Below, piece after piece: positions 1-64,000 of a stretch of DNA of 64,000 nt; position 1 is the stretch's first letter, and every line of letters begins with the position of its first letter. This DNA is from Kushneria avicenniae (GTDB lineage: Bacteria; Pseudomonadota; Gammaproteobacteria; Pseudomonadales; Halomonadaceae): NCBI RefSeq assembly GCF_900112585.1, contig NZ_FOLY01000001.1, forward strand, positions 372,001 to 436,000, in the 5' to 3' direction. A program made the position numbers and the translations under genes. Under the pieces are notes generated by a model. That model ran no database searches. It saw only the letters and a program-made list of their open reading frames with translations, and was not told the origin of the DNA.

Positions 1-421
1 GACTCTCGGGACGCCCGATCACCAGAATATGGGCATGATCGAAAAGCGCTGCCGGTTCGTGCCATTCATGCAGTTTCAAAAAGGCATCCCGTCCCAGCAC
101 CATGAGCAGGCGCGCCTGGTGGCCATACTGTTTTCGCAGTGAGGCAAGTGTATCCAGTGACCAGGACGGTCCGTCGCGACGAATTTCGCGATCATCGGCG
201 ATCAGCCCCGGCGTATCCGCCAGGGCCAGCTTCAGCATGCTCAGACGATCCTCGGAACTGACGCCCGGCGCGCTGCGATGCGGTGGCAGATGCGCCGGCA
301 CCATATGCACGACATCGAGTGACAGCGCATCGCGAAGTTCAACGGCGGCGCGCAGGTGCGCAATATGGATCGGGTTGAAGGTGCCGCCAAACATGGCGAC
401 ACGGGTTTCAGGTTCTGACAT
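1..421 (-). CDS. nadD: Nicotinate-nucleotide adenylyltransferase (partial, 3' end outside window)
   Basis: Cytosolic enzyme that adenylylates nicotinate mononucleotide to deamido-NAD in NAD biosynthesis. About 140 codons are visible, reading from a start at 421 off the left edge. The N-terminus carries the nucleotidyltransferase motif [13 protein letters not shown], the GTFxPxHxGH signature with Ala in place of the second Gly. Further in are the family-typical segment VPAHLPPHR and a WSLDTL segment. The start lies 14 bp inside the 3' end of proA, so the two are probably cotranscribed and translationally coupled, as proA-nadD is in many gammaproteobacteria. The C-terminal ISTTxIR-type motif is not in the window. 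Confidence 0.9.
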
Positions 422-1688
422 GACCATCGCCCAGCACGACATATTTACGCGTGGTCAGTCCCTCAAGCCCTACCGGCCCGCGAACGTGCAACTTGTCGGT
501 CGAGATACCGATCTCGGCGCCCAGACCGTACTGCGCGCCATCGGCAAAGCAGGTAGCGGCGTTGACCATGACCGAGCTTGAATCCACTTCTGCCATAAAA
601 CGTTGGGTATGGCCGAAATGGTCGCTGACAATGGCATCGGTATGGTGCGAGCCGTAGTGATTGATGTGCTCGATGGCGGCGTCCATGCCATCAACAACTC
701 GAATGGACAGCAGCGGCCCCAGATATTCGGTCAGCCAGTCCTCTTCGGTAGCCGGCTCGACGTCGGCAAGCGCCTGTACTCGGCCACAGCCGCGCACCGT
801 AACGCCCTCGCTTTGAAACCGGGCAATCATGCCGGGCAAAAAGGCTTCGGCCACGGCCTGATCCACCAGCAGCGTCTCCATGGCACCACAGATGCCATAG
901 CGAAAGCACTTGGCGTTAAAGGCAACGTCAAAGGCCATGTCCAGCGAGGCGTGGCGATCCACGAAAACATGGCAAAGCCCTTCCAGATGCTTGATGACCG
1001 GAATGGTGGCTTCTTCGGAAATACGCTTGATCAGCGATTTGCCGCCCCGCGGGATGATCACATCGACATATTCACTTGCCGTGATCAGTGCACCCACCGC
1101 CCGCCGGTCGGTTGTTTCCACCAGCTGTACGGCATGGCCCGGCAGCCCGGCCTGCTCAAGACCCGAAGCGATGCACCGCGCGATGGCACAGTTGGACTCA
1201 AAAGCTTCCGATCCGCCGCGCAAAATGGCAGCGTTACCGGCCTTGAGGCACAGCGCAGCGGCATCCACCGTCACATTGGGGCGCGACTCATAGATAATAC
1301 CGATCACGCCCAGCGGCGTGCGCATGCGGCCGATCCGCAGCCCGTTATTCTGGGTGCGCATTTCGTCGATGCCATTGATCGGGTCCGGCAGGGAGGCAAC
1401 GGTTTCAAGGCCGGAGATCATGGCGTCGACACGTGCCGGCGTCAGCTGCAAACGGTCCATCAACGCCTCCGACAGCCCCTCGGCTCTGCCACGCTCGACA
1501 TCGCGAGCGTTGGCCTCCAGCACGACATCGCGCTGGCTGGAAAGCTCGGCGGCCATGGCCATGAGCGCCCCGTTACGCTGCTGCGTGGTGCTGCTGCGCA
1601 GCCGGCCGGACGCCCTGCGCGCCTGCTGACCCAGCAGCGTCATGCGCGTGGTGATGTCGCTGTCTTCCTGTTGCACCTCAGATGTCAT
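408..1688 (-). CDS. proA: Gamma-glutamyl phosphate reductase
   Basis: NADPH-dependent reduction of glutamyl-5-phosphate to glutamate-5-semialdehyde, the second step of proline synthesis and of interest in a halophile that may use proline as an osmolyte. The 426-residue product has the usual family length. Visible landmarks are the aldehyde-dehydrogenase-like core with [14 protein letters not shown] (about 127-140), the [11 protein letters not shown] segment (about 210-220) and the catalytic-cysteine motif [11 protein letters not shown], Cys at about 267. A GGGAGAA ribosome-binding sequence precedes the ATG. It overlaps nadD downstream. Confidence 0.96.
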
Positions 1689-1894
1689 CTGCGCTGTTCT
1701 CCCTATCCCGGATGCGCGGCCGCGCTCGTCTGTCGTCCTCTCCTGACGCTATCGGAGTACACAGCGGCTGACTATACTGGCCGACGATTTTACGTTGATT
1801 AGTCCGATACTTATGAATCGCTACTATAAGCCAGTTGTCGGCAGCAGTAAAAACCGCACCCGATGCGGCAAGTCATTGTGTGGAGCCCTGTCTG

Positions 1895-3313
1895 ATGCAT
1901 CCTGTTGCCCTGATTGATCAGTGGGCGCATAACCCGACAGTTCTGGTGCTGATTGTCGGGATGGTTGCCCTGCTCGAATCGCTGGCGGTGGTCGGTCTGA
2001 TCATGCCGGGCGTGGTCATGCTGACGGCCGCCGCGTCACTGGCTGGTCACGACCATGTTTCGATCATGACGCTGATGATCAGCGCCTTCATCGGCGCCGT
2101 ATTGGGTGACGGTCTGAGCTACTGGCTCGGGCGCAAGCAGTGCGATCGCATCCGCAGCTGGTGGCCATTCAATCGGCATCCCGAGTGGGTCGACAAGGGC
2201 GAGCGATTCTTTACTCGCCATGGCACCCTTTCGGTGGCCTTTGGCCGCTTTGTGGGCCCGGTGCGTCCTATCATTCCCATGGTGGCCGGCATGATGCATA
2301 TGCCACCGGCACGCTTTCTGACCGTCAACGTGATCTCGGCTCTGCTCTGGGCACCCGCCTATCTGTTGCCCGGTTACTATCTGGGCCGCAGCTGGCAGCG
2401 ACTGATCCATCTGCCCCCCGGCACCGAGCAGTGGCTCTCGGCGCTGCTGTTCATGCTCATCGTGCTCGGCTTTGCCCTGTCATGGCTGCGACGTCAGTTC
2501 GATCGAGACAGCCGTATCTATCGTGGTCTTTTGATGAGGGCACGGCGTTACCGTCTCTCGCGACGGCTCTGGCTGAGCCTTCGACAAAAACGCATTGGCG
2601 GTGAAGTACCGCTGGCGTCCATTGCACTGCTACTGGCAGGAATTGTGGCCTTCGCTGGATGGACCTGGCTGGTAGCGGGCCTTCAGCAACCGCTGTCGCT
2701 TGACGTTGCAGCGCGCAACTTCTTTTCACGGCCGGACAACGTTGCCCTGATGCGCGCCTCGACGCTGCTTGATCGTATTGGCGATGCCATCGGCATCATG
2801 GCCATGCTTTTGCCATGGCTTTTATGGCTTTTATGGCGAAAGCGCCTTGCCGCCCTGATCCACTGGGGGGGCGCCATGGCACTGCTGTCCTTCAGCAACA
2901 CGACGCTCAAGCATTGGGTGGGCCGTGCCCGGCCCGACACGCCCGAGCATCTGGTTGGATCTTTTTCCTATCCGAGCGCCCACACTTCGACCGCTGTCGT
3001 GTTCTGGGGACTCAGCGCCGCTTTCATTGCCGAGGGGCTTTCAAGCCGTGCTCGACGCTGGCCCTACTGGATCGCCATCGTGATCGCCAGCATTGTCGCC
3101 CTGTCGCGGCTGACCTTTGGCGTTCACTGGCTCAGTGACCTGATCGGCGGCGCACTGCTGGGACTGGTCATCTGCGGCGCAACCCGCATCAGCTACCACT
3201 TCTTCGCCCATCGCTATCTTGCAGGTGCCGTCAGCCACCGACAGCTGGCGCTGCTGACGCTGGCCTCCGTGGTACTGGTAACCGCACGAATCCTGTGGCT
3301 GCCCGCCTTTTAA
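1895..3313 (+). CDS. DedA-family / PAP2 phosphatase fusion membrane protein
   Basis: A 472-residue integral membrane protein in two parts. The N-terminal half (about 1-200) is a DedA/SNARE-associated domain, with the family segments GDGLSYWLGR, RFVGPVRPIIPMVAG and a helix-rich surround. The C-terminal half (about 230-470) is a PAP2 lipid-phosphatase domain with the three signatures KHWVGRARP, SYPSAHTS and SRLTFGVHWLSD. DedA proteins flip polyprenyl phosphates or phospholipids and PAP2 enzymes dephosphorylate undecaprenyl-PP or phosphatidate, so recycling of a lipid carrier is the natural inference. I chose the ATG at 1895 because GGAG lies 9 bp upstream; an in-frame TTG at 1835 lacks such a site. 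It converges on mpl. Confidence 0.9.
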   Translation: MHPVALIDQWAHNPTVLVLIVGMVALLESLAVVGLIMPGVVMLTAAASLAGHDHVSIMTLMISAFIGAVLGDGLSYWLGRKQCDRIRSWWPFNRHPEWVDKGERFFTRHGTLSVAFGRFVGPVRPIIPMVAGMMHMPPARFLTVNVISALLWAPAYLLPGYYLGRSWQRLIHLPPGTEQWLSALLFMLIVLGFALSWLRRQFDRDSRIYRGLLMRARRYRLSRRLWLSLRQKRIGGEVPLASIALLLAGIVAFAGWTWLVAGLQQPLSLDVAARNFFSRPDNVALMRASTLLDRIGDAIGIMAMLLPWLLWLLWRKRLAALIHWGGAMALLSFSNTTLKHWVGRARPDTPEHLVGSFSYPSAHTSTAVVFWGLSAAFIAEGLSSRARRWPYWIAIVIASIVALSRLTFGVHWLSDLIGGALLGLVICGATRISYHFFAHRYLAGAVSHRQLALLTLASVVLVTARILWLPAF

Positions 3314-3328
3314 CCGGCCCCTGTTTCA

Positions 3329-3388
3329 AGGTACAGAAGTTCAAGGCACAGAGGTTCAAGGCACAGGAATTCAGGGCACATAGCTTCA
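3329..3388. repeat. 15-bp tandem repeat, four copies
   Basis: Four consecutive imperfect 15-bp units (starting 3329, 3344, 3359 and 3374), consensus AGGCACAGAGGTTCA, fill the gap between the convergent DedA-PAP2 and mpl genes. Copies 1 to 3 differ from each other at two to four positions; copy 4 is more diverged. Confidence 0.9.
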
Positions 3389-3391
3389 AAG

Positions 3392-3436
3392 CGCCTATAA
3401 AATGCCGGCGCGCCACGATATCGTGGCTCGCCGGCG
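3392..3436 (-). terminator. Rho-independent terminator of mpl
   Basis: A 32-bp near-perfect palindrome (3404-3435; 7-bp outer and 7-bp inner arms broken by one 2-bp mismatch) lies 19 bp past the mpl stop. Read on the minus strand it is followed by ATTTTATA. It may also stop transcripts from the convergent DedA-PAP2 gene. Confidence 0.75.
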
Positions 3437-3454
3437 TGGGGACGACATGCCCTG

Positions 3455-4834
3455 TCAGGCATCGGCCGTCTGCCCGTAACACTGCTCAAGCGCGTTCAAC
3501 AGCCGCTCATGAACGTTATCAAAACCGCCATTGCTCATTATGACGATGCGATCACCCGGACGCGCCTGCGCCACCAGTGACGTAATCAACTGCTCGGTGG
3601 TGGTCACTGCGTATGCCGGCACCGAGCATGCCTCGGCCACGTCGACCACCGACCATCCCAGCGTCGCCGGCTGATACCAGTAGACCTGATCGGCACTGGT
3701 CACGCTTTCCGGCAGTCGGGCCTTCATGGTGCCCAGTTTCATGGTGTTGGAGCGCGGCTCGATAACGGCAATCAGTCGCCCCTCGGACGGCACGGCGCGC
3801 AGCCCCTCGAGTGTCATGGCGATGGCCGTCGGATGGTGGGCGAAATCATCAATCACCTGGATGTCGTTGACGCATCCGCGCACCTCCTGTCGGCGCCGTG
3901 GCGAGGCAAACGTGGCCAGCGCCGCAGCGGACTGCTCGGGCGTCACTCCGACAGCGCTGGCGGCCGCCATCGACGCCAGCGCGTTGCGCCGGTTGTGCTC
4001 ACCGCTCATGCCCCACTCGACCGTCACCGCCCCCTGCGGTGCGCTGACAGCAAAATGCCGCTCATCGGCGCCATCAGAGAGCCGCCACTGCGCCTGCTCT
4101 GTACGGCCGAAATGCGCCACCGGGGACCATACCCCCATCTCCAGAACGCGGGACAGCGCGGCCTCGTTATCCGCCACCACCAGCTGTCCGTTGCCGGGCA
4201 CCAGACGCACCAGATGGTGGAACTGTCGCTCGATGGCGGCCAGGTCCGCGAAAATATCGGCGTGATCAAATTCCAGATTGTTGAGCACCGCCACTTCCGG
4301 CAGGTAGTGCACGAACTTGGAGCGCTTGTCGAAAAAGGCCGTGTCGTATTCATCGGCCTCGATCACGAAAACACCGCCGGGCGTGCCGGCACGCGCCGAA
4401 ATGCCCAGATTGCGCGGCACACCGCCGATCAGAAAGCCCGGGGACAGTCCGGCCTGCTCGAGGATCCACGCCAGCATGCTGGCCGTGGTCGTCTTGCCAT
4501 GGGTACCCGCCACCGCCAGCACTCGCCGCTTTTGCAGCACGTTGTCTGCCAGCCACTGAGGCCCGGAGGTATAAGGAATGCGCTGGTTGAGAACGGCCTC
4601 GACCTCGACGTTGCCGCGCGACAGCGCATTGCCGATGATGACCAGATCAGGCCTGGGCGTCAGGTTGGCCGCATCAAAGCCGTTGCCGGCGTCGATACCG
4701 TGCGCGGCAAGCTGAGTACTCATGGGCGGGTAAACGCCCTTGTCCGAGCCGGTGACCCGATGCCCGAGTTCGCGTGCCAGCAGCGCCAGGCTGCCCATGA
4801 ACGTGCCACAGATGCCGAGAATATGAATATGCAT
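3455..4834 (-). CDS. mpl: UDP-N-acetylmuramate:L-alanyl-gamma-D-glutamyl-meso-diaminopimelate ligase
   Basis: Recycling Mur ligase that reattaches the released tripeptide L-Ala-gamma-D-Glu-meso-DAP to UDP-MurNAc in the cytosol. The 459-residue length fits Mpl. The N-terminal Rossmann domain starts MHIHILGICGTFMGSLA. The ATP P-loop GTHGKTTTASML is at about 110-120, the central Mur domain carries NNLEFDHADIF, and the C-terminal ligase domain has DDFAHHPTAI and EPRSNTMKLG, which distinguish Mpl from MurC. It is a single-gene unit, divergent from pfp, with its own hairpin terminator. Confidence 0.95.
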   Translation of the reverse strand: MHIHILGICGTFMGSLALLARELGHRVTGSDKGVYPPMSTQLAAHGIDAGNGFDAANLTPRPDLVIIGNALSRGNVEVEAVLNQRIPYTSGPQWLADNVLQKRRVLAVAGTHGKTTTASMLAWILEQAGLSPGFLIGGVPRNLGISARAGTPGGVFVIEADEYDTAFFDKRSKFVHYLPEVAVLNNLEFDHADIFADLAAIERQFHHLVRLVPGNGQLVVADNEAALSRVLEMGVWSPVAHFGRTEQAQWRLSDGADERHFAVSAPQGAVTVEWGMSGEHNRRNALASMAAASAVGVTPEQSAAALATFASPRRRQEVRGCVNDIQVIDDFAHHPTAIAMTLEGLRAVPSEGRLIAVIEPRSNTMKLGTMKARLPESVTSADQVYWYQPATLGWSVVDVAEACSVPAYAVTTTEQLITSLVAQARPGDRIVIMSNGGFDNVHERLLNALEQCYGQTADA

Positions 4835-5110
4835 GAAAAATAGGGCTCTCCGTCAAAAGCCGGATCAGCCTAGCATGGCCCGTGAATCGACGTCAGGCTC
4901 CGCTTGACCTGCCACGCCTGCATCTCTGACTGGATCAGGACTGCAGGTAATGGCTATGATCGCCCCACGGGCCATGCCCGATGCCGACCATCGACCGGCT
5001 GACCGATCAACAGCAGCGCTGCCCACAAGAGGTGCGCCACGTTGCCGAGAGACAAAGCGGTCAGCCACTGCGGCGCTGGTCGACCTTCATTCATAAGAAG
5101 CAGGAAGCTC

Positions 5111-6370
5111 ATGACCTCCAACAACGCCTTTTACGCGCAATCAGGTGGTGTTACGGCCGTTATCAATGCCAGTGCCTGCGGCGTCATCGAGACGTGCCGC
5201 AAGCACAGCGATCGCATCGGCACCCTCTATGCCGGACACAACGGCATTATCGGTGCCCTCACCGAGGAGCTGATCGACACCAGTCTGGAGAGCGACGAGG
5301 CCATTGCAGCATTGAGACACACGCCCGGCGGCGCCTTTGGCTCCTGCCGCTACAAGCTCAAGGATATCGAGACGCACCGCAGTCAGTACGAGCGTCTCAT
5401 CGAAGTCTTCAAGGCACACGACATTCGCTACTTCTTCTATAACGGTGGCGGTGACAGCGCCGACACCTGCCTGAAGATCTCTCGTCTCTCCGAGCACATG
5501 GGTTATCCGCTGCAGGCGATCCATGTCGCCAAGACCGTTGATAACGACCTGCCCATCACCGATAACTCACCGGGATTTGGCTCGGTCGCCAAGTACATCG
5601 CCACCTCGACTCGTGAAGCGGCGCTGGACATCGCCTCAATGTGCTCGACGTCCACGAAAGTATTCATTCTGGAAGCCATGGGGCGTCATGCCGGCTGGAT
5701 TGCAGCCGCGGGTGCACTGGCCAGCGACACCAACGACGGCCCGCCGCACATGATTCTGCTGCCGGAGGTGCCCTTTGACCGTCAGCGCGTCATGGCCCAC
5801 ATCGATGCCGCGGTCAAAAAGCACGGCTACTGCGTGGTGGTGGTCTCTGAAGGAGCACGCTATGAAGACGGCACTTTTCTGGCCGACGCCGGCAACACCG
5901 ACGCCTTCGGTCACCGCCAGCTTGGCGGCGTAGCCCCCACGCTGGCCGGCATGGTCAAGCAGGATCTGGGCTACAAGTATCACTGGGCGGTCGCCGACTA
6001 TCTGCAGCGCGCCGCACGCCATCTGGCCTCGGCGGTCGATGTTGAACAGGCCTACGCCGTGGGTCAGCGCGCCGTCGAGTGTGCCCTTGAAGGCAAGAAT
6101 GCCGTCATGCCGGCCATTCAGCGCGACAGCGAAGAGCCCTACAGCTGGTCGATCGTGGATGCCCCGCTGGAGCGGGTGGCCAATCAGGAAAAGTTCATGC
6201 CGGCGGAGTACATCCGTGAAGATGGCTTTGGCATCAACGATGCCGGGCGTCGCTATCTGAGCCCCCTGATTCAGGGCGAAGACTTCCCGCCCTTTGAAAA
6301 CGGCCTGCCGAAGGTGGCCAGCCTGCGCCTGGAACAGATCGCCAAAAAGCTGCCCGAGTATCATCTCTAG
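5111..6370 (+). CDS. pfp: Pyrophosphate-dependent 6-phosphofructokinase
   Basis: Phosphorylates fructose-6-phosphate reversibly using PPi rather than ATP. The 419-residue protein has the PFK fold with an N-terminal AQSGGVTAVIN phosphate-binding loop. Two specificity positions indicate PPi: the NGGGDSADT segment puts Asp where ATP enzymes carry Gly104 (E. coli numbering), and VAKTVDNDLP puts Lys in place of Gly124. The catalytic TVDND aspartates are present. I chose the ATG at 5111, preceded by AGGAAG; upstream in-frame codons give a 23-residue tail with no homology. A strong terminator follows. A classical inorganic pyrophosphatase is encoded 2 kb downstream, so the PPi pool is handled locally by two enzymes. 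Confidence 0.93.
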   Translation: MTSNNAFYAQSGGVTAVINASACGVIETCRKHSDRIGTLYAGHNGIIGALTEELIDTSLESDEAIAALRHTPGGAFGSCRYKLKDIETHRSQYERLIEVFKAHDIRYFFYNGGGDSADTCLKISRLSEHMGYPLQAIHVAKTVDNDLPITDNSPGFGSVAKYIATSTREAALDIASMCSTSTKVFILEAMGRHAGWIAAAGALASDTNDGPPHMILLPEVPFDRQRVMAHIDAAVKKHGYCVVVVSEGARYEDGTFLADAGNTDAFGHRQLGGVAPTLAGMVKQDLGYKYHWAVADYLQRAARHLASAVDVEQAYAVGQRAVECALEGKNAVMPAIQRDSEEPYSWSIVDAPLERVANQEKFMPAEYIREDGFGINDAGRRYLSPLIQGEDFPPFENGLPKVASLRLEQIAKKLPEYHL

Positions 6371-6416
6371 GGAAGCCGCCAGGTCTTTAACGCCCCTGTC
6401 GGCGAGATGACTCAAA

Positions 6417-6452
6417 CCCCCGGCCACTATTGTCAGTGGCCGGGGGTTTTTC
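6417..6452 (+). terminator. Rho-independent terminator after pfp
   Basis: CCCCCGGCCACT pairs with AGTGGCCGGGGG around a short loop and is followed by a T run. It sits 46 bp after the pfp stop and just before the 3' end of the convergent kinase/phosphatase gene. Confidence 0.92.
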
Positions 6453-6476
6453 ATGCCTTGCGTTGAATGGAAGGCC

Positions 6477-8231
6477 CTACTGGAACATCATGATGACCAC
6501 CAGCAGCAACAGTGCGGCCGCAATCCCCTGCCACAGACGAAGCGTTCCCTGCCGCGGCGCGGCGGGCTGTCGCTTCTCGGGTAAAGAGACCATATCATCC
6601 GCGCCACCCTCATCGGCCGATGCCGTGGCATGGCGCAGCGCCTGAACCAGCTCGGACAGGCGCCTGAAACGCAGCGCTCGACGCGGTGACAGCGCGCGTT
6701 CCAGCGCAATGTCCAGAGACGCCGGCACACGCGGATTGATCCGGCGAGCTGGACGATAGTCCAGCGTCGACAGGGCCTCTTCGCTATCGAGCGTGTCGGG
6801 TGCAATGGCATAGGGCATGATGCCGGTCAGCAGCCAGTAAATGGTCGAGGCCAGCGAGTACTGATCGCTGCGACGACTCACCCCCAGTTTCAACGCGTAT
6901 TCCGGAGCGCTGTGCATGCCCAGTCCGCCATCGCGGGCCAGCGCCAGCGCCGCGTTGTTGTCATCATCAAGGCGGCGGGCACAGGCACCGAAATCGATCA
7001 GCACGACCTGTTCATGCTGATCGATCATGATGTTATCGGGACGTATGGCCTGATGGAGAATGTCGCGACGGTGCAGCGAATGGACGGCGCGGGCCAGCTG
7101 GCGCGCGATATCAAGACGCTGATCGATGCTGGCCTCGGGGTGCTGCTCCAGCCAGCGATCCAGCGGCAACCCCTCGACGGGCCGCATCAGATAATAAAGA
7201 TGCCGACGAGGGCGCGGCGGCGACACAACCCTGACTACGAAGGTAGAGCGCACTCGCTCGCCGATCCACTGCTGGAGCAGAAAATGCTCCAGATAGGTAT
7301 TTCTGGACGACAGTTCGGGACTGGGTACCTTCATCACCATCCGGCGCAGCGAGGTTTCGTCCCTGACGCCATAAACGTGTGCCCGCGCCGTTCTGGAAAT
7401 GATCGACTCGATCACAAAACCGTCCAGCCGGTCGCCCACTTCGAGCTCGGCCGGAATCGGTAGCTGACCGGGAAGCTGGACAGGCGATCCCATGTCCTCT
7501 TCGGGCAGTGCATCAATGCGCACCAGCTGAAAGCAAAAGGTTTCGGCACCATAGCCGCGCGCTCCGGCCCGCTCGCGCGCCATGTCGGCCAGGCGTTCGC
7601 AGGCCGCATCAAGGTCGCTGTCCCTTTGACGAATCGCGTGCACGTAGTCGGTGGGGGTAAGCGTGCCCCGTACTGCCTGAGAAGTGAACAAAAAGACATC
7701 GCCCTGCTTGAGCGGCAGGCTCATGTGATCGATGTCGATGTTGTTGTCCATGCCCAGCGCACGGGAGGGATAGCGATAGCCGCCCAGATCCGTGACATGA
7801 TCGCGCGAGAGCTGCTCGAACTCGGCGCCGCGCAGGCGAAAGACCAGCGTGTCGCCCATATGAAACAGAAAGCTTTCACGGCTACGGAAAATAACGGCCG
7901 ACAGCGAGCTGATATAGCTGCCGCCCTGAACGTAGCGGCTCTGGCTGTAACACCAGCCATTGAGCGCGCGCAGCACTCTCGTGGCCGAAGTCTTGATGTC
8001 CCAGTGATCGGGTGTTGAGTAGTAGTCGCTGAGAAAGCCGCGCACTGAAATATCGCTCGCCTGACGGGCAATGGCGTTGCGCCAGGTGGAGTCCGCAATG
8101 ATCGCACAGGCGCCCTTGCTTTCGAGCTGACGAGCATTTTCGGGGATCTGGACCGACATCGAGGAGCGATGACGGCGATGATCGGGCGCCACGAACGCAT
8201 GCCCAAAACTTAGTGACAGGCCACTTTGCAC
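6477..8231 (-). CDS. PP2C-phosphatase/serine-threonine kinase fusion, both domains catalytically degenerate
   Basis: A 584-residue fusion of the bifunctional kinase-phosphatase family: PP2C-like domain (about 1-240), protein-kinase-like domain (about 265-530) and a single C-terminal membrane helix (last ~20 residues). Both active sites look damaged. In the PP2C domain the family ADG metal motif reads ADS and the later SDG motif reads SQA; only HMGDT survives. In the kinase domain the VAIK-type lysine (VMKV) and DFG (LIDFGAC) remain, but the catalytic HxD motif reads LHQAIRPDN, so the proton-accepting Asp is Ala (codon GCC on the coding strand). The likely role is a membrane-tethered pseudoenzyme scaffold or sensor. 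The start at 8231 keeps the LSLSFGHA strand typical of the family. It is divergent from ppa. Confidence 0.85.
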
Positions 8232-8388
8232 GTTACTGGCATCCTTTTTTACGAGGCAACGGATTTATCGTATTGTGCGGATCGGGAGCTGCCGATCGAG
8301 GGGATTGGTAATCGTGCTGCCTGGTTCGTATAATTTTCCACGATTTTCACTCTCGAATTTTCACCCCGCAAACGCAAGGACTCGATCG

Positions 8389-8925
8389 ATGAGTTTCGAC
8401 AGGATCCCCGCCGGCAAGGATGTCCCCCACGATCTGTTCGTGGCGATTGAAATTCCGGCCAACCATACGCCGATCAAGTATGAAATCGACAAGGATCTCG
8501 ACGCGCTGCTGGTCGATCGCTTCATGCCGACACCGATGTTCTACCCGGCCAACTACGGTTTCATCCCCAACACGCTGGCCGACGACGGCGACCCGCTGGA
8601 TGCACTGGTCGTCACGCCCTACCCGGTACAGCCCGGCAGCGTCATTCGTGCACGCCCCGTGGGCATCCTGCACATGACCGATGAAGCCGGTGAAGACGCC
8701 AAGCTGGTCTGCGTGCCCCATCAGAAGCTTTCCGCCGCCTATGACGATGTCGAGGAAGTGACCGACCTTCCCGAGCTGCTGCGTCAGCAGATCGCGCATT
8801 TCTTCGAGAACTACAAGGATCTTGAAAAGGGCAAGTGGGTCAAGATCGACAGCTGGGGCGACAGGGCCGCGGCCATCAAGGCCATCGAGAAATCCATCGA
8901 TGCCTTCCAGAAGGAAAGCAACTGA
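8389..8925 (+). CDS. ppa: Inorganic pyrophosphatase (family I)
   Basis: Soluble Mg-dependent enzyme hydrolysing PPi to phosphate and pulling biosynthetic reactions forward. The 178 residues match bacterial family I enzymes. Visible active-site segments are [14 protein letters not shown] (about 20-33), [12 protein letters not shown] (about 51-62), the signature [10 protein letters not shown] (about 64-73) and [14 protein letters not shown] near the C-terminus. I chose the ATG at 8389 with AAGGA 8 bp upstream; earlier in-frame starts add 38 residues with no family counterpart. It ends in a strong hairpin. Confidence 0.96.
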
Positions 8926-9000
8926 TCATCTTTTCCTGATCCGATGCTCCCCGAAGGACTGATCGGCGAACCCTTTCGCTGAAAAACTGTCTTTCCATCA

Positions 9001-9038
9001 ACATGTCGCGGTGCAGCAGCGCCGCGACATGTTTTATT
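9001..9038 (+). terminator. Rho-independent terminator after ppa
   Basis: ACATGTCGCGG and CCGCGACATGT form an 11-bp perfect stem with a 10-nt loop, followed by TTTTATT, 75 bp after the ppa stop. Confidence 0.88.
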
Positions 9039-9094
9039 CACCCCCACTGTCCTTCACCTTCGGCATTATAAATGCCAGCGCTGCGGAGTTCATG

Positions 9095-11008
9095 ATGGCG
9101 CGCGCCCTGTTTTCATTGATCGTCATACTGCTGGTAATGATGCTTTCAACCTCGGCACCCGCCGGCAATTTTTTCTCTTCAAGCGATGACAGCACCGCCG
9201 TCGAAGGCGCCAGCCACGTCGAGAATGACAGCGCGTCCGGCATGCCGTGGCAGAGCTCCTCCAGAGACGCCAGCACCAATGGCGACTTCCTGCCTGTCGA
9301 TCAGGCATTTACCTACAGGGCATGGCGTGAAGGCAATACGATCAAGGTGGGATTTGCCAGCGCTGATGACTACTATCTCTATCGACATCGCTTCAACATT
9401 CAAAGCGATCGCGACGATGTCCGGCTGAGCGAACCTGATGTTCCGCGCGGTGAAGCCATTCACGACGAGTTTCTGGGCGATGTCGAAGTTTTCCATCACC
9501 CCCTGATCGTCACCGTCACGCTGGAAACACCGCTGCCTGACGATGCCCCGATCCCGCTTCGCGTCGATTTTCAGGGGTGCGCCGAGGCGGGCCTTTGCTA
9601 TTCGCCCGAAACGAGACATATTCAGGCCGCTGTCGGCAACACGCCCGAGCGCTTTGCCAACGCTTTGATGCCGGGCGACCCGCCTCCCGACAGCAATGAA
9701 GAGCGCAGCGACGAAGCTCCGAATGGCACGGCGCTGACCGCGCTGCCGGGTCAATCCAGCCTGCCGCTGATGATGGGTCTTTTCCTGCTGGCCGGACTCG
9801 GGCTTGCCTTCACGCCCTGCGTGCTGCCCATGCTGCCCATCGTGACCACACTGGTAGTTGGACAGAATGCGAACAGGCGGCGGGCGCTGAAGCTTTCCTC
9901 AGCCTATGTGGCCGGTATGTCACTGACCTACGCCGCCCTGGGCACCCTGATGGGCCTTTTCGGTGCCGGTCTCAACCTGCAGGCCAGACTGCAGTCGCCC
10001 TGGGTGCTGGTGCCCTTTGCCTTTCTGTTTCTGGTGTTTGCCCTGTGGCTGCTGGATGTCTGGCAGTTCTCACCGGGCACACGCTTTCAGCAGCGCATCA
10101 ATGGCTGGCAGGATCAACTGCGTCGGGCGGGGCTGCCGGGCGCGATGCTTGCCGGTGCGCTGTCTACCCTGATTGTCTCTCCCTGCATCTCCGCACCGCT
10201 GGCCGGCGTTCTGGTCTACCTGTCGGCGGGCTCGGACCCATTGACCGGCATGCTGGCGCTGCTGGTGCTGGGGCTTGGCATGGGCCTTCCCCTGATCCTG
10301 GTCGCCACGCTCGGGGCCGGCTGGCTGCCGCGCCGTGGGCCCTGGATGGAAGGCGTACGTCAGCTTTTTGCCGTGGCGCTGGCAGGCGTTGCCCTGTGGC
10401 TGCTGGAACGGCTGCTGCCCGATACGCTGTCACTGGCCCTGTGGGGCGGACTTGCGGTATTGACCGGTATGGGCATGGGCGCTCTGTCACATGTCGTCAA
10501 CACGCTCTGGGGCCGTCTGCGTCAGGCGCTTGCGCTGATGATCACGCTCTGGGGCGCACTTTGCCTGACTGGCGCCGCCATGGGCCATGATGATCCATGG
10601 GCACCGCTGGCAGGTCACAACATGACCTCAACCGACAGCCGCCATGCGACACTCGACCTGACCACCGTGACAACCCGTGAGGCACTCGATCGCCGGATCG
10701 ATCATGCCGACAGGCCCGTCATGATTGACGTCTACGCCGACTGGTGCATCAGCTGCCGACGCTTTGAGCGTGATGTGCTGGAAAATCCCGACATCCGCAC
10801 CCGACTACAGGGTCTTGATCTGATCCGGCTGGATGTCACGGACAACGACAGCGAGGCGCGTGCGCTGCTCAAGCGCTACAGCCTTTTCGGCCCGCCCGCC
10901 CTGCTCTTTTTCAGCAATGGAAAAGAGATGCGTTCACTGCGCACCCAGGGGGAAATCAGTCGCGAGCAGATGAGTAATCTACTCGGGAAAGTCGCGGAAA
11001 ATACCTGA
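9095..11008 (+). CDS. dsbD: Thiol:disulfide interchange protein DsbD
   Basis: Inner-membrane reductant conduit that passes electrons from cytosolic thioredoxin to periplasmic DsbC and cytochrome-maturation proteins. The 637-residue protein shows all three modules: signal peptide (first ~25 residues) and periplasmic alpha domain with the QGCAEAGLCYSP cysteine pair; the eight-helix beta domain with FTPCVLPMLPI and IVSPCISAPLAG; and the C-terminal thioredoxin-like gamma domain with ADWCISCRRFE. Two consecutive ATGs occur at 9092 and 9095; the GGAG at 9085-9088 is 3 bp from the first and 6 bp from the second, so I take 9095. The alpha-beta linker is Asp/Glu rich. Confidence 0.95.
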   Translation: MARALFSLIVILLVMMLSTSAPAGNFFSSSDDSTAVEGASHVENDSASGMPWQSSSRDASTNGDFLPVDQAFTYRAWREGNTIKVGFASADDYYLYRHRFNIQSDRDDVRLSEPDVPRGEAIHDEFLGDVEVFHHPLIVTVTLETPLPDDAPIPLRVDFQGCAEAGLCYSPETRHIQAAVGNTPERFANALMPGDPPPDSNEERSDEAPNGTALTALPGQSSLPLMMGLFLLAGLGLAFTPCVLPMLPIVTTLVVGQNANRRRALKLSSAYVAGMSLTYAALGTLMGLFGAGLNLQARLQSPWVLVPFAFLFLVFALWLLDVWQFSPGTRFQQRINGWQDQLRRAGLPGAMLAGALSTLIVSPCISAPLAGVLVYLSAGSDPLTGMLALLVLGLGMGLPLILVATLGAGWLPRRGPWMEGVRQLFAVALAGVALWLLERLLPDTLSLALWGGLAVLTGMGMGALSHVVNTLWGRLRQALALMITLWGALCLTGAAMGHDDPWAPLAGHNMTSTDSRHATLDLTTVTTREALDRRIDHADRPVMIDVYADWCISCRRFERDVLENPDIRTRLQGLDLIRLDVTDNDSEARALLKRYSLFGPPALLFFSNGKEMRSLRTQGEISREQMSNLLGKVAENT

Positions 11009-11236
11009 CCGGATTTCATCCTTATCGTTTTGTGACTTTCTGGACACCGTTCGCTTTTTTCGGCAAACTCCTCCAACACATTTGCGGCGGTGTGATCGTC
11101 TGAGATCATGTCGCTATCTTGCCGGTTGGCCTTCAGGTTAACCATGAGGCGTCAGAGGGCACGCCCGCTGCCTGATGACAGGGTTTATTTTCCGTACCCG
11201 TGTAGAACGGGCCACGATCGATCAACAGGTATTGTC

Positions 11237-11719
11237 ATGGACATTCGCAAGGTCAAGAAGCTCATCGAGCTGCTGGAAGAATCCAACATCAGCGAAATCG
11301 AGATTCAGGAAGGCGAGGAGTCCGTTCGCATCAGCCGTAACCTGCCCGGGCAGCAGGGCCAGGCCATGATGCCCCAGGCACCGATGGGCTATTATCCGCA
11401 GCCCCAGCAGCAGGCCCCTCAGGGGGCTTCCGGCGGCGCACCGGCTGCTGGCGCTGCCGAAGAGTCCGCCCCTGCCGTTCCGGCCGGTCATCAGGTGCTC
11501 TCTCCCATGGTAGGCACCTTCTACCGCTCTCCGGCACCCGGTGCCAAGTCCTTCGTCGAGATCGGCCAGAGCGTCAGAAAGGGAGATACCATCTGCATCG
11601 TTGAAGCCATGAAGATGATGAACCAGATCGAAGCAGACAAGGACGGCGTGATCGATGCCATTCTTGTCGAAGATGGCGAGCCGGTCGAATTTGACCAGCC
11701 CATGATCATCATTGCCTGA
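11237..11719 (+). CDS. accB: Biotin carboxyl carrier protein of acetyl-CoA carboxylase
   Basis: Carries biotin between the AccC carboxylase and the AccAD carboxyltransferase in the first step of fatty-acid synthesis. The 160 residues comprise an N-terminal helix ([16 protein letters not shown]), a Pro/Gln/Ala-rich flexible linker (about 38-85) and the C-terminal biotinyl domain. The modified lysine is K126 in EAMKMM. The start is the ATG that gives the standard MDIRK beginning; upstream in-frame residues are non-conserved. accC follows after 12 bp. The 228-bp leader shows no obvious gene; aroQ, which often precedes accB, is absent. Confidence 0.97.
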
Positions 11720-11731
11720 CAGGACTTCAGC

Positions 11732-13075
11732 ATGCTGGAAAAGGTACTGATCGCCAATCGCGGCGAAATCGCACTACGCATACTGCGCGCCTGCAAGGAG
11801 CTCGGTATCAAGACAGTAGCGGTCCACTCAAAGGCCGACCGCGACCTGATTCACGTCCGCCTTGCCGATGAAGCGGTATGCATCGGCCCTGCGCCCTCCC
11901 CGGCGTCGTATCTCAACATCCCGGCACTGATTTCAGCCGCCGAGGTCACGGATGCCACTGCCATCCATCCGGGTTACGGCTTTCTCTCCGAAAACGCCAA
12001 CTTCGCCGAACAGGTCGAGCGCTCGGGCTTTGTCTTTGTGGGCCCGACCGCAGACGTCATTCGCACCATGGGTGACAAGGTCTCGGCCATCGAATCCATG
12101 AAGAAGGCCGGCGTTCCGACGGTACCAGGCTCCGACGGCCCGCTGCCCGACAACGATGCCGAAATCGTCGAGATCGGCCGTCGCATCGGCTTCCCGGTGA
12201 TGATCAAGGCCGCCGCCGGTGGCGGTGGTCGCGGCATGCGCGTGGTGCGCGAGGAGTCGCAGCTGGTGTCAGCCGTTGCCGTCACCAAATCGGAGGCCAA
12301 TGCCGCCTTTGGTAGTGATGTCGTCTATATGGAGAAGTATCTCGAGCGTCCGCGCCACGTTGAGGTACAGGTGCTGGCCGATGGTCAGGGCAACGCCATC
12401 CACCTTTATGACCGTGACTGTTCGCTACAGCGTCGTCATCAGAAGGTGCTCGAGGAAGCGCCGGCGCCCCATATTGATGAGAAGGCCCGCGAGAACGTAC
12501 TCAAGGCCTGCGTGGATGCCTGTATCGAGATCGGCTATCGCGGCGCCGGCACCTTCGAGTTCCTGTATGAAAACGGCGAATTCTTCTTTATCGAGATGAA
12601 CACGCGTGTTCAGGTGGAGCATCCAGTCACCGAAATGGTCACCGGTGTCGACATCGTCAAGGAACAGCTCAAGATCGCCTCCGGCATCCCCCTGTCCATT
12701 CGTCAGGAAGATGTGGTGATCAACGGTCACGCCTTCGAGTGCCGCATCAATGCCGAGGATTCGCGCACCTTTATCCCCTCGCCGGGCAAAATCAGCTTTT
12801 ACCACGCCCCCGGCGGCCTGGGCGTGCGCATGGATTCGCATCTGTATACCGGCTATACGGTGCCGCCCAACTACGACTCCCTGATCGGCAAGCTGATCAC
12901 CTGGGGTGAGCATCGCGAAAGCGCGCTGACGCGCATGCAGAACGCACTGGACGAGCTGCTGGTCGAGGGCATCAAGACCAACATCGATCTGCAAAAGGAT
13001 CTGGTACGCGACCAGGAATTCCAGCGCGGCGGGGTCAACATCCACTATCTTGAAAAGAAACTGGGCCTGCACTGA
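11732..13075 (+). CDS. accC: Biotin carboxylase subunit of acetyl-CoA carboxylase
   Basis: ATP- and bicarbonate-dependent carboxylation of biotin on AccB. The 447 residues match AccC. Seen in order: biotin-carboxylase N domain starting [20 protein letters not shown]-grasp domain with the glycine-rich loop [14 protein letters not shown] (about 159-172); catalytic segment [19 protein letters not shown] domain from about 330. Cotranscribed with accB and closed by a strong terminator at 13108. Confidence 0.98.
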
Positions 13076-13107
13076 TATCCGCTGCCCAGCGGTCATGGTA
13101 CTGGACC

Positions 13108-13144
13108 CATCAGGGGGCGATCGCATCGCCCCCTGATGCTTTTA
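13108..13144 (+). terminator. Rho-independent terminator after accC
   Basis: A 14-bp perfect stem (CATCAGGGGGCGAT / ATCGCCCCCTGATG) with a 3-nt loop, followed by CTTTTAT. It separates accBC from prmA. Confidence 0.9.
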
Positions 13145-13185
13145 TGGCAGATTTGACTGTCTCTCACCCGGCTTGAGGAGGCCTT

Positions 13186-14106
13186 ATGGCCTGGCTTCAA
13201 CTCAGGGCGCATATCGCGCCTGAACACGCCGAGCTGCTCGAAGAGCTTCTGACCAACGAGGGTGCTCAGGCCATCACGCTTGAAGACGCCGTTGATGACC
13301 CGGTTTTCGAGCCCGAGCGTGGCACTACCCCCCTGTGGAATCAGACCGTTCTGACCGGTCTTTATGACAATCTCGAAGGCGTCAGCGACATGCTTGATCG
13401 GGTGCGCGAGCGCTGGGCAAGCGCCGTCGGCGATGAGCCTTGCCCCGAGATCGAATATGAGGTGCTCGAAGACCGCGACTGGAGCCGTGAATGGATGGAC
13501 GGTTTTGAGCCCCTGAAGATGGGACAGCGCCTGTGGATCGTGCCCAGCTGGTTTGATCCGCCGGAGATCGATGCCGTCAATCTGATGCTCGACCCGGGCC
13601 TTGCCTTCGGCACTGGAACGCATCCGACCACCGCACTGTGCCTGCAGTGGCTGGATGAACTGGCCGTGGCCGGTGAACTCGAGCAAAAGCACCTTATCGA
13701 CATCGGTTGCGGCTCGGGCATTCTGGCCATTGCCGCGCTCAAGCTGGGGGCCGCTCACGCCGTCGGTACCGATATCGACCCGCAGGCCCTGCTGGCCAGC
13801 CGCGACAATGCCGGGCGCAACGAGGTAAAGGAGCATGACTTCGACCTGTATCTCCCCGAACAGGCCCCGCAGGAACGCTTTGACGTGGTGGTGGCCAACA
13901 TTCTGGCCGGACCGCTGGTCGAACTTGCCCCCATGATTGCCGGCCATGTGGCCCAGGGCGGTCGCCTGGCACTCTCGGGCATTCTGTCGCACCAGGCCGA
14001 CGAAATCCTTGAGGCCTATCGTGATCAGGGACTCTACATGAATGAGCCCCGCGAGCGTGAAGGCTGGGTCTGCGTCGAAGGCTATCGCCCCGGCGAGGCC
14101 GGCTGA
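13186..14106 (+). CDS. prmA: Ribosomal protein L11 methyltransferase
   Basis: SAM-dependent trimethylation of ribosomal protein L11. The 306-residue protein has the N-terminal substrate-recognition domain beginning MAWLQLRAHI, the linker segment DPGLAFGTGTHPTTALCL typical of PrmA, the SAM-binding motif IDIGCGSGILAIAALKLGA (about 168-186), and the VVANILAGPLVEL catalytic-loop motif. AGGAGG lies immediately upstream of the ATG. It follows accC, as in many gammaproteobacteria, but is separated from it by a terminator. Confidence 0.96.
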   Translation: MAWLQLRAHIAPEHAELLEELLTNEGAQAITLEDAVDDPVFEPERGTTPLWNQTVLTGLYDNLEGVSDMLDRVRERWASAVGDEPCPEIEYEVLEDRDWSREWMDGFEPLKMGQRLWIVPSWFDPPEIDAVNLMLDPGLAFGTGTHPTTALCLQWLDELAVAGELEQKHLIDIGCGSGILAIAALKLGAAHAVGTDIDPQALLASRDNAGRNEVKEHDFDLYLPEQAPQERFDVVVANILAGPLVELAPMIAGHVAQGGRLALSGILSHQADEILEAYRDQGLYMNEPREREGWVCVEGYRPGEAG

Positions 14107-14200
14107 GCACCATTCTTTCGGCGAAGCAACGCGACCTGGCCCTTCAAGATCGGCGCTCAGGTCGCTATCATGTTCCTCCCTTTTCCGGATCAAGTTTTCA

Positions 14201-15214
14201 ATGGTTAGCGGACTGCCCTGTATCGGCCCTCACCGGCTGACCGGGCGCGTCATTCTTGCGCCCATGGCGGGAATCACCGATCGCCCCTTTCGCCAGCTGT
14301 GCAGAACGCTGGGCGCAGGCCTGGTGGTTTCCGAGATGGTAACGGCCGACAAGCGGCTGTGGCACACGCCCAAATCGCGCCTGCGGCTGGATCACAGCGG
14401 CGAGCCCGGCCCGCGCTCGGTTCAGATTGCCGGCGGCGACGCCGCCATGCTGGCAGACGCCGCCCGCGTCAATGCTGACAACGGTGCCGAAATCATCGAC
14501 ATCAACATGGGCTGCCCGGCCAAGAAGGTCTGTAACAAGGCGGCAGGATCAGCCCTGATGCGTGATGAGGCGCTGGTCGCCGAGATTCTTGAACGCGTGG
14601 TCAGCGCCGTGGACATCCCGGTAACGCTCAAGATCCGCACCGGCTGGTGTGACAGGACCCGCAACGCGCTCACCATCGCCCGCATGGCAGAATCGGCAGG
14701 CATTGCAGCGCTGAGCGTTCACGGCCGCACCCGCGAGCAGCGCTATCAGGGCGAAGCCGAATACGACACCATTGCCCGGATCAAGTCCGAGCTTTCGATA
14801 CCGGTCTTTGCCAACGGTGACATCAACGGTCCCGAAAAGGCGCGCGAGGTTCTGGCGCATACCGGCGCGGATGCTGTCATGGTCGGCCGTGCCGCCCAGG
14901 GCAACCCCTGGATATTTCGCGAGATCGAGCACTATCTTGAAAGCGGCAGCCTTCTGGCATCGCCCACCGCCAGCGAGCGTGCAGGGGTCATGACCGATCA
15001 CCTGGAAGCCCTTTATGCGCTGTATGGCGAGCACATGGGCGTCCGTATCGCGCGCAAGCATATTGGCTGGTATCTCGCCGGCGCCGAGCATGGCGAACGC
15101 TGGCGCCGCGAATTCAATACCCTTGAAGACTGCGAAGAGCAGCAGCGCTTTTTGCAGGTGCTCTTCGCCGAAAATTCTCCGTTCGCCCCCATAGATGGAA
15201 CGCGTGCCGCATGA
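14201..15214 (+). CDS. dusB: tRNA-dihydrouridine synthase B
   Basis: FMN-dependent reduction of a D-loop uridine in tRNA to dihydrouridine. The 337-residue TIM-barrel protein has the flavin loop LAPMAGITDRPFR near the N-terminus, the catalytic-cysteine motif INMGCPAKKVCNKAAGSALM (about 97-116), the tRNA/FMN segment VHGRTREQRYQG and GDAVMVGRAAQGNPW-like residues. I chose the ATG at 14201, giving MVSGLPCIGPHRL; the longer in-frame reading overlaps prmA and has no family match. Its stop overlaps the fis start by 4 bp (ATGA), the classical dusB-fis arrangement. Confidence 0.95.
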   Translation: MVSGLPCIGPHRLTGRVILAPMAGITDRPFRQLCRTLGAGLVVSEMVTADKRLWHTPKSRLRLDHSGEPGPRSVQIAGGDAAMLADAARVNADNGAEIIDINMGCPAKKVCNKAAGSALMRDEALVAEILERVVSAVDIPVTLKIRTGWCDRTRNALTIARMAESAGIAALSVHGRTREQRYQGEAEYDTIARIKSELSIPVFANGDINGPEKAREVLAHTGADAVMVGRAAQGNPWIFREIEHYLESGSLLASPTASERAGVMTDHLEALYALYGEHMGVRIARKHIGWYLAGAEHGERWRREFNTLEDCEEQQRFLQVLFAENSPFAPIDGTRAA

Positions 15215-15507
15215 GTAGTCATCCATTGTCTGATCACGAGGGTGAATCCCCCATTCAACTTCACCAGCATCCGTCACAGTCACGCACGCTGCGTGAGGCG
15301 GTTGATCAGGCCATGTCGCTGTATTTTTCCCATCTTGATGGTGAAAACGTCACCGACCTGTACAACATGGTCATGGCCGAAGTAGAAGCCCCCCTTCTAC
15401 GCTCTGTCATGGCCCATACCCGCGGCAATCAGACCCAGGCATCGCAGATGCTGGGCCTTAATCGCGGAACATTGCGCAAGAAGCTCAAACAGTACGACCT
15501 GATCTGA
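15211..15507 (+). CDS. fis: DNA-binding protein Fis
   Basis: Nucleoid-associated dimer that bends DNA and activates stable-RNA promoters. The 98 residues match Fis length, and the C-terminal helix-turn-helix reads [20 protein letters not shown]. The N-terminal beta-hairpin region is longer and more variable, as usual outside Enterobacteriaceae. Translationally coupled to dusB by ATGA; purH starts 52 bp later. Confidence 0.96.
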
Positions 15508-15559
15508 GACCACTGCCCGGATCACGCATGACACGCTTACTGCCTGCCACGGAAACCTC

Positions 15560-17173
<1,614 letters not shown>

Positions 17174-17210
17174 AACTGTTTTCCTAAAACAGTTTCATAT
17201 CCCCTCCAGA

Positions 17211-17246
17211 AGGGCCGCCATCACAGAATGGCGGCTCTTTTTTTAT
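17211..17246 (+). terminator. Rho-independent terminator after purH
   Basis: GCCGCCAT / ATGGCGGC stem with a 6-nt loop followed by TCTTTTTTTT, 40 bp after the purH stop. Confidence 0.92.
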
Positions 17247-17425
17247 ATGCAATGACTGCAAAAAAAGCGTGGCATCTATTCGATAAAAAGTTTCTCGCTG
17301 AACCCAGACTTAATCCAATCGGCACAATTTTGAAACCGTTATACCAGCAGAATGCATTGCCTGGTCAGTGCTGGCTGTTCTCACCTGCAAGGGCAAAAAA
17401 CCAAAAAAATCCGGAGAAGCCTCAA

Positions 17426-17584
17426 ATGTGGAAGTCATTCGCCATCAAGGGATGGACACTGAAAAAAATCACCATTGCCGTTGCCATGACCGCTGTCACA
17501 ACAGCAGGAACCTACCACTACTCCAAGGTAGAAAGCTGGTCATTCACACCGGCGGCTCAGGCCAGCACCGGCATGTGCTCGTAA
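17426..17584 (+). CDS. Small exported or membrane-anchored protein, unknown function
   Basis: A 52-residue product with a Lys-rich start followed by a hydrophobic run (KITIAVAMTAVTTAGTYHY) and a short C-terminal part ending ASTGMCS. This is consistent with a signal peptide cleaved near AAQA or with a membrane anchor. GGAG lies 9 bp upstream of the ATG at 17426; the longer in-frame reading starts inside the purH terminator and is rejected. It stands alone between two terminators, with AT-rich sequence in front that could hold a promoter. I do not recognise a family. Confidence 0.55.
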   Translation: MWKSFAIKGWTLKKITIAVAMTAVTTAGTYHYSKVESWSFTPAAQASTGMCS

Positions 17585-17640
17585 ACACACATGCCTGACC
17601 GGACCGGCCGGCATGATCGGCCACACCGGTATCGGTACCC

Positions 17641-17666
17641 AAAACCCCGCCGGAGCGGGGTTTTTT
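17641..17666. terminator. Bidirectional terminator
   Basis: AAAACCCCGC-CGGA-GCGGGGTTTTTT is symmetric, with T runs in both reading directions. It lies between the small exported gene and the convergent gabD. Confidence 0.9.
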
Positions 17667-17699
17667 GAGGGTTCATGGAGGGCTGTGACGCCAGCGTCA

Positions 17700-19157
17700 T
17701 CACTGGATCGTCATGCACAGATACTTTGTTTCCATGTACTCATCCAGCCCGTAGTGTGAGCCTTCGCGCCCCAATCCGGACTCTTTCATGCCGCCAAACG
17801 GTGCTGCAGCGTTGGACACCAGCCCCTCGTTGACCCCCACGATGCCGTATTCAAGCGCCTCGCCCACACGCCAGATGCGCCCGGCATCACGCGTATAGAA
17901 ATAGGCCGCCAGACCAAATTCGGTATCGTTGGCCATGCTGATCGCCTGCCCTTCATCGTCAAAGGGAAATACCGCTGCCAGGGGTCCAAAGGTCTCTTCA
18001 GAGGCTACCTTCATGGATGCATCGGCACCGTTGATCAGAGTTGGCTGATAAAAGCGCCCACCCAGCGTATGCTGATGACCACCGATCATGAGCTCCCCGC
18101 CCTTGTCAATGGCGTCCTGCACGTGTTCGTGCACCTTGCTGACCGCATTGTCATCGATCATGGGGCCAATATTGACGCCATCCTCCATGCCATTGCCGAC
18201 GACCAGATCACCATTCATCGCGGCTGCCAGCTTTTCACAGAAAGCGTTGATCACCCCTGACTGCACCAGAAACCGATTGGTACAAATGCAGGTCTGCCCC
18301 GCGTTGCGGAATTTCGATGCCATGGCGCCGGCCACTGCGGCATCAAGGTCGGCATCGTCAAAGACGATAAAGGGTGCATTGCCGCCAAGCTCCAGCGAGA
18401 GCTTCTGAATATGATTCGAGGCCTGTGACATCAGCTTGCGTCCGACCTCGGTCGACCCGGTAAAGGTAATCTTGCGCACCAGAGGAGAATCGGTCATGGC
18501 CCGGCCGATATCACTGGCGCTGCCCGGTAGAACATTGAACACACCGCGCGGCACGCCGGCACGCTCGGCCAGCACTGCCAGCGCCGTGGCTGACAGCGGC
18601 GTCTGGCCGGCCGGCTTGATGACGATGGGGCAGCCTGCAGCCAGCGCGGCCGCGGCCTTGCGGGTAATCATCGAAGAGGGAAAATTCCAGGGCGTGATGG
18701 CGCCCACCACACCGACCGGCTGCTTGAGCACCATGATGCGCTGATTGGCCTTCGCGCCCGGAATGGTATCGCCATAGACACGCCGCGCTTCTTCGGCGAA
18801 CCAGCGCATGAAACTGGCCGCGTAGACGATTTCACCTTCGGCTTCGGCGACGGGCTTGCCCTGTTCAAGCGTCATGATACGGCCAAGATCGCGCTTGTGC
18901 TCGATCATCAGCTCATACCAGCGATAGAGAATATCGGCGCGCTCGATGGCCGTACGCCCGCGCCAGTCCGGAAAGGCAGCATGCGCCGCTTCAATGGCGC
19001 GGTTGGCCTCATCGGCGCCCAGACGCGGCACCCGGGCAATGATCTCGCCCGTGGCAGGGTTATCGACCTCGATCTGCTCACCGCTGTCGGCGGCCACCCA
19101 ACTGCCGTCGATGTAGGCAAAGGGGCGAAAGAGGCTCTGGTCGTTCAACGTTTCCAT
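17700..19157 (-). CDS. gabD: NAD(P)-dependent succinate-semialdehyde dehydrogenase
   Basis: Oxidises succinate semialdehyde to succinate at the end of GABA degradation. The 485-residue aldehyde dehydrogenase has the cofactor segment ITPWNFPSSMITRK, the glycine motif FTGSTEVG, the general-base motif LELGGNAPFIVF and the nucleophile motif NAGQTCICTNR. GDTIPGAKANQRIMVLKQPVGVVG and the C-terminal GREGSHYGLDEYMETKYLCM are typical of GabD. I chose the ATG at 19157 because AGGAG precedes it. No gabT is adjacent, so glutarate semialdehyde remains a possible alternative substrate. Confidence 0.88.
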   Translation of the reverse strand: METLNDQSLFRPFAYIDGSWVAADSGEQIEVDNPATGEIIARVPRLGADEANRAIEAAHAAFPDWRGRTAIERADILYRWYELMIEHKRDLGRIMTLEQGKPVAEAEGEIVYAASFMRWFAEEARRVYGDTIPGAKANQRIMVLKQPVGVVGAITPWNFPSSMITRKAAAALAAGCPIVIKPAGQTPLSATALAVLAERAGVPRGVFNVLPGSASDIGRAMTDSPLVRKITFTGSTEVGRKLMSQASNHIQKLSLELGGNAPFIVFDDADLDAAVAGAMASKFRNAGQTCICTNRFLVQSGVINAFCEKLAAAMNGDLVVGNGMEDGVNIGPMIDDNAVSKVHEHVQDAIDKGGELMIGGHQHTLGGRFYQPTLINGADASMKVASEETFGPLAAVFPFDDEGQAISMANDTEFGLAAYFYTRDAGRIWRVGEALEYGIVGVNEGLVSNAAAPFGGMKESGLGREGSHYGLDEYMETKYLCMTIQ

Positions 19158-19283
19158 GTCGTTCTCCTGTCGATTTGAAGTTCCTGCGACACTCAAGAGA
19201 TGTGCCAAGCATAGGACATGCCATCAAACAGGAGAACCGTTGCCCGGCGAGCACCTTCCAGCGCCCGGGGCAACGCATGGCGC

Positions 19284-19838
19284 CTAGTTGTAGACCAGCG
19301 TCAGAAATTCCTGACGTGAAGGCAGATTATCGCGGAAGTCCCCCAGCATGACCGATGTCTTCATGCTGGAATTCTGCTTTTCAACGCCGCGCATCATCAT
19401 GCACATGTGGCGTGCCTCGACAATAACGCCGACACCGCGGGCATCGGTGGCGTCCTGTACGGCATTGGCGATCTGTCGGGTCAGCTCTTCCTGGATCTGC
19501 AGGCGTCGCGCGTACATGTCCACGATACGGGCAAACTTGGAGAGCCCCAGCACCTTGCCTCGGGGCAGATAGCCGATATGGCACTTGCCGATAAAGGGCA
19601 GCATGTGATGCTCGCACATCGAGTAGAGCTCGATGTCCTTCACGATGACCATCTCATCGGTATCCGATGAAAATACGGCGTCGTTGACGATGTCGCCAAG
19701 ACTTTGCTGATAACCGTGCGTCAGGAACTGCATCGCCTTGGCCGCCCGTGCCGGCGTGTCCTGAAGTCCTTCACGCTCGGGGTCTTCCCCCAGCGCAGAA
19801 AGGATTTCGCGGTAGTGGTTTTCCATCTCCTGACTCAT
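19284..19838 (-). CDS. folE: GTP cyclohydrolase I, type IA
   Basis: Converts GTP to 7,8-dihydroneopterin triphosphate for folate and other pterins. The 184-residue sequence carries the zinc and active-site motifs [18 protein letters not shown] and [16 protein letters not shown], with TSVMLGDF near the C-terminus. I chose the ATG at 19838, preceded by AGGAAA; an upstream in-frame start adds 18 unrelated residues. It lies between gabD and srkA on the same strand, with gaps of 100 bp or more, so it is probably its own transcript. Confidence 0.95.
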
Positions 19839-19933
19839 GTTTCTTTCCTGCGTTTCGGGTATATCCGGCGTCACATACGGACACCGTGGCATGGATGAGC
19901 TCCGGTCGAACCCGGAGACCGTGTCACGCTGCT

Positions 19934-20911
19934 TTACGCCAGCCAGCGAGGTGACGAGAGCGCGACACGTTGCTGTTCGAGAGTTCTGATATGCTGATCC
20001 CAGTAATGTTCACTGGCAAGCCAGGGAAAGGCACGCGGGAAAGCCGGATCGCTCCAGCGTTCTACCAGCCAGGCACTATAACGCACCAGCCGCAGCGTTC
20101 GTAGCTGTTCAATCCACCCGAACTGCTGTCTGTCCAGCTCGCAGTGCTCTTCATAGCCTTCTATCAATTCCGCCAGCTGCGCCTGCCAGGACGGCTCATC
20201 CTCACCGGTCAGCAGCATCCAGAGATCCTGGATGGCGGGTGCCATGACGCAGTCGTCAAAATCCACCAGCGTGAAATGATCTTCCCGCCCCAGAATATTG
20301 CCCAGATGACAGTCGCCGTGAACACGCTGAAAGGCGTCATCGGGCCATGCCTTGTCGGGCAGCATGTCCAGTAGTGCCTGACTGACCTGCTCGTGGGCAC
20401 GCTGCTGGCGAGCGTTGAGCCAGTGACTGGCATGAACGCTTTCAATACTCTCGAGCGCAATGGTATGGGGCCGCAGTATCGAGCGATGCGAAAAGGGCCG
20501 GCGGCGGGCCACGGCATGCATGCGACCGATCATGCTGCCCAGTGAAAACAGATGCTCGGGATTATCCAGTTCCGGTGCCTGCCCGGGCACGAAATGGAAG
20601 ATCGCCAGACGAAAACCATCATGATAATGCAGCGTCTCACCAGAGTCGTTGCGCCAGAGTCGGTTGACCGGACAGCGCGCCGAGTGAAGCTCTTCAACGA
20701 AGGCATGTTCTTCCAGGATGGCAGCGTCGCTGAGCCGATCGGGTCGATAAAACTTGACGATAAAACGCTGATTCTGATCATCGCGCCATAAAAAAACCCG
20801 GTTCTCGTAGCTGTTCAGCGCAAAGGGCTCGCCTTCGATACGAAAGCCCTGCGCTTCCATGGCCGCCACAACGCGGGCCGGGTCGAGCTGTTCAAAGGGG
20901 TGGGACACCAT
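19934..20911 (-). CDS. srkA: Stress response kinase A (YihE/SrkA)
   Basis: Aminoglycoside-phosphotransferase-fold Ser/Thr kinase that protects Gram-negative cells during envelope and oxidative stress. The 325-residue protein shows the YENRVF nucleotide segment, [11 protein letters not shown] (ATP-binding lysine), the catalytic loop [12 protein letters not shown] (about 190-201) and the metal-binding [12 protein letters not shown]. The ATG at 20911 is preceded by GGAGGT; longer readings run into comF and are not conserved. The comF stop is 31 bp upstream, so cotranscription is likely. Confidence 0.93.
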
Positions 20912-20942
20912 GGCAACCTCCGCGTCAGAAGGCGCCATGCTA

Positions 20943-21695
20943 TCAGATTGCGCGTGCCGCCGGGGTACGGGCAATCGCACAGGCCCCGACATGAACGGCG
21001 CCCGCCTCGCGGCAGGCCGTGGAGAGCGCTTCAAGCGTTGCGCCTGTGGTCATGACATCATCAAGCATCACGACCGAGTCAGGCAGCGCTGATGTCACGC
21101 GATAGACGTGACGAACGTTACGCTTTCGGGCCGCACGCGACAGCCCTCGCTGAGTCGGCGTCAGACGCAGCCGTGTCGCCCGATACAGGGGTACCTTCAG
21201 TGCACAGGCAATCTGTCTGCCCAGCCACAGGGTCTGATCGAATCCACGACTGCGCGCGCGACTGGTATGAAGGTCGGCCGTGACAATGGCCTGAATCTGA
21301 CCGGGCCGGGATACCAGCGCATGAAGCATGAGCTGAAAAAGAACATGACCGGCTCGACGATCGGCGCTGAACTTGAACCGCTGAATCAGCCGCGCGATCT
21401 CCCCTTCATAGAGAAAAGGCACCCGGCTGGCATCAAAATCCGGCCGCTTTTTCAGGCAGTGGCCGCAGGGCATGTCAGCGGGCACGGAGGTCGGCCGGGG
21501 CTCACTGCACAGCGGGCAGGCACTCTCGAGCCACGGCAGCGTTTCGAAACAGGTATCACACCAGGGTCTGTCGCCTGAAATGCCTGCCAGACAAAAATGG
21601 CAATGCCCGGGCATGGCCCGGACCAGCATGCGATTGAGTCTGTCGGTCAGACCCCGGCCTTTCGCCAGCAGGGGATACCCTGGTTTATTTTTCAT
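20943..21695 (-). CDS. comF: ComF family phosphoribosyltransferase-like protein
   Basis: Cytosolic ComF protein needed for natural transformation in several gammaproteobacteria (partner of PriA/DprA-type helicase steps). The 250 residues include an N-terminal zinc-binding module with four CxxC pairs (CHFC, CDTC, CPLC, CGHC) and a C-terminal phosphoribosyltransferase domain with the PRPP loop VVMLDDVMTTGATLEAL and SRARSRGFDQ. I chose the ATG at 21695 with AGGA upstream; the longer reading (to 21872) is AT-rich, unconserved and crosses a terminator. bioB does not follow as it does in many genomes; srkA does. Confidence 0.9.
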   Translation of the reverse strand: MKNKPGYPLLAKGRGLTDRLNRMLVRAMPGHCHFCLAGISGDRPWCDTCFETLPWLESACPLCSEPRPTSVPADMPCGHCLKKRPDFDASRVPFLYEGEIARLIQRFKFSADRRAGHVLFQLMLHALVSRPGQIQAIVTADLHTSRARSRGFDQTLWLGRQIACALKVPLYRATRLRLTPTQRGLSRAARKRNVRHVYRVTSALPDSVVMLDDVMTTGATLEALSTACREAGAVHVGACAIARTPAARAI

Positions 21696-21844
21696 GATAT
21701 TCCTTTCAACCGTATCAATAAGGTATCGGCTGACATCGTCGAGAGATTGACCTCCCCTCATCAATGAAACTGTCTGGAAATTGACCCGACCATCTTTTGA
21801 GTTCAAAGCTCGCCTTATCAGTATCTGCAAGGTGTACCAGACAA

Positions 21845-21870
21845 TAAAAAACCCGGCGTCATGGCCGGGC
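21845..21870 (-). terminator. Rho-independent terminator, minus strand
   Basis: CCCGGC-GTCATG-GCCGGG flanked by a 6-A run; read on the minus strand it is a stem followed by TTTTTT. It lies 90 bp downstream of the small repeat protein. Confidence 0.85.
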
Positions 21871-21960
21871 AAACAGGATCAACAGTGCTTCTTCAGAGAT
21901 AGGCTGTAATGGCCTGGTCCATGACAATCCGATCGTTGGCCTGCTCGAATCTGATCTGAT

Positions 21961-22335
21961 TCACTGGCTGAGCAGTACTGTACTGGTCAGCGCATTCGTC
22001 ATGGCTGGGCTATGACTGTGATACCCGAAATAGGATGCGTAAGCGGCATTTTCCCTGGCAACGCCTGAATGCGCCTGATGATTCAGAGGCTGATGGATGT
22101 TCTCGTATGTTTCAGCCATCGCCACGCTATGACCATTGGACACAGCAGGAAGCCCCTTCTCGGTGCGATGTGGCATGAAAGAGGTATCGAGGGGCTGGCT
22201 GTTATTGGCATAGGTTTGCGCCATGGCCGCGCTTTGGCCGTTTCCGATGGAGATACTCTGAGTTGAAGCCATGGCTGTGCCAGCAGTAGTGGCAATGACA
22301 AAAGCGGACACGATGGAAACCAGTGCAGTGCGCAT
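21961..22335 (-). CDS. Small exported protein with an internal repeat, unknown function
   Basis: A 124-residue protein with a clear signal peptide (MRTALVSIVSAFVIATTAGTAMA, predicted cut after AMA). The mature part contains two copies of a roughly 19-residue motif, NGQSAAMAQTYANNSQPLD (about 32-50) and NGHSVAMAETYENIHQPLN (about 67-85), followed by a His/Tyr/Ser-rich tail. There is no cysteine. AAGGAG stands 7 bp before the ATG at 22335. It forms a single-gene unit with its own terminator. I do not recognise the family; the motif resembles short repeats in small periplasmic stress proteins only in a general way. Confidence 0.7.
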   Translation of the reverse strand: MRTALVSIVSAFVIATTAGTAMASTQSISIGNGQSAAMAQTYANNSQPLDTSFMPHRTEKGLPAVSNGHSVAMAETYENIHQPLNHQAHSGVARENAAYASYFGYHSHSPAMTNALTSTVLLSQ

Positions 22336-22964
22336 AATAAACTCCTTTATATCTTCCGAATAAAAGAAAAACGGAGCCACTCGCTGTATCACAGCGGAAT
22401 ATTTCGTCTTTCTCTCGATGTGGGAATCATTATGCGACTTAAGTCTGCCACCATAAATGCACGCAATGACAAAAGTCTGTTGCTAAAAAAACAACAATGA
22501 GGCGACTGTCTCAGAAATTACGCAAGCTTCAATAGGGGGTCATAGAAAGCCGTTTCACTACGCCAGCTCACCACGAATATTCGCAGGAGATCAAACACCG
22601 CCGATCCGAAGTGCATTCAACGAGAACACTAGAATTTAAAAATACAAACCCAGATACATACAATCCTGAGCCTGCTGCTTCATGGATAGTCAGTAATATT
22701 AATGAAGCAATGAGAGAATAGCTTGAGGGGATGAACGGGGTGTGATCAATCGCAGTGAAGAGGCGATGGGGTCATGATCATGATTCAATGCGCTCGGTAC
22801 ATCGTTAAAAAACGCAAACCATTGAACTGACACGGTGCGAAGGCGAGAACAATTCCTTTTGTTAAAAACAATGTCTTGCGCACATCAAAAATATTGAAGG
22901 CATACATTCAGGTCGTCTAGATGCTGGAAACAGCCTACCAAGCCAATAAGCGGCGAAGTGATAT
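22336..22964. other. AT-rich intergenic stretch of 629 bp
   Basis: Clearly lower G+C than the flanking core genes. The left part should hold the promoter of the small repeat protein. No convincing gene is present. An open frame without an ATG runs from a GTG at 22611 to a stop at 22721 (plus strand) and encodes a 36-residue peptide ending NINEAMRE; it has no ribosome-binding site and may be a gene remnant. No tRNA or insertion-sequence ends were recognised. Confidence 0.5.
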
Positions 22965-23825
22965 CTAAACATGTTGCATCACCGGGACGTCGACGTCGAT
23001 TTGGTAGATTCTGCCCAGACGCTTATGTGTCAGCACCTCTCTGAATTTACCGTAGAAGGTAGTGCAAAAGAGCGTGTTGCCACCTTCCCCTCCCAACGTA
23101 CAGGAAATTGAACACCCTCCGAATATCAGTTTGTCTGAAAAATTTCCTGATCTCGTTATACGGATAAACTCTCCGGTATTGAAACAGGCCACCCAGATTC
23201 CATCTTCAGCATCGATACAAATGCCATCGGGTTTTCGATGCCCTAGGTCGGCATAAACACGGCGATCAGCAAGCTCACCCCCGGCATTGCGGGTAAAAGC
23301 CGTCAAACGGCAGGCCAGGGTTTCTGCGACAATCAGTGTGCTGCCATCTTGCGTCAAGACGGCCCCATTGGGAAAATGCAGATCATCCGCAGCTACTCGG
23401 ATGGCACCGTCAGGCGCGACAACATGCATTTGCGCTGGAACGGCAGGAGCGCCTTTCATGAGGTCGGATCCAAAGTTACCGACATAAGTTCGGCCTGAAT
23501 CGTCTATAACAAAATCGTTGACATCTCCAGTGGCAAAATCTTGCAGATCAGCATGAACGACCAGCTGTCCATTAACGTTTTTCATCAATTTCCGATTTTC
23601 CGAAGAAGCAACCAGAAGCGTGCCATCCGGGAAAAAACCAATACCAGATGGCCGCCCCGGCATGTCGTGAACCAGAGCACGATCACCCTTGCGATCAAAG
23701 GTATAAAGCTTTCTATCAAAAACATCGGAAATCCAAAGCCTGTTGCCCTGCCAGCGCGGCGCCTCAGGAAAGACAAGATCATCTGCAAATAAAGAAGTCG
23801 AGTGAACGTTCAAATTCATTCCCAA
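22965..23825 (-). CDS. SMP-30/gluconolactonase/LRE-like beta-propeller protein
   Basis: A 286-residue protein of the six-bladed SMP-30 lactonase family, expected to hydrolyse a sugar lactone with a divalent metal. Family positions that bind the metal are recognisable: Glu in FPEAPRW (about 20), Asn in HFPNGAVL (about 152) and Asp in KPDGICIDAEDGIW (about 201). No signal peptide, so cytosolic. Base composition is noticeably more AT-rich than the operons on either side, which suggests later acquisition. A second start two codons in (MNLNV) is equally possible. It stands alone. Confidence 0.8.
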   Translation of the reverse strand: MGMNLNVHSTSLFADDLVFPEAPRWQGNRLWISDVFDRKLYTFDRKGDRALVHDMPGRPSGIGFFPDGTLLVASSENRKLMKNVNGQLVVHADLQDFATGDVNDFVIDDSGRTYVGNFGSDLMKGAPAVPAQMHVVAPDGAIRVAADDLHFPNGAVLTQDGSTLIVAETLACRLTAFTRNAGGELADRRVYADLGHRKPDGICIDAEDGIWVACFNTGEFIRITRSGNFSDKLIFGGCSISCTLGGEGGNTLFCTTFYGKFREVLTHKRLGRIYQIDVDVPVMQHV

Positions 23826-23840
23826 CCTTTTACATATTAT

Positions 23841-23960
23841 TTAATGAATCAGTGCCCACTCATGAAAGCGCACAGCAGTAATGACTTTGATGCGTTCATT
23901 GCAGAGGATGCTGTTGGCCCGGACCTCACCCGAAGCGTATTCGGTGTCAAGTTGACTCAT
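23841..23960 (-). CDS. Possible small ORF upstream of the SMP-30 gene
   Basis: A 39-codon reading frame (MSQLDTEYASGEVRANSILC...) ending 15 bp before the SMP-30 start on the same strand. Its codon use looks coding-like and the spacing would allow coupling, but the ribosome-binding site is weak and I recognise no family. It could equally be the 3' remnant of a larger lost gene. Confidence 0.25.
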   Translation of the reverse strand: MSQLDTEYASGEVRANSILCNERIKVITAVRFHEWALIH

Positions 23961-24023
23961 CAATCAACTAGGATCATCAGGTACAGGCAAGACCTGTAAA
24001 GACGCCAGGCAGAGTTGTTGTTT

Positions 24024-24668
24024 TCATAGTGTGTTGAACTTTCCAAACCGATAAGCCCAATCAGGCCCATCCTCGGTGCCGTAGGCAAGCTGGGCCGTTA
24101 GCAGCGCGAATGGTTCAATGTATCGTGCGATTGCCAGCGGTCCCGCATTAACGGGAGAAAATCCGATAGTGGTTAAAAGTTCTGCCGCGGCGCGTCCGGC
24201 ATCAGCATCATCCGAACAATAAACGCAGCTTGCCTTTCCGGGGTGTTGACGCGCGTCGAACACTTCGGCAAATACCTCGCTCGGCGTGCTCTGAAAGGCC
24301 GCTGCGACCTTCGCGCCGGGCAGTTTTCTGGCAATCTGCTCGGCACCGGAGTCAGTATGCCCAACAACGAGTTTTGAATCCGTCTCATCAAGCGGTACAC
24401 AGCAGGTCACAACTGTCTTGCCGACCAGACTGCCCGCCTGCGACAGCACATCGTCAAGGCGTGACCAGTGCACCGCCAGCAGAATCACATCCGCCCTCGC
24501 GGCTTCCGCAGGTGTCCCGCTTGCAGCCGTTTGGCCGGCACGCCGAGCGAGGTCATCCAGTTTCGACTGGCGCCGCGAATAGCTGAAAATCACTTCATGG
24601 CCGGCCTGCGCGAACAGTACACCAAGCTTGCCGCCCATAAGCCCCGATCCCAGTATCCCGATTTTCAT
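24024..24668 (-). CDS. NADPH-dependent F420 reductase-like oxidoreductase
   Basis: A 214-residue Rossmann protein of the F420-reductase/NADP-oxidoreductase family. The dinucleotide loop MKIGILGSGLMGGKLG starts at residue 1, RR (about 32-33) could hold the NADP 2'-phosphate, and DVILLAVHW and the C-terminal RYIEPF region are typical. In bacteria without F420 such proteins are NADP-linked reductases of unknown substrate. Last gene of a probable minus-strand run after the MFS gene, 57 bp apart. Confidence 0.75.
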   Translation of the reverse strand: MKIGILGSGLMGGKLGVLFAQAGHEVIFSYSRRQSKLDDLARRAGQTAASGTPAEAARADVILLAVHWSRLDDVLSQAGSLVGKTVVTCCVPLDETDSKLVVGHTDSGAEQIARKLPGAKVAAAFQSTPSEVFAEVFDARQHPGKASCVYCSDDADAGRAAAELLTTIGFSPVNAGPLAIARYIEPFALLTAQLAYGTEDGPDWAYRFGKFNTL

Positions 24669-24725
24669 GCTCTTCTCCCTGTAAAGGTGACAACTGCTGC
24701 CATCATGGTCGCTGCCGCGAGCGAT

Positions 24726-25925
24726 TTACCGTGTGTCGGCGGAGGTGACGGGATTGCGTGCTGCAATCAGAGTAACGACGCAGGCAATAATGGCCAATAT
24801 CCAGTAACCGCTCAGCACCTGAGGCAGACTGGCAAATCGAGCAAACTGACCGGCGATCAGCGAAGGTATCGCGGCACCGGAGTAGCAGGTAGTGAAAATG
24901 ACCGCGAAGACACCAGCCCGCTCGTTTGGCCCGGCATTGGCCAGAAGCCCTCGAATGCTGCCTGACAGGACAGCCCCCTGAGCGATACCGGCGCAGGCAC
25001 TGGCCAGAAGGAAAGGCACTACAGCTTCAGCCATCAGCGACGCCAATAGCCCCCCGACGCACAATGCAAAGAATATGCTGCCAAGACGCTGCGCCCCAGC
25101 AGGCGAAAGCCTGGTCGTTAATGGTCCACCGAGAACACTGGGTGCCATATAGGAAGAAAAGACAATGGCGGCAATCAGGGCATTGGTAGAGCCAAGCTTG
25201 TCTGCTGCCAGAGAGGGACCAAAGGCCTGGAAAAAGCCCCCCAGCGCCCAGGTCGCCACAAAAATACAGCTTGCAACGGGAAACAGCTTCCAGCTCATGG
25301 TCGGCATGGAAAAGCGCGGTTTGAGGGAGGCCAGTGCCCCGGCATGTCGTGGAGAAGTCTCACGACTCAACAGGAGCAATACAGCACATCCCGCCAGACC
25401 AATAAAAATGGGCAGATAGGGAATCACCGTTCGCAACGGCGCATATTCAGTCAACGCGCCGGAGGTAATGGCCCCGATGGTCAGACCGACCATCGTGCCG
25501 GTACTTGTCACTGCCGGCGCAAGCCAGGCCGGTTTCAAGGGGGCATTGTCCGTCACATAGGCTGCCGCTGCACTGGAGGCCAACCCACAGGAAAGTCCCT
25601 GTAAAATGCGCCCGATGATCAGCGACACCACGCCCGAAACGTTCATGAATACCACGCAGGCGAGCATGCCGAGCACGACAGACAACAATACAACCGGACG
25701 TCGTCCGACATGATTGGACAGACGGCCCAGGATCAATAGCGCCGTAATCGCACTGATGAAATAAAACACTGCCGTCAATGACAGCTCAAAATAGGTGAGA
25801 TTTTCAGCAGCACGATAAATGGCGTAAAGCGGTATGGGGGTCGCCGAGGCGGCAAAGACCGCAATAAGCGACAGTGATGCCGCCCAGAATCCCAACCTGT
25901 CAGGCTGTGTATGGGCAGATGACAT
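24726..25925 (-). CDS. MFS transporter, drug/metabolite exporter type
   Basis: A 399-residue protein with about 12 hydrophobic helices. The loop after helix 2 carries LGRLSNHVGRRPVVLLS, the MFS motif A (GxLxDRxGRR type). The length and absence of a large central loop fit the 12-TM exporter branch rather than sugar/proton symporters. It lies between the F420-reductase-like gene and the RibD-like gene on the same strand, a common context for efflux of a reactive metabolite. Substrate cannot be told from sequence. Confidence 0.8.
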   Translation of the reverse strand: MSSAHTQPDRLGFWAASLSLIAVFAASATPIPLYAIYRAAENLTYFELSLTAVFYFISAITALLILGRLSNHVGRRPVVLLSVVLGMLACVVFMNVSGVVSLIIGRILQGLSCGLASSAAAAYVTDNAPLKPAWLAPAVTSTGTMVGLTIGAITSGALTEYAPLRTVIPYLPIFIGLAGCAVLLLLSRETSPRHAGALASLKPRFSMPTMSWKLFPVASCIFVATWALGGFFQAFGPSLAADKLGSTNALIAAIVFSSYMAPSVLGGPLTTRLSPAGAQRLGSIFFALCVGGLLASLMAEAVVPFLLASACAGIAQGAVLSGSIRGLLANAGPNERAGVFAVIFTTCYSGAAIPSLIAGQFARFASLPQVLSGYWILAIIACVVTLIAARNPVTSADTR

Positions 25926-25958
25926 GATTATCCTCGGGCGAATGTTTTATTGGAGGTC

Positions 25959-26000
25959 AAAAAAGCCCGCCATATGAACACTCATATGACGGTCGGGCGG
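25959..26000 (-). terminator. Imperfect hairpin terminator, minus strand
   Basis: CATATG arms around AACACT, extended by GC-rich pairs with one or two mismatches, followed on the minus strand by GGGCTTTTTT. It sits after the RibD-like gene and before the MFS gene, so the two are probably separate transcripts or attenuated. Confidence 0.6.
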
Positions 26001-26073
26001 CACACGGATCAGAATGGCCCATATTATTGGTTCAGACAGTTACCGCACGCATCTTCATGGCGGGGACAGGTAA

Positions 26074-26805
26074 TCAGGCCTTTGCTTCTGCATGTTTGTT
26101 CACACAGTAGCGAAGCCACACTACGCCCTGATCCAGAACTTCATGAGAAGCCAGCGTCAGTGCTGCAAGCGCATGTGGAAACCGGGCAACCTCTCCACGG
26201 TGATTATAGATCGAAGGGATGTCTGCCAGACCATCAATGACCGGGAATACAAGCGTACTGACTTCATCAATCGCCTTTGCTGCCAGAAAGGCACCATTGA
26301 GGATACCGCCACCTTCCAGCAGAAGCCTTGACACGCCGAAGTCATCGCCAAGACTGTCAAGCGCTGCGTCAATGTCCCTGCCATCCGGCCCTGCAAACGT
26401 GTATGACACACCGACACGACGCAGGCGATCCAGATAGGCATCATCAACGCTGGTGGACAACACGATCAGCAGATGGTCTTCATCAAGATAGGGCGAATCG
26501 TATTCATGGCGTCCGCTCGGATCCATGATGATCGCCAACCCGCGGTCACGGCGATCCCCATGAAAAACGACGCGCTCCGATGCCGATGAAGCGGGCGTTT
26601 CAATGGAGGGCTCTCGCTCTGGAAAAAAGCCCTTCATCGTTTTTCGCCCCACCATCCAGGCATCGCCCTCAAGGCGACTGGCGGCCGTCTCATAAAGGCG
26701 CTCGATGAAGCCGACCTGCCGCTCACCGGTGCCGGTATCCCATCGCTGTGGCAACAACCTGCCATCCAGCGACATGATCATGTGTGAAATGACCGTGGGT
26801 CGCAT
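26074..26805 (-). CDS. RibD C-terminal/dihydrofolate reductase family protein
   Basis: A 243-residue reductase of the RibD_C fold, which uses NADPH on pyrimidine-like or other carbonyl substrates. Visible are the N-terminal HMIMSLDGRLLP strand-loop, the segment SRLLLEGGGILNGAFLAAKAIDE (the family GGxxLxxxLLxxxLVDE motif) and the C-terminal strand WLRYCVNK. No deaminase domain is present, so it is not the riboflavin enzyme. The ATG at 26805 has AGGAG upstream; a longer reading adds 15 residues. Confidence 0.78.
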   Translation of the reverse strand: MRPTVISHMIMSLDGRLLPQRWDTGTGERQVGFIERLYETAASRLEGDAWMVGRKTMKGFFPEREPSIETPASSASERVVFHGDRRDRGLAIIMDPSGRHEYDSPYLDEDHLLIVLSTSVDDAYLDRLRRVGVSYTFAGPDGRDIDAALDSLGDDFGVSRLLLEGGGILNGAFLAAKAIDEVSTLVFPVIDGLADIPSIYNHRGEVARFPHALAALTLASHEVLDQGVVWLRYCVNKHAEAKA

Positions 26806-26847
26806 ATCCTTTTTCTCCTGGATCTCGCCCGGACCAGAGCCGGCACA

Positions 26848-26889
26848 CAAAAAATCAGGAGCAGTGAAGACCGAAAGTCACACTGCTCC
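26848..26889 (-). terminator. Rho-independent terminator after the cytosolic cupin
   Basis: GGAGCAGTG / CACTGCTCC perfect 9-bp stem; on the minus strand it is followed by TGATTTTTTG. It lies 25 bp past the cupin stop. Confidence 0.85.
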
Positions 26890-26914
26890 CGACTGACAGC
26901 CTGTCAGCGAGACG

Positions 26915-27316
26915 TTATGCCTTGCCTTCGTATTGATCGTCCCTGACCTTTTCCAGCCAGGTGACCGGGCTGCCATCGATGGATTCCTGAATGGCAATGT
27001 GGGTCATCGCCACGTCAGGTGATGCGCCATGCCAGTGTTTTTCTCCGGCCGGAAACCAGACAACATCGCCGGGCCGAATCTCTTCGATGGGTCCGCCTTC
27101 GCGCTGAACGCGACCAAATCCGGCTGTTACGATCAGGGTTTGTCCGGCAGGATGTGTGTGCCAGGCCGTACGGGCACCGGGTTCAAAGGTCACGGCAGCA
27201 CCGCTGGTACGCCCCGGCTCTTCAGCGGTGAAAAGAGGATCGATGCGAACGGTTCCCGTAAAGTAGTCTTCCGGTCCCGGTACGGATGACTGAGTGCCGA
27301 TGCGATTGATTTGCAT
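26915..27316 (-). CDS. Cupin protein resembling (R)-selective cupin hydroxynitrile lyases
   Basis: A 133-residue single-domain cupin. From memory its sequence closely follows Granulicella-type cupin hydroxynitrile lyases: MQINRIG start, [11 protein letters not shown], metal site HTHPAGQ (His, His, Gln), KHWHGA and THIAIQE. The presumed Mn/Fe ligands and second-shell histidines are intact. The natural role of this subfamily is unknown; cyanohydrin cleavage may be a side activity. GGAGG precedes the ATG at 27316. It is divergent from a LysR gene, the usual layout for regulator and target, and has an exported paralogue at 28591. Confidence 0.8.
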
Positions 27317-27432
27317 AACGTCCTCCAGAAAAAATGCAGTTGCCATCCAAAGTGATAGCATCCTTAGGTTAGCAGCAAGATCGGAATTGATAAGAAAACT
27401 GTTCAGGCAGCACCTATGAAGGGAACTCATGA

Positions 27433-28323
27433 ATGCTAAGAGAGAACATGACCGGACTGGTCGCCTTCGCCACCATCGCCAGGGCAGGAACCTTTACCAG
27501 AGCCGCAGCGCAGCTGGGTGTCTCACAGTCAGCCCTTAGCCATACCGTACGAGACCTCGAAGAACGCCTGGGTATCAAGGTATTGGCGCGCACAACCCGC
27601 AAGGTGGCTCCGACCGTTGAAGGGCAGCGTCTTCTGGATCGCGTCGTCCCCATGCTGGACGAAATCGAGAACGAGCTCTGGTCGGTCATCGATACGCGGG
27701 AAAAACCGATGGGCAATTTCCGTATTACGACTACCGACTATGCCGCTGATATGCTGCTCTGGCCGAAGCTCCGCCCGGTACTTCAAAAATACCCGGATAT
27801 CCACGTCGAGCTGGTCACGGATTATCAATTGACGGATATCGTTGAGTCGCAGTTTGATGCCGGTGTCAGACTTGGCGAGCAAGTCAGTGAAGGCATGATC
27901 GCGGTTCGCATCGGCCCCGATTTCGCAATGCGTGCCGTCGGCTCACCCGGCTATTTTGCTGCCAATGGGAAACCCGCCACCCCTCAGGAGCTGACGCAGC
28001 ACCGGTGCATCAACCTCCGATTGCCGACGCATGGCGGGCTTTATGCGTGGGAATTCGAAAAGGATGGCAGAGAGGTCCGGGTCAAGGTACAGGGGCAATT
28101 AACCTTCAATACGATCGAGCCCGTTCTCAAGGCCGCCATTGATGGCTATGGCATCGGTTATGTGCCGGATGGTCTGGCGGCTCCCGCGATTGCTTCCGGA
28201 GAACTCGAGGCTGTTCTTGAAGAGTGGTCACCGCCCTTTACAGGTTATTTCCTCTACTATCCGCATCGTCGGCAGTCCTCCCCTGCCTTCTCGATTCTCG
28301 TTGATGCCCTGAGTCATGCCTGA
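27433..28323 (+). CDS. LysR family transcriptional regulator
   Basis: A 296-residue LysR protein. The winged HTH (about 1-65) reads [38 protein letters not shown], and a type 2 periplasmic-binding-like effector domain follows. It belongs to the CrgA/AaeR-like branch by its [11 protein letters not shown] and YAADMLLWP segments. It is transcribed away from the cupin (117-bp gap) and towards the exported cupin, so both cupins are candidate targets. Either the ATG at 27433 or that at 27448 could be the start. Confidence 0.88.
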
Positions 28324-28590
28324 CCAGTCGACTCGCCACCTGCTCAGGGCATGACGTTCCTGCAAGGCTTCAACATCGCAGCACATACCTGTTCTGCCAG
28401 CCCATGTTGAAATATAACTTAATACTTAAATTTCATGAGCTTGCCTCATGTGTGTTTTCAGCTCGTTGAAATGGTGTTGAGGGAAAAGCTGTGCAAGGGT
28501 TGATAAACGAGTCTGTCTCCCAGACTCGCTTTTTGCATACCTCATGACCCATAAAGCCAGCAAATTACGGATAAACAAGAGGCTGACACA

Positions 28591-29055
28591 ATGAAAGCAA
28601 GGAATCTTATCGCAGCAGCAGGCCTGACAATGGTGGCAGGCATGGCGCATGCTGAAAGCACACAAATCACCTCGACTCAGGATCGCGATACTGTGGTTGG
28701 CAGCAGCGATCTATTTGTCGGCAACGCCCTGATCAATCCGCTGTTTGACAGCAACGATGTCCGCCATACCACAGGTGGTGAAGTGACCTTCGCGCCGGGT
28801 GCCCGCTCCAACTGGCACACCCACCCTGCCGGTCAGACGCTGGTCGTCACGGATGGTGTCGGCTGGATACAGGAAGAAGGCGGTGAGAAGCACGTCATCA
28901 AGGCCGGCGACGTTATCTGGACGCCACCGGGCGTCAAGCACTGGCATGGCGCCTCCGACACCCACTCCATGACGCATATTGCCATTCAGGACAAGGCTGA
29001 CGGCAGTGCTGTTGAATGGATGGAGCCTGTCAGCGACGAACAGTACGACGACTGA
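28591..29055 (+). CDS. Exported cupin, paralogue of the cytosolic hydroxynitrile-lyase-like cupin
   Basis: A 154-residue protein: signal peptide MKARNLIAAAGLTMVAGMAHA (cut after AHA) followed by a cupin domain with the same core as the gene at 26915, HTHPAGQ, KHWHGA and THIAIQD. The metal ligands are therefore conserved in a periplasmic copy, which would have to acquire metal after export. It is followed after 86 bp by a CMD-domain lipoprotein, and the two probably share a transcript. Cytosolic cupin and CMD proteins often co-occur; here the pair is extracytoplasmic. Confidence 0.82.
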   Translation: MKARNLIAAAGLTMVAGMAHAESTQITSTQDRDTVVGSSDLFVGNALINPLFDSNDVRHTTGGEVTFAPGARSNWHTHPAGQTLVVTDGVGWIQEEGGEKHVIKAGDVIWTPPGVKHWHGASDTHSMTHIAIQDKADGSAVEWMEPVSDEQYDD

Positions 29056-29141
29056 TCGAAACGTTGTGACTTGCGACACCTCGTGCTGAATCAGCAGGTG
29101 TCGCCTTTTCGAGTCTGCTGACTGCCAAGAGGAATGAAGAC

Positions 29142-29939
29142 ATGCGTCCCGTGTATCTGTGGTTTGTTCCACTACTGGGTATTCTGACGGCCTGTAGTCA
29201 GATGCCTGAATCCCGATCTCCCAGAGATTTCTCTCCTGCGCCCAGCGAGTCAGAAATGAATCGCGTGTCACCGGCCTTTGCTCACTACACCAATGACATG
29301 GTCATCGGTGATCTGTGGCATCGTGCCGGTCTGAGCGCCAGGGATCGCAGTATGGTCACCCTGTCAGCGCTGATCACTCAGCAGCAGGTTGCCGAACTGC
29401 CCTACCATTTCAACCTGGCTCTGGATAACGGTGTGACGCCCAATGAACTGTCCGAGATGATCACTCATCTTGCGTTCTATACAGGCTGGGGCAATGCCAC
29501 CGCAGCCGTTGCGATCCTGAGTGATGTCTTCGAGGCTCGCGGGATCGATAACTCGTCATCGCCCGCCATACCGGAGCAGCGGCTACCGTTGGATGAAGAA
29601 GCAGAAGCAAACCGTCAGAAGCTGGTCGACGAGCGCTTTGGCAATGTGTCGCCGGGCGTGGTCAACTACACCACTGATGCACTTTTTCTGGATCTATGGC
29701 TGCGTCCGGGGCTCGCTGCGCGGGATCGCAGCCTGATCACGGTCAGCGCCCTGGTGGCCGCCGGTCAGCCCGAACAGGTGACCTTCCACCTCAACCGGGC
29801 CATGGACAACGGACTATCGAAAGAAGCGGCTTCCGAGACGCTGACACAGCTGGCGTTCTACGCAGGTTGGCCCAGAGTCTTTTCTGCCATGCCGGTCTTC
29901 AAATCCGTGTTTGAATCCCGCGGCGTGCTCGAACAATAA
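29142..29939 (+). CDS. Lipoprotein with two carboxymuconolactone-decarboxylase domains
   Basis: A 265-residue protein starting with a lipoprotein signal peptide (lipobox LTAC, Cys at about residue 18). Two CMD domains follow in tandem: about 40-130 (RDRSMVTLSALITQQQ, LPYHFNLALDNG, ITHLAFYTGW) and about 165-260 (RDRSLITVSALVAAGQ, VTFHLNRAMDNG, LTQLAFYAGW). Neither has the CxxC of AhpD peroxidases; the histidine of the gamma-CMD type is kept in both. It is anchored in the envelope next to the exported cupin. The substrate is unknown; a periplasmic lactone or quinone-type compound is only a guess. Confidence 0.85.
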   Translation: MRPVYLWFVPLLGILTACSQMPESRSPRDFSPAPSESEMNRVSPAFAHYTNDMVIGDLWHRAGLSARDRSMVTLSALITQQQVAELPYHFNLALDNGVTPNELSEMITHLAFYTGWGNATAAVAILSDVFEARGIDNSSSPAIPEQRLPLDEEAEANRQKLVDERFGNVSPGVVNYTTDALFLDLWLRPGLAARDRSLITVSALVAAGQPEQVTFHLNRAMDNGLSKEAASETLTQLAFYAGWPRVFSAMPVFKSVFESRGVLEQ

Positions 29940-29965
29940 CCCTTTAATTAATTGTCGTGCTGATC

Positions 29966-30006
29966 AGGCCACGAAGCGTTTTATCGACGCTTCGTGGCCT
30001 TTTTAT
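29966..30006 (+). terminator. Rho-independent terminator after the CMD lipoprotein
   Basis: AGGCCACGAAGCG / CGCTTCGTGGCCT 13-bp perfect stem with a 9-nt loop, followed by TTTTTATT. Confidence 0.92.
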
Positions 30007-30060
30007 TGTGATGTCTTGCCATGTTTTAACGATCAGCCATTCCGCCAATCATTGGTCTCA

Positions 30061-30119
30061 TTGACACTCACGTACTCATCAATTAAGTGAAATTAAAAAC
30101 CTTAAGACCAAGGTCTTAA
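30061..30119 (+). promoter_or_regulatory. Putative promoter and operator of the first TctCBA operon
   Basis: TTGACA at 30061 could be a -35 box; a weak TTAAGT is found 16 bp later. Just downstream lies a perfect palindrome, TTAAGACC-AA-GGTCTTAA (30102-30119), about where transcription would start and 122 bp ahead of the tctC ATG. The position suits a repressor site. Its core AGACCAAGGT recurs before the other two transporter operons. Confidence 0.5.
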
Positions 30120-30241
30120 TTATCGATACTAAAACTGCTAGTGAAATAAAACTGATCGAGACAAAAAGAATTATTCGCTTTAATCCAATTTTTTTGTGCC
30201 TTTAACTGCGCGGACGAATTCATGTCTCAAGGGGCACAATC

Positions 30242-31198
30242 ATGGGTTTCAAATCGATTGCCATCGCCACAGCACTGATCCTTTCAAGCAGCATGTCTAC
30301 TGCTGCTCTGGCGGACTATCCTGAAAAACGCATCGACATGATCGTCGGTTTCGCTGCAGGCGGAGGCACCGATGTCATGGCCCGTACCATTGGCCCTTAT
30401 CTGGAAAAATACCTGGGTAACGACACCTCGGTTGTGGTCAAGAACATGCCGGGCGCCAGCGGTCAGATCGGTGTCACAGCGGTCGCTGAAGCCAGACCCG
30501 ATGGCTACACGATCGGCACGTATAATCTACCCGGCACCATGGCGCGCACCCTTGATCGCGACGCCGATTATGACGCGGACAGTTTCACCTATCTGGCCAA
30601 TGTCGTTAATGATCCCAATGTCATCGTGACCCCCAAAAACAGCGACATTGACACCATGGACAAGCTGGTCGAAGCCGCCCAGAAACGCCCCGGTGCCGTC
30701 ACAGTCGCCATGTCGAGTCTCGGGGGAGATGACCACTTCTTTTTGCAAAAGCTCTCTGACGTCACCGATGCCGACTATACCGTTGTGCCCTTCTCCGGCT
30801 CGGCCCCTGCTCGAAGCGCCCTGATGGGCGGCCATGTCACGATGGGCATCATCAATGTTTCCGAGGTAGTCGCTTTTCGGGATGAGCTGAACGTGCTGGG
30901 CATTGCCTCCGAGGAGCGCTCCAGCCTGGCCGACGACATTCCCACCTTCAAGGAGCAGGGAGTCGACCTGGTCAACGGTGCACTTCGAGGGTTTGTGGCG
31001 CCTGCCAATCTGCCGGACAACGTCAAGGCAAAACTGCTGGATGCCTTCCAGAAAACCTACGATGACCCCGATTTCCAGCAGGCCATGCGCCGCTCGGGCA
31101 ACCCGACCGAGCTGGCGCTGGGTGACGATTTCAAATCACTCAATGCCGAGCAGCTGGAACTGGCCAAACGCATCTGGGAAACGCATCCCTGGAAGTAG
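30242..31198 (+). CDS. Tripartite tricarboxylate transporter substrate-binding protein (TctC family), first set
   Basis: Periplasmic receptor of a TTT transporter. The 318 residues begin with a signal peptide cut near AALA, then DYPEKRIDMIVGFAAGGGTDVMART, the typical TctC/BugD opening. The ligand-site DxxG-type loop is visible around GADDHF-like residues (about 160-170). It heads an operon with TctB, TctA and a hydrolase. It is clearly paralogous to the receptor at 34481: both share VVVKN.PGA.GQIG and end in HPWK. The ligand is probably a di- or tricarboxylate. Confidence 0.9.
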   Translation: MGFKSIAIATALILSSSMSTAALADYPEKRIDMIVGFAAGGGTDVMARTIGPYLEKYLGNDTSVVVKNMPGASGQIGVTAVAEARPDGYTIGTYNLPGTMARTLDRDADYDADSFTYLANVVNDPNVIVTPKNSDIDTMDKLVEAAQKRPGAVTVAMSSLGGDDHFFLQKLSDVTDADYTVVPFSGSAPARSALMGGHVTMGIINVSEVVAFRDELNVLGIASEERSSLADDIPTFKEQGVDLVNGALRGFVAPANLPDNVKAKLLDAFQKTYDDPDFQQAMRRSGNPTELALGDDFKSLNAEQLELAKRIWETHPWK

Positions 31199-31357
31199 AC
31201 CTGCGCCAGCCGTAGCGATTAATGCTGACGCATGACGCCCACCGCAGGACAGCCGCGATATTCCACCCGGGACACGCGGTTGTTCGAGCACCCTTCCTGA
31301 ATGTTCACAGCCGGCACGTCATGCCTGGTTTTGAAGCGACTCCATGAGACACCTTCC

Positions 31358-31837
31358 ATGAATAGTGAACCTACCAATACTGCCGCCGAACGCTCGGGTG
31401 GTATCGATCCGGACCTGATCGCCGGCGTGGTCATCGTACTCGGTGCCGGCGTGCTGTTGACCCGAACCACGGACATGCCGGGCATGACGGCATTGCTGCC
31501 GGTCACCATGCTGTCGGCGCTGATCATACTGGGAATATTGATGATCGGACGCTGCGCACTACGCCACCGGCGCCGGACCACCGCATCGATCAAGGTCTTT
31601 GATAACGCCAAGCGTTTTGTCGGCATTATCGCAGCGATTGCGATTTATGTTGCCGCCGTGGCGCTGCTGGGTTTCTACACCACCACGGCCGTAATGATTC
31701 CGGTCGTTGCCTGGTGTTTCGGCTATCGCAGCCTCAAGGGCGTGCTGCTTGCCGATCTGATCTTTACCGGTGGCATCGCGATCGTCTTCGTGCTGCTGAT
31801 GGGGCAGGAGTTGCCCACCGAATTCTTCCTGCGCTAA
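31358..31837 (+). CDS. Tripartite tricarboxylate transporter small membrane subunit (TctB family), first set
   Basis: A 159-residue protein with four predicted membrane helices, the size and layout of TctB. It pairs with the large TctA subunit 12 bp downstream. I chose the ATG at 31358 (MNSEPTNTAAER); its ribosome-binding site is weak, but the alternative at 31301 adds 19 residues unlike any TctB. The gap to tctC is 159 bp, allowing independent tuning of receptor and permease. Confidence 0.82.
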   Translation: MNSEPTNTAAERSGGIDPDLIAGVVIVLGAGVLLTRTTDMPGMTALLPVTMLSALIILGILMIGRCALRHRRRTTASIKVFDNAKRFVGIIAAIAIYVAAVALLGFYTTTAVMIPVVAWCFGYRSLKGVLLADLIFTGGIAIVFVLLMGQELPTEFFLR

Positions 31838-31849
31838 CGAGGACTTACC

Positions 31850-33358
31850 ATGTACGGCAATCTAATTGACGCACTACCGTCCGTGCTGTCTTTGGGCAAC
31901 CTGCTGGCCGTCGTCATCGGCGTTGTTGCCGGCATCTGCGTTGGCGCCCTGCCCGGCCTCAGCGCCACCATGGCCATCTCGGTATTGATACCCTTTACCT
32001 TTGGCATGGACCCGCTGGTGGCACTGGGCATGATGGCGGGCATCTACAACGGCGCCATGTACGGCGGTTCCATTCCTGCGGTGCTGCTGCGTATCCCCGG
32101 GACACCAGCCGCGGTGGCGACCAGTTTCGATGGTTATCCAATGGCTCAACAGGGCCGGGGCGGCTACGCCCTGCAGGTCGCCGTGGTCTCTTCCGCGCTG
32201 GGCGGTATCGTCTCGGCACTGGTGTTGATGCTGCTGGCACCGCCGCTGGCAAAGGTCACCCTGCTTTTCGGGCCGACCGAAATTTTCTGGGTGGCCGTCT
32301 TTGGTATGTCGGCGATCGTTTTTCTGCTCGGCGGTGATGTCCTCAAGGGGCTGATCAGTGCTGCCTTCGGTGTCTTCGTATCGCTGGTGGGCGCCGACAC
32401 CATCACAGGTGCTGAACGCTACACCTTCGGCCATCTGGAACTGCTCGACGGTATCAATATCGTGGTGCTGCTGGTGGGACTCTATGCCCTGCCGCCGGCC
32501 ATCGGCCTGCTCGAGGAAGTGCGTGATTTCGATACAGAAAACACGGGCCGTCTTAACACCACCAGCATCTGGAAAGCGATTCCCGGCATGCTGAAATACT
32601 GGAAGACGTGGGTGCGCTCTTCGATCATTGGTGTGTTCGTTGGCATTCTGCCGGGCGCCGGCGGCTCGATGGCAGCCTTTCTCAGTTACAACGAAGCGCG
32701 CCGCGCCTCCAAAAACCCCGAGGAATGGGGCAAGGGCGAACCTGAAGGGGTTGCCGCCTCCGAGACCTCCAATAATGCCGATACGGCAGCAGCCCTGATT
32801 CCAGCGCTGACCCTGGGTATCCCCGGGACAGCAGTGGCGGCGGTCATGCTCGGCGGACTGCTGATTCATGGCCTCCAGCCCGGGCCCATGCTCTTTCGTG
32901 ACAACCCGGAGATCGTCTTCGGCTTCATGTGGCAATTCCTGTTTGCCGCCGTGCTGCTGATCTTTCTCGGCGGTGCTCTGGCCACCAACAGCTTCGCTCA
33001 GGTGCTGCGTCTGCCGCGGCCGCTGCTGGGGGCGATTATCATCTCTCTGGTATTTATCGGCGTGTACTCGATCAACGGACGCATGTTCGACGTCTACCTG
33101 ATGCTCGGCTTTGGACTGATCGGCTATTTCATGGACAAGCTGAAATTCCCGCTACCGCCAGTGGTACTGGGGCTGATTCTGGGTGGATTTGCCGAGCAGA
33201 ATCTGCGTCTGGCCCTGCGCATCGGCGGCGGTGACTGGGGGATTCTGGCGAGCAGTCCGACCGCCAAAATTCTGATTGGCATGATTCTGCTGGTGGTTCT
33301 GATGCCCCTCTTTTCGCGCCTGCGCAGATCACGCAAGGCGAACCGGGTGGCCGGCTGA
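31850..33358 (+). CDS. Tripartite tricarboxylate transporter large permease (TctA family), first set
   Basis: A 502-residue permease with about 12 helices and the family signature GALPGLSATMAISVLIPFTFGM (about 28-49; also PGTPAAVATSFDGYPMA and the internal pseudo-repeat GILPGAGGSMAAFLSYN). GEPEGVAASETSNNA is the second conserved cytosolic motif. It moves carboxylates with the sodium or proton gradient, fed by TctC. Its stop shares one base with the start of the following hydrolase gene. Confidence 0.94.
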   Translation: MYGNLIDALPSVLSLGNLLAVVIGVVAGICVGALPGLSATMAISVLIPFTFGMDPLVALGMMAGIYNGAMYGGSIPAVLLRIPGTPAAVATSFDGYPMAQQGRGGYALQVAVVSSALGGIVSALVLMLLAPPLAKVTLLFGPTEIFWVAVFGMSAIVFLLGGDVLKGLISAAFGVFVSLVGADTITGAERYTFGHLELLDGINIVVLLVGLYALPPAIGLLEEVRDFDTENTGRLNTTSIWKAIPGMLKYWKTWVRSSIIGVFVGILPGAGGSMAAFLSYNEARRASKNPEEWGKGEPEGVAASETSNNADTAAALIPALTLGIPGTAVAAVMLGGLLIHGLQPGPMLFRDNPEIVFGFMWQFLFAAVLLIFLGGALATNSFAQVLRLPRPLLGAIIISLVFIGVYSINGRMFDVYLMLGFGLIGYFMDKLKFPLPPVVLGLILGGFAEQNLRLALRIGGGDWGILASSPTAKILIGMILLVVLMPLFSRLRRSRKANRVAG

Positions 33359-34386
33359 TGACGCCCCACGCCCCGATCCGCGAAGCCTGGCTGGCACTGG
33401 CCGATGAGCCAGTGCTGGACCCTGCGCAGCCGATTCTCGATGCCCATCATCATTTATGGGACCGCACCGGGAGTCGCTATCGCACCGAGGCATTTCTCGA
33501 GGATGCGGGGTGTGGTCATGACGTACGTGCCAGCCTGTACGTACAGTGCCGAACCGGCTATCGAACCTCGGGCCCCGAATCGCTTCAGCCGCTTGGCGAA
33601 GTCGACACGATTCTTGAGTGGAGTGCCAGCGCGCCGAATCACCCTGTCGGCATCGTCGCCTTCGCCGATCTGATGATGGGGCATGAAGTTCGCAACACGC
33701 TTGATGCCCTGCTTGAGCTGGCACCCGACCGGGTGTGTGGCATTCGTAATACCACCGCTTACCATCCTGATCCCGCAGTACGTTCCAACCCACAACCAGC
33801 ACGGGATGGCCTGCTGCGCTCGGAGGCCTTTCGCCAGGGGGCCGCGGAAGTGGCCCGGGCAGGGCTGGTGCTGGATGTATGGGCCTACCAGACACAGCTT
33901 CATGAGATCGAGGCACTGGCCCGCCAGCTCCCCGAATTGACGATCGTCATTGATCACTGCGGCGGCCCGCTTGGCGTTGGGCCGTTTCGTCACAGAACCC
34001 CCGCCGATTTCGCGGCCTGGCGCGCAGGCATCGAAACGCTGGCAGCGCTGCCCAATACGCGTCTCAAGATTGGCGGATTCGGCCTCGCCGTCTTCGGTAA
34101 CGACTATCACCAACAGGCAGTGCCGCCACTTTCCCGGCAGCTCGCAACGGACTGGTCGCCCTGGTTTGAGGTCTGTCTCGAAGCCTTTGGTGCCGATCGC
34201 TGCATGCTTGAGAGCAACTTCCCGGTCGACAAGGGCATGTTCTCCTATGTCGCGCTGTGGAATGCCTTCAAGCGATTGACCCGAGCACTGAGCCAGAAAG
34301 AGCGCGATCAGCTGTTCTGGAAAACGGCCGCCAGCACTTATCGCGTAGCGTTCGACGAACGCACCACACCCCATGGTGTGTCATGA
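33358..34386 (+). CDS. COG3618 TIM-barrel metal-dependent hydrolase (lactonase type), first copy
   Basis: A 342-residue amidohydrolase-2 family protein. Metal-site elements are LDAHHHLWD (HxH on strand 1), VIDHCGGP and, late in the chain, LESNFPVDKG. Known relatives hydrolyse lactones: 2-pyrone-4,6-dicarboxylate lactonase (LigI), L-fucono- and rhamnono-lactonases. It is coupled to tctA by a one-base stop/start overlap, so its substrate is very likely the imported compound. The next gene is a second TctC receptor. Confidence 0.85.
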   Translation: MTPHAPIREAWLALADEPVLDPAQPILDAHHHLWDRTGSRYRTEAFLEDAGCGHDVRASLYVQCRTGYRTSGPESLQPLGEVDTILEWSASAPNHPVGIVAFADLMMGHEVRNTLDALLELAPDRVCGIRNTTAYHPDPAVRSNPQPARDGLLRSEAFRQGAAEVARAGLVLDVWAYQTQLHEIEALARQLPELTIVIDHCGGPLGVGPFRHRTPADFAAWRAGIETLAALPNTRLKIGGFGLAVFGNDYHQQAVPPLSRQLATDWSPWFEVCLEAFGADRCMLESNFPVDKGMFSYVALWNAFKRLTRALSQKERDQLFWKTAASTYRVAFDERTTPHGVS

Positions 34387-34430
34387 CCGCCGCGAGGCAG
34401 CGGTTCGGTCATCAGTGACGATGACCACAC

Positions 34431-34466
34431 CGATGCTGCAGACGACAACGATGCTGCAAACAACAA
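34431..34466. repeat. 18-bp tandem duplication in the tctC leader
   Basis: CGATGCTGCAGACGACAA and CGATGCTGCAAACAACAA are adjacent copies with two differences, ending 14 bp before the second tctC ATG, next to its ribosome-binding site. Confidence 0.9.
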
Positions 34467-34480
34467 CGAGGAATCACGTC

Positions 34481-35455
34481 ATGTTCAAGATGATTCGCCG
34501 GACGCTGGTCATTTCAGCCATCACCCTGTCGGCACAGGCCATGGCAACCCTGAGCAATCCGGCATTCGCCGACTACCCCGACAAGCCCATTGAGGTGATT
34601 GTCGGCTATTCCGCTGGCGGGGGGACCGACGTGCTTGCCCGCGTGGTCGGCAAGTATCTGGAACAGGCGCTGGGGGACGATGCCAGTGTCGTGGTCAAGA
34701 ACCAGCCCGGCGCCGGTGGCCAGATCGGTTTTACCAGCGTTGCTGCCGCCAGAGCCGACGGTCATACGCTCGGCACGTTCAATCTGCCGGCCGCCATGGC
34801 GCTGACCTACGACCGCCAGGCGGCCTACGATGTCGATAGCTTCGATTATCTCGCCAATGTGGTGCACGACCCTAACACGCTGGTCGTCAGCCAGAACTCG
34901 CCCTATCACAGCCTGAAAGCGCTGATCCAGGCGGCGAAGGAAAAGCCCGGAAGCCTTGGCATGGCACTGTCGGCCCTGGGTGGTAATGATCATTTCAGCG
35001 CTCTGCTGCTGGCCGCCGCTGCCGATACCGAGTTCAACCTGATTCCCTTCAATGGCGCCTCGATGGCACGTACCGCCCTGCTCGGCGGGCATGTCGCAGC
35101 GGGCACCATGGCCTTGAGCCAGACCATCGGCTTTGAAGACGAACTGCGTGTACTCGCCGTGCTCGACGACGAACGCTCTTCCTTCGCGCCGGAGGTACCG
35201 ACGGCCAAAGAGCAGGGATACGACGTCGAGATGGGCTCCTACCGCGGCTTTGTCGCGCCTCATGGATTGCCGGAAGATATCCGGTCTCGTCTCGAAGCGG
35301 CCTTCAGGGCACTGGCCGACAACAAGGCACTGCACGACGAGCTGGCAGCCCAGGGCAATACGCTGGATATCGTGGTGGGAGATGACTACCGCGAGCTGGC
35401 CGAATCCCAGTCAGACATTGCCGCCCAACTGTGGGAAAACCACCCATGGAAATGA
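34481..35455 (+). CDS. TctC family substrate-binding protein, orphan second receptor of the first set
   Basis: A 324-residue periplasmic receptor: signal peptide (MFKMIRRTLVISAITLSAQAMATL..., cut near AFA), then DYPDKPIEVIVGYSAGGGTDVLARV. It resembles the receptor at 30242 throughout, including the C-terminal HPWK, so the two arose by duplication. No TctAB follows, so it probably shares the permease encoded upstream and widens its range. I chose the ATG at 34481 with GAGGAA upstream; the longer in-frame reading includes the 18-bp tandem duplication and has no signal peptide. Confidence 0.88.
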   Translation: MFKMIRRTLVISAITLSAQAMATLSNPAFADYPDKPIEVIVGYSAGGGTDVLARVVGKYLEQALGDDASVVVKNQPGAGGQIGFTSVAAARADGHTLGTFNLPAAMALTYDRQAAYDVDSFDYLANVVHDPNTLVVSQNSPYHSLKALIQAAKEKPGSLGMALSALGGNDHFSALLLAAAADTEFNLIPFNGASMARTALLGGHVAAGTMALSQTIGFEDELRVLAVLDDERSSFAPEVPTAKEQGYDVEMGSYRGFVAPHGLPEDIRSRLEAAFRALADNKALHDELAAQGNTLDIVVGDDYRELAESQSDIAAQLWENHPWK

Positions 35456-35481
35456 ACGCAGGGTGTGTTACCGGGTCCCGC

Positions 35482-36363
35482 TCACATGAACACGCCGAAT
35501 TCGCCGGAAAGCTCTGCCAGCTTGTTGTGCATGGCCACCAGCAGTTCGGACTTGGCCGAATTGGCACGCCGCACCGTACCAATCTGACGATAGACCTGAG
35601 GACGGCCAAACGGCAGCTTGAGCATGTCACGACCATTCTCGCGCACCGCAATATCAGGCACCACCGCTGCCCCCAGACCCGCGGCCACACACTCGACGAT
35701 CGCCGGGATGGTGTCGATCTCGGCGATATGTCTGACCTTGACCTCCTGATGGGTCAGTTCGTTGTTGATCAATGCCGCCAGAGGCACATCGCTGGCGAAA
35801 TGCACAAAGGGCAGACTTTCCAGCAATTCTCTAACCGGTCTGGCCGGCGTACCGGGTGGCGCAATAAACACCAGCGGCTCACGCAGGAAGGGAGACCAGG
35901 AAAGATTGCGCGAGACGCCGGCATGCTCGGCCACCACCGCCAGATCCAGACGCCCGGCGTTGACGTCGCTGAGCAGCGCCGACGACATCCCCACACGCAG
36001 ATCGACATGAAGCTCGGGAAACTCATGCCTCAGGGCCACGATGGCGCGTGGCAAAAGGCCAATGGTGCTGGTGCGAACCGAACCGATGCTGAGCGAACTG
36101 GACACACTGCTGCCTTTCAGCGAGGCCCGGGTTTCCTCGACCAGGCCGAGAATCTTTTTGGCCGTTTCCAGCAGTTGCAGCCCCTGAAGGTTCAGGCTTG
36201 GCGGCCGCGTCTCCCGGTTGAATAGCGGCGTATCAAGCTCCTGCTCCAGCGCCAGCATCTGCTGGCTGACGGCAGAGGGGGTCAGGCTGACTTCACGCGC
36301 CGCGCGGGCAAAGGTGCCGTGCTCTGAAATTGCCATCAGGGTACGTAGCTGACGCGTATCCAT
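35482..36363 (-). CDS. LysR family transcriptional regulator
   Basis: A 293-residue LysR protein with N-terminal HTH ISEHGTFARAAREVSLTPSAVSQQMLALEQELDTPLFNRETR, followed by an effector-binding domain. It is divergent from the hydroxyacid dehydrogenase-RraA pair (36511, 37561) and convergent with the second TctC gene, so it is the natural regulator of the dehydrogenase operon and perhaps of the island. A LysR-style inverted repeat (36418-36440) lies in the divergent gap. Confidence 0.9.
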   Translation of the reverse strand: MDTRQLRTLMAISEHGTFARAAREVSLTPSAVSQQMLALEQELDTPLFNRETRPPSLNLQGLQLLETAKKILGLVEETRASLKGSSVSSSLSIGSVRTSTIGLLPRAIVALRHEFPELHVDLRVGMSSALLSDVNAGRLDLAVVAEHAGVSRNLSWSPFLREPLVFIAPPGTPARPVRELLESLPFVHFASDVPLAALINNELTHQEVKVRHIAEIDTIPAIVECVAAGLGAAVVPDIAVRENGRDMLKLPFGRPQVYRQIGTVRRANSAKSELLVAMHNKLAELSGEFGVFM

Positions 36364-36417
36364 AAATCACCCACAAATGAAGTTTTGTTTCACAAAAAAG
36401 GAAATATTAGTCGCTTT

Positions 36418-36440
36418 AATACAGTAAAACTACCTGTATT
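36418..36440. promoter_or_regulatory. Putative LysR operator
   Basis: AATACAG-9 nt-CTGTATT is a perfect 7-bp inverted repeat with a T-N11-A style core, between the divergent lysR and dehydrogenase genes. This is where a LysR regulator normally binds to control both directions. Confidence 0.5.
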
Positions 36441-36510
36441 CTAGTCAAATATTTCAATGTTCAGCTTGCCGCGTCTTGTGGTCTGCGGCAGTCAAAGGGA
36501 GAGCCCCGAG

Positions 36511-37503
36511 TTGGCCAAACAACCCGTCATACTTGTCACCGGCCCTTATCTGGCAGAAGAAGCCCGTCAACACGCCGAGGCCGCCGGCTATACCGTATCC
36601 CATACCCCTTCATATCCAACGCCGGATGTTCTCGTGGAGCACATTCAACGTCTGGACCCGGTGGGTGTTGTGGCCCGCATGGGTCAGTTCGGTGCTGAAG
36701 CGATGGCCGTCGGACGCTCACTGAAGGTCGTCTCCAAACATGGCGCCGGTGTTGACAATATTGACGTCGAGGCAGCCACTCGGCATGGCGTTCAGGTCAT
36801 TCGCGCCGCCGGTGGCAATGCCGTCTCGGTGGCAGAGCATGCCGTGGCCCTGATGTTCGCGACAGTCAAGCGCCTGCTACCGCTGGATGGCGGCATGCGT
36901 CAGGGCCGCTGGGAAAAAGCGGAGTTTCTCGGCCGAGAACTCTCCGGCATGCGTCTGGGACTGGTCGGGGGGGGAGCCATCGCTGCCGCCGTTGCCAGAA
37001 TCGTACAGGGCATGGGACTGGAGGTCGCTGTCTATGATCCTTACGCCTCGACAGAATCCATTACGGCTCTCGGCGCTCAACATATCGAGGATATCGAGAC
37101 GCTGCTGGCCCGCTCCGACATTGTCAGCCTGCACTGCCCTCTGACCGACGCCAATGCTCATCTGCTCAATGCCAAAACGCTGGCTCTGATGCCCGAAAAC
37201 AGTTACGTCGTGAATACCTCACGCGGCGGATTGATTGATGAGAAAGCGTTGATGGCGGCACTGGAAAGCGGCCACATCGCCGGCGCCGGGCTGGACACCT
37301 TTGAGCGCGAACCTCCAGAAGGCATCAATCCACTGGCCGCTTCCGAGCGCGTCATTCTGACCCCCCATATCGCAGGCGTTACCGAAGAGGCCGGTACACG
37401 CGTCGGCGTTCTGGCCGTCAGCGGGATCGTTGACTTCATTGCCGGAAAGGCCCTGCCGCCGGCTCGTCTGGTCAACAGCACTGCGGAAACCACCTGCTTG
37501 TAA
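36511..37503 (+). CDS. D-isomer-specific 2-hydroxyacid dehydrogenase
   Basis: A 330-residue NAD(P)-dependent dehydrogenase interconverting a D-2-hydroxyacid and a 2-oxoacid. The cofactor loop is LGLVGGGAIAAAVA. The catalytic triad is visible as Arg in NTSRGGLID, Glu in TFEREPP and His in TPHIAG. I chose a TTG start at 36511 because GGGAG lies 7-8 bp before it and the product then begins AKQPVILVTGP; the ATG at 36457 has no ribosome-binding site and adds 18 odd residues. An RraA-type aldolase follows after 57 bp, implying a dehydrogenase-aldolase sequence in one pathway. Confidence 0.88.
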   Translation: MAKQPVILVTGPYLAEEARQHAEAAGYTVSHTPSYPTPDVLVEHIQRLDPVGVVARMGQFGAEAMAVGRSLKVVSKHGAGVDNIDVEAATRHGVQVIRAAGGNAVSVAEHAVALMFATVKRLLPLDGGMRQGRWEKAEFLGRELSGMRLGLVGGGAIAAAVARIVQGMGLEVAVYDPYASTESITALGAQHIEDIETLLARSDIVSLHCPLTDANAHLLNAKTLALMPENSYVVNTSRGGLIDEKALMAALESGHIAGAGLDTFEREPPEGINPLAASERVILTPHIAGVTEEAGTRVGVLAVSGIVDFIAGKALPPARLVNSTAETTCL

Positions 37504-37560
37504 TTCCTGTTTTTCCTACACATCGGCCAGTCGCACTGGCCGTCCAAATGGAGTATTGCC

Positions 37561-38235
37561 ATGTCTATCGGCAACCGAGTTCTCAAGCGTCAGCGTCAGG
37601 TTGATGCCTCCGTGGTCGAGGCCTTTGCGGCGCTTCCCGTCGCCGTCGTCAGCGATAGCATGTCCCGTGTGTTTGCCGGAGGCAGCAACCTTCGTCCCAT
37701 GCACCGGGAGGGCGCACTGGCAGGGGTAGCCTTGACCGTACGGACGCGTCCAGGGGACAACCTGATGCTGCACAAGGCCATCGATATGGCCGAACCCGGC
37801 GATGTGATTGTCTGCGACGCTGGCGGTGACACGACCAATGCCCTGATGGGTGAGCTGATGCTGGCCTATGCCGTGAAAAAAGGCGTTGCCGGCTTCGTGC
37901 TCAACGGTGCCCTCCGCGATCTCGATGGTTTCCGCGAGACCAATCTGCCGACCTTTGCTGCCGGCGTCACCCACCGTGGTCCGTACAAGAATGGGCCGGG
38001 CGAAATCAACACGCCCATCAGCCTGGGGGGCATGGTCATCGAGCCGGGCGATCTGATTATCGGCGACAGTGATGGCATGCTTTGTGTGCCTTATAACGAC
38101 GCCGAGACGGTACTGAAAGCCGCTCAGGCGAAACAGGCCGCTGAAGAGAAGCAAATGGCCGCCATTCATGCCGGCGAAAATGATCGAAGCTGGGTAGATG
38201 CCGCGTTGACATCAACGGGCTGCGAGTTCGAATAA
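37561..38235 (+). CDS. RraA-family protein, probable 4-hydroxy-4-methyl-2-oxoglutarate/CHA-type aldolase
   Basis: A 224-residue RraA-fold protein. The aldolase active-site pattern is present: a GELM loop followed about 20 residues later by LNGALRDLDGF, the Arg-Asp pair that binds pyruvate enolate and metal. It also has the C-terminal helix typical of aldolases rather than of the RNase E inhibitor. Such enzymes release pyruvate from 4-hydroxy-2-oxo-dicarboxylates, so with the dehydrogenase before it and the lactonases around it, it may do the terminal cleavage of the island's pathway. A hairpin terminator follows. Confidence 0.82.
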   Translation: MSIGNRVLKRQRQVDASVVEAFAALPVAVVSDSMSRVFAGGSNLRPMHREGALAGVALTVRTRPGDNLMLHKAIDMAEPGDVIVCDAGGDTTNALMGELMLAYAVKKGVAGFVLNGALRDLDGFRETNLPTFAAGVTHRGPYKNGPGEINTPISLGGMVIEPGDLIIGDSDGMLCVPYNDAETVLKAAQAKQAAEEKQMAAIHAGENDRSWVDAALTSTGCEFE

Positions 38236-38290
38236 ACGTATCGATCTCTTGTTAAAAACGCTCGATCAACAGGTTTTTTCTGATGGTCAA

Positions 38291-38327
38291 AATGATGCCC
38301 GACATGGTCATGACGGGCATCGTTTTC
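38291..38327 (+). terminator. Hairpin terminator after the RraA-type gene
   Basis: GATGCCCGACATG-GT-CATGACGGGCATC, nearly perfect, followed by GTTTT, 60 bp after the stop codon. Confidence 0.75.
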
Positions 38328-38378
38328 GCGCGCGCATCAAAAAAATTACTTCAAGCCACTGAATTTAAAATAAAAAAT

Positions 38379-38388
38379 AGACCAAGGT
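38379..38388 (+). promoter_or_regulatory. AGACCAAGGT motif in front of the second TctCBA operon
   Basis: Matches the 10-bp core of the palindrome at 30102-30119. The left arm is kept (GACC-AA-GGT) but the outer right arm differs. It lies 171 bp before the tctC start. Confidence 0.4.
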
Positions 38389-38559
38389 GGAATGATGAAA
38401 AAGACCATCAGCACGTAAAATCATCTGCCTCGGACAATGAATCAGTCTCATAACTATCGATAAAAAGCCTTCCCGGCACTGCTTTATTTTTCATGCTTTC
38501 AAGCAAATAACGACATTACTGTCACGCCCCTTTTGTTTTGTTTTATCGGGAGAGCCTCG

Positions 38560-39513
38560 ATGCCTGCGCTTCGAAGTCGTTGGCTTTATCTTTTCAGCGC
38601 CCTGCTCATGGTGCTGTCCTTTTCTGTCTGGTCAAGTGATTACCCGACTCGCCCCATCACGCTGGTCGTTCCCTACGGGGCCGGCGGCACCACCGATATT
38701 TCGGCTCGACAGCTCGCCAGACTCGCAGAGCCCCTGCTGGGCCAGCCCGTGGTCATCGAGAACCGTCCCGGTGGCGGCGGCGTCAATGCCATGCGCACGG
38801 TGTCCCGTGCCGCCCCGGATGGCTATACCCTGATCGCCACCACGTCTTCTCCCTCCTTTGTGGCGCCCGCACTGCGCGATACAGGCTACGATCCCATCAG
38901 GGACTTCACACCGATTCTGAACTACTCCGGGCCCTGGCATGGAGTACTGGTGGGTGCCGATAGCCCCTATCACAGTCTGGAAGAGCTGCTTGACGCCGCT
39001 CGCAGCGGCTCGCGCCTTACCTACGCCACAGCCGGTGCCCTGAGTGGCGCACGCCTGGCCTTTACCCAGCTGGGGCGCCAAACCGGTGCGAAGCTGCAGC
39101 ATGTGCCGTTTGACGGGGCCTCAGGTGCTACAGCTGCCCTGCTGGGTCATCATGTCGACATCGCACTGGTTCCGGCCTATCGCGACCTGGTCAACAACGG
39201 CCAGCTGGGCCTGCTGGCGGTTCTGGACGATCAACCTGACCCGGACTTCCCAAGGGTACCCACGCTTGAGCAGTCAGGACATGACATTCAATTTCCCTCC
39301 ATCGTGGCTCTGATGGTGCCCCACGGCGTCAGTGCCGAGCGTGCCGAAACGCTACGCTCGGCTTTTCGCGAGGCGGCTTCTTCACCGGAATTTGCCGCGG
39401 TAATGAAAAAGCTCAATCAGCCAGTGAGATTGCTCCCCGGTGACGAGGTCGAAGCCGTCATCAGGAAGAATCTGGCTGCCTATCATCAACTGGCCGAGAC
39501 GCTGAAGCGATGA
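38560..39513 (+). CDS. Tripartite tricarboxylate transporter substrate-binding protein (TctC family), second set
   Basis: A 317-residue periplasmic receptor: signal peptide ending near VWSS, then DYPTRPITLVVPYGAGGTTDIS. It differs clearly from the two receptors of the first set (for example VIENRPGGGGVNAM in place of VVVKN.PGA.GQIG), so a different ligand is likely. I chose the ATG at 38560 because GGGAGAG precedes it. Its stop overlaps the next gene by 4 bp (ATGA). Confidence 0.9.
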   Translation: MPALRSRWLYLFSALLMVLSFSVWSSDYPTRPITLVVPYGAGGTTDISARQLARLAEPLLGQPVVIENRPGGGGVNAMRTVSRAAPDGYTLIATTSSPSFVAPALRDTGYDPIRDFTPILNYSGPWHGVLVGADSPYHSLEELLDAARSGSRLTYATAGALSGARLAFTQLGRQTGAKLQHVPFDGASGATAALLGHHVDIALVPAYRDLVNNGQLGLLAVLDDQPDPDFPRVPTLEQSGHDIQFPSIVALMVPHGVSAERAETLRSAFREAASSPEFAAVMKKLNQPVRLLPGDEVEAVIRKNLAAYHQLAETLKR

Positions 39514-39986
39514 CCACCAACAGGGATGCTTCTTCCCGACAGGGAACTTCGCGATACGGGCTCCAGAGCTGGATCTGTATCGGGTTATTGATCGTTGCCG
39601 TCACCGGGCTTGTGACTCTGCACGATCAGGTCACGGTATTCGATTTTGGCGATCCCGGACCGGATGCCAGATTCTTTCCACGACTGGTGCTATGGCTGCT
39701 GACACTGGGCGCATTACTTCGCCTGTGGCGCTATCGAAGGACACCGGAGACGGCCATCGGTGATCGATCAGGCTGGTTACGCGTGATCCTTGTCATGACG
39801 CTGATGGGCGTGGCCGTGGCGACCATGAACGTGCTGGGATTCGTGGTGACCGTGGCCGCGACAGGCATCTTTCTGGCATGGCTTCTGGGGGAGCGACACT
39901 GGTTGTTCAACCCGGTGTTGCCCATCGCCGTCACCATGGCCATTGCTTGGGCAGGTCGACACATGCTCAACCTGCCACTTCCCTGA
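39510..39986 (+). CDS. Tripartite tricarboxylate transporter small membrane subunit (TctB family), second set
   Basis: A 158-residue protein with four hydrophobic helices and the FDFGDPGPDARFFPRLVLWLL segment common in TctB after helix 1. It is translationally coupled to the receptor gene upstream (ATGA) and followed by TctA after 45 bp. Confidence 0.85.
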   Translation: MTTNRDASSRQGTSRYGLQSWICIGLLIVAVTGLVTLHDQVTVFDFGDPGPDARFFPRLVLWLLTLGALLRLWRYRRTPETAIGDRSGWLRVILVMTLMGVAVATMNVLGFVVTVAATGIFLAWLLGERHWLFNPVLPIAVTMAIAWAGRHMLNLPLP

Positions 39987-40031
39987 GGCGGCCATCTCCC
40001 CTTTTCAGAGATTATCCGAGAGATATTGTCC

Positions 40032-41537
40032 ATGCTTCTGGATGCCTTCCATGCCCTGCTTGATATCTGGGTACTGATCGCCGCCCTGAGTGGTGTCGCC
40101 GTCGGTATCGTGATCGGCGCGATTCCCGGTCTGGGCCCGACACTGGCCATTGCCCTGTTGATCCCGGTCACCTTTACCATGCCGCCCATTCCTTCTCTTA
40201 TTCTGCTATTGGGCGTCTATCAGGGGGCGATCTTTGGTGGCTCGATTTCCGCCATTCTGCTCAATGTTCCCGGAACACCCTCCTCGGCTGCCACCGCCCT
40301 GGATGGTCACGCCATGGCGCGCCAGGGACGCGCCGGCGAGGCACTGCGTGTTGCGCTCTACGCCAGTGTGTTCGGCAATATTTTCAGCTGTCTGGTGCTG
40401 ATCGTACTGGCCCAGCCACTGGCCTCGCTGGCACTCGATTTTGGACCGGCACAGATGACCGCCCTGATGGCCTTCGCACTGATCATCATCGTGCTGTTCA
40501 GCGGCGGCTCGATTCTTGATGCTGCATTGATGACGCTGGTCGGCGTCGCTGCCGGCATCGTCGGGCTGGACCCGATCGAGGGACTGCCCCGCTTTACCTT
40601 TGGCAGTTTTGCAGCCGAAGACGGCCTCGCGCTGATTCCGGTTCTGATCGGTCTTTTCGCGATGTCCGAAGTATTTCTGCAGGTCTTTGCCGGCAGACGC
40701 ACGACGCCCCCGGCAGCAGATGTTGGCCCGCTCTCGGGTGATGGCACTTCCAACCGGCCGGTTGGCTGGCTCACGCTGTGGAAGATGCGCGTGACGCTGA
40801 TAGTGTCATCAACGATTGGCACCTTTATCGGCATTCTGCCCGGAATCGGTTCGACGGTTCCGGCCTTTGTCAGCTACAACCTTGCCCGCTCCCGCTCATC
40901 CCATCAGGCGCGCTTCGGGCAGGGAGAGCCAGAGGGCGTTGCCGCCCCCGAGGCGGCCAACAATGCAGTGACCGGTGGCGCACTGGTCCCGATGCTATCG
41001 CTCGGCATTCCCGGTGATGCCGTCACGGCTGTCATTCTGGGGGCGTTCATGCTGCAGGGGCTGACGCCCGGGCCTTTCCTGTTCCAGCAGCATGGCGTCG
41101 AGGTCTATGCCATTTTCGAGGCCCTGATTCTGCTCTCGATTCCCTGCGTACTGTTTGGCCTGGCCATGTTTCGAGGGGCAGTGCACATCATCAGAATCCG
41201 CCCCAGGCATTTGTTCCCGGTCATCGCCATTCTGGCGATTTTCGGTGCCTTCTCGGTCAATAACAGCCTTTTCGATGTGGCGGTCATGCTCGGCGCGGGC
41301 GTGATCGGCTTCGTGTTACGCCGGGCAGGCTTCCCACTACCGCCTCTGCTGATCGGACTGATTCTTGGGCCACCGCTGGAACAGAGCCTGCGTCAGGCGC
41401 TTCTGACCAGTGCCGGCAGCGCCGATATCTTTTTCCGGTCACCGATCGCAATGGGACTTTTTGCCGTCACGTTACTCTGCGCGCTGGGCGTGATGTTCAA
41501 GCGTTATCGACAAACGCACCGGAGAGACCAGGCATGA
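40032..41537 (+). CDS. Tripartite tricarboxylate transporter large permease (TctA family), second set
   Basis: A 501-residue, roughly 12-helix permease. The TctA signature reads GAIPGLGPTLAIALLIPVTFTM, followed by NVPGTPSSAATALDGHAMA; the second half repeats it as GILPGIGSTVPAFVSYN and has GEPEGVAAPEAANNA. I use the ATG at 40032; a TTG two codons earlier is possible. The stop overlaps the following hydrolase start by 4 bp, the same coupling as in the first set. Confidence 0.94.
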   Translation: MLLDAFHALLDIWVLIAALSGVAVGIVIGAIPGLGPTLAIALLIPVTFTMPPIPSLILLLGVYQGAIFGGSISAILLNVPGTPSSAATALDGHAMARQGRAGEALRVALYASVFGNIFSCLVLIVLAQPLASLALDFGPAQMTALMAFALIIIVLFSGGSILDAALMTLVGVAAGIVGLDPIEGLPRFTFGSFAAEDGLALIPVLIGLFAMSEVFLQVFAGRRTTPPAADVGPLSGDGTSNRPVGWLTLWKMRVTLIVSSTIGTFIGILPGIGSTVPAFVSYNLARSRSSHQARFGQGEPEGVAAPEAANNAVTGGALVPMLSLGIPGDAVTAVILGAFMLQGLTPGPFLFQQHGVEVYAIFEALILLSIPCVLFGLAMFRGAVHIIRIRPRHLFPVIAILAIFGAFSVNNSLFDVAVMLGAGVIGFVLRRAGFPLPPLLIGLILGPPLEQSLRQALLTSAGSADIFFRSPIAMGLFAVTLLCALGVMFKRYRQTHRRDQA

Positions 41538-42349
41538 ATCAGATATCAGACATCCTGCCGAGCTGTGACTGCCATATCCATGTTTTCGATCACGACAAGG
41601 CCTACGCTGACGCCAGATACCAGCCACCGCACAAGAATATCGATGACTTTATCAGCGAAGCAGCGGTTGCCAGCATTCGTCGTGCCGTACTGATACAGGC
41701 GTCCATCGACGGCACCGACAACCATTATCTGATCGACACCCTTCGTCAGGCACAAACAGCGCAGTCCCCTCTTGAGCTGAGAGGCGTTGTGATGATTGAT
41801 GCGCACACCCCGGACCTTGAATCGATGGCCATGGCCGGTGTGCAGGGCATTCGCGTTCAGGATCGCACGCGGCTGGGCCAGCATGATCTGAAAGGATTGC
41901 CACAACTGGCAGCCCGGGCAGCCAACGTGGACTGGCATGTAGAACTCAACACCGAACCTGAACGCTACAACGCGCTGGAGGCGCTGTTGCCGGCTCTCCC
42001 CGAGGGGCAATCCATAGTGCTGGATCACTTCGGGCATGTAACGCCGGGCCACCCGGAACAGCTGGCCGGCCTTTACCATCTGCTCGATACCGGGCGAATC
42101 TGGATCAAGCTCGCGCCCACACGCGTCAGCCGCCATGTTGGCCGTTATGACGATCTCGGCGAGCTGACCCGCCAGCTCGCCGAGCGCTACACCGAGCGCT
42201 GCCTCTGGGGCAGCGACTGGCCGCATGTCATGACCGCTGCCCCTCTCCCCGAATCCACCGACATGCTCGGGTTTCTTGAACGCACCCTCTCCAAAGCGCA
42301 GCGCCAGGCCTGCCTTCATGACAATCCGACGAGGCTTTATCGGTTCTGA
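41534..42349 (+). CDS. COG3618 TIM-barrel metal-dependent hydrolase (lactonase type), second copy
   Basis: A 271-residue amidohydrolase-2 protein close in length to LigI-type lactonases. Metal and active-site elements are SCDCHIHVFD (HxH), VLDHFGHV and LWGSDWPHV (Asp ligand). It is distinct from the first copy at 33358, being 71 residues shorter with different loops, but occupies the same position: coupled to tctA by ATGA. The repeated permease-hydrolase coupling argues that imported lactones are opened directly after uptake. Confidence 0.86.
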   Translation: MNQISDILPSCDCHIHVFDHDKAYADARYQPPHKNIDDFISEAAVASIRRAVLIQASIDGTDNHYLIDTLRQAQTAQSPLELRGVVMIDAHTPDLESMAMAGVQGIRVQDRTRLGQHDLKGLPQLAARAANVDWHVELNTEPERYNALEALLPALPEGQSIVLDHFGHVTPGHPEQLAGLYHLLDTGRIWIKLAPTRVSRHVGRYDDLGELTRQLAERYTERCLWGSDWPHVMTAAPLPESTDMLGFLERTLSKAQRQACLHDNPTRLYRF

Positions 42350-42773
42350 CCGCTACACCTTGTCGCTTTCAATCATTTATCTATTGCGGTCGGTGTCGTT
42401 TCGAGGGACGTCGACCGCGAATTTCAGCCCGCACCCCTGCCTGTATCATGCGGTGACCCCGCCTGTCTTCATGATCTCATCGCGGTGCCACTGACCGCAC
42501 TGGAGACGACCAAGGTCTCATCGACAAAACATTTATTTTCAAGAATTGGCGTAAAGTTTCCCTGCATCTTTAATGCAGAAAAACACGCTTTAGCGCGCCT
42601 CTATTTTAATGTTCACTCGACGTTCAAAAGGCCGTTTTTTTCAAGTAACGGCCGTGCCATGAAAGATATATCTTCGATGAAAGTAGAAGACATTGCTTCG
42701 TTCAATGCCGAAGCGCGTCTTTTTATTTCAGGGAAACAAACAAGTATTTAAAATTGAACACGAGGAAGTCCTG
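42350..42773. other. 424-bp leader of the TRAP operon
   Basis: No convincing gene. It becomes strongly AT-rich after 42520 and contains the GACCAAGGTC site at 42508-42517. An in-frame ATG extension of dctP (from 42693) is not supported by a ribosome-binding site. Confidence 0.6.
42508..42517 (+). promoter_or_regulatory. GACCAAGGTC motif in front of the TRAP operon
   Basis: A perfect 10-bp palindromic core (GACC-AA-GGTC), continuing as GACCAAGGTCT exactly as at 30105-30115. It lies 257 bp before the dctP start. Confidence 0.4.
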
Positions 42774-43763
42774 GTGAAAACAACAGTCAAGCACGCTCTA
42801 TTATCCGGACTGATCATTGTCAGTACGGCAATGGCCGGCAATGTCATGGCCGATAACTGGACGGGTTATACCTATTCGTCGGTGTCCACTACCGCTGCGG
42901 TAAAGGGTATGGAGCGAATATCCGATCGTGTCGCGAAGGAAACGGATGATGATCTTTCAATCCGGCTTCACCTGGGCAAGACACTACAGATTTCTTCCAG
43001 TGATATCACACAGGCGACCGGTGATGGCATCGTTGATTTTGCTGCGGACCTTTTCTTTTCCGGCAACGTCCCCATCGCACGCATTCTCAATCTGCCACTG
43101 CTGATCAATAACGACGAAGAGTGGAACAAGGCCTACGCCGTCATGGCGCCTTACATGAAGGAAGGTTTTGCCGAGCAGGGGGTCACCTATCTGGGCAGCT
43201 ATCGCTACCCGCAGCAAGTCATCTTCACCTCGTTCAGGATGAACTCACTGGACGATCTGGCCGATCACAAGATTCGCGTCACGTCACCGGAACAGGGTGC
43301 ATTCGTCGAGGCCTTCGGGGGCTCACCGATTACACTTTCGGGCTCGGAAGTACCGACCGCCCTGGAGCGCGGCGTCATTGATGGTGTCCTGACCGCCAGC
43401 GCCGGCGGGGCCAAGAACTGGCATGAATTTCTACCCTACAACTATCGCCTGCCGGTCAACTACGCCAATAGCGCCATCATCGCCAATACCTCTGCCTATG
43501 AAGGCCTTGAGGACGCTACCCGCCAGACGCTGAATCGCATTGTCAGTGATGAAACCAAAAAGATTACCCAGGATTTCATCGCCGATGAGCAGGTTCAAAA
43601 GCAGAAGCAGGCCGATGCGGGAATGACGATCGTCGAAGCGGACCCGGCCGACATCCAGCGCGCCCAGGAAAGGATGGCACCATGGTGGCGCGAATGGGCC
43701 CAACAGGCGGGGCCGGAGCACGAAAAAGCGCTTGAAGCGGTTCTGAAAGCCCTTGGCAAGTAA
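42774..43763 (+). CDS. TRAP transporter substrate-binding protein (DctP family)
   Basis: A 329-residue periplasmic solute receptor: signal peptide MKTTVKHALLSGLIIVSTAMAGNVMA, then the extracytoplasmic domain with LPLLINNDEEWNKAY and the ligand-binding segment FTSFRMNSLDDLADHKIRV, whose RV.SPE region supplies the carboxylate-binding Arg of DctP proteins. I chose a GTG start at 42774 with GAGGAAG 5 bp upstream; this puts Lys at position 2 and gives a proper signal peptide. DctQ and DctM follow immediately. Confidence 0.9.
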   Translation: MKTTVKHALLSGLIIVSTAMAGNVMADNWTGYTYSSVSTTAAVKGMERISDRVAKETDDDLSIRLHLGKTLQISSSDITQATGDGIVDFAADLFFSGNVPIARILNLPLLINNDEEWNKAYAVMAPYMKEGFAEQGVTYLGSYRYPQQVIFTSFRMNSLDDLADHKIRVTSPEQGAFVEAFGGSPITLSGSEVPTALERGVIDGVLTASAGGAKNWHEFLPYNYRLPVNYANSAIIANTSAYEGLEDATRQTLNRIVSDETKKITQDFIADEQVQKQKQADAGMTIVEADPADIQRAQERMAPWWREWAQQAGPEHEKALEAVLKALGK

Positions 43764-43778
43764 TCCCGGGAGCCCTTC

Positions 43779-44303
43779 ATGAGTGACACACCCTCTACCC
43801 GAACCAGCGGGCCGGCGTCTGCCGGTTCGCTTTTCGACATGATTGCCACCGGCGTACGATTTGTCGCCGGTCTTGCGCTGATCGTTCTGGTTCTGCTGGT
43901 CAGCGCCGAAATCGTCTCACGCTTTTTCTTCAACCATTCACTGCGGGTCGTTGAAGAGCTGGCAGGCTATCTCGTGGTTGGACTGACGCTATTCGGTGCC
44001 AGCCTGGCCGTGAGAAAGAACAGTCTGTTTCAGGTCGGTTTCATTTTTGACGCCCTGCCTGGCGCCGTGAAACGGGTCATGGGGCTGGTCTATCTGGGGC
44101 TGTCACTGGCGATCTGCGCTGTGCTGATCTGGTACACCCTGCAGCTGGTACTGAGCTCCTTCAGTCGCGGTAACGTGGCGCCCACCTTCCTGATGACACC
44201 GCTCTGGATGCCTCAGCTGCTGATGCCCCTGGGACTGGCCTTCATCGCCATCTTCATCATCGAACGCATGATGCTCACACTTCGCCATGGAGAGACTGAC
44301 TGA
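43779..44303 (+). CDS. TRAP transporter small membrane subunit (DctQ family)
   Basis: A 174-residue protein with four membrane helices and the DctQ-typical segment FFNHSLRVVEELAGYLVVGLTLFGASLAVRKN. It forms the membrane complex with DctM, with which it shares one base (stop TGA / start ATG at 44303). Confidence 0.9.
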   Translation: MSDTPSTRTSGPASAGSLFDMIATGVRFVAGLALIVLVLLVSAEIVSRFFFNHSLRVVEELAGYLVVGLTLFGASLAVRKNSLFQVGFIFDALPGAVKRVMGLVYLGLSLAICAVLIWYTLQLVLSSFSRGNVAPTFLMTPLWMPQLLMPLGLAFIAIFIIERMMLTLRHGETD

Positions 44304-45598
44304 TGGAGGCTCTGATCGCATTCGGCGTACTGCTGCTGTTGATCATCGGCGGACTGTGGGTTCAGTTTGCCGTTGGCGCTGCAGCATTGGCCTATCTGTG
44401 GCTGATCAAAGGCGTTGCCGGATGGAAAGCGCTGGGACTGGTCAGTTGGGGGGCCGCCAACAGCTTTACCCTGGCCGCCATTCCCCTGTTCATTCTGATG
44501 GCCGAAATTCTGCTGGCCAGTGGACTCAGTTCTCGACTCTATAACGGCATCGCACCGTTCATGCGCCGCCTGCCCGGCGGCCTTCTGCACACCAATATTG
44601 TCGGCAGCGGCGTTTTTGCAGCGGTGGCCGGCGGCAGCGCCCCAACGGCAGCAGCCATGTCGACAGTGGCATTACCCGCCCTGTCGGCACGTGGCTATAA
44701 CCGTCGGTTCGTGGCCGGATCACTGGCGGCAGGCGGCACCCTGGGCATTCTGATTCCGCCCTCGATCACCATGATCATCTACGCCACCTTCACCGAGACC
44801 TCGATTGCCAAGCTTTTTGCCGCCGGTCTGGTCCCGGGCATCCTGCTGGGAGCCTGCTACAGCCTGTTCATCATCGCTCGTGCCCTGGCGAAACCCTCAC
44901 TGGTGCCAAAGGATACTCAGCGACGCACGCTCGCCGACTACCTGCGGGCCGCCGCGGATGTGCTGCCCTTCACGATTCTGATCGTGTTCATTCTGGGCAG
45001 CATCTACGCCGGCATCGCCACCCCGACCGAGGCCGGGGCGCTGGGCGTTGTCGGCGCCGTAGCGATTTCGGCACTGTATCGCCGGCTCAATCTGGCGATG
45101 CTCAGGTCGGCACTGTCACGCACCCTGACCATGAGCGGCAACGTGCTGTTCATCGTTTTCATCTCGATGCTGTTCGCCTACGCCACGGCACTGTCCGGCG
45201 TCGGCGAGGCACTGGTCGATCGGGTGGCCGAGGCCGGCCTTTCGCAGGTATCGCTGCTTTTGATCCTGATGGTGGTGTTCGCCATTCTCGGCTGTTTCAT
45301 GGAAGGCCTTGGCATGATCGCGATCATCGTCCCGGTTATCTTCCCGACCCTGATGGCAATGGGCGTCGATCCAGTCTGGTTCGGCGTGTTCGTGGTCATC
45401 CTGGTCGAGCTCGGCCAGCTGACACCGCCGCTCGGCGTGATTCTGTTTGTGGTGGCAAGCTCCGATGCGGACACCAAAGTCGAGGATGTGGTCATGGGCG
45501 TGCTGCCCTTCTTCGCCATTATCCTCGCGTTTCTCGTGCTGCTCATTGCGATGCCCGACATCGCATTGTGGCTTCCCCAACTGACTGCCGGAGGTTGA
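44303..45598 (+). CDS. TRAP transporter large permease (DctM family)
   Basis: A 431-residue, roughly 12-helix sodium-coupled permease. Family motifs seen are AAVAGGSAPTAAAMSTVALPAL, GTLGILIPPSITMIIYA and the second-half ELGQLTPPLGVILFVVASS. With DctP and DctQ it is a complete TRAP system, probably for a sugar acid or other carboxylate. The SMP-30 gene follows after 3 bp, so its lactonase is almost certainly cotranscribed. Confidence 0.95.
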   Translation: MEALIAFGVLLLLIIGGLWVQFAVGAAALAYLWLIKGVAGWKALGLVSWGAANSFTLAAIPLFILMAEILLASGLSSRLYNGIAPFMRRLPGGLLHTNIVGSGVFAAVAGGSAPTAAAMSTVALPALSARGYNRRFVAGSLAAGGTLGILIPPSITMIIYATFTETSIAKLFAAGLVPGILLGACYSLFIIARALAKPSLVPKDTQRRTLADYLRAAADVLPFTILIVFILGSIYAGIATPTEAGALGVVGAVAISALYRRLNLAMLRSALSRTLTMSGNVLFIVFISMLFAYATALSGVGEALVDRVAEAGLSQVSLLLILMVVFAILGCFMEGLGMIAIIVPVIFPTLMAMGVDPVWFGVFVVILVELGQLTPPLGVILFVVASSDADTKVEDVVMGVLPFFAIILAFLVLLIAMPDIALWLPQLTAGG

Positions 45599-45601
45599 CC
45601 C

Positions 45602-46537
45602 GTGGCCTTCCCCCACCCCGACCCGGTCCTGATCGAGGCCGAGGTCTTCACCACGCTTCCGGAGGCGCTGCGGCGCCCCGGCAAGCCCTCTGACTGGGCG
45701 ACCAAAAACCGACGAGGGGCCCCCGTCGACAGCTTTATCGAGGGGCCTTCCTTCGATCGGGAGGGTCATCTGTGGTTCGTCGATATTCCGTTTGGTCGCA
45801 TTCTGCGCGCCTCGCCGGATGGCGATGTAGAACAGATTGTCGAATACGATGGCCAGCCCAACGGACTCAAGATTGATGCCCGCGGGCGCATTTTCATTGC
45901 CGACTTCAAAAACGGCATCATGACGCTCGACCCGGATACCGGCAGCATCAGCACGGCACTGGGCGATGCCGATTCCGAAGGGTTCAAGGGCTGCAACGAT
46001 CTGCACATCGGCCCGGACGGCGCGATCTATTTCACCGATCAGGGTCAGACCGGGCTTCATGACCCGAGCGGTCGCGTCTATCGCTGGACACCGGATGATG
46101 GCCGCCTGGAGTGTCTGATCGATACCGTTCCGAGCCCCAATGGCCTGGTACTGGATACCAGCGGCCACACGCTTTACGTCGCGGTCACGCGCGCCAATGC
46201 GGTCTGGCGGCTGCCGCTGTCGCCGAGCCAGCGGGTGGTCAAGGCCGGGTTTTTTCTGCAGTTTTCCGGCGGGCGTGCCGGGCCGGACGGCCTGGCGCTG
46301 ACCCGGGACAACGGCGTCGTGGTCTGCCAGACCGGTATGGGGCTGGTGTGGGTCCATGACGCGCTCGGCATTCCGATCGCGGTGGTCAAATCGCCCAAAG
46401 GCTTGGGCACCACCAACTGCGCGTTCGGTGGCCCGGAGGGTCGAACGCTTTACATCACCGAGTCGGATTCCGGATCGATCCTTCGCGCCGAATTGCCTAT
46501 GAGGGGCCACCCGATGGCGTCCGGCTGGGGCCAATAG
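45602..46537 (+). CDS. SMP-30/gluconolactonase family lactonase, TRAP-linked
   Basis: A 311-residue six-bladed propeller with the family metal ligands Glu in FIEGPSFD, Asn in SPNGLVLD and Asp in AGPDGLALT. It starts with GTG three bases after the dctM stop. Linkage to TRAP permeases is common for lactonases acting on imported sugar lactones. It is unlike the SMP-30 protein at 22965 in length and sequence. Confidence 0.88.
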   Translation: MAFPHPDPVLIEAEVFTTLPEALRRPGKPSDWATKNRRGAPVDSFIEGPSFDREGHLWFVDIPFGRILRASPDGDVEQIVEYDGQPNGLKIDARGRIFIADFKNGIMTLDPDTGSISTALGDADSEGFKGCNDLHIGPDGAIYFTDQGQTGLHDPSGRVYRWTPDDGRLECLIDTVPSPNGLVLDTSGHTLYVAVTRANAVWRLPLSPSQRVVKAGFFLQFSGGRAGPDGLALTRDNGVVVCQTGMGLVWVHDALGIPIAVVKSPKGLGTTNCAFGGPEGRTLYITESDSGSILRAELPMRGHPMASGWGQ

Positions 46538-46552
46538 TCGTTGTCAAGGAAT

Positions 46553-46585
46553 GGGCCGGCCGATTATTCGCCCGGCCCTCTTGTC
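46553..46585 (+). terminator. Hairpin terminator candidate after the TRAP/SMP-30 operon
   Basis: GGGCCGG / CCGGCCC with a 12-nt loop, followed by TCTTGTCG; the T tract is poor. Confidence 0.5.
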
Positions 46586-46667
46586 GAAAAAACACTCGGT
46601 CGCAGGGTCCGGACCGGCGTGTCATTCATCCCGTCTGGTTCACTGACCAGGCTCGCCCTATCTCCTG

Positions 46668-46701
46668 CACATCACGCACCATCCACCCCTACACATCACG
46701 C
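46668..46701. repeat. Repeated CACATCACGC, 24-bp period
   Basis: The 10-mer occurs at 46668 and again at 46692, within a C-rich segment. Confidence 0.6.
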
Positions 46702-46848
46702 GCATACTTGCTGGTCTGACGGCGTGTTGAACGGGCACTTCTTCACTTATGAAGGCAACTACTAAGTCCTAGTGCCTCCATCCCCTTATCAAATGCCGGT
46801 GTCCGGTCTAGCCTTGACGTTATTGAACACTGCAAGGAGATATTTCGG

Positions 46849-47610
46849 ATGAAGGATTATTTTGCCGACAAGGTGGCTCTCGTCACTGGCGCTGCCATGG
46901 GCATGGGGTTTGCCACTGCCAGAGCCTTCGCGGAAGAAGGCGCCAGAGTCGTGCTCTCCGATATCAGCCAGAGCGCCCTTGATGAAGCGGTCCAGACGCT
47001 CAAGCAGGAAGGCCACGACGTGACCGGTATTCTCTGCGATGTGTCAAGGGAAGATCAGGTGGCCAGCCTCGTCGAGCAGACCGTCGCCACCTACGGACGT
47101 CTTGATGCCGCTTTCAACAACGCGGGCGTTCAAAGCCTGGCTTCCGAAACGGCCGATGCCACCAGTGAAGAGTTCAACCGGGTCAACTCGATCAACCTGT
47201 TCGGCGTCTGGTGCTGCATGAAGTATGAACTCATGCAGATGCGCAAACAGGGCAGTGGCGCGATCGTCAACTGCTCCTCGCTCGGCGGCCTGGTCGGTCT
47301 GCCCGGCCGTTCGATCTATCACGGTACCAAACACGGCGTGGTCGGCATGACCAAGAGCACGGCGCTGGAGTATGCCTCTCAGGGTATCCGCGTCAACGCC
47401 GTCTGCCCCGGCACCATCGACACGCCCATGGTGCAGGAGATGGTCGACAGTGGCGATCTGCCGCTGGAAGACGTTCTGCGCGAGCAGCCGATCGGTCGTC
47501 TGGGCAAGCCCGAGGAGATCGCCTCGGCCGTGGTCTGGCTGTGCGGGCCGGGGTCCACGTTCGTCATCGGCCATTCACTGCCGGTCGATGGTGGTTTCAC
47601 CGCCCACTAG
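46849..47610 (+). CDS. Short-chain dehydrogenase/reductase
   Basis: A 253-residue classical SDR. The cofactor loop is [10 protein letters not shown], Asp after strand 2 (VLSDIS) favours NAD(H), then NNAGVQ, the catalytic Ser in [10 protein letters not shown] and the YHGTKHG Tyr-Lys pair. It is notably close to the SDR at 52246 ([28 protein letters not shown]). AAGGAG precedes the ATG. A second SDR follows on the same strand after 94 bp. Confidence 0.9.
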
Positions 47611-47704
47611 GCTGAAACCCGGGGCATGCGTCAATCATGGCGTATGCCCGTGCAGACGAAAACGATTCATCCTTTTATTTGTCGGATATTGTCAGGAGAA
47701 CCTC

Positions 47705-48451
47705 ATGACTCAGGATATTCAGGGCAAGGTCGTCGTCATTACCGGCGGCAGCAGCGGACTCGGTGAGGCAACGGCCCGTCATCTGGCTGCGCATGGCGCC
47801 ACTGTCGTGCTGGGCGCACGACGCATGGATCGCCTGCAAACCATCGTCGATGACATCCAGGCCAGTGGTGGCACGGCCATGGCGCAAAAGACCGATGTCA
47901 CCCGTCAGGCCGATGTACAGGCACTGGTCGATACCGCCGTTTCCACTTATGGCAAGATCGATGTACTGCTCAACAACGCCGGTCTCATGCAGCAGTCCCC
48001 GCTCGAAAAGCTCAAGGTCGACGAGTGGGACAACATGATCGACATCAACATCAAGGGCACGCTCTACGGCGTCGCTGCTGCCCTGCCGCACATGAAGTCG
48101 CAGAAGTTCGGTCATGTGATCAATGTCTCGTCGGTGGCAGGTCACAAGGTCACCCCGGCAGGTACCGTCTACTGTGCGACCAAATATGCCGTTCGCGCGA
48201 TCAGTGAAGGGTTCCGGCAGGAGGTCAAGGACTACAACCTGCGCTCGACCATCATTTCTCCCGGCGCGATCGATACCGAACTGCCAAGCCATATTACCGA
48301 TCAGGAATCTTCCGAGGCCATCGGCGGTTTCTATGAGTCGGCAGCCATCCCCGCTGACTCCTTCGCACGCACGGTCTATTTCGCCATCACGCAGCCGGAA
48401 GACGTGGACATCAACGAAATACTCTATCGCCCGACGGCACAGCCTCTCTAA
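47705..48451 (+). CDS. Short-chain dehydrogenase/reductase (NADP-preferring type)
   Basis: A 248-residue SDR with [17 protein letters not shown] after strand 2 (Arg residues suggest NADP), NNAGLM, the catalytic Ser in NVSSVAG and YCATKYA. The C-terminal [15 protein letters not shown] is typical of the YdfG/serine-3-dehydrogenase-like branch. I chose the ATG at 47705, with CAGGAG upstream; a longer overlapping reading inside the previous SDR is a shadow. Confidence 0.9.
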
Positions 48452-48493
48452 CACCGGGGCATTCCTGAAGGGCGATCCTGCGTTGCGGTCGCC

Positions 48494-48523
48494 CTTTTAC
48501 AAAACACCTTTTTACAAAACGCC
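48494..48523. repeat. 15-bp tandem duplication
   Basis: CTTTTACAAAACACC and TTTTTACAAAACGCC, adjacent copies with two differences, between the SDR stop and the tautomerase start. Confidence 0.85.
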
Positions 48524-48584
48524 TTTCAAAGCGATTCCAGCGCCTTGCATCTCGGGCGATGGCGCTTTTATCCCAGGAGCCGTC

Positions 48585-48827
48585 ATGCCTCATGTGATCC
48601 TCAAGCTGGCCACCGGTCGTTCCGAGACCATCAAGCAACAACTGGCAGACGCCATGACACAAAGCCTTGTCGACATTGCCGGTGCCGATGCCGCACAGGT
48701 ATCGGTCGCCATCGAGGACATCGATATCCGTGACTGGCGTCGACTGGTTTACGAACCCATCATTGCGCCCGCGTTACCGGGTCTCTACCGGCGCCCGGGC
48801 TATCGCCCCGAAGATCTGCCGGAATGA
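48585..48827 (+). CDS. 4-oxalocrotonate tautomerase family protein
   Basis: An 80-residue tautomerase. After Met removal the N-terminal proline (MPHVILKL) is the catalytic base. The ETIKQQLADAMTQSLVD helix and late Arg residues fit the family. GGAG lies upstream of the ATG at 48585. Its stop overlaps the next gene (ATGA), so it is translationally coupled to the exported cyclophilin-fold protein. The substrate is unknown; a keto-enol tautomerase would suit the surrounding reductases. Confidence 0.85.
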   Translation: MPHVILKLATGRSETIKQQLADAMTQSLVDIAGADAAQVSVAIEDIDIRDWRRLVYEPIIAPALPGLYRRPGYRPEDLPE

Positions 48828-49291
48828 TGCCCATGCGCCTCGTTCGCGCTCATCTCAATGCCCTGGGCATTGCCATGATGTTGATCCCGGGCATCGCCCT
48901 TTCGGCCAATCCAGACACCATGGAGAAGACTCACACCATGAATATCGTTTTCGACGCCGGTGATCAGCAGATTCCCGCCACTCTGGAAGACAGCGCTGCC
49001 GGCCGTGCCTTCGCCGATATGTTGCCATTGACGCTTGAACTCGAGGATTTCGGTGGCGGTGTCGAAAAGATCGCCGACCTCCCCACCAGCCTGCCGGATG
49101 AGACGGCGTCAAAGGGGATGAAACCGGCGGCCGGTGACATCACCTACTATGCGCCCTGGGGTAATCTGGCCATCTTCCGCAAGGGGTTCAAGCATGCCAG
49201 CGGGCTGGTCAGGCTGGGGCAGTTTGATGCCGATTTTTCTGCCATCGATCGCAGCGGGCCGATCGAGGTGACCATCAAACGCGCGGAGTGA
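48824..49291 (+). CDS. Exported cyclophilin-like fold protein
   Basis: A 155-residue protein: hydrophobic N-terminus (RAHLNALGIAMMLIPGIALS, predicted signal peptide cut near LSA), then a cyclophilin_fold-type domain from about 38 (MNIVFDAGDQQIPATLEDSAAGRAFADMLPL..., GDITYYAPWGNLAIFRKGF). Members lack the peptidyl-prolyl isomerase arginine, and their function is unknown. Most members begin near MNIVF without a signal; the exported form here is less usual. Coupled to the tautomerase by ATGA. Confidence 0.72.
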   Translation: MMPMRLVRAHLNALGIAMMLIPGIALSANPDTMEKTHTMNIVFDAGDQQIPATLEDSAAGRAFADMLPLTLELEDFGGGVEKIADLPTSLPDETASKGMKPAAGDITYYAPWGNLAIFRKGFKHASGLVRLGQFDADFSAIDRSGPIEVTIKRAE

Positions 49292-49325
49292 TCCCCCGCA
49301 CCGATATCTGCAACCAAAATGCTCA

Positions 49326-49368
49326 TCAACGCTGCGTCGACAGAGCATGTCCGCTGACGCAGCGTTGA
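49326..49368. terminator. Hairpin, probable terminator
   Basis: TCAACGCTGCGTC / GACGCAGCGTTGA is a 13-bp perfect stem with a 17-nt loop, 35 bp after the cyclophilin-fold gene. There is no T run on the plus strand; on the minus strand a short TTTT follows. Confidence 0.5.
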
Positions 49369-49700
49369 AATAACCATCCCGGCTGTTGAGGCTCCGAAGC
49401 CCTGGTCTCGTAGATCGGCACGGATGGCGACTACCGGTGTCATCTCAGACAGCAATAACACTCTACCCGCGCTATCGAGCTTCATCCTGACGGCCAGTGT
49501 CACCCACTTTCCCCGCCACGGTCACCAGCTCCGTATCCGCTCTGTTCTCCTGAGCGCGTCAGCTGGGCGGTGTCGTCGGCGTCGCGCTTTTCGAATTGCC
49601 GCTGGCCGGTAGTCAACTCAGCCAGCAACTCTCATTAATGAGCTGAACCCATAAATGCTATCGCCGCGGTAACCTCACCGACAGCGGGCTCGACCGATAT

Positions 49701-49745
49701 AATGGTTTGCCTGTGAATGGTCTTCCTGTGAATGGTTTTCCCGTG
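49701..49745. repeat. 15-bp tandem repeat, three copies
   Basis: AATGGTTTGCCTGTG, AATGGTCTTCCTGTG and AATGGTTTTCCCGTG follow each other directly, in non-coding sequence about 280 bp before the DUF3737 gene. Confidence 0.9.
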
Positions 49746-50025
49746 GCCTGACGCTGCACATGATCACTCAGGGCGTGATCACCATGATGGCTGCCATCGC
49801 CCGGGCGGCTCAACCGCCATCATCTCTCCGCCAGCGCCCACCCGACATCCGCACCTGCCATGCGTGCGACACGGAAACCTTCCGACGGTGCTGCCCTCTC
49901 AGGCGACATCGCCAGTGACTCATACCGTGGTGGCGCTCTTGTGTCATGGCGACACCACGCCGATCCGGTGGCATATCCCCTTTTGCCGCCCGGTCAATGA
50001 CCCGAACATCGATAGAGGCATGATC

Positions 50026-50883
50026 ATGAAACATATCGACAACACCGCCTTTGGCGGCGAGCGCGCCTGCTTTGCCGCTCACGACACCCGCTTTGAGGGC
50101 GTCACCTTTCATCCGGGCGAATCGGCGATCAAGCACACCCACCATGTCGAAGCCCACCATTGCCGCTTCACCGGCAAGTATCCGTTCTGGCACAACAATG
50201 ATGTCCTGATCGAGAACAGCCTGTTCACCGTCGATGCGCGGGCAGCGATCTGGTATTCGAGCAATGTCCGCATGCGGGATACCCGCGTGGAGGCGCCCAA
50301 GATGTTCCGCTCACTCGAGGGCCTGACGCTCGAGCGTGTGACGCTGTCCAATGCCGCCGAGTGCGGGTGGAACTGTCGCAACATCGATTTCAGGGACGTC
50401 GAGATCGCCAACGGCGACTACCTGCTGATGAACAGCCAGCACATTCACATTGATGGTTTCCGCCTGCAGGGCAACTACAGCTTTCAGGATGCGCGTGACG
50501 TGGTGATCCGCAATGCCCACCTCGACTCCCGGGACGCCCTCTGGAACACCCGTGACGTCACGGTGTATGACTCGGTGCTCGAGGGCGAATTTCTCGGCTG
50601 GCACTCCCGTAACCTGCGTCTGGTCAACTGCACCATTCGCGGTACGCAGCCGCTGTGCTACGTCACCAATCTCATGATGAAAAACTGCGTCATGGAACAT
50701 ACCGATCTCTGCTTCGAGTATTCGACCATCGATGTCGACATCGTCGGCAGCATTGATAGCATCAGAAACCCGGCGGGCGGTCGCATTCGTGCCGATCACA
50801 TCGACGAGGTGTTTCTGGATGAGCACTGCCTGAACCCGGGCGCCTGCCGGATCGAAACACGCGAGACAGAGGTACCGGCATGA
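50026..50883 (+). CDS. DUF3737 right-handed beta-helix protein
   Basis: A 285-residue protein built from short repeats of alternating HIHIDGF, DVVIRNA, NLRLVNC type, which would fold as a right-handed beta-helix. It matches the DUF3737 family (GERACFAAHDTRFEGVTF start, FWHNNDVLIENSLF, ECGWNCRNIDFRD). No signal peptide. The function is unknown. I chose the ATG at 50026, 7 bp after AGAGG; another ATG at 50020 is too close to it. The stop overlaps the start of the PatB-type gene by 4 bp, an association also known between DUF3737 and PatB genes in other bacteria (from memory). Confidence 0.85.
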   Translation: MKHIDNTAFGGERACFAAHDTRFEGVTFHPGESAIKHTHHVEAHHCRFTGKYPFWHNNDVLIENSLFTVDARAAIWYSSNVRMRDTRVEAPKMFRSLEGLTLERVTLSNAAECGWNCRNIDFRDVEIANGDYLLMNSQHIHIDGFRLQGNYSFQDARDVVIRNAHLDSRDALWNTRDVTVYDSVLEGEFLGWHSRNLRLVNCTIRGTQPLCYVTNLMMKNCVMEHTDLCFEYSTIDVDIVGSIDSIRNPAGGRIRADHIDEVFLDEHCLNPGACRIETRETEVPA

Positions 50884-52076
50884 GCGACGCCCCCTTGTTT
50901 GATTTCGACACCCCAGTCCTTCGGCGCGGCAGCCACTGTCACAAGTGGGACGACAGTGACGATCCCGGCATGCTGCCAATGTGGGTCGCGGACATGGACT
51001 TTCGCACGGCACCTGCCGTCGTTGAAGCGTTACAGCGACGTGCCGAACACGGTGTTTTTGGCTATACCCGAGTACCCGAGCGCTACTTCGAAGCCATCAT
51101 TGGCTGGTACGATCGCCGGCACGGCATGCCACTCAAGCGCGACTGGCTGCTCTATACCACCGGCGTGGTGCCGGCACTCTCGGCGATCATTCAGGCACTT
51201 GCCCAGCCCGGCGATGGAGTGATCGTTCAGACGCCGGCCTACAACTGCTTTTTTTCCTCGATTCGCAACAGCGGCTGTCGACAGGTCGACAACCCGCTGC
51301 GTCAGGACGCCGACGGGTACTATCAGATCGACTTCGAGGACCTCACGGTCAAGGCCGCCGATCCCAAAAATCGTTTTCTGCTGCTGTGCAATCCACACAA
51401 TCCGGTCGGTCGCGTCTGGCGCCGGGAAGAGCTCGAGCAGCTCGGACAGATCTGCCAGCAGCACGGCGTCATCGTGATCGCCGACGAGATCCACAGCGAC
51501 CTGATCCGTCCGGGATTTCGACACACGCCCTTCGCCGCGGTCAACGAAGCATGCCGGCGCGGCTCGATCACCTGCAGCGCACCGAGCAAGACCTTCAATC
51601 TGGCCGGTCTGCAAACCGCGAACATCATCGTTGCCGATCCCGAATGGCGTCGACGTATCGATCGTCAGATCAACATCAACGAGACCTGCGAGCTCAACCC
51701 GTTCGGCGTCGAGGCACTGATTGCAGCCTATACCGAGGGGGAAGCCTGGCTCGAAGCACTGCGCGCCTACCTCGCCGGTAATTACGCCATTGTCGAAGCA
51801 GCCCTTCACAACCTGCTGCCACAGCTGCGCATCACGCCACTGGAGGCGACTTATCTGGCCTGGATCGACTGCACGGCGCTCGAAATGCCCAGCCAGGAAA
51901 TAGCTCAAAGGCTGCGTGATCGACATCATCTGTGGCTCAGCGAAGGTATCCTCTATGGTGATGCCGGCGAGGGATTCATCCGGCTCAACTTCGCCTGTTC
52001 GCGAGACCGGCTGCAGGAAGGCATCCATCGATTGCGTGCCGCCTTCACGCCGGGCGGTGCGCTGTCACGCATCTGA
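50880..52076 (+). CDS. MalY/PatB-type PLP-dependent C-S lyase/aminotransferase
   Basis: A 398-residue fold-type I PLP enzyme. Landmarks are MLPMWVADMDFRTAPAV at the N-terminus (typical of PatB), NPHNPVGRVW, VIADEIHSDLI (Asp that holds the PLP nitrogen) and the Schiff-base lysine in SAPSKTFNLAGLQTAN. It cleaves cystathionine or cysteine conjugates to thiol, pyruvate and ammonia. Translationally coupled to the DUF3737 gene, which may modify its activity or assembly. Confidence 0.9.
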   Translation: MSDAPLFDFDTPVLRRGSHCHKWDDSDDPGMLPMWVADMDFRTAPAVVEALQRRAEHGVFGYTRVPERYFEAIIGWYDRRHGMPLKRDWLLYTTGVVPALSAIIQALAQPGDGVIVQTPAYNCFFSSIRNSGCRQVDNPLRQDADGYYQIDFEDLTVKAADPKNRFLLLCNPHNPVGRVWRREELEQLGQICQQHGVIVIADEIHSDLIRPGFRHTPFAAVNEACRRGSITCSAPSKTFNLAGLQTANIIVADPEWRRRIDRQININETCELNPFGVEALIAAYTEGEAWLEALRAYLAGNYAIVEAALHNLLPQLRITPLEATYLAWIDCTALEMPSQEIAQRLRDRHHLWLSEGILYGDAGEGFIRLNFACSRDRLQEGIHRLRAAFTPGGALSRI

Positions 52077-52140
52077 TGTCATGTGCGGCCTGGCGCTGCC
52101 GCGAGTGACTTCACGACATTGGGACACGTCATAGGGGCAT

Positions 52141-52177
52141 AATGAAAAGCCGCGCCGGGAGCCTCTCCCGCCGCGGC
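52141..52177 (-). terminator. Hairpin terminator, minus strand
   Basis: GCCGCG-C-CGGGAG / CTCCCG-C-CGCGGC with a 3-nt loop, followed on the minus strand by TTTTCATT. It serves the SDR at 52246 and may also stop the convergent PatB transcript. Confidence 0.75.
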
Positions 52178-52245
52178 CCTGTCATGCCGATAATGGCGAC
52201 GTCATGTCGACAATGGCCGCGACCTGTCACACGCCGAAGGCGTGA

Positions 52246-53013
52246 TCAGTTGGCGGTAAAACAGCCGTCCACGGCCAGGGTGGTACCGGTCACAAAGCTG
52301 GCACCGTCGCTGCACAGCCACAGCACTGCCTGAGCCACTTCATCAGTGGTGCCAAGACGCCCGATGGCCTGCAGCTTGAGGAATTCATCCATGGCTTCCT
52401 TCTGCTCTTCAAGCATTCTGGCCACCATGGGCGTACTGATGGCGCCCGGGCAGACCGCGTTGATGCGAATCCCTTGGTCGGCATAATCCATTGCCGCCGT
52501 TTTGGTCAGACCGATCACCCCATGCTTGGAGCCATAATAGCTGCCCAGCGCCCTGCCACCGACCAGACCGCCGACCGAGGAGCAATTGACGATGGCACCA
52601 CTGCCCTGCCGGCGCATCTGCGCCAGCTCGTGACGCATGCAGGACCAGACACCGCGCAGGTTGATGCCCATCACCCGCTCATAGTCGTCGAGCGACTGAT
52701 CGGCCATCTCGGCGGGAATCGGCTGAACACCGGCATTGTTGTACGCCATGTCGAGCTTGCCAAAGGCCGCGACCGCCTGCTCGACCAGCGCTGCCACCTG
52801 ATCATCATCAGCCACATCGCAGACCACCGGCAGCACCTGGTGACCGGCCGCCTTGAGCTCGTCGGCCAGGGTGTTCAAAGCCGCCTCATCGATATCACTG
52901 ATGACCACCGCCGCACCCGCCCCGGCGAACGCGCGCGTGGCGGCCAGCCCCATGCCGGCGCTGGCGCCGGTGACCAGAGCGACCTGACCACTGAAATCGT
53001 AGCTGACATTCAT
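52246..53013 (-). CDS. Short-chain dehydrogenase/reductase
   Basis: A 255-residue SDR with TGASAGMGLA, VISDID (Asp, NAD preference), NNAGVQ, the catalytic Ser in NCSSVGGLVG and YYGSKHG. It resembles the SDR at 46849 along its whole length and is probably its paralogue. I chose the ATG at 53013 with AGGGAG upstream; the longer in-frame reading encodes a Cys/Arg-rich tail. It is divergent from the aldo/keto reductase at 53285. Confidence 0.9.
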   Translation of the reverse strand: MNVSYDFSGQVALVTGASAGMGLAATRAFAGAGAAVVISDIDEAALNTLADELKAAGHQVLPVVCDVADDDQVAALVEQAVAAFGKLDMAYNNAGVQPIPAEMADQSLDDYERVMGINLRGVWSCMRHELAQMRRQGSGAIVNCSSVGGLVGGRALGSYYGSKHGVIGLTKTAAMDYADQGIRINAVCPGAISTPMVARMLEEQKEAMDEFLKLQAIGRLGTTDEVAQAVLWLCSDGASFVTGTTLAVDGCFTAN

Positions 53014-53185
53014 CCCATATCTCCCTTGTGACGTGAACCGTGAGCAACCGCAGAGTAAAAGCGCTCGGGTCGATGCTGCCCTGAAGCACATTTTACAGCC
53101 ACAGGCTCGGCGCATTCATGAATCCATCGCATAGGAGCATGCACGTCCATGTCAGGGTCGCGCGAGGAGCCCTTCGCTATGCTGA

Positions 53186-54268
<1,083 letters not shown>

Positions 54269-54287
54269 GGCCGCGGCATCGCCGTCA

Positions 54288-54323
54288 GCCATGATGCGCC
54301 TGAATCGACAGGCGCATCATGGC
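54288..54323. terminator. Hairpin between convergent genes
   Basis: GCCATGATGCGCC / GGCGCATCATGGC, 13-bp perfect stem, 10-nt loop. It is placed 20 bp from each stop codon but has no clear T run, so it may stop both transcripts or stabilise their 3' ends. Confidence 0.6.
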
Positions 54324-54343
54324 TCCCTATGCAGCTGCAATGA

Positions 54344-54967
54344 TCACAGTGACAGAATTACCTCGAGAATCCCGGTCCCCGGGGCACGATCGAAATCGGG
54401 CGCCAGCCGCGCGGCGAAACTCGCTACTGAAGAAGGTATGGCGCCCGCGCCTTCCATCGCCCGAAACATGGCCTGCTCGCTGCGCTCTGACAGCCCACCG
54501 ATCGCATCGACCATGTAGAAAACGGTATAACCTTCGGCCAGCGCATCGAGCACCGTCTGCATCACCACGACTTCGGCCGCGAACCCGGCAACGACAAGGA
54601 TGGGTCGATTCGTCGCTGACAGTGCCTCTCGTGTCGGCGCGTCCATCAGCGCCCCTGATGTGACCCGATGATACGTATTATCCGCTGTCGCATAGGGTCT
54701 CAGGGGCTCAATGACCGCCGGGTCCATGCCGGCCTGAGCCGCCACGCTGTGATGTATCGGCAGTTCTAGAATGTCGGCAACCCTGGCCAGACCGACAGCA
54801 GCCCGGGAGATCGACTCCGGCGGTGTTGTCCGGCTGTTGTCGATCAGATTGCCCTGCAAGTCGGCGAAAAGAATCTGCACCTGATTCGGGTCGAGCCGAG
54901 CAGTTTGAACGGGCCCGGAGGGCCCGCCAGCAGTGCCTGTGTGACGATCGGCTTGATCGTTGTTCAT
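54344..54967 (-). CDS. Isochorismatase-fold protein lacking the catalytic cysteine
   Basis: A 207-residue cysteine-hydrolase-fold protein close to YcaC-like hydrolases. The first catalytic Asp is present (LFADLQGN) and an Arg occupies the Lys/Arg position (YHRVTSGALMD). The nucleophile position, normally in VAGVxTxVCV, reads VAGFAAEVVV, so Cys is replaced by Val (coding strand GTCGTG). It is probably not a hydrolase of the usual kind. It precedes and likely shares a transcript with nothing downstream; the aldo/keto reductase start of the next minus-strand gene is upstream, 20 bp from its stop. Confidence 0.78.
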   Translation of the reverse strand: MNNDQADRHTGTAGGPSGPVQTARLDPNQVQILFADLQGNLIDNSRTTPPESISRAAVGLARVADILELPIHHSVAAQAGMDPAVIEPLRPYATADNTYHRVTSGALMDAPTREALSATNRPILVVAGFAAEVVVMQTVLDALAEGYTVFYMVDAIGGLSERSEQAMFRAMEGAGAIPSSVASFAARLAPDFDRAPGTGILEVILSL

Positions 54968-54987
54968 TTACGACGCCTCTCTCACGC

Positions 54988-56085
54988 TCAGTTGGGCTTG
55001 CCGCTGAGCGGCGCATCGGAACCGCCACCGACCACTCGCCCCACGGCATGCTCGGCCTTGCCAACGAAGCGCGTGCGCATGGCGTCGCCGAAATCACCGT
55101 AGGGATAGCAGTTTTCCGGCACCGGACGACTCAGCGCTTCCAACCGCTCGGTAATCTCATCACCGAGTTCCAGATCCACTGCACCGAGGTTGTCCTCAAG
55201 ATGCGCAAGTGTGCGCGCCCCGCAGATCGGTGCCGTCACGCCCGGCCGATCCATCAGCCATTTCAGCGCCACTTGCGAAGGCGTCGCGCCAAGCTGTGTC
55301 GCTGCCTCCCGCACGGCATCAATGACACGCCAGGCACGATCCGAACTGACGAACTCGGCGCTCGACCATTGATAGAGCGGGTTATCAGAGCCTGCTCGCG
55401 TCTCGGCGCCCGGGGTTCCGTTGCGCTCGTACTTGCCGGTCAGCATGCCGCCAGCCAGTGGCGACCATGGCAGCAGACCGAGGCCATTGTGCATGGAGGC
55501 CGGGACGATCTCCCATTCGATCTCGCGCGACAGCAGGTTGTACTGCGGCTGATGCGAGACCGGTACCGTCAGCCCCATGGCCTGTGCGGTGGAGACCATG
55601 CGCTGGATTTCCCAGCCGTTGAAGTTTGAAAGCCCCACATAATGAATCTTGCCGGCACGTACGGCGTCATCCAGAAACGCCAGCGTTTCTTCCATCGACG
55701 TGAGCGGGTCAGTGCCGTGCAGCTGATAAAGGTCAATGGTATCGACCTGCAGTCGTTCCAGCGATGCGTTGAGTGCGCGATGCAGATGGCGACGTGACAG
55801 CCCCTGCGCATTGACCTCTTCACCGGTCGGATAGCGCCCTTTGGTCGCCAGCACGACACGATCGGTTACCTCTCGCGGCCGGCTGGCCATCCAGCGACCG
55901 ACGACCGCTTCCGCCTCGCCACCGACGTAGACGTCGGAGGTGTCGATGAACGTGCCTCCTTTCTCGATAAAGGTATCGAGGATGGTAAAGGCGTCCTTCT
56001 CGGCAGTTTCATTACCAAAATACATTGTTCCAAGCGCAAGTTGGGAAACGGCCATTCCGGATTGGCCCAGCAGACGGTATTCCAT
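54988..56085 (-). CDS. Aldo/keto reductase (AKR9/12-like)
   Basis: A 365-residue NADPH-dependent reductase with Asp and Tyr in FIDTSDVYVGG, Lys in VLATKGRY and His in LYQLHGTD. A PICGARTLAHLEDNLG cofactor-binding segment lies near the C-terminus. The tail beyond about 330 is longer than average and Gly-rich. I chose the ATG at 56085 (MEYRLLGQSG), with AGGGAT upstream; a longer reading adds 53 residues through a duplicated segment. The isochorismatase-fold gene follows after 20 bp in the same operon. Confidence 0.9.
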   Translation of the reverse strand: MEYRLLGQSGMAVSQLALGTMYFGNETAEKDAFTILDTFIEKGGTFIDTSDVYVGGEAEAVVGRWMASRPREVTDRVVLATKGRYPTGEEVNAQGLSRRHLHRALNASLERLQVDTIDLYQLHGTDPLTSMEETLAFLDDAVRAGKIHYVGLSNFNGWEIQRMVSTAQAMGLTVPVSHQPQYNLLSREIEWEIVPASMHNGLGLLPWSPLAGGMLTGKYERNGTPGAETRAGSDNPLYQWSSAEFVSSDRAWRVIDAVREAATQLGATPSQVALKWLMDRPGVTAPICGARTLAHLEDNLGAVDLELGDEITERLEALSRPVPENCYPYGDFGDAMRTRFVGKAEHAVGRVVGGGSDAPLSGKPN

Positions 56086-56203
56086 GACAGTACATCCCTG
56101 ATGGCAGAGTAAAAGGCAAACGTTGGAAACACTGATGCCGATAACGCTCTGATGGATATCGCCCCGAGAAGAAACTCTCCCGTTCCCCCGAGCGCTACAC
56201 AAA

Positions 56204-56236
56204 AGCGTTACCTCTTGTGCAAGAGCGTTACCTCTT
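56204..56236. repeat. Duplicated AGCGTTACCTCTT, 20-bp period
   Basis: The 13-mer begins at 56204 and again at 56224. The period here is 20, unlike the multiples of three at most other sites. Confidence 0.75.
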
Positions 56237-56507
56237 TCATTCATCCAAAGGGTAGAAGCCCGGCGAAATGATCAACAACGGTCTCGTGGAAAACTGAAAT
56301 GAAGTGAACTCATGAATTGGCGCCGCGCTATCGCCCTGGGCGGCACCCGGGGAGTTTTTCGGCCGAAAAGTGCAAAGCTTCCTTTTGACTATTCGATGCC
56401 GGAACCGACCCGACACGCCCCCGAATACTCCATACCGTCATCATGATTCTGGCGCCTGCGCCGCGGCATCAATTCTTCATAAGGTTTTCAATATTAATGA
56501 TTTAGTG

Positions 56508-56549
56508 GCGCCGATACGGCGCTGATAGCATCCCTGATTATCGAATCAG
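56508..56549 (+). promoter_or_regulatory. Two adjacent palindromes before the FMN reductase
   Basis: GCGCCG-ATA-CGGCGC and CTGATT-ATCG-AATCAG lie 16-57 bp ahead of the ATG at 56565, where operators would be expected. No regulator gene is adjacent. Confidence 0.35.
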
Positions 56550-56564
56550 ACAGCGAGTTTTCCC

Positions 56565-57149
56565 ATGAACATCGTCACACTTGCCGGTAGCCCCGGTGCG
56601 TCATCACGCTCTACGGCCATGATCGAACACGTGACCGAAACGCTCGAAAAGGCGGGAGCAAACGTCTCGGCGTTTCGACTGGATGACTTCGATGCCAATG
56701 CCCTGTCTCAGGGACGATGGAATGATTCCAACATCATCAGACTTCGAGAAACGATCGCCGCGGCGGATGCGCTGATTGTGGCGACGCCGGTGTATCAGGC
56801 CTCCTTTAGTGGCGGGCTCAAGCTGATGCTTGATGTCCTTCCACAAGGCGCCCTGAAGCACAAGACCGTGCTGTCACTGGCGGCCGGTGGTAGCGACCAG
56901 CACCTGCTCGTGCTCGATTATGCCCTCAAACCTGTGCTTGCCGCGCTGGGCGCCAGTCACCAGCTGGCCGGCGTTTATGCCAGCCCGCAGCATATCGAAA
57001 AAACCTCTGATGGCCGTTATCTGCCCGGCACGGAGATTGGCGCCCGCCTCGATAATGCCGCCACAGAGCTCCTTGAAATATCTGCATCAGAACCGTTACC
57101 GACCCATGTCATCAAAAAGCGCGAAGACCTCAATCTGGCGCTGGCATGA
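56565..57149 (+). CDS. NADPH-dependent FMN reductase (SsuE/MsuE-like)
   Basis: A 194-residue flavodoxin-like reductase. The phosphate loop is LAGSPGASSRST and the isoalloxazine-binding region reads ATPVYQASFSGGLKLMLDVLP, both typical of SsuE-type enzymes that supply free FMNH2. A flavin-dependent monooxygenase of the NtaA/SnaA/DszA class lies 244 bp downstream, so they probably form a two-component system. Confidence 0.9.
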   Translation: MNIVTLAGSPGASSRSTAMIEHVTETLEKAGANVSAFRLDDFDANALSQGRWNDSNIIRLRETIAAADALIVATPVYQASFSGGLKLMLDVLPQGALKHKTVLSLAAGGSDQHLLVLDYALKPVLAALGASHQLAGVYASPQHIEKTSDGRYLPGTEIGARLDNAATELLEISASEPLPTHVIKKREDLNLALA

Positions 57150-57246
57150 GCGTCTGACATGAGAAGCCTCGGGCCAAACGGCCGGTGCCTTGATCAAGAC
57201 GCCGGTCGAGCGCCTTCAAAAAAGAAGGGTTAAAAGACGCCTCCTC

Positions 57247-57288
57247 TTTTTAAACATGCGATGACCGTTTTTGAACATGCGATGAAAG
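57247..57288. repeat. 21-bp tandem duplication
   Basis: TTTTTAAACATGCGATGACCG and a second copy starting at 57268 (TTTTTGAACATGCGATGAAAG) are adjacent, between the FMN reductase and the monooxygenase. Confidence 0.9.
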
Positions 57289-57393
57289 ATCGTCCCGGAA
57301 ACGACCAGCAACGGCGCAGACGCAGTAAAAGCCCCTCGGTTATTCACGATTTTCATTGACCTTCTGATGCTTTAGCGAGAGGCCATCCTGGAT

Positions 57394-58752
57394 ATGACAC
57401 CACAACGCCCGATGCTTTTAAGCCTCATGGCCTACCCTACCGGTCATCATCTTGCCGCCTGGCGCCACCCGAGTACTGACCCCGGCGCCAACAGCGACAT
57501 TGCGCATTATCAGCGCCTGGCAAAAACTGCCGAAGCGGCCGGCTTCGAGATCATCTTCCTGCCCGACAGGCTGGCCATACCAGGCGGTTCACGCCAGGCC
57601 CTTCAACGTGTTGATGAATGGTCGCAGGGGTTTGAAGCCCTGACACTGGCAGGTGCTCTGGCCGCCTCGACTTCAAGAATCGGCATCGTGGCCACGGCCT
57701 CGACAACCTTTAATGAGCCCTTCACCCTGGCCCGCCAGCTGGCGTCACTGGATCTGCTCAGCGGCGGCCGCGTGGGGTGGAACATCGTGACGTCATCGCT
57801 GGGCGCTGAAGTGCTCAACTTCAACCCTGTGCCCAATTTTTCCCACGGCGCTCGTTATGAACGAGCCGACGAATTTATCAGGGCGGCCATGGGTCTCTGG
57901 GACAGCTGGGACCCGCAGGGCATCGTGCGCAACAAGCACAGTGGTCTGTTTTTTGAAGCCGATGCCCTGCGGGAGACCGACCACCAGGGAACGCATTTTC
58001 GCACCCGTGGGCCGCTCAATGTCATTCCCTCACCTCAGGGGCGGCCGGTGCTGGTGCAGGCAGGGTCATCCCCGGCCGGCCGCGATCTTGCGGCACAGCA
58101 TGCCGAGGTGGTGTTTACCGCGCACCCCAGTGTCGAAAAGACCCGTGCGTTTCGCAGCGACATGCATCAAAGACTGCTCAATGCCGGGCGTCAGACTGAC
58201 GAGATGGCCGTACTGCCCGGGATTTTCCCGATTATTGGCGACACCCAGGCAGAAGCAGAGGCACGCTTTGAAGCGCTGCAATCACTGATTCAGCCGGAAG
58301 TGGCCATCGCCCTGCTCGAAACCTATCTGGGTGATGTCGATCTCTCCGGCTGTGACCCGGACGGACCTCTGCCCGAGCTGCCGACGTCCAATGCCATCCG
58401 AAGCCGCCAGCAGCTGCTGACCGATCTTGCCGCGCGCGATGACCTGACGATTCGTCAACTGGCCCTGAAGGTCGCCGGGGCACGAGGCCACTGGCAGGTC
58501 GTGGGCACCCCCGAATCGATTGCCGATCAGATGGAGACCTGGTTTACCACCGGGGCTGCCGACGGCTTCATGCTGATGCCCCCCACCTATCCTGATGGGC
58601 TGGACGCCTTCGTCGAGAAGGTCATGCCGATCCTTCATCAGCGCGGGCTGCTCGGCGATTCGAAAGCAGAAACCACGCTGCGCCGCCGGCTGGGCCTGAG
58701 ACAGGGCGGCCAGACAGACCATCACGCCGCCGGACAACTCGAAAGCGCCTGA
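57394..58752 (+). CDS. LLM-class FMNH2-dependent monooxygenase (NtaA/SnaA/DszA family)
   Basis: A 452-residue bacterial-luciferase-like TIM barrel. Family landmarks are GFEIIFLPDRL, ASTTFNEPFTLARQLASLDLLSGGRVGWNIVTSS (about 108-141) and PVLVQAGSSPAGRDLAAQHAEVVF. Relatives oxidise nitrilotriacetate, dibenzothiophene sulfone, dimethyl sulfide (DmoA) and similar compounds with FMNH2 from a partner reductase, here probably the upstream SsuE-like enzyme. A betaine-type ABC importer follows after 37 bp, suggesting that the substrate is a quaternary ammonium, sulfonium or related compound. Confidence 0.88.
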   Translation: MTPQRPMLLSLMAYPTGHHLAAWRHPSTDPGANSDIAHYQRLAKTAEAAGFEIIFLPDRLAIPGGSRQALQRVDEWSQGFEALTLAGALAASTSRIGIVATASTTFNEPFTLARQLASLDLLSGGRVGWNIVTSSLGAEVLNFNPVPNFSHGARYERADEFIRAAMGLWDSWDPQGIVRNKHSGLFFEADALRETDHQGTHFRTRGPLNVIPSPQGRPVLVQAGSSPAGRDLAAQHAEVVFTAHPSVEKTRAFRSDMHQRLLNAGRQTDEMAVLPGIFPIIGDTQAEAEARFEALQSLIQPEVAIALLETYLGDVDLSGCDPDGPLPELPTSNAIRSRQQLLTDLAARDDLTIRQLALKVAGARGHWQVVGTPESIADQMETWFTTGAADGFMLMPPTYPDGLDAFVEKVMPILHQRGLLGDSKAETTLRRRLGLRQGGQTDHHAAGQLESA

Positions 58753-58789
58753 CATCGCCAGGCGTTAACAGAATCATGGAATCAGAAAC

Positions 58790-59761
58790 ATGACATCACT
58801 CCCCCATCTGGCGACAGGACTACTGCTCGGCGCCACTCTGGCCACCACGGCCAACGCCGCCGACAGCCGGCCCATTGCCATTACCGATCCGGGGTATGCC
58901 ACGGCGCAGGGAACCGCCTACGTCGTTGAGGCACTGATTCAGGATCGGTTTGGCGATCAGACCCGGATCGTCAATACCACCTCGGTACCGGTGATCTGGG
59001 AAGCATTGAACCGCAATAATGGCGATATCGACATATGGACCGATGTCTGGCTGCCCAATCAGGCGCCTTTTGTTGACCAGTACACCGGCGACAAGGGTCA
59101 GGCGATTCTTGCCCAGCCGTCCTATGCCGGCACGCAGGGGTATTGCACGACCCGCGCCACCGCCGAGAAACATGACATTCATTCGGTCTACGACCTTTCC
59201 AATCCTGACAAGATCAGTGCGTTCGACAGCAACGGCGATGGCAAGGGGGAAATCTGGCTGGGCGCTGCCGGCTGGCTCTCTACCGGCTTCGAGAGAATCC
59301 GTGCGCGAGATTACGGTTTTGCTGACTTCTTCGATCTGCAGACCACCGACGAAGCCGTGGCAACCGCCGCGCTCGACGCTGCAGTCAAAAAGGGCACCGG
59401 CTGGGTCGGATACTGCTATGCCCCGCACCAGAACTTTGCCCGCTACGATCTGGTGCAACTCGAGGAGCCTCCCTACGATCCAAACGCCTGGAACGTGGTG
59501 GATTCCAGCGATCCAAACTGGCTCGAAAAATCCTCCATTGCGTCCGCCTACAAGGACGCCGCCATCCATATGGCCTATTCGCGATCGCTGAAAACTCGTG
59601 CTCCTGAGGTCGCTGCACTACTTGAGCGTGTGACCTTCACGACAGAAGAAGTGAATCAGCTGGCCTATGCCATTGCCGTTGAGAACACTCCGCCACGAGA
59701 GGCGGCACAGGAATGGATCGCCGCGCATCCCGATATTGTGGCCCAGTGGACGGCGGACTGA
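58790..59761 (+). CDS. Glycine betaine/proline-type ABC transporter substrate-binding protein
   Basis: A 323-residue OpuAC-domain receptor with a signal peptide (cut near ANA). The aromatic-cage region is suggested by DIDIWTDVWLPNQ and GWVGYCYAPHQNF. The pair of Cys residues in YCTTRA and YCYAP could form a disulfide. Related receptors bind glycine betaine, choline, carnitine or DMSP. ATPase and permease genes follow with a 3-bp gap and a 4-bp overlap. Confidence 0.88.
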   Translation: MTSLPHLATGLLLGATLATTANAADSRPIAITDPGYATAQGTAYVVEALIQDRFGDQTRIVNTTSVPVIWEALNRNNGDIDIWTDVWLPNQAPFVDQYTGDKGQAILAQPSYAGTQGYCTTRATAEKHDIHSVYDLSNPDKISAFDSNGDGKGEIWLGAAGWLSTGFERIRARDYGFADFFDLQTTDEAVATAALDAAVKKGTGWVGYCYAPHQNFARYDLVQLEEPPYDPNAWNVVDSSDPNWLEKSSIASAYKDAAIHMAYSRSLKTRAPEVAALLERVTFTTEEVNQLAYAIAVENTPPREAAQEWIAAHPDIVAQWTAD

Positions 59762-59764
59762 ATC

Positions 59765-60601
59765 ATGATCACGCTGAAAGAGGTATGGAAGATATTTTCT
59801 CCCGATCCGCAGGCCACCCTGTCCGCTGCCCGGCAGGATGACATCGACGGAAAAACCCTGAAGCAGCAGTCGGCGACCATCGCGGTCAGAAACGTGGATC
59901 TTGCCGTGACACCCGGTGAGCTGCTGTGTGTCATGGGGCTTTCAGGCTGCGGAAAATCAACGCTGATACGTCTGGTCAACCGCCTTCTGACACCGACATC
60001 AGGGCAGGTGCTGATCGGGGATAGCGATATTGGTCGGCTCAATACCGCCCAATTGCGTCGACTTCGCTCGCAGGATATCGGCATGGTCTTTCAAAGCCAC
60101 GGGCTGATAGGCCACCTGTCCGTGCGGGACAACGTTGCCCTGCCGCTGGAGATTCAGCGAATTCCCCGCCATCAGCGCGAGGACCGGGCTGACGAACTGC
60201 TCCAGCGAACCGGGCTGGGCGGTCTCGGCGATCGCAATGTTTCAAGCCTGTCGGGCGGCATGCAGCAGCGGGTTGGTCTCGCACGGGCGCTGGCCGCCGA
60301 CCCCGGTATCCTGCTCATGGATGAACCCTTCAGTGCCCTTGACCCGCTTATTCGACGTGAGCTGCAGGACGAGTTCGGCCGCCTGTCGCGGGATCTTGGC
60401 AAGACGACGCTGTTCATTACTCACGATGTTGAAGAAGCCTTTCGCATTGCCGATCGAGTGGCACTCATGCGTGCCGGCCGGATCGTTCAGCTCGGCAAGC
60501 CACAGGAGCTTGTCGACGCCCCGGCGGATGATTACGTCGCCCGCTTTGTCGAACCTTATCGGACAACGCCAGAACAACCCCCGCTGAGGATGGTTCAATG
60601 A
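59765..60601 (+). CDS. Betaine-type ABC transporter ATP-binding protein (ProV/OpuAA-like, no CBS domains)
   Basis: A 278-residue ATPase with Walker A GLSGCGKST (about 58-66), signature LSGGMQQRVGLARAL, Walker B ILLMDEPFSALD and the H-loop FITHDVEEA. ProV and OpuAA end with two CBS osmosensing domains of about 120 residues; this protein stops soon after the ATPase core, so it lacks ionic-strength gating. This suggests a catabolic rather than an osmoregulated importer. Its stop overlaps the permease start by 4 bp. Confidence 0.9.
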   Translation: MITLKEVWKIFSPDPQATLSAARQDDIDGKTLKQQSATIAVRNVDLAVTPGELLCVMGLSGCGKSTLIRLVNRLLTPTSGQVLIGDSDIGRLNTAQLRRLRSQDIGMVFQSHGLIGHLSVRDNVALPLEIQRIPRHQREDRADELLQRTGLGGLGDRNVSSLSGGMQQRVGLARALAADPGILLMDEPFSALDPLIRRELQDEFGRLSRDLGKTTLFITHDVEEAFRIADRVALMRAGRIVQLGKPQELVDAPADDYVARFVEPYRTTPEQPPLRMVQ

Positions 60602-62121
60602 CAGCAGTCGGAATGGAGACGGATGTCTCGACCACCGAGCGCAGCGACGCCATACGTCAGTTTTCAGGACGAGGCTCGCAGTACTACGTTCAGGCCTTTC
60701 ACCGAATCGGCGAGGGTCGGGGGCGCATCGGGTCCTTCAATCCCGCCGCCGCCCTGCTCGGCCCGATCTGGTTCGGGGCGCGGCGATTGTGGGCGGCTTT
60801 CTGGCCGATTCTGGTCATTGAGCTACTGGCCTGGATCGTCATATCGGTGGGCTTGAGCGGTGGCGCCAATCGAGAGTCCCTTCAGCGCGCCGACAGGCTT
60901 GCCACGCTGGCAGAGAGTCGTCAGGCACAGGCCGCAGCGGCCACACAAAGAGATCCCGAAAGTGCCATGACCCAGTCCCTGGCTGAATCTGCCGCCGCAC
61001 TTACAAAAGAGCGCGACGAGGCTTATGCCGCGGCCGACAGAGCATCCAGCAGTGCCTGGCAGATCCTGCTTCTGGGCATCGGGGGCCTTGTCATCGTGCG
61101 TGCCGGCGTTGGCATCGTCGCGACCCCCCTGCTGGAGCGGCGCTTTCGCACCTGGCGCCTGCTCGGTGATAGTGCCCCCACGGGACTGAGTCTGCGCGGC
61201 GCCATCGCGGCCACCGCTTTGATGGCGCTTGTGGTGCCCATCAGCGCGCTTGGTTTTTCAGGCCACTTGATGCCGGCTCTGGCCAGTGTTCCGGCCAACC
61301 CGGACTGGCACTCCATGACCGCCGCCTTCCTTGACGGCGCCATGAAGACCTTCAGCGAGCAGGTTGCGCCGGCCGCCGGGGTGATGACCGGCACCATCAA
61401 TGGCGCTCTGTGGCTGATGGAGACCCTGCTGGCGGCAACGCCCTGGCCGGTGGTCATGACCATCATTCTGGCGCTGGCCTGGCAGATCGCCGGCTTTCGT
61501 GTCTTTCTTCTGACCGTCGTCGCGCTGGCCTATCTGGCCCTGCTGGGATTCTGGGACAAGAGCATGCAAACGGTGGCCCTGCTCGGCACAGCGGCCCTGA
61601 TCTCGATCGGTCTGGGCATTCCGCTGGGCATCGCCTGCGGTTACCATCGTCGTCTGGCCCGGCTGGTACGCCCGGCGCTTGATTTCATGCAGACCATGCC
61701 GGCGTTTGTTTACCTGATCCCGGTGATCGCCCTGTTCGGCATCGGCAAGCCTTCCGGCATCATTGCCACGGTATTTTTCGGTATCCCCCCTGTGGTGCGC
61801 CTGACGGCCCTGGGCATTTCAAACGTCCCGGAAAACGTGCGGGAAGCCGCGACCGCGTTCGGCGCGACTCGTGCCTTTCTGCTGTTCAGGGTAGATCTGC
61901 CCATTGCGATGCCGTCCATCATGGCCGGCGTCAGCCAGACGATATTGATGTGCCTATCGATGGTCGTCATCGCGTCGTTGATTGGCGCCCCCGGCCTTGG
62001 CGAGGACGTACTGCGCGCGCTGCAATACGCGGCTCAGGGACAGGGGCTGCTGGCAGGATTGGCGATTCTTGTCTGCGCCGTGGTGCTGGATCGCATCGTG
62101 CAGGGAAAGGCTGCACGGTGA
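60598..62121 (+). CDS. Betaine-type ABC transporter permease with unusual N-terminal extension
   Basis: A 507-residue permease. The C-terminal ~240 residues are a ProW-type BPD transmembrane domain (EAA loop NVPENVREAATAFGATRAFLLFRVDLP). The N-terminal ~260 residues are unusual: a first helix pair begins FGARRLWAAFWPILVIELLAWIVI, then an Ala/Gln/Glu-rich, coiled-coil-like segment (about 95-140, RADRLATLAESRQAQAAAATQ...), then another helix and cytosolic stretch RRFRTWRLLG. E. coli ProW is about 350 residues. The extension may replace CBS sensing or contact the receptor. A 15-bp duplication lies just after the stop. Confidence 0.88.
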   Translation: MTAVGMETDVSTTERSDAIRQFSGRGSQYYVQAFHRIGEGRGRIGSFNPAAALLGPIWFGARRLWAAFWPILVIELLAWIVISVGLSGGANRESLQRADRLATLAESRQAQAAAATQRDPESAMTQSLAESAAALTKERDEAYAAADRASSSAWQILLLGIGGLVIVRAGVGIVATPLLERRFRTWRLLGDSAPTGLSLRGAIAATALMALVVPISALGFSGHLMPALASVPANPDWHSMTAAFLDGAMKTFSEQVAPAAGVMTGTINGALWLMETLLAATPWPVVMTIILALAWQIAGFRVFLLTVVALAYLALLGFWDKSMQTVALLGTAALISIGLGIPLGIACGYHRRLARLVRPALDFMQTMPAFVYLIPVIALFGIGKPSGIIATVFFGIPPVVRLTALGISNVPENVREAATAFGATRAFLLFRVDLPIAMPSIMAGVSQTILMCLSMVVIASLIGAPGLGEDVLRALQYAAQGQGLLAGLAILVCAVVLDRIVQGKAAR

Positions 62122-62124
62122 GAG

Positions 62125-62154
62125 GCTGCCTGTACTGACGCTGCCTGTGCTGAC
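62125..62154. repeat. 15-bp tandem duplication after the ABC permease
   Basis: GCTGCCTGTACTGAC and GCTGCCTGTGCTGAC, adjacent, one difference, 3 bp after the permease stop codon. Confidence 0.9.
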
Positions 62155-62172
62155 AATACAGGGCCTGAAGCG

Positions 62173-62697
62173 TCATTCCGATTGATCATGGGCAGGCGCC
62201 TCTGGCCCCGCCCATTGATCCTGCCCCTGATCGATTTCCGACTCTGACTGAAATCGCACGGCCCCGACCATCTCCTGCCCCAGTATGTCGCCGGGATTAC
62301 GCAGCGGACACTGCGCCAGAGACAGGCAACCGCATCCGATACAGCCATCGAGCTGATCACGCAACTGCTCAAGATGACTGATGCGCTCGTTCAGTTGCAT
62401 GCGCCAGCGCATCGACAGGTGTGCCCAGTCTTCTGCGTTCGGCGCTCGGCCGTCAGGAAGCTGTGCCAGGGTGTCACGAATCTCGGCCAGAGGAATACCC
62501 ACGCGCTGGGCCGTCTTGATAACCGCCACACGGCGCAGGATATCTCTTGGGTAACGACGCTGGTTGCCAGCGCTTCGATGGGCCGTAATCAAACCTTCAC
62601 GTTCGTAGAAATGCAGTGCCGAAATGGCAATACCCATGCGCTGTGAAACATCGCCCACTGACAGGAATTTTTTTTCAGGGCTCAATGGTCGTGTCAT
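62173..62697 (-). CDS. soxR: Redox-sensitive MerR-family activator SoxR
   Basis: A 174-residue MerR-type activator. The N-terminal HTH reads LSVGDVSQRMGIAISALHFYEREGLI, followed by a dimerisation helix. The [2Fe-2S] ligands are in CIGCGCLSLAQC, the exact Cx2CxCx5C pattern of SoxR. The tail after the cluster is somewhat long. Oxidation or nitrosylation of the cluster activates target promoters. A SoxR-type promoter lies between it and the divergent FMN reductase; no soxS is present, as expected outside enterics. Confidence 0.95.
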   Translation of the reverse strand: MTRPLSPEKKFLSVGDVSQRMGIAISALHFYEREGLITAHRSAGNQRRYPRDILRRVAVIKTAQRVGIPLAEIRDTLAQLPDGRAPNAEDWAHLSMRWRMQLNERISHLEQLRDQLDGCIGCGCLSLAQCPLRNPGDILGQEMVGAVRFQSESEIDQGQDQWAGPEAPAHDQSE

Positions 62698-62700
62698 GGC

Positions 62701-62731
62701 TTGACCTCAACATTTGTTCAGGTTTGATAAT
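62701..62731 (+). promoter_or_regulatory. SoxR-dependent promoter of the FMN reductase
   Basis: -35 TTGACC (62701-62706) and -10 GATAAT (62726-62731) are separated by 19 bp, the stretched spacing of MerR-family promoters. Between them lies ACCTCAAC-ATTT-GTTCAGGT (62704-62723), a near-perfect dyad matching the known SoxR box pattern CCTCAA...TTGAGG. Confidence 0.8.
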
Positions 62732-62758
62732 GCCTGCCTCGTGAATATGGAGGCAAGC

Positions 62759-63337
62759 ATGGCGCCTGTACCTTTATCAATTGCGACGGTTATCGGCAGC
62801 GCCCGATATGGGCGTCGATGCGAGCCCATTGCGCAGTGGGCAGCAAGCAGGATCAATGCCCGTCATGACATGACGGCCGATATGATAGATCCCTCAGGGC
62901 TCCCCCTTTCATTTGGCGAACAGCCGCTGCCTCTGGATATCTGGTGTCAACTGGAAGCAAGGATGGAAAAAGCGGATGCCTTTCTTGTCGTGACGCCCGA
63001 ATATCATCAGGGCTATCCGGCCGTATTGAAGCATCTCATCGACATCGTGCCGAATGTCTGGCAAGCCAAACCGGTCTGCTTTATTTCATATGGCACCTAC
63101 TCAAAAGGCATGCAGGCCGTCGAACAGCTCAGACAGGTATTTTCCTTTCTACAGGCCATACCGATCGATCACGCTCTGGGGCTTGAAGGGATTGAACGCT
63201 ATTTTGACCGCAACAATGTCTTCAAACCGGACTCTGACACCACACAACACCTTTCCACCATGCTCGATCGATTTCATCAGGCCCTGCAGCCGATGATCAG
63301 CGTTCAACCCGGCAGAAAAAGGATCCATGAGCAGTAG
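62759..63337 (+). CDS. NADPH-dependent FMN/quinone reductase, SoxR-regulated
   Basis: A 192-residue flavodoxin-fold reductase: phosphate loop TVIGSARYGRRCEP (about 11-24), VVTPEYHQGYPAVLKHLIDIV flavin-contact region, and SYGTYSKGMQAVEQLR. Such azoreductase/quinone-reductase-like enzymes limit redox cycling, which fits control by the adjacent SoxR promoter. I chose the ATG at 62759, 5 bp after GGAGG. Confidence 0.9.
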   Translation: MAPVPLSIATVIGSARYGRRCEPIAQWAASRINARHDMTADMIDPSGLPLSFGEQPLPLDIWCQLEARMEKADAFLVVTPEYHQGYPAVLKHLIDIVPNVWQAKPVCFISYGTYSKGMQAVEQLRQVFSFLQAIPIDHALGLEGIERYFDRNNVFKPDSDTTQHLSTMLDRFHQALQPMISVQPGRKRIHEQ

Positions 63338-63464
63338 CAGGCGCATGGCCGAAGGCTCATCGATTCGAGGGATTGCCGTTGGCAGATCAGATCATCACTC
63401 AAAAGGAAATCTTTCTGCCCGGGCCCCGGCTTTCATGGCCGGGACCGTTATCCGTGAGGGTGAA

Positions 63465-64000
63465 TTACCAGGCGACGGTGCCGCCATCATCCACAAAGGC
63501 ACCTGTCGGACCATCCACACCGATCTGCGCCAATCTGATGGCGATCTCGGCGCTTTCATCGACATTTCTACCCTGGAACTGGGTTGCTTCCGTTGCCGTA
63601 AACCCGGGGCACACCGCATTGACCTTGATGCCATGTTCGGCAAAAGCCGTTGCATGGCTGAGCGTCAACGCGTTCAGAGCAGCCTTCGAGGCCTGATAAA
63701 AGGGAAGCTGGAAAGAGGCGTAGGGCCAGGAAGCATCCGATCTCAGCGTAAATGAAGCAAGCGATGAAGAAATATTAACAATACGGGCATGGTCCGAATT
63801 CTGTAACAGCGGCAGCATCCCCTCCGTGAGCAGCACCACACCCAGCACATTGACATCAAAAGTGTTCCGGTAACGATCACGAGTGCTCAATGATGGCGTC
63901 ATGTCCGCAGAGAGCCCGGCATTATTGATCAATACATCAATTTTTCCGAACTTGTCTGCAATGAACTGCCGAAGCCTTTCAATGCTGTTTTCGTCGGTGA
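63465..64000 (-). CDS. Short-chain dehydrogenase/reductase (partial, 5' end outside window)
   Basis: About 178 C-terminal residues of an SDR, read from the right edge. Visible are KIDVLINNAGLSAD, the VNVLGVVLLTEG helix, the catalytic Ser in VNISSSLASF, the YQASKAA Tyr-Lys pair and VNAVCPGFTATEATQF, with GPTGAFVDDGGTVAW at the end. The same frame is open to 64000. The N-terminal TGxxxGIG loop is not in the window. It converges on the SoxR-controlled FMN reductase; close relatives are NADP-linked carbonyl reductases. Confidence 0.85.
   Translation of the reverse strand, partial: TDENSIERLRQFIADKFGKIDVLINNAGLSADMTPSLSTRDRYRNTFDVNVLGVVLLTEGMLPLLQNSDHARIVNISSSLASFTLRSDASWPYASFQLPFYQASKAALNALTLSHATAFAEHGIKVNAVCPGFTATEATQFQGRNVDESAEIAIRLAQIGVDGPTGAFVDDGGTVAW

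Follow-up and report, generated by a model that had tools for sequence, protein, structure and literature searches.

The locus and its central gene

We analysed a window of 64,000 nucleotides of Kushneria avicenniae DNA, in which a gene encoding a PP2C-like and a kinase-like domain lies on the minus strand between genes for a phosphofructokinase and an inorganic pyrophosphatase. Its GTG start is at 8231 and its stop at 6477-6479, the 584 codons are free of stops, and an AAGGA-like site can be seen by eye about 10 bases 5' of the GTG. The features of the locus are as follows.

5111..6370, plus strand: phosphofructokinase gene (here pfp), neighbour in convergent orientation; Pfam PFK match at 5042-6370, E 1.2e-46
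6477..8231, minus strand: whole gene, 584 aa, GTG start; PP2C-like domain, kinase-like domain and membrane helix
6483..6554, minus strand: predicted C-terminal membrane helix (tail anchor), residues 560-583; model helix and hydropathy
6621..7448, minus strand: kinase-like (pseudokinase) domain, residues 262-537; Pfam Pkinase and VIA-align
7497..8231, minus strand: PP2C-like (pseudophosphatase) domain, residues 1-245; AlphaFold2, VIA-align and Foldseek
8232..8388, no strand assigned: divergent intergenic region common to the gene and ppa, with TTGGTA-18-TATAAT at 8305-8334 on the plus strand
8389..8925, plus strand: ppa, inorganic pyrophosphatase, divergent neighbour; Pfam Pyrophosphatase, E 9.3e-58

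The kinase-like half gives a Pfam Pkinase match of 73.7 bits over residues 283-479, and the PP2C-like half gives a PP2C_2 match of 17.3 bits, which is under the 24-bit cut-off. Scanning the protein with Pfam models returned no domain beyond these two, and none of the COG3899 type. An AlphaFold2 model was run on an alignment of 53 orthologues (mean pLDDT 79.7); its pTM of 0.56 leaves the packing of the domains uncertain, and residues 145-164 have a pLDDT below 50. The PP2C-like half of the model aligns with the S. agalactiae phosphatase 2pk0 (VIA-align Z 23.6, 2.9 A, 227 residues, model residues 2-241), although the VIA-align rows are nearly all kinases and little beyond 2pk0 informs this half. 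Foldseek matches the same half to M. tuberculosis PstP (1txo, E 1.2e-11), and by sequence the N-terminal half has its best PDB match in 2j82 (E 0.0045). The kinase-like half aligns with M. tuberculosis PknB (5u94; VIA-align Z 26.3, 2.8 A, 250 residues, model residues 262-537). The final helix of the model spans residues 560-583 with a hydropathy peak of 2.11, and the peak is above 1.6 in 114 of 116 orthologue tails; model and hydropathy together support it as a predicted tail anchor.

An earlier note on this DNA had placed the gene correctly at 6477-8231, the strand being minus. Its claim of membrane tethering is borne out as a helix predicted by AlphaFold2 and hydropathy, and descent from the PP2C-kinase fusion family, which it had also proposed, agrees with the same domains in the same order and with full-length homology to the active-type proteins described below.

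Active-type and dead homologues

We aligned 207 distinct homologues from the Halomonadaceae and the rest of the order, 25 identical proteins having been removed from 232, and sorted them by the Asp residues of the HxD and SDG motifs. A length filter of 480-760 aa removed proteins such as L151, which lies at a contig edge; L153, L159 and L243 were also excluded, and in one search the relatives taken were the best 80 of 165. Both Asp residues are present in 91 of the 207 proteins, which we call active-type, and neither is present in the other 116, which we call dead; none has just one. All 116 dead rows come from the Halomonadaceae. Of the active-type rows, 86 belong to 30 further families of the order, and the remaining 5 are second copies within the Halomonadaceae (second copies of this type include L152 and L163-L166). 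The active-type proteins retain every catalytic position examined, bar one gap at NED. Outside the order, a class-level check gave the full active pattern in 28 of 28 best-scoring rows, these being only the best matches, beside 86 active-type rows at order level, so that weaker matches may include dead forms. No homologue with a single centre lost was found among the 207 aligned proteins and the 28 best class-level rows.

The excluded L159 (G300:C1:413478-414197) is a PP2C-half-only match with 31% identity over query residues 3-242. It lies about 2 kb before an active-type copy in genome G300 on the same strand and is perhaps a tandem second PP2C or a fusion gene.

Among the salt-loving Halomonadaceae, a match to the gene is present in 200 of 201 genomes and in all 24 genera, the single miss being an 88% complete assembly. 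In 199 of the 200 matched genomes the best E value is at most 1.8e-163, compared with 3.3e-115 for the best active-type match in the order; the remaining one is the contig-edge fragment L151, which carries the dead PP2C motifs. For 17 of these 24 genera the motifs themselves were read, and they were read as well in named Halomonas, Vreelandella, Billgrantia, Onishia, Modicisalibacter, Salinicola and other strains. The nearest named orthologues are from Kushneria (73-86% identity), where each of 10 genomes has exactly one match, and against the 91 active-type rows identity is 28-37% across 541-568 aligned residues. An error confined to a single strain or assembly is excluded by the presence of the gene in 10/10 Kushneria genomes.

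In a quick, unrooted tree of 39 of the 116 dead and 80 of the 91 active-type rows (85% identity cut), the dead rows fall on one side of a single branch with an SH-aLRT of 100 and a length of 0.8. They likely form a clade, though an unrooted tree can be read in other ways, and both centres were apparently lost once, at the base or stem of the Halomonadaceae.

Catalytic motifs of the two halves

The positions discussed below are the following.

8163..8168, minus strand: R22-S23, NED/NQD motif, Glu/Gln to Arg and Asp to Ser
8088..8093, minus strand: D47-S48, ADG motif, Asp kept, Gly lost
7674..7682, minus strand: S184-Q185-A186, SDG motif, Asp lost
7527..7559, minus strand: R225-G226-Y227 insertion and FCFQ (232-235), replacing the C-terminal DN motif
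7329..7331, minus strand: K301, beta-3 (VAIK) lysine, kept; K in 113/116
7272..7274, minus strand: Q320, alpha-C Glu to Gln; Q in 115/116, E in 91/91 active-type
7047..7055, minus strand: H393-Q394-A395, HxD motif, catalytic-base Asp lost
7032..7034, minus strand: N400, catalytic-loop Asn, kept; N in 110/116
6987..6995, minus strand: D413-F414-G415, DFG motif, intact in this protein

The SDG- and DN-type Asp residues of PP2C phosphatases are metal ligands. At position 22, Arg is found in 115 of 116 dead proteins, compared with E in 58 and Q in 32 of the 91 active-type ones, and at position 23, the NED Asp, the dead proteins have S (114) or A (2), compared with D in 90/91 active-type rows, the other row being a gap. 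The ADG motif reads ADS (residues 46-48) in this protein; its Asp is kept in 115/116 and its Gly in 0/116. The SDG motif reads SQA (residues 184-186), position 185 being Q in 101, R in 11 and P in 4 of 116 against D in 91/91 active-type rows. The DN motif is present in 0/116 dead and 91/91 active-type proteins, a difference independent of the HxD and SDG residues used for the grouping; near it, R225 and G226 occur in 116/116 and Y227 in 114/116, with a gap there in all 91 active-type rows. The GDT Asp (D127) is kept in 116/116, and R51 is found in 114/116. With a PP2C fold present and the SDG Asp and DN missing from 116/116, this half would, by its sequence, be a pseudophosphatase.

In the kinase-like half, the HxD segment reads HQAIRPDN (residues 393-400), and position 395 is Q in 54, R in 34, A in 10, G in 6, H in 5, N in 4, L in 2 and S in 1 of 116, against D in 91/91 active-type rows. 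The lysine motif of the Kushneria protein reads VMK (K301). The DFG Asp is found in 112/116, and the third residue is S in 84, G in 22, A in 8, N in 1 and V in 1, so that the Gly is changed in 94/116. K301, N400 and D413 are all present in 109 of the 116 dead proteins. At least one of them is lost in the other 7 (L041, L042, L131, L137, L140, L141 and L150), all three being lost in L041 and L042 and the lysine and Asn in L150; all seven have S23 and an altered SDG segment, and 6/7 have the RGY insertion. It is plausible that the kinase-like half would bind ATP in most species, yet these seven orthologues suggest that ATP binding is not indispensable. A pseudokinase is defined, in the accessible part of a 2025 review, by loss of at least one of the VAIK Lys, HRD Asp and DFG Asp (PMC12599244), and the HRD Asp is lost in 116/116.

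The earlier note had read ADS, SQA, HQAIRPDN, the lysine and the DFG correctly for this protein, and the missing SDG Asp fits its reading, which is qualified by the ADG Asp that is still present; the losses of the NED Asp, the C-terminal DN motif and the alpha-C Glu go beyond its list. Its main claim, that both catalytic centres are lost, holds across the family at the level of sequence (116/116), and the alignment with Halomonadaceae orthologues that it had proposed gives 116 rows that share the dead motifs. Catalytic loss is complete in every orthologue read (116, fewer than all 200 genome matches), and loss of canonical catalysis in both domains is well supported by these motifs. Regarding the surviving residues, the retained lysine is general (113/116), but an intact DFG is no family rule (Gly in 22/116). 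The suggestion that nucleotide binding may survive agrees with the 109/116 proteins that keep K301, N400 and D413, but the idea of a nucleotide sensor is weakened by the seven with losses and by the change of the alpha-C Glu to Gln in 115/116.

Conservation and selection

We estimated dN/dS, another step that had been proposed, by the Nei-Gojobori method in 7 of the 10 Kushneria genomes (21 pairs; mean dS 0.85, which makes the values rough). The median for the whole gene is 0.083, indicating purifying selection. By part, it is 0.048 for the PP2C half, 0.148 for the linker, 0.069 for the kinase half, 0.242 for the juxtamembrane part (11/21 pairs usable) and 0.261 for the membrane helix, and the control genes give 0.035 (ppa), 0.026 (pfp) and 0.213 (dsbD, 15/21 pairs usable). 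Purifying selection on the two dead domains is strong, though weaker than that on ppa and pfp. Decay had earlier been doubted from the open frame; matches in 200/201 genomes and the dN/dS of 0.083 make a far stronger case, and rule out a decaying remnant.

Only in the dead lineage does the conservation of the PP2C-like half exceed that of the kinase half. Among dead pairs at 40-60% overall identity (n=209), identity is 60.8% in the PP2C half and 46.7% in the kinase half, compared with 49.0% and 46.6% among active-type pairs (n=2242); this contrast is descriptive, as pairs are not independent. There are 35 positions conserved in at least 97% of the dead clade and in less than 60% of active-type proteins, 22 of them within residues 1-245. 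Dead-clade-specific conserved positions include R51, N52, G150, G151, Y152, T190 and L191, and the conserved switches include D23S, L155P, L182F and E320Q together with the inserted R225-G226-Y227. Several of the new conserved residues (R22, R51-N52, G150-G151-Y152, R225-G226-Y227 and FCFQ) sit, in sequence, inside or beside the former PP2C metal motifs. The HxD position varies over 8 residues, whereas there is less variation at the PP2C positions that were replaced.

Genes around the locus

Flanking genes in the window are Aldedh (proA-like), VTT-PAP2, Mur ligase (mpl-like), pfp, ppa and dsbD; the product of the VTT-PAP2 gene (1835-3313) joins a VTT (DedA) domain at its N-terminus to a PAP2 phosphatase domain at its C-terminus. 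The product of pfp presumably uses pyrophosphate, and its start at 5111 is our inference from matches elsewhere, which begin at residues 20-24. The longest ppa open reading frame (8275-8925) starts at a GTG at 8275, and the Pfam-matching protein from the ATG at 8389 is complete; the TATAAT-like element at 8329-8334 falls inside the longer frame. A promoter and terminator scan of the locus found no more than chance (1 promoter-like site; shuffles mean 1.0).

Across the family, ppa lies divergently upstream in 135 of 140 dead loci, some genomes being counted twice, and pfp lies convergently downstream in 112 of the 136 dead loci with enough flank. ppa was not found beside the dead gene in L131, G310 and G316, and genomes G310 and G311 have no match to pfp although the dead gene is present in both. 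We therefore rejected dependence of the gene on pfp. In G310 (L168:2105-5983; a 2.7 Mb genome with no phosphofructokinase match), the dead gene lacks K301 and N400 and has an apparent C-lobe insertion, and its divergent neighbour, judged by eye, is a cNMP-binding/CBS/nucleotidyltransferase-like protein, not ppa.

A nitrate-transporter-like gene is found in 33/59 active-type loci and 0/140 dead loci (flanks of about 1.5 kb to 5 kb). In L107:2-4702, from outgroup family f47, an active-type PP2C-kinase gene lies between a nitrate-transporter-like gene and mpl, which is downstream on the same strand; this arrangement is possibly a trace of the ancestral locus. mpl is downstream on the same strand in 51/51 dead loci with mpl in reach and in 1/59 active-type loci, many of which have a 1.5 kb flank.

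A proposed role and its alternatives

We propose that the protein is a tail-anchored inner-membrane double pseudoenzyme that acts as a non-catalytic adaptor, a reading that we hold with modest confidence as the probable one. The PP2C-like half would provide the surface to which a partner protein or an anionic ligand binds. Regulation would fall to the kinase-like half as a clamp that could still hold nucleotide in most species and would carry out no canonical phosphate transfer, and the C-terminal helix would anchor the complex to the membrane on its cytoplasmic side. The role may be that of a sensor or scaffold, as first suggested. Against a purely adaptor role stands the joint retention of K301, N400 and D413 in 109/116, which a pure scaffold would not need and which would allow an altered reaction; D47 and D127 of the PP2C-like half are also kept and could permit weak metal binding. 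A more tentative reading, which we think unlikely, is that this near-universal protein is a reader: an arginine-rich PP2C-like pocket would bind a phosphorylated or pyrophosphate-bearing ligand or protein, and the dead kinase would be an ATP-level gate. The acidic metal motifs would here have given way to conserved arginines (R22 in 115/116, R51 in 114/116 and the inserted R225 in 116/116). If this were true, Kushneria would have a module for phospho-signalling output in a genome where no live Hanks kinase was detected.

One alternative is an altered catalysis, in which the kinase-like fold would bind ATP-Mg and perform another reaction, as SelO (AMPylation) and SidJ (glutamylation) do in working without the canonical catalytic Asp. 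K301, N400 and D413 occur together in 109/116, and E. coli SelO, tabulated as WHLK / Hgvmntdn / DYG in the accessible part of PMC12599244, also lacks the HRD Asp and keeps the Asn. We nevertheless rate it as rather improbable: the alpha-C Glu is Gln in 115/116, the DFG Gly is changed in 94/116, the lysine, Asn or Asp is lost in 7/116 orthologues that still have the PP2C-like motifs, and the catalytic loop contains no newly conserved acidic residue. Acidic residues elsewhere are the basis for another alternative, a weak kinase or phosphatase activity of the canonical kind that relies on residues which have migrated; the dead clade has acidic columns at D/E17, D78, E137, D148, D195, D206, E212, E262, E325 and D374, and D47 and D127 are kept. 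However, the NED, SDG and DN acids were lost together with the HxD Asp and the alpha-C Glu, none of the new acidic columns falls within the catalytic loop, the SDG segment or the DN segment, and D148 is conserved as Asp in only 91% of the clade, so we consider such activity very unlikely. Catalytic Asp residues at shifted positions had been named in advance as an observation that would overturn the loss of catalysis; the alignment gives them no support, and we rejected rescue by a shifted Asp for the catalytic loop, SDG and DN segments, with D148, in the poorly modelled loop 145-164, leaving a small doubt.

The neighbourhood suggests a different partnership, in which the protein would work with the adjacent pyrophosphatase or phosphofructokinase, tethering pyrophosphate metabolism to the membrane or regulating it. 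The divergent ppa (135/140 loci) and convergent pfp (112/136) are in its favour, but the gene is co-directional with neither, it is present in G310 and G311 without pfp, ppa does not adjoin it in L131, G310 and G316, and conserved order alone is expected of a stable core locus; we regard this role as quite doubtful. That the protein could be a decoy or an allosteric regulator of an active paralogue is suggested by the second, active-type copy in some Halomonadaceae (L152, L163-L166). In Kushneria, however, each of the 10 genomes has one match and the dead gene is the sole Pfam Pkinase match above the cut-off, and in the window's own genome a PP2C_2 search, which did not cover SpoIIE-type PP2Cs, gave no match over the cut-off. 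In Kushneria, the genus in which Pkinase was searched, there is thus no sign of a live partner of the Hanks-kinase or PP2C_2 type, so that regulation of a live paralogue, or a live Hanks kinase as partner, is unlikely there; we rejected a decoy in Kushneria on these grounds and hold the idea to be highly improbable in general. A decaying remnant would account for the lost catalytic residues, but no stop lies inside the family matches listed, dN/dS is 0.083 and the gene is kept in 2.7 Mb genomes, which brings its probability close to nil.

Comparison with known systems

The adaptor that we propose is closest in architecture to the PpkB/PA1782-type fusion of P. aeruginosa, with which it shares the domain order, a similar length and a C-terminal hydrophobic stretch (active-type rows L099 and L107). 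We take the active-type rows to be PpkB-like, PA1782 itself lying outside the alignment. They differ from the dead proteins in that the HxD Asp and the SDG and DN Asp residues are present in 91/91 of them and absent from 116/116 here. In the accessible part of PMC6954232, PA1783 is nasA, PA1782 ppkB and PA1781 nirB, and PA1782 is named among the P. aeruginosa Ser/Thr kinases (PMC8560001). The active-type loci with a nitrate-transporter-like gene agree with this nasA-ppkB-nirB order, and the nas linkage of PpkB-type fusions is missing here, a nitrate-transporter-like gene standing beside 0/140 dead loci. Tethering of PP2C and kinase in Pseudomonas was reported in 2005 (PMC1262709, accessible part), and a 2025 survey of PP2Cs includes Pkinase-bearing members in Pseudomonadota; the words "inactive", "catalytically" and "pseudophosphatase" do not occur in the accessible text of that survey (PMC12088040). 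With bacterial PP2C phosphatases (PstP 1txo, 2pk0 and 2j82) the fold is shared, but the NED Asp, SDG Asp and DN are absent here.

For the most part, bacterial pseudokinases have been recognised as sequence families without a known function. SelO belongs to a different subfamily that is not known to carry a PP2C domain, and EssB/YukC, likewise not known to carry one, has a different genomic setting. By analogy, EssB/YukC could nonetheless be a model for how an adaptor of this kind could work: it is a membrane-anchored pseudokinase of type VII secretion with a scaffold role, although all three of its motifs are degraded (PMC12599244, accessible part). The SelO AMPylator, according to the same portion of that review, lacks the HRD Asp and keeps the lysine, Asn and DYG Asp (PMC12599244), and the motif pattern here would at most be compatible with a SelO-like AMPylation. 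Degraded Hanks-kinase motifs are likewise described there for the ActPs1-3, GLW, DYD and DLHK families, several of them membrane-associated: GLW has HRD changed to GLW and a bulky residue for the ATP lysine, whereas our proteins have HQ followed by a residue other than D and keep K301; ActPs2 has all three motifs changed, and in DYD and DLHK the ATP and metal motifs have diverged (PMC12599244). About 40% of CP1 kinases are given as pseudokinases in this source, and the Leptospira CP1 protein Q8F1M0 reads VLIK / Hkslcpgn / DFS, which is the commonest pattern of the dead clade, with Lys and Asn kept and the HRD Asp lost (PMC12599244). The kinase-side motif pattern alone is therefore not new. CP1 kinases are, however, described there as lacking transmembrane regions, and their pseudokinases as tied to COG3899 (PMC12599244), in contrast to the membrane helix and PP2C-like domain found here; we rejected CP1 membership on the membrane helix, despite this one protein with an identical motif pattern.

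Modes of action of pseudoenzymes have been reviewed (PMC10211241, accessible part), and in the main text of the 2025 bacterial pseudokinase review, as far as accessible, the terms "PP2C" and "Halomon" do not occur (PMC12599244). In the open-access papers searched, no description of the family turned up, nor did any Halomonas pseudokinase or any data on whether the gene is essential. Halomonas species are used in biotechnology and are genetically editable. The protein is a tractable case for studying the role of dead signalling enzymes without an evident live partner. Compared with the systems above, and judged from the open-access papers searched, what is new is a double pseudoenzyme lineage within the PP2C-kinase fusions, in which the kinase and phosphatase centres were lost together in one protein that was then kept almost without exception across a family.
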